Shown one piece after another: positions 1 to 11,462 of a DNA stretch of 11,462 nucleotides (position 1 is the stretch's first letter; every line of letters begins with the position of its first letter). The DNA is from Candidatus Aminicenantes bacterium UBA4085 (GTDB taxonomy: Bacteria; Acidobacteriota; Aminicenantia; Aminicenantales; UBA4085). Below the pieces are notes generated by a model. It was not told the DNA's origin, did not search any database, and saw nothing but the letters and a program-made list of their open reading frames with translations. The translations under genes and the position numbers were made by a program. The stretch covers positions 3,518 to 14,979 of the forward strand of contig DFYJ01000099.1 of assembly GCA_002383325.1 (NCBI GenBank), given 5' to 3'.

Positions 1-3
1 ACT

Positions 4-17
4 GGGGGCTTGCCCCC
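4..17. other. GC-rich hairpin upstream of rmlB
   Basis: Five G (4-8) and five C (13-17) flank CTTG, giving a compact stem with a tetraloop about 30 bases before the rmlB start. No T-run follows, so it is not a clear intrinsic terminator. It may be the end of an upstream gene outside the window or a leader structure. Confidence 0.35.
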
Positions 18-48
18 GGCCTGAAACACGGATAGGGAGGCGGCGAGA

Positions 49-1059
49 ATGACTATGCTCGTCACCGGCGGCGCGGGATTCATCGGCAGCAACTTCATCC
101 GCTTCATGCTCGATCGCCACGACGGTCTGCGCATCGTCAATCTGGACAAGCTGACCTACGCCGGCAACCTGGACAACTTGGCCGACATCGGCTGCGACCC
201 GCGCTACGAGTTCGTGCGCGGCGATATCCGCGACGCGGCGCTGGTGGCGGGCATCCTGGAGCACGTCCAGGGCGTGGTCCATTTTGCGGCCGAGACGCAT
301 GTGGACAGGTCCATTGTCAGCGGCGGCGAGTTCGTGCTGACCGACGTGCACGGCACGTACACCCTCCTGGAAGCGGTGCGCAGCCGGCCCGAGATCGAAT
401 TCTTCCTCCACGTTTCGACGGACGAGGTCTACGGAAGCCGGGATCGGGGCTTCTTCAAGGAGACTGCCGCGCTCAACCCGTCCTCGCCCTACTCAGCCAG
501 CAAGGTCGGGGCCGACCGGCTGGCCCACGCCTTCCATGTCACCTACGGCACGCCGGCGCTGATCGTGCGGCCGAGCAACAACTACGGGCCGTTCCAGTAT
601 CCCGAAAAGTTCATCCCGCTGTTCACGACCAACGCCATGGAGGATAAGCCGCTGCCGCTGTATGGCAAAGGGCGCAACGTGCGCGATTGGCTGCACGTGG
701 AGGACAACTGCCGGGCCATCGAGACGGTCATCCGGCGGGGCGAGGCGGGCCAGGCCTACAACGTCGGGGCCAACGACGAGCGTTTCAACATCGACGTGGC
801 CAAGCGGATCGTCGGGCTGCTGGGCAAGCCGGCCGGCCTGATCAAGTTCGTCCCCGACCGGCTGGGGCACGACCGGCGCTATGCCGTGGATTGCGCCAAG
901 CTGAAGGGGCTGGGGTGGAAGCGGGAGGTCGACTTCGAGAAGGGGCTGGAGGCGACCGTCCGCTGGTACGTCGACAATCGCGACTGGTGGCTCAAGATCA
1001 AGGAAAAGAGCGCCGAGTACAAGGCATTTTACGAGAACTACTATAAAGACCGGAAGTGA
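49..1059 (+). CDS. rmlB: dTDP-glucose 4,6-dehydratase
   Basis: This cytoplasmic enzyme converts dTDP-glucose to dTDP-4-keto-6-deoxyglucose, the second step of dTDP-rhamnose and many deoxysugar pathways. The 336-residue product has the family length. It shows the N-terminal NAD-binding motif TGGAGFIG (residues 6-13), the AAETHVDRSI block (80-89), the catalytic segment STDEVYG (123-129, with the Thr-Asp-Glu triad of dehydratases) and YSASK (148-152, catalytic Tyr148 and Lys152). RNVRDWLHVEDN (209-220) is a further RmlB signature. The start at 49 follows an AGGGAGG ribosome site (34-40) with 8-nt spacing; the in-frame ATG at 55 would be spaced too far. An open frame ending in TGA at 50-52 would overlap this start as ATGA, so coupling to an upstream gene is possible but unproven. 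No rmlA, rmlC or rmlD lies in the window. The gene converges with the next one and ends 5 nt before a palindromic element. Confidence 0.95.
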   Translation: MTMLVTGGAGFIGSNFIRFMLDRHDGLRIVNLDKLTYAGNLDNLADIGCDPRYEFVRGDIRDAALVAGILEHVQGVVHFAAETHVDRSIVSGGEFVLTDVHGTYTLLEAVRSRPEIEFFLHVSTDEVYGSRDRGFFKETAALNPSSPYSASKVGADRLAHAFHVTYGTPALIVRPSNNYGPFQYPEKFIPLFTTNAMEDKPLPLYGKGRNVRDWLHVEDNCRAIETVIRRGEAGQAYNVGANDERFNIDVAKRIVGLLGKPAGLIKFVPDRLGHDRRYAVDCAKLKGLGWKREVDFEKGLEATVRWYVDNRDWWLKIKEKSAEYKAFYENYYKDRK

Positions 1060-1064
1060 CCAGT

Positions 1065-1242
1065 AGGGGTCAGGTCTCAACATTCAACATTTCTGCCAAC
1101 CCCGGTTGACGGTCTGGATAAATCGGCCCATCAGCTTCTTTACGGATCGCTAGGTAGCGCTATCTCTGGTGTTTATAATGTCGATGATGGCCCAGGCGCG
1201 GAAACGAGCCAGAGAAATGTTGAATGTTGAGACCTGACCCCT
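1065..1242. repeat. Miniature inverted-repeat element A (178 bp)
   Basis: A perfect 30-bp inverted repeat (1065-1094 and 1213-1242) encloses 118 bp. Each arm reads, from the outside, GGGGTCAGGTCT, then CAACATT twice in tandem, then TCT. The same core ends the transposase element at 3410-4769, so this is most likely a non-autonomous copy mobilised by a related transposase. A 5-bp hairpin (1148-1152 with 1155-1159) lies exactly at the centre of the element. There is no target-site duplication, as expected for the IS200/IS605 group. It fills the gap between the convergent rmlB and SDR genes and could fold into a long stem in transcripts from either side. Confidence 0.85.
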
Positions 1243-1244
1243 GA

Positions 1245-2243
1245 TTAAACGCGGGCCCGCCAGTAGTCGAGGATGTCGCGCAGGGTCTGATCCAGCGGGA
1301 CGCGCGGCGTCCAGCCCGTGGCTTCACGCAGCTTGCCGTTGGCGCCGGCTAAGTACGGGATGTCGACCTTGCGGATGCGGGTGGGGTCGACCGCGTAGGC
1401 GATCTTGCGGCGCGAATAGGACAGCAGCTTCTTCAGGATCCATTCCAGGCTGACGGCGCGGCCGGAACAGACGTTGTAGACTTCGCCCGCCTTTCCCTTG
1501 GCCATGAGCATGGCGTAGGCGCGGACGACGTCGCGGACATCGGAGTAGTCGCGGCGCAGGGCCAGGTTGCCGACCCGGATGACGGGCTTGGCGGATGACG
1601 CGGGGGCGTCGTCGTGGGCCTTGTACTTCTCGATGAGGGCGATCTGGCGGGCCCAATCCGAGCAGACGAAATCGGCCGTCTGCCCCGGTCCTGTGTGCGG
1701 GAAGGGGCGGGCGGCGATGATCGGCAGCCTCTCCCGCAGGGCATAGAACTCGCCCAGCAGCTCGCCGCTGACCTTGGTGAAAGCGTAGGGGCTGACCACC
1801 CCGCCCCGGTCCCGCTCGCGGCACGGTCGGCGGAGCGGCGTCAGAAAGCCGTAGACGTCCGAGGAGCTGACGAACAGGATGCGGGCCCGCGGGGTATGGC
1901 GGAGGGCGGACTCGTAGAGGTTGAAGGTCCCACGCAGATTGGTGTCGAAGGTCTCGGCCCGCTTCTCCCAGGACAGGCGGACCTGGGACAGCGCCGCCAG
2001 ATGGTAGATCCGGGCCGGGCGGATGGAGGCGACGGCTTTGTCGACGGCGTCAGCGTCGCGCAGGTCGAGATGGACGAGGCGAACGTTCGGCTGGACCCGG
2101 CAGAGGTCGGCGCACGACTCGGGGCGCTCGGGGAAGCAGGAGCCGAAGATCTCGGCCGAGGCGCCCCGCTCGTTGAGCCGGGACACGAGGTGGCGGCCGA
2201 CAAATCCTGTGGCTCCGGTGATGAATATTCGCTGGGATGACAT
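1245..2243 (-). CDS. GDP-4-keto-6-deoxymannose reductase-like extended SDR (Rmd family)
   Basis: Probable NAD(P)-dependent reductase making GDP-D-rhamnose from GDP-4-keto-6-deoxy-mannose in the cytoplasm. The 332-residue product has the nucleotide motif GATGFVG (10-16), the active-site strand SSSDVYG (126-132), YAFTK (Tyr153, Lys157) and a late block with RVGN and RRDYSDVRD (about 224-238), as in known Rmd proteins. In the substrate loop RPFPHTGPGQ, Pro replaces the Asn usually seen in RPFNHIGPGQ. A start at 2255 would add four residues (MRIA). I prefer the ATG at 2243 because MSSQRIFITG aligns with the family start and a weak GGAT precedes it; neither start has a strong ribosome site. The next gene upstream on the same strand is a paralog, 195 nt away with element B between. 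The stop codon is 3 nt from the CCCC end of element A. A related deoxysugar epimerase or reductase remains possible. Confidence 0.8.
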   Translation of the reverse strand: MSSQRIFITGATGFVGRHLVSRLNERGASAEIFGSCFPERPESCADLCRVQPNVRLVHLDLRDADAVDKAVASIRPARIYHLAALSQVRLSWEKRAETFDTNLRGTFNLYESALRHTPRARILFVSSSDVYGFLTPLRRPCRERDRGGVVSPYAFTKVSGELLGEFYALRERLPIIAARPFPHTGPGQTADFVCSDWARQIALIEKYKAHDDAPASSAKPVIRVGNLALRRDYSDVRDVVRAYAMLMAKGKAGEVYNVCSGRAVSLEWILKKLLSYSRRKIAYAVDPTRIRKVDIPYLAGANGKLREATGWTPRVPLDQTLRDILDYWRARV

Positions 2244-2290
2244 GGCTATCCGCATCTTACGACGCTGCCCAGACCGGAATTCTTCCCATA

Positions 2291-2307
2291 GGGGCCAGGC
2301 CTAGATA
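2291..2307. repeat. Possible eroded left end of element B
   Basis: GGGGCCAGGCCT (2291-2302) differs from the family core GGGGTCAGGTCT at two positions, both T to C, and lies 144 nt from the intact opposite-facing end at 2435. That spacing fits a small element like A. The sequence beyond the core has diverged, so the pairing is tentative. Confidence 0.35.
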
Positions 2308-2404
2308 GGGCATCCATCCCCGGAGAGGAAGTATCCCGCAAAGGGGATTCAGCCTTTCTCATGCTGTCTCGTCGTCATTCGCGGCGTTTTTTTCGCCTGA
2401 TGTG

Positions 2405-2435
2405 TTGGAAATGTCAAATGTCAAGACCTGACCCC
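2405..2435 (-). repeat. Terminal repeat of element B
   Basis: Read on the minus strand, this is GGGGTCAGGTCT (2435-2424), then TGACATT twice in tandem (2423-2417 and 2416-2410), then TCC. It has the same architecture as the ends of elements A, C and D but its own 7-mer. It ends 3 nt after the stop codon of the downstream-facing SDR gene at 2439, the same distance as element A keeps from the paralogous gene. No intact partner arm is present; the best candidate is the eroded core at 2291. Confidence 0.75.
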
Positions 2436-2438
2436 TTC

Positions 2439-3395
2439 TTAAACGCGCTCGCGCCAGTAGTCCAGAAGATCGAGCAGGGTCTTGGCAAACGGGATGACCG
2501 GCTCCCAGCCCGTCTGCTTGCGGAACTTTGACGGGTCGGCCTGCAGGATCTGGACATCGCTCGGCCGCAGGCGGTCCGGGTCGACCTTGACCTCAACCTT
2601 GACCTTGGTCAGCCCCAGCAGCATCTCCAGCAGCTGGTGCATGGAGATCGTGCCGCCGGTGCCGACGTTGTAGACGTCGCCGTCCTCGCCCCTCTCGGTC
2701 GCCAGCCAGTAGGCCTTGACCATGTCGCGCACGTCGGTGAAGTCGCGCTTGGCGTCCAGGTTGCCGACGTGGATGACCGGCTCGCGCAGGCCTTTCTCGA
2801 TCTGGGCCAGCTGCTTGGCGAAGTTGGAGGTGACGAAGACGTCGCCGCGGCGCGGGCCGGTGTGGTTGAAGCCGCGGGTCCGGATGGCCCGCAGGCCGTA
2901 GCTCTTGAAATACTGGTAGCCGAGCAGGTCCTGGGCCACCTTGGAGACGGCGTAGGGCGAAAGCGGCCGCAGCGGGTTGGTCTCCTTCATCGGGACCTCG
3001 TCGGCGAAGACCATGCCGTACTCCTCGCTGGAACCGGCGATCTGGATGCGGGGATTGAGCTTGAGGTCCAGGAGGGCCTCGAAGAGGTTGATCTGGCCGA
3101 CGGAGTTGATCTGGAAGGTCTCGGCCGGCAGCCGCCAGGAGGTGGGCACGAAGCTCTGGGCGGCCAGGTGAAAGATCTTGTCGGGGCGGGCGGCCTGGAG
3201 GGCTTTTTTGAGAGAGACCATGTCCTTGAGGTCGGCCTCGTGAAGCTCGATCTTGCCCGCCAGGTGGGCGATGTTGTCCATGCGGCTGCGCCAGCGGACG
3301 ATGCCGTGGACGCGGGCGCCAGGGTGCTCGGCCAGGATGTATTCGGCCAGGTGGCTGCCGGCGAATCCGGTGATGCCGGTGATGAGGACGTTCAT
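2439..3395 (-). CDS. GDP-mannose 4,6-dehydratase / RMD-like extended SDR
   Basis: A cytoplasmic enzyme of GDP-deoxysugar synthesis. The 318-residue product has GITGFAG (7-13) for the dinucleotide, HLAAQSFVPTSW (76-87), GSSEEYGM (121-128), YAVSK (Tyr148, Lys152), GFNHTGPRRGDVFVT (175-189) and GNLDAKRDFTDVRD (211-224). GNLDAKRD and the Arg-rich VRWRSRMDNI segment recall Gmd, while GSSEEYG with the overall length (Gmd is usually 340-370 residues) recalls the Aneurinibacillus-type RMD, which I recall as having both activities. Next to an Rmd-like paralog, it would logically supply the dehydratase step, but this is inference. The start at 3395 follows GGGAGGG (3400-3406) with a 4-nt spacer; an overlapping ATG at 3399 is in another frame. 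Its 5' end is only 14 nt from the transposase element, so its present promoter is probably inside that element. Confidence 0.82.
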   Translation of the reverse strand: MNVLITGITGFAGSHLAEYILAEHPGARVHGIVRWRSRMDNIAHLAGKIELHEADLKDMVSLKKALQAARPDKIFHLAAQSFVPTSWRLPAETFQINSVGQINLFEALLDLKLNPRIQIAGSSEEYGMVFADEVPMKETNPLRPLSPYAVSKVAQDLLGYQYFKSYGLRAIRTRGFNHTGPRRGDVFVTSNFAKQLAQIEKGLREPVIHVGNLDAKRDFTDVRDMVKAYWLATERGEDGDVYNVGTGGTISMHQLLEMLLGLTKVKVEVKVDPDRLRPSDVQILQADPSKFRKQTGWEPVIPFAKTLLDLLDYWRERV

Positions 3396-3399
3396 GCAT

Positions 3400-3406
3400 C
3401 CCTCCC
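3400..3406 (-). promoter_or_regulatory. Ribosome binding site of the SDR gene at 3395
   Basis: GGGAGGG on the minus strand, 4 nt before the ATG. It is wedged between the start codon and the left end of the transposase element at 3410, so the insertion spared the translation signal but separated it from any original promoter. Confidence 0.7.
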
Positions 3407-3429
3407 TTGGGGGTCAGGTCTTAAGATTC

Positions 3430-3458
3430 AAGATATCTCGTAAAATATTTCTTATCAA
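3430..3458 (-). promoter_or_regulatory. Candidate outward-facing promoter at the left end of element C
   Basis: On the minus strand, TTGATA (3458-3453) and TATCTT (3435-3430) are separated by exactly 17 nt. They match the sigma-70 boxes at 5 of 6 and 4 of 6 positions. Transcription would start near 3423, inside the terminal repeat, and give the SDR gene at 3395 a leader of about 28 nt with its ribosome site. The minus 10 box overlaps the second 7-mer of the terminal repeat. Confidence 0.45.
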
Positions 3459-3564
3459 TAGATAGCGCCACGTCCGATGCCCTCTGATTAGAAGAAACGG
3501 TGATTAAGATACCATAACCGTCCTCCGCGGCAAAACGCATCCGGCTTTCCTCGACCCGGCCGAT

Positions 3565-3580
3565 GAGAATTTTCATTCTC
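3565..3580 (+). other. Hairpin in the transposase leader
   Basis: GAGAAT (3565-3570) and ATTCTC (3575-3580) form a perfect 6-bp stem with a TTTC loop, 40 nt before the transposase start. It could limit expression or be a recognition structure. It also covers an upstream in-frame ATG at 3563, which argues against that start. Confidence 0.4.
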
Positions 3581-3608
3581 CAAGCCGTCCCCTTACACAG
3601 AGGGCCAT

Positions 3609-3613
3609 GGAGG
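3609..3613 (+). promoter_or_regulatory. Ribosome binding site that sets the transposase start
   Basis: GGAGG with a 6-nt spacer to the ATG at 3620. The upstream ATG at 3563 has no such site. Confidence 0.75.
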
Positions 3614-3619
3614 TTCGAA

Positions 3620-4765
3620 ATGGCACGCCCTCTTCGCATCCAATACCACGGTGCTTCGTACCACATCACGTGCCGCGGCATCCGGAAAGATCCGATCTTC
3701 TTCGCCGATCGCGACCGCCGGGAATTCATCGACAAGATGAATGAGATGGCGGTTAAATACGCTTTCATCCTCTACGCTTATTGCCTGATGCCCAATCACT
3801 ATCACCTTTTTCTCAAGACTCCGCTGGCCAACCTCTCCGAGGGCATCCACCAGTTGAACGCCGCCTACGCGAACTGGCTCAAGAGCAAGCGGAAGCTCGT
3901 CGGCCATATCTTCCAGGGGCGTTTCAAGTCCATCCTGGTTGAGGAAGAGACGTATGCCGTCAACCTATCCCTTTACATCCACCTCAATCCCTGCCGGTGG
4001 CGGCTGGCCAAGCGCCCCGAAGACTACGCCTGGAGCAGCTGTCGCGACTATCTCGGCCTGCGCGGACTGCTGACGCCGACCCTTAGCCCTGACCGGGTGC
4101 TGTCTCTATTTAGCGACGACATCGAACCGGCCCGCCGGCGCTATCGCGAGCTGCTGATCGAGCGTCGCGACATGGATGATCCCCTGAAGGAGTCATTTCG
4201 GCGCATCGCTCTTGGAAGCCCGTCGTTTATCGACAAGATTCGTAAGATCGTCAATGAGAGAGCCTCCATCGCACGCGCCAGGGAGCATTCGGCCCGCGAT
4301 ATCGGCGCCTGCAGGGCGATCTCCCCGGCCCGGGTTTTTGAAGCCGTTTCGGCCGTCACCGGCTGCTCCGTCCAGGAGATCCTGGGGAAGAGGAGAGGCC
4401 GACCGTGGCGCCCGATGGGCATGTACCTGGTTAAAAAGCACTGCGCCATCGGGCTTCGGAAGGCGGGCGAGATATGGGGGGTCGATTACGCCGTGATCAG
4501 CTTCAACGCCGGACGTTTTGCGGAGGCGCGGGCCTCGAACGCGGAGCTGGCCGCCACGGTTGATTCGATCGAGACCCGAATCGCGCAGCTGCGCGAAGCG
4601 GATGTTGCGTCAAGGGCGAGCGGGACAGCAGAGCCGGCAGTCGGATCCTCCCCAGAGCCCGGCGCTGGATCGGCGCCCCCGGCCGCTTCTGGACCCGCGG
4701 ATAAGCCAGGATCGCGGATCTCCCGGCCCGGCAATAAAGGAGATAACTTGAATCTTAAGACCTGA
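3620..4765 (+). CDS. REP-associated tyrosine transposase (Y1, HUH) with DnaA-like C-terminal domain
   Basis: A single-strand DNA transposase of the IS200/IS605-like RAYT group. Residues 1-145 form the Y1 domain: MARPLRIQYHGASYHIT at the start, the HUH metal site at PNHYHLF (His60, His62), GRFKSILV (100-107), and TYAVNLSLYIHLNP (111-124), in which Tyr112 is the likely catalytic tyrosine by position. Residues 232-300 resemble DnaA domain IV, a double-strand DNA binding helix-turn-helix: SPARVFEAVSAVTGCSVQEI, then GKRRGRPWRPMGMYLVKK, then GVDYAVISFNAGRF. After about residue 325 comes an Ala/Pro/Gly/Ser-rich tail. The last residues NLNLKT and the stop codon are encoded by the right terminal repeat, so the gene and element ends overlap. 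The start at 3620 is set by GGAGG. The open frame from 3563 would add 19 residues unlike the family. The gene converges on purF with a 13-nt gap. It appears intact and possibly active. Confidence 0.9.
   Translation: MARPLRIQYHGASYHITCRGIRKDPIFFADRDRREFIDKMNEMAVKYAFILYAYCLMPNHYHLFLKTPLANLSEGIHQLNAAYANWLKSKRKLVGHIFQGRFKSILVEEETYAVNLSLYIHLNPCRWRLAKRPEDYAWSSCRDYLGLRGLLTPTLSPDRVLSLFSDDIEPARRRYRELLIERRDMDDPLKESFRRIALGSPSFIDKIRKIVNERASIARAREHSARDIGACRAISPARVFEAVSAVTGCSVQEILGKRRGRPWRPMGMYLVKKHCAIGLRKAGEIWGVDYAVISFNAGRFAEARASNAELAATVDSIETRIAQLREADVASRASGTAEPAVGSSPEPGAGSAPPAASGPADKPGSRISRPGNKGDNLNLKT
4695..4717 (+). other. Subterminal hairpin near the right end of element C
   Basis: CCGCGGAT (4695-4702) pairs with ATCGCGG (4711-4717), leaving one bulged G and an 8-nt loop. 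It lies 52 nt inside the right tip, within the codons of the transposase tail. Subterminal hairpins are typical recognition structures for IS200/IS605 and REP enzymes, but no equivalent was found at the left end. Confidence 0.3.
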
Positions 4766-4778
4766 CCCCTAACGGACC

Positions 4779-6251
4779 CTAATGGATCGGCAGGGGCAGC
4801 TGGGCGGCGCCGGAAGCCGTGCGCTCCTTCTCGATCCGGTCCAGCATCTCCTGGGTCACATCGCCCGTGACGTAGTCCCCGTCGAAGCAGGCGGCGCAAA
4901 AGTGGCCCAGGGCCGGGTTCTCCATCCGCACGGCCTTCTTCAGGTTGTCGAGCGTCTGGTAGATGACCCGGTCGGCGTCCAGGAACTGGGCGATCTGCTC
5001 CAGGCTGCGGTCGCGGGCCAGGAACTCGGTCCGGGTCTGCATGTCGATGCCGTAGACGCAGGGGAAGCGAAGCGGAGGGGACGTCACCGCGAAATAGACG
5101 TGCTTGGCCCCGCACTCCCGGACCATCTCGACAATGGCCTGCGAGGTGGTGCCGCGGACGATGCTGTCGTCGACCAGCAGGATGTCGCGGTCCTTGAACT
5201 CGCTGGCGATGGTGTTCAGCTTGACCCGGACGCTGTGCTTGCGCTTCTGCTGGTCCGGCATGATGAAGGTGCGGCCGATGTAGCGATTTTTGACCAGGGC
5301 CTCGCGGTAGGGCAGGTCCAGCGAGCGGGCGATCTCGATGGCCGCATCGCGCGACGAGTCGGGCACCGGGACGACCACATCGATATGGAGGCCTTGCTTG
5401 CGGATGTCCTCGGCCAGCAGCTGCCCCAGGCGCATGCGGACGTGGTAGACGACGGTCCCCTCGATGATGGCGTCGGGGCGGGCGAAGTAGACCCACTCGA
5501 AGAGGCAGGGCGCGTGGGTCTTGCTGGACAGCTGGGCGGTGTGGACCTTGCGGCTGCTGTCGATGAAGACGGCCTCCCCGGCCCCGACTTCGCGGAGGTC
5601 CTGGAAGCCCATCAGGTTGAGCGAGACCGTCTCCGAGGCGAAGGCGAACTCGGGCAGGCCCAGGCCGTCGCGCCGGCTCCAGACCAGGGGCTTGATGCCG
5701 TAGGGGTCGCGGAAGGCGACCATCCCCTGCCCGGCGATGTAGGCGATCACGGAGTAGCTGCCGACCACAGCCCCGAAGACGCGGCGCACGGCGTCGAAGA
5801 CCTGCTCCGGCCGCAGAGCGCCGTTGGCCTGCTCCTCCAGGGACTGGGCGAAGACGTTGAGGATGCTCTCGACGTCGTTATCGGAGTTGAGCAGGCGTCG
5901 GTGGTCCCGGGACAGCGACTGGCGCAGCTCGGCGTAGTTCACGACATTGCCGTTGTGGGCCATGATGATCCCGAAGGGGGCGTTCAGCTGGAACGGCTGA
6001 GCGTCCTCGCCACGGCCGCCGCCGACGGTCGGGTAGCGGGTGTGGCCGATGCCGATAGGCCCGCTCAGACGGGCGGCATGGTCCTCCCGGAAGATGTCCC
6101 GGGCCAGGCCGTTGCCCTTCTTGGTGTGAAAACGGCCGTCATAAGTGGTGATGCCGGCCGCGTCCTGGCCCCGGTGCTGAATCCCCATGAGCCCCTGGTG
6201 GAGGTAGGGAAAAGCCGGTTCGTTGACCCAGACTCCGATGACGCCGCACAT
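4779..6251 (-). CDS. purF: Amidophosphoribosyltransferase (glutamine PRPP amidotransferase)
   Basis: Catalyses the committed step of purine synthesis: PRPP plus glutamine gives 5-phosphoribosylamine. The 490-residue product begins MCGVIGVW, so Cys2 is the glutaminase nucleophile once Met1 is removed. GIQHRGQDAAG (23-33), the conserved Arg of GHTRYPT (69-75) and AHNGNVVN (98-105) complete the class II glutaminase domain. The phosphoribosyltransferase domain has the PRPP motif DILLVDDSIVRGTTS (356-370). Cys249, Cys398, Cys452 and Cys455 match the four 4Fe-4S ligands of the Bacillus-type enzyme. Unlike the Bacillus enzyme there is no N-terminal propeptide: no in-frame start codon is seen in the 35 nt upstream. 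The ribosome site is weak (GGAG, about 11 nt away). An extended minus 10 promoter lies upstream. The gene is divergent from the GTPase operon and its 3' end abuts element C. No other pur gene is nearby. Confidence 0.96.
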   Translation of the reverse strand: MCGVIGVWVNEPAFPYLHQGLMGIQHRGQDAAGITTYDGRFHTKKGNGLARDIFREDHAARLSGPIGIGHTRYPTVGGGRGEDAQPFQLNAPFGIIMAHNGNVVNYAELRQSLSRDHRRLLNSDNDVESILNVFAQSLEEQANGALRPEQVFDAVRRVFGAVVGSYSVIAYIAGQGMVAFRDPYGIKPLVWSRRDGLGLPEFAFASETVSLNLMGFQDLREVGAGEAVFIDSSRKVHTAQLSSKTHAPCLFEWVYFARPDAIIEGTVVYHVRMRLGQLLAEDIRKQGLHIDVVVPVPDSSRDAAIEIARSLDLPYREALVKNRYIGRTFIMPDQQKRKHSVRVKLNTIASEFKDRDILLVDDSIVRGTTSQAIVEMVRECGAKHVYFAVTSPPLRFPCVYGIDMQTRTEFLARDRSLEQIAQFLDADRVIYQTLDNLKKAVRMENPALGHFCAACFDGDYVTGDVTQEMLDRIEKERTASGAAQLPLPIH

Positions 6252-6293
6252 GGTGTGATGGTCTCCGCACGCAAGAGAGAGTGAGGACGCTGG

Positions 6294-6302
6294 ATTATAG
6301 CA
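6294..6302 (-). promoter_or_regulatory. Candidate extended minus 10 promoter of purF
   Basis: On the minus strand the sequence is TGCTATAAT, a perfect TGnTATAAT extended minus 10 box. No good minus 35 box is visible, which this promoter type tolerates. Transcription would start near 6287, giving a leader of about 36 nt. Element D begins about 30 nt upstream of the box. Confidence 0.55.
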
Positions 6303-6332
6303 TATTTCGCCCCGCCCGGTACCCCAAGCGTA

Positions 6333-6425
6333 GGGGTCAGGTCTTAAGATTCAAGAATCGACCCCTTGAGTTGACATTTTGTCAACGCTGGTTGTCAGAA
6401 ATCTTGAATCTTAAGACCTGACCCC
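6333..6425. repeat. Miniature palindromic element D (93 bp)
   Basis: A perfect 24-bp inverted repeat (6333-6356 and 6402-6425) encloses 45 bp. Each arm reads GGGGTCAGGTCT, TAAGATT, then a second copy of the 7-mer (CAAGAAT at left, CAAGATT at right); the right arm ends in TCT. The first 24 bases match the left end of element C exactly, so C's transposase is the likely mobiliser. In the middle, GTTGACA (6370-6376) and TGTCAAC (6380-6386) form a perfect 7-bp hairpin with a 3-nt loop, one base from the element centre. It lies between the divergent promoters of purF and the GTPase operon. Confidence 0.85.
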
Positions 6426-6432
6426 CATCGGC

Positions 6433-6461
6433 TTGTCCGGGGGGGCGGGTTGGTATATACT
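6433..6461 (+). promoter_or_regulatory. Candidate promoter of the GTPase-arcC-OTC operon
   Basis: TTGTCC (6433-6438) and TATACT (6456-6461) are 17 nt apart and match the sigma-70 boxes at 4 and 5 of 6 positions. The start site would be near 6468, leaving an AT-rich leader of about 57 nt before the ATG at 6525. The minus 35 box is only 7 nt from the edge of element D, so the insertion may have replaced upstream control sequence. Confidence 0.5.
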
Positions 6462-6524
6462 AGCGCTTTCTTTTCTTGTTGAAAAAACTAAGGTTGACGT
6501 ATTTTTGACGGAGGAGAACGCGCG

Positions 6525-7829
6525 ATGAAAAAAGTCATTATCATGGGCGCCGCGGGGCGGGATTTCCACAACTTCAACACCTATTTCCGCGACAACCCCA
6601 CCTTCCAGGTCGTGGCCTTCACCGCCACCCAGATCCCCGACATCGAAGGGCGCAAATACCCGGCCGTCCTGGCCGGCAAGCTCTACCCCGACGGCATCCC
6701 CATCTACGCCGAGGAGGAGCTGGACTCCCTGATCCGCAAGTTCGGGGTGACCAAGGTCTATTTCTCCTACAGCGATATCGCCCACCTGGACGTCATGCAC
6801 AAGGCCAGCCAGGTCCAGGCGGCCGGCGCCTCCTTCGTCCTGCTCGGCCCCAAGGACACCATGGTCAAGAGCGAGAAGCCCGTGGTCTCCATCTGCGCCG
6901 TCCGGACCGGCTGCGGCAAGAGCCAGACCTCCCGCAAGGTGGCCCGCATCCTCCAGGCCAAGGGCCGCCGGGTGGCCGCCATCCGCCACCCCATGCCCTA
7001 CGGCGACCTGGCCAAACAGAGGGTCCAGCGCTACGCCGCCCTCTCCGACCTGGACGAGCACGCGTGCACCATCGAGGAGCGCGAGGAGTACGAGCCCCAC
7101 ATCAACGCCGGGGTCATCATCTACTCCGGCGTCGACTACGAAGCCATCCTGCGCGAGGCTGAGAAGGAGGCCGACGTCATCCTCTGGGACGGCGGCAACA
7201 ACGACTTCTCTTTCTACAAGCCCGACCTGGAGATCGTGGTGGCCGACCCGCACCGGCCCGGCCACGAGATGCTCTACTATCCCGGCGAGACCAACTTCCG
7301 CCGGGCCCAGGTCATCGTCCTGAACAAGATGGACACGGCCTCGCCCGAGAACGTCGAGAAGATCATGGCCAACATCCGCAAGGTCAACCCGGCCGCGACC
7401 GTGATCAAGGCCAACTCGGCCCTGGTCCTGGAGAACGGCGAGCAGATCCGCGGCAAGCGGGTCCTGGTCATCGAGGACGGCCCGACCGTGACCCACGGCG
7501 GCATGGGCTTCGGAGCCGGCTACGTGGCCGCCCAGAAGTTCGGCGCCGCGGCCATCGTCGATCCGCGCCCGGCCGCGGTCGGCAGCATCAAGGGCACTTT
7601 CGAGAAGTACAGCCACCTGGAGAAGGTCCTGCCGGCCATGGGCTACGGCGAGAAGCAGGTCCGCGAGCTGGCCGCCACGATCGAGCGCATCGACTGCGAC
7701 CTGATCGTCTCCGGCACGCCCATCGACCTCAACCGGCTGTTCACCCCCAAGCAGACCATGCTTCGCGTCGGCTACGAGCTGGAGGAGATCGGCTCGCCGA
7801 CCCTGCAGGACGTCCTGGCCAAGTTCTGA
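6525..7829 (+). CDS. COG2403 GTPase, cyclic 2,3-diphosphoglycerate synthetase-like
   Basis: A 434-residue cytoplasmic P-loop protein of the family that contains archaeal cyclic 2,3-diphosphoglycerate synthetase; the bacterial members have no established reaction that I know of. Residues 1-115 form a Rossmann-like domain (MKKVIIMGAAGRDFHNFN at the start). The nucleotide site is CAVRTGCGKSQTSR (124-137), a P-loop that keeps GKS but lacks the usual first Gly of GxxxxGKS. VILWDGGNND (218-227) resembles a Walker B strand, and LNKMD (266-270) is an NKxD-type guanine-specificity motif. The start follows GGAGGAG (6510-6516) with 8-nt spacing. It leads an operon with carbamate kinase 47 nt downstream and ornithine carbamoyltransferase after that, which suggests a role with carbamoyl phosphate or another acyl phosphate rather than with glycolytic intermediates. 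Family assignment is firm; function is not. Confidence 0.85.
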   Translation: MKKVIIMGAAGRDFHNFNTYFRDNPTFQVVAFTATQIPDIEGRKYPAVLAGKLYPDGIPIYAEEELDSLIRKFGVTKVYFSYSDIAHLDVMHKASQVQAAGASFVLLGPKDTMVKSEKPVVSICAVRTGCGKSQTSRKVARILQAKGRRVAAIRHPMPYGDLAKQRVQRYAALSDLDEHACTIEEREEYEPHINAGVIIYSGVDYEAILREAEKEADVILWDGGNNDFSFYKPDLEIVVADPHRPGHEMLYYPGETNFRRAQVIVLNKMDTASPENVEKIMANIRKVNPAATVIKANSALVLENGEQIRGKRVLVIEDGPTVTHGGMGFGAGYVAAQKFGAAAIVDPRPAAVGSIKGTFEKYSHLEKVLPAMGYGEKQVRELAATIERIDCDLIVSGTPIDLNRLFTPKQTMLRVGYELEEIGSPTLQDVLAKF

Positions 7830-7876
7830 CCGCGAGCCGAGAAGCGAGCGGAATCGGAAGAGAAGGCGGATCCGGC

Positions 7877-8893
7877 ATGGCGGCGGCAAAGCAGAGGCTG
7901 GCCCTTGTGGCGTTCGGCGGCAACGCCCTTCTGCCCGAGGACCAGCGCGGCCTGCAGGAAGAGCAGGTCAAGAACGCCGAGAAGGCGGCCCGGCTGATGG
8001 CCGGCATCGCGGCCAAGGGCTACGGCCTGATCATCGTCCACGGCAACGGCCCCCAGGTCGGCAATCTCCTCATCCAGCAGGAGGAGGCGGCCAACCGCAT
8101 CCCGGCCTACTCGCTCGACGTCTGCGACGCCATGACCGAGGGCTCCATGGGCTACCTCCTGGAGCGGGCCCTGGCCAACGAGCTCCGCCGCCTGTCCATC
8201 GACCGGGACGTGGCCACCCTGGTCTCCATGGTCCTGGTGGACAAGGACGACCCGGCTTTCGCCAAGCCGACCAAGCCGGTCGGGCCCTTCTACACCGAAT
8301 TCCGGGCCCGGGAGCTCCAGCGCAAGAAGAAGTGGACCATGGTCGAGGACGCCGGCCGCGGCTGGCGCAAGGTCGTGGCCTCGCCCAAGCCCATCGACGT
8401 GACCGCCAAGTGGGTCATCAAGGACCTCGTGGAGAGCGGCCGCATCGTCATCGCCGCCGGCGGCGGGGGCATCCCGGTCATCCTCAACAGCCGCGGCCTC
8501 TACGAAGGGGTCGAGGCGGTCATCGACAAGGATTACGCGTCCAGCCTCATCGCCCGCGAGGTGGGGGTGGACCTCTTCATCATCCTGACGGCCATCGAGC
8601 GGGTCTGCGCCGATTTCGGCAAGCCGACCCAGCGCGAGCTGGCCGAGATCCGGGTCGGCGAAGCCGAGCGGATGCTGGAGGAAGGGCAGTTCCCGGCCGG
8701 CTCGATGGGGCCCAAGATCCGGGCCGCCGTCGAGTACATCCGGGCCGGCGGGCGGGAGGTGCTGATCACCGACGCCGCCCACCTGAAAGCCGCCCTGATC
8801 GGGCGCTCGGGCACGCGGATCGTGCCCGACGGCCTGCCCGGCCTCGAGGCGCCCGCGGCCCCGGCCGAGCGGCGGGAAGGAGCCGCCTCCTGA
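7877..8893 (+). CDS. arcC: Carbamate kinase
   Basis: Reversibly transfers phosphate between carbamoyl phosphate and ADP, giving ATP and carbamate, which falls to ammonia and CO2. The 338-residue product belongs to the amino acid kinase fold: AFGGNALLP (12-20), HGNGPQVGN (55-63), AAGGGGIPV (193-201), EAVIDKDYASSLIA (213-226), and QFPAGSMGPKIRAA (271-284), a strong carbamate kinase signature. The C-terminus has an extra Ala/Pro/Glu-rich stretch of about 20 residues after GTRIVP. The start at 7877 has a modest GGCGGA ribosome site 6 nt upstream. It lies 47 nt after the GTPase gene and 28 nt before the carbamoyltransferase, so the three are probably co-transcribed. The pairing with OTC suggests ATP production from citrulline, although no arginine deiminase gene is visible here. 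Confidence 0.94.
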   Translation: MAAAKQRLALVAFGGNALLPEDQRGLQEEQVKNAEKAARLMAGIAAKGYGLIIVHGNGPQVGNLLIQQEEAANRIPAYSLDVCDAMTEGSMGYLLERALANELRRLSIDRDVATLVSMVLVDKDDPAFAKPTKPVGPFYTEFRARELQRKKKWTMVEDAGRGWRKVVASPKPIDVTAKWVIKDLVESGRIVIAAGGGGIPVILNSRGLYEGVEAVIDKDYASSLIAREVGVDLFIILTAIERVCADFGKPTQRELAEIRVGEAERMLEEGQFPAGSMGPKIRAAVEYIRAGGREVLITDAAHLKAALIGRSGTRIVPDGLPGLEAPAAPAERREGAAS

Positions 8894-8921
8894 GAGGGGC
8901 GCAAGACGGAAGGAAAGGACC

Positions 8922-9854
8922 ATGAACAAGGATTTCATCACGATCCACGACCTCAGCCGCTATGAGTTCCACGAGCTGATGGACCTGACCAAGGACATCA
9001 AGGACGATCCCGAGAAGTACCGCAAGCGCCTCAAAAACCAGATCCTGGCCATGGTCTTCGAGAAGCCCTCGCTGCGGACCCGGATGACCTTCGAGGTCGG
9101 CATGATCGAGCTGGGCGGCAAAGCCATCTATCTCAGCCCCAACGAGGTCCAGGTCGGCAAGCGGGAGACGGTCGAGGACATCGCCCACAACCTGGAGCGC
9201 TGGGTGGACGGCATCATGATCCGCACCTTCGCCCACGACAACATCCTCCGGCTGGCCAAGGCCGCCTCGATCCCGGTCATCAACGCGTTGACCGACCTCC
9301 TCCACCCCTGCCAGGCCATGGCCGACTTCTTCACCCTGATCGAGCACAAGGGCGGCCTGAACAAGGTCAAGCTGGCCTGGTCGGGCGACGGCAACAACGT
9401 CTGCCACAGCCTGATGCTGGCCGCGGCCAAGGCCGGAGCCGCGTTCGCCGCCGCCGTGCCCCAGGGCTACGAGCCCGACCCCGAGATCGTCCGCTGGGCC
9501 CGGGAGGACGGCCGGGAGACCGGCTTCGAGCTGCTCATCACCCACGACCCGGCCGAAGCGGTCGCGGGCGCCGACGCCATCTACGCCGACGTTTGGACAT
9601 CCATGGGCCAGGAGGCGGAGAAGGACGAGCGGCTCCGCATCTTCAGCCCCTACCAGGTCAACGACGCCCTGATGGCCAAAGCCAAGCCCGACGCCGTCTT
9701 CATGCACTGCCTGCCGGCCCACCGCGGCGAGGAGGTCACCGCCTCCGTCTTCGACTCGCCCCGCTCCATCGTCTTCGACCAAGCCGAAAACCGCCTTCAT
9801 GCGCAGAAGGCGATTATGCTAACATTGATGGGAAAGAAAGAGAGCCATGGATAA
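8922..9854 (+). CDS. Ornithine carbamoyltransferase
   Basis: Interconverts carbamoyl phosphate plus ornithine with citrulline plus phosphate; it may serve arginine synthesis (argF) or citrulline breakdown (arcB). The 310-residue product shows the carbamoyl phosphate loop FEKPSLRTR (46-54), LLHPCQAMADF (126-136), GDGNNVCHS (155-163), the ornithine loop DVWTSMGQE (223-231) and MHCLPAHRGEEV (261-272). HCLP and the SMG loop mark it as an ornithine enzyme rather than an aspartate or acetylornithine one. AGGAAAGGA (8911-8919) precedes the ATG closely. Being next to carbamate kinase favours a catabolic role, but sequence alone does not settle direction, so I give no symbol. Its last codons overlap the start of the next gene by 8 nt. 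Confidence 0.94.
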   Translation: MNKDFITIHDLSRYEFHELMDLTKDIKDDPEKYRKRLKNQILAMVFEKPSLRTRMTFEVGMIELGGKAIYLSPNEVQVGKRETVEDIAHNLERWVDGIMIRTFAHDNILRLAKAASIPVINALTDLLHPCQAMADFFTLIEHKGGLNKVKLAWSGDGNNVCHSLMLAAAKAGAAFAAAVPQGYEPDPEIVRWAREDGRETGFELLITHDPAEAVAGADAIYADVWTSMGQEAEKDERLRIFSPYQVNDALMAKAKPDAVFMHCLPAHRGEEVTASVFDSPRSIVFDQAENRLHAQKAIMLTLMGKKESHG

Positions 9855-11462
9855 GGACAACTCGCTCGTCCAGGTCACCCCGGACGACATCGCCTTCCTG
9901 GAAGGGGAATTGGGCCGGACCCGCCGGCCGTTCTCCCTCCAAGAGATGACCCAAACGCTGGCCTTCCGCAAGACGGCCGGCCAGCGCTCGGAGACGGTCA
10001 AGATCTACGACCCCAACGCGGTCTACGAGGTGGGCGACTCCATCATCAAGGAGTACGACGAGCACCTCACGGTCGGGTCGCGGGTTCAGGAGCCCTTCCA
10101 GGGCACCGTCGTCCTCAAGGTCGTCCGCAAGATCCAGGACAAGTCCCTGGACTGCGAGATGCTGGAGGTCGACTACACCGGCGGCGGCGTCTTCCGCAAG
10201 TACGTCGATTACATGGCCAAGACCAAGACCCTGGTCCTGCTGCCGTCCAACTACGGCCTGACCAACGCGGCGCCCGCGATCATGGGGGCCGCCTCCGACC
10301 CCCGGCTGACCGAGCTGCCGATGACCGAGCGGGACGTCAAGACGCTGGAGCGCGCCATCAAGGCCGCCCTGATCAAGTCGGCCGCCTTCTTCACCTGGGG
10401 CGACCGCTGGCAGCTGAAGGCCGGCCCGCCGGAGATCGGCGAGGACAAGATCAAGGCCATGGCCGCCCGCCTGGCCGAGCAGGGATGCTCCGCCTCGACC
10501 CCCGAGCTGATCCGCGAGCACTTCGGCTTGGAGCCGTCCTCCGACCTGTTCGAGATCCACTGCCTGTGGCTGAACCATCTGCTGGAGACCAAGCACAAGA
10601 AGGAGTTCGTCCTGGTCTCGCCGGTGGAGTGGGGCCGCTGGCATCTGAAGTCCGCCCTGGCCGCCATGCCCGAGGGCCTGCCGCTGGCGGCCGCGGAAGC
10701 CAAGCTGCCCGAGTTCGACCCGGCCGAGAAGGTCGAGGTCGAGCCGTTCCACGAGTTCCCGCTCAAGGTCTACCTGGGCTGGCGCGAGATCCTCTCCGGC
10801 GGGGTCAAGATCCCCCGCTGGTACAACAAGGAGCTGTCGCACGCCCGCGAGTACTCCTTCGTCAACGCCGAGGACAAGGTCACCCTGACGGCCTACTTCT
10901 TCCCCCTGCTCGGGTACTTCCTGGGCTTCAAGGAGTATTTCGCCGCGGCCAACATCCCCCAGGGCACCAGCCTGACCCTGGAGAAGGCCGGCCCAGCCGC
11001 GTTCCGCTTCTGGGTCAAGAAGGCCAAGAAGAAGATTCAGGTGGCCAAGGTCGCCTACGACCCGGCCGCGGATACCTTCGCCGACGCCGGCGAGGCCCCG
11101 ACCATGGCCCTGCCGAACAAAATCATCTATATCGAGCGCGATCACCTGGCCAAGGTCCTGGCCATGGCCGAGGGGCGCGAGGGCAAGGACCTGCGGGAGC
11201 TGCTGATCCCCATCTTCGAGACCTTCGCCTCCCACTCCATGGCCACGGCCCTGCATTACCTGCGAGCCTACCACCTGGTCGACCTGCTGCGGCGGACGAC
11301 CCAGGAGGACGTCGAGCTGGTCCTGATCAACACGCCCGCCTTCGTCAAGTCGGACAAGAAGAAGGGCGAGTTCTACTACCGCTTGGCCGAGCCCAAGAAG
11401 GCGCTCGTGATCGAGGAAGAGCCGGTGGCCGAGCCGGTGCGGGAGCGCGAGACCGTCATCCT
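9847..11462 (+). CDS. Unrecognised large protein, 3' end beyond the window
   Basis: An open frame of at least 538 codons begins at ATG 9847, overlaps the OTC stop by 8 nt in another frame and has no stop before the window ends. Codon use is as GC-rich as in the genes before it, so it is a genuine operon member, probably translationally coupled. I do not recognise the family. No signal peptide or membrane segment is seen, so it is probably cytoplasmic. Roughly, residues 1-45 are helical and could be a small DNA-binding type domain (PDDIAFLEGEL, FSLQEMTQTLAF). Residues 50-105 look like a beta barrel (YDPNAVYEVGDSIIKEYD, GTVVLKVV). The middle is mixed. Residues about 335-415 again look beta-rich (KVTLTAYFFPLLGYF, IPQGTSLTL). 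About 440-480 is helical (ETFASHSMATALHYLRAY), and the visible end is charged (VIEEEPVAEPVRERE). Function unknown. Confidence 0.75.
   Translation, partial: MDKDNSLVQVTPDDIAFLEGELGRTRRPFSLQEMTQTLAFRKTAGQRSETVKIYDPNAVYEVGDSIIKEYDEHLTVGSRVQEPFQGTVVLKVVRKIQDKSLDCEMLEVDYTGGGVFRKYVDYMAKTKTLVLLPSNYGLTNAAPAIMGAASDPRLTELPMTERDVKTLERAIKAALIKSAAFFTWGDRWQLKAGPPEIGEDKIKAMAARLAEQGCSASTPELIREHFGLEPSSDLFEIHCLWLNHLLETKHKKEFVLVSPVEWGRWHLKSALAAMPEGLPLAAAEAKLPEFDPAEKVEVEPFHEFPLKVYLGWREILSGGVKIPRWYNKELSHAREYSFVNAEDKVTLTAYFFPLLGYFLGFKEYFAAANIPQGTSLTLEKAGPAAFRFWVKKAKKKIQVAKVAYDPAADTFADAGEAPTMALPNKIIYIERDHLAKVLAMAEGREGKDLRELLIPIFETFASHSMATALHYLRAYHLVDLLRRTTQEDVELVLINTPAFVKSDKKKGEFYYRLAEPKKALVIEEEPVAEPVRERETVI

What the first reader, a model, noticed from the sequence alone, without database searches (positions are those of the whole stretch)
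1065..6425. Tandem 7-mers in the element ends vary between elements but change together
After the invariant core GGGGTCAGGTCT, every intact end carries two adjacent 7-mers. Element A has CAACATT twice, B has TGACATT twice, and D has TAAGATT then CAAGATT at its right end. C has TAAGATT then CAAGATA or CAAGTTA. The consensus is YRAVATT twice, followed by TCT. The core is fixed while the 7-mer pair changes in parallel, as expected if each pair is a double binding site read by a particular transposase variant. The DnaA-like domain of the transposase is an attractive reader, since DnaA domain IV binds short repeated sites. This would be a recognition code separating subfamilies within one genome.
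Basis: partly seen in the sequence, partly recalled or inferred. Interest (0 to 1): 0.75.

Follow-up and report, generated by a model that had tools for sequence, protein, structure and literature searches.

The report
Transposon ends with paired 7-base sites
A widespread family of bacterial jumping genes marks each end with a nearly fixed tag followed by two copies of a lineage-specific 7-base word, and the evidence suggests that a DNA-reading part related to the replication starter DnaA reads that word.

Summary
In detail: seven exact GGGGTCAGGTCT cores lie in the window (0 expected), each followed by two similar 7-mers. The elements are TIR-type Y1 transposons (TIRYT/TIRtron, a named family) and their MITEs.

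In 137 non-redundant transposase/TIR pairs, TIR positions 13-26 are a tandem 7-bp repeat: 56% match at lag 7 against 37% expected, z 13.8. It occurs with long transposases (>302 aa), the class of the DnaA-domain-IV-like C-terminus, and is not detected with short-HTH ones (excess 0.22 versus 0.025).

In 71 independent pairs the recognition helix (residues 286-302) is the protein segment that best tracks 7-mer change (rank 1 of 298 windows, p 0.005). Columns aligned with DnaA-box-contacting residues covary with 7-mer positions 2-3. So a DnaA-like reader is well supported, though no binding was tested.

"Change together" holds between subfamilies (one relative: no element joining a G/G and a C/C end among 41), not for variation inside one, and one element carries different 7-mers at its two ends. 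The core also varies, at positions 8-10. The window's genome is not held, so its class-to-transposase match is untested.

The parts
1066..1241 (.). Element A, MITE without transposase; ends GGGGTCAGGTCT + CAACATT CAACATT
1066..1091 (+). A left TIR: core 1066-1077, 7-mers 1078-1084 and 1085-1091
   Evidence: 0 mismatches
1216..1241 (-). A right TIR, identical 7-mers
   Evidence: 0 mismatches
2291..2435 (.). Element B, decayed MITE; left end GGGGCCAGGCCT without 7-mers; bases 1-88 are 77% identical to a G001 MITE
2410..2435 (-). B right TIR: core + TGACATT TGACATT
   Evidence: 0 mismatches
3410..4769 (+). Element C, with its transposase gene (TIRtron, 1360 bp)
3410..3435 (+). C left TIR: core + TAAGATT CAAGATA
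4744..4769 (-). C right TIR: core + TAAGATT CAAGTTA
3620..4765 (+). Transposase (P0001, 381 aa; a 400-aa frame opens at 3563): Y1_Tnp domain, DnaA-domain-IV-like C-terminus; stop codon TGA lies inside the right core
4319..4597 (+). [not shown]
4475..4525 (+). Recognition-helix segment, residues 286-302: the protein segment that best tracks 7-mer change
6333..6425 (.). Element D, 93-bp MITE, 84% identical over its whole length to G001 MITEs
6333..6358 (+). D left TIR: core + TAAGATT CAAGAAT
6400..6425 (-). D right TIR: core + TAAGATT CAAGATT

Best explanation
These are TIR-type Y1 (HUH) transposons of the TIRYT family and their MITEs. Each end is a bipartite recognition site. The terminal 12 bases (GGGGTCARNYCT in most families) form the conserved part next to the cut. 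Positions 13-26 are two head-to-tail copies of a lineage-specific 7-mer. The C-terminal DnaA-domain-IV-like HTH reads each copy through its recognition helix: residues 288-296 face 7-mer positions 2-4, and residue 295 tracks positions 2-3. Two HTHs, plausibly from the two protomers of a Y1 dimer (dimer: recalled), therefore load side by side on one end. Because both copies meet the same helix, both must move when a lineage changes specificity. Copies inside a lineage drift independently within the tolerance of the helix. Shown: the tandem architecture, its tie to the long-protein class, parallel change between families, covariation with the helix. Inferred: physical binding, one HTH per 7-mer, the dimer arrangement, the role of the core in cleavage.
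For: Lag-7 self-match within TIR positions 13-26 (z 13.8, 12.2 and 10.2 for 137, 110 and 64 elements; by position, 85 elements; z 9.6 in the 58 elements without TGAC). In 71 independent pairs, where both copies change at the same position they stay identical to each other in 55 of 143 cases, against 90 of 721 at other positions. Tandem repeat present with long transposases, not detected with short ones. Recognition helix ranks 1 of 298 windows for tracking 7-mers (r 0.33, p 0.005; long only, 60 pairs, r 0.38, p 0.002). Tree-simulated null: 288, 289, 291, 292, 295 and 296 couple to 7-mer positions 2-4, all but 289 clearly in both copies. Q295: A at position 15 in 68 of 72 ends and at 22 in 69 of 72; S295: 0 of 62 and 0 of 62. 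Columns 289, 290, 291 and 295 align with D433, H434, T435 and H439 of E. coli DnaA, reported DnaA-box contacts (PMC7561715, one passage). Fold match to the DnaA-DNA complexes 3pvp and 1j1v.
Against: Single residue-base rules are mostly not significant in strict independent-pair sign tests (many ties). Ranked one by one in those pairs, the best single column is 208, outside the helix. In Mantel tests the Y1 domain tracks the 7-mers better than the C-terminus (0.29 vs 0.23; partial 0.22 vs 0.12), and Y1 residues such as 21, 52, 98 and 99 also couple. Element L249 carries different 7-mers at its two ends. The 7-mers do not look like DnaA boxes. Two HTHs at 7-bp centre-to-centre spacing need a tight fit that was not modelled. 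The short/long cut was chosen after seeing the lengths (two modes).
Confidence: 0.74

Rival explanations
1. The tandem copies are kept alike by copying between neighbouring repeats (slippage or conversion), not by a shared reader.
For: Within-element L/R differences can be matched inside each end: identical parallel change at the same 7-mer position in 4 of 13 double differences, against 2 of 50 at other positions (97 elements); L249 T/T versus C/C.
Against: Homogenisation should act inside genomes, but G001 shows no excess identity between copies beyond column composition except at positions 6-7, which I put down to one MITE type, and G100's second 7-mer is TCACTTG (22) or TCATTTG (21) while the first is mostly TCATTTG (54 of 84). 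It does not predict coupling to the recognition helix or absence in short-HTH relatives.
Confidence: 0.12
2. Each end folds into a REP-like single-strand hairpin and the 7-mers vary as hairpin parts.
For: 91 of 220 ends carry TGAC, complementary to the core GTCA, where 5.9 are expected; these ends fold better than shuffles (mean z -2.1). REP transposases bind folded REPs (PMC8266576, abstract and passages).
Against: The other 129 of 220 ends show no hairpin signal (mean z -0.07), while the lag-7 repeat persists in elements without TGAC (z 9.6, n 58). The two 7-mers are not complementary to each other (1.62 of 7, 1.84 expected). L/R mismatches in the 7-mers are more often transversions than transitions and show no wobble bias (184 elements).
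Confidence: 0.1
3. The Y1 domain, not the DnaA-like domain, reads the 7-mers; helix covariation is a by-product of shared ancestry.
For: Y1 distance has the larger Mantel correlation, also after partialling; residues 98 and 99 couple to TIR 18, 19 and 21.
Against: With whole-protein distance removed, in independent pairs the six best of 298 windows lie at 285-307, in the HTH (long only; 12-column windows, where the ninth is 5-16). The short-HTH relatives share the Y1 domain but show no tandem repeat.
Confidence: 0.1

Closest known systems
TIRYT / TIRtron (De Nocera et al. 2013, PMC3733652; passages read)
   Same: RAYT-like gene between long TIRs, some sharing GGGGWSAS, with repeated TIR families in some genomes; K. 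versatilis and S. maltophilia have several TIRYT genes with different TIRs.
   Different: The passages seen do not mention a tandem 7-bp part of the TIR, nor any link of it to the C-terminal domain; the figure with the TIR sequences is not held.
TnpA-REP subclass 2.1 (Quentin et al. 2018, PMC6006769; passages read)
   Same: Bac_DnaA_C-like long and HTH_23/28-like short C-terminal domains; 20 of 26 described TIRYTs were placed there.
   Different: They noted that GGGGWSAS is unlike a DnaA box, so the domain may not read the target or may read a new one. The new one proposed here is the pair of 7-mers behind the core.
RAYT/REP and REPIN systems (PMC8266576, abstract and passages)
   Different: No GTAG-tagged palindrome at the ends; recognition appears to be by sequence repeats and an added HTH.
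DnaA domain IV and DnaA boxes (1j1v, 3pvp)
   Same: Fold of the C-terminal domain and equivalent base-facing positions.
   Different: The ends show no DnaA-box similarity above shuffles; lineage-specific words in tight tandem replace a fixed 9-mer.

Membership tests
TIRYT / TIRtron | Y1_Tnp (HUH, IS200-like) transposase | tested here: met
   [not shown]
TIRYT / TIRtron | Flanking terminal inverted repeats, here with the GGGGWSAS motif | tested here: met
   GGGGTCAG at both ends of C, 25 of 26 TIR bases alike
TIRYT / TIRtron | Dispersed TIR family in the genome (seen in some members) | tested here: met
   Window A, B, D; 96 and 108 cores in relatives G001 and G090, control 0. The window's own genome is not held
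TnpA-REP subclass 2.1 | Bac_DnaA_C-like or HTH C-terminal domain | tested here: met
   [not shown]
TnpA-REP subclass 2.1 | Placement in the published subclass tree | not tested
   No tree with the published sequences was built
REP/RAYT (REPtron) | GTAG-tagged imperfect palindrome | tested here: not met
   Window ends begin GGGGTCA; 129 of 220 family ends have no hairpin signal. NF047646 REP_Tyr_transpos scores 69 against cutoff 80 for the window protein; a short relative, L274, passes it with 86
DnaA-box binding sites | TTWTNCACA 9-mer | tested here: not met
   3 of 220 ends at 7 of 8 or better, 5.9 expected
Single-strand (IS200/IS605-like) transposition | No target-site duplication | tested here: met
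   126 of 184 elements with no direct flank match, longest match 4 in 2. In G090 12 of 41 short elements have a 2-base match
Single-strand (IS200/IS605-like) transposition | ssDNA circular intermediate, strand-specific cleavage | not testable with these tools
   needs biochemistry

The most novel reading that the evidence does not exclude
A DnaA-type origin-binding domain, fused to a single-strand transposase, has become an evolvable end-reading head. Each end is an iteron-like double site, residues 289/291, 292/295 and 296 read 7-mer positions 2, 3 and 4 colinearly, and lineages change their identity by changing this one helix and both 7-mers while most of the core and the nuclease stay put, so several orthogonal transposon systems with nearly the same core coexist in one cell.
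Probability: 0.42. Interest if true: 0.85.

Novelty: new variant of a known kind. Interest (0 to 1): 0.72.

Why it matters
TIRYT transposons were described in 2013, and the role of their DnaA-like domain was left open in 2018: no target reading, a new target, or replication-fork targeting (passages). The results here name a concrete target, two 7-mers behind the core, and the residues likely to read it. That makes the question testable with one binding assay and one helix swap. If right, these elements are a natural example of a single-strand transposase whose end specificity sits in a small separable module, and they suggest how several families of small repeats stay apart in one genome.

Tried and rejected
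DnaA-box likeness of the ends: none. REP-like hairpin as the general rule: only TGAC-bearing ends. Single-strand stem pairing between the two TIRs as the reason for L=R identity: no wobble bias in the 7-mers; a weak bias in the core (26 versus 12, p 0.034). Target-site duplication: none found. Viral contigs as a source of more elements: 1 locus. Specific residue-base sign tests: underpowered. Decoding TIR classes from protein C-termini (the ORF often runs into the right TIR; tails such as NLKT, NVKT, NVET) hinted that CAACATT- and TGACATT-type ends belong to other transposase clades; not counted as evidence. A search for printed reports of tandem 7-mers in these ends showed none in the listed titles and abstract starts; beyond these I read only the passages named, and subscription papers are not held.
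Full report

What family it is. De Nocera et al. 2013 named such units TIRtrons and their proteins TIRYT; some of the TIRs share GGGGWSAS (PMC3733652, passages). Quentin et al. 2018 placed 20 of the 26 in subclass 2.1, with long Bac_DnaA_C-like or short HTH-like C-termini, and wrote that the domain may not read the target or may read a new one (PMC6006769, passages). The elements are members of that known kind. The question was whether the 7-mers are more than decoration.

Data. No genome is held for the window. Among loci held, leaving out 100 loci that served the counts of ends in G001 and G090, 280 distinct ORFs matched the family model. 184 have a pair of flanking inverted ends with at least 20 of the first 26 bases alike; 96 have none by this rule. 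142 of the 184 are full length; 42 are not and were used in the length comparison. The end search demanded a loose core ([AG]G[AG]G[AT][CG]A and a few bases more), so the constancy of GGGGTCA is partly built in; it puts no demand on positions 13-26 other than likeness of the two ends.

Tandem 7-mers are a family feature. Between positions 13 and 26 bases match at lag 7 in 0.565 of comparisons against 0.368 when second halves are dealt among elements (z 13.8, 137 of the 142 kept at under 80% identity; z 12.2 and 10.2 at 60% and 50%, 110 and 64 elements). The next highest lag is 8 (z 5.2). By position (85 elements of the first 97) the signal covers 13-20 to 19-26, is absent for starts 1-11, and is weak at 12-19 and 20-27. 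L=R identity falls from 0.72 at position 25 to background by position 30. So the TIR is a 12-base core plus two copies of a 7-mer. Core positions 8-10 vary among families; 11-12 are nearly CT.

They change together between lineages. In 71 phylogenetically independent pairs, change at one position of the first copy goes with change at the same position of the second (diagonal excess 0.107, p 0.011). Where both copies change they remain identical to each other in 55 of 143 same-position cases against 90 of 721 other-position cases (long proteins only 51 of 119 against 75 of 586). Inside genomes the picture differs. G001 has mainly one class, and no excess identity between copies except at positions 6-7, which I put down to one MITE type (96 ends). 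G090 has two main classes, with the same base at 7-mer position 4 in 0.92 of 102 ends read (of 108) against 0.48 expected. Of 41 short elements there, 24 are G/G and 13 C/C at both ends, 4 have other combinations (one of them with C and G inside one end), and none joins a G/G to a C/C end. In G100, 84 ends were read out of 362: 48 are TCATTTG-like in both copies, as in resident L227 (a few are its own ends), 2 are TGACAAT-like in both, as in resident L212, and 34 are partly or wholly unclassified; 2 of the 3 CATCT-core ends are of the L212 class by their first 7-mer. The second copy varies at position 4 while the first mostly does not.

Who reads them. First, architecture: protein lengths fall in two groups (183 elements). 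With long proteins (over 302 aa, 84 distinct TIRs) the lag-7 match is 0.60 against 0.37 (z 12.4). With short ones (40 distinct TIRs) it is 0.42 against 0.39 (excess 0.025, z 1.3), and 0 of 200 equal-sized long samples were that low. The short set includes one truncated ORF (L236) and two elements with GGGGACAC cores (L159, L160). By Pfam, two of three short proteins pass the HTH_23 cutoff and none matches Bac_DnaA_C; of the long, P0023 and P0038 pass Bac_DnaA_C, P0012 and the window protein match it below cutoff, and L016 (303 aa) does not match. Of the 120 homologues listed for the window protein, 101 bear a precomputed PF08299, the closest dozen not. The cut at 302 was chosen after seeing the lengths.

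Second, covariation. With whole-protein distance removed, segment 286-302 of the protein, the recognition helix, tracks 7-mer distance best among 298 windows (r 0.33, permutation p 0.005; long only, 60 pairs, r 0.38, p 0.002). Against null characters simulated on the protein tree, residues 289 and 291 couple mainly to 7-mer position 2, 292 to 3, 295 to 2-3, 296 to 4 and 288 to 3, all but 289 clearly in both copies. Q295 goes with A at position 15 in 68 of 72 ends and at 22 in 69 of 72; with S295 A is never seen (0 of 62 each). By the HMM alignment 280, 289, 290, 291 and 295 correspond to P423, D433, H434, T435 and H439 of E. coli DnaA, listed with R399 as DnaA-box contacts in PMC7561715 (one passage); R399 was not placed. 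These five columns rank 218, 15, 62, 13 and 2 of 292 for the 7-mers (p 0.010), and 290 ranks 2 for the core. Core position 10 couples to Y1 residue 77 (R with T in 168 of 168) and to residue 290 (Y with T in 162 of 164).

Against this. Plain Mantel correlations are higher for the Y1 domain (0.29) than for the C-terminus (0.23), also after partialling (0.22 versus 0.12, 93 elements); Y1 residues such as 98 and 99 couple too. In the independent pairs the best single column is 208, outside the helix. Sign tests for single residue-base rules are mostly ties and not significant, except that S291 goes against A14 (0 against 6, p 0.031). L249 has TGATATT GGATATT at one end and TGACATT GGACAAA at the other. 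Its 87% identical relative L248 differs most at the C-terminus (HTH 74%, following segment 60%, Y1 92%) and has G-type copies at one end, which fits the model, but one pair proves nothing. 91 of 220 ends carry TGAC complementary to the core GTCA, so part of the family might fold small hairpins.

Verdict. The 7-mers are very probably tandem binding sites of the DnaA-like domain. Binding itself is untested.

Noticed in passing
window 4744-4765: The transposase reading frame runs into its own right TIR and stops at TGA inside the core, so the protein ends in ...NLNLKT. Several relatives end in NLKT-, NVKT- or NVET-like tails, so a protein C-terminus can hint at the TIR class.
   Followed up: partly
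window 2291-2435: B's left 88 bases are 77% identical to a G001 MITE (in L095) whose other end is AAGATT class, while B's right end is TGACATT class: the same MITE interior seems to carry different 7-mer classes in two genomes.
   Followed up: partly
G001 ends (L088, L095, L120, L127): At least 12 of 96 core-bearing ends have no second 7-mer; several carry GACGGCATCCGTC, a possible small hairpin.
   Followed up: no
G090 short elements: Base before GGGG is A and base after CCCC is T in 40 of 41 elements, unlike G001: longer TIR or insertion preference.
   Followed up: no
G100: 362 GGGGTCANNTCT copies in a 2.5 Mb genome (control 1), a very heavy load of this repeat.
   Followed up: partly
L135 860-904 and 1072-1116: About 45-bp mini-elements: one full end directly joined to an inverted partial core (GGGGTCAGGCC); similar short ends in G090.
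   Followed up: no
TIR position 10: The strongest single couplings in the data set are core position 10 with Y1 residue 77 and HTH residue 290.
   Followed up: partly
window 9847-11460: Open frame of at least 538 aa with no Pfam match at E up to 1, downstream of an amino-acid-kinase-family gene and a carbamoyltransferase gene.
   Followed up: no
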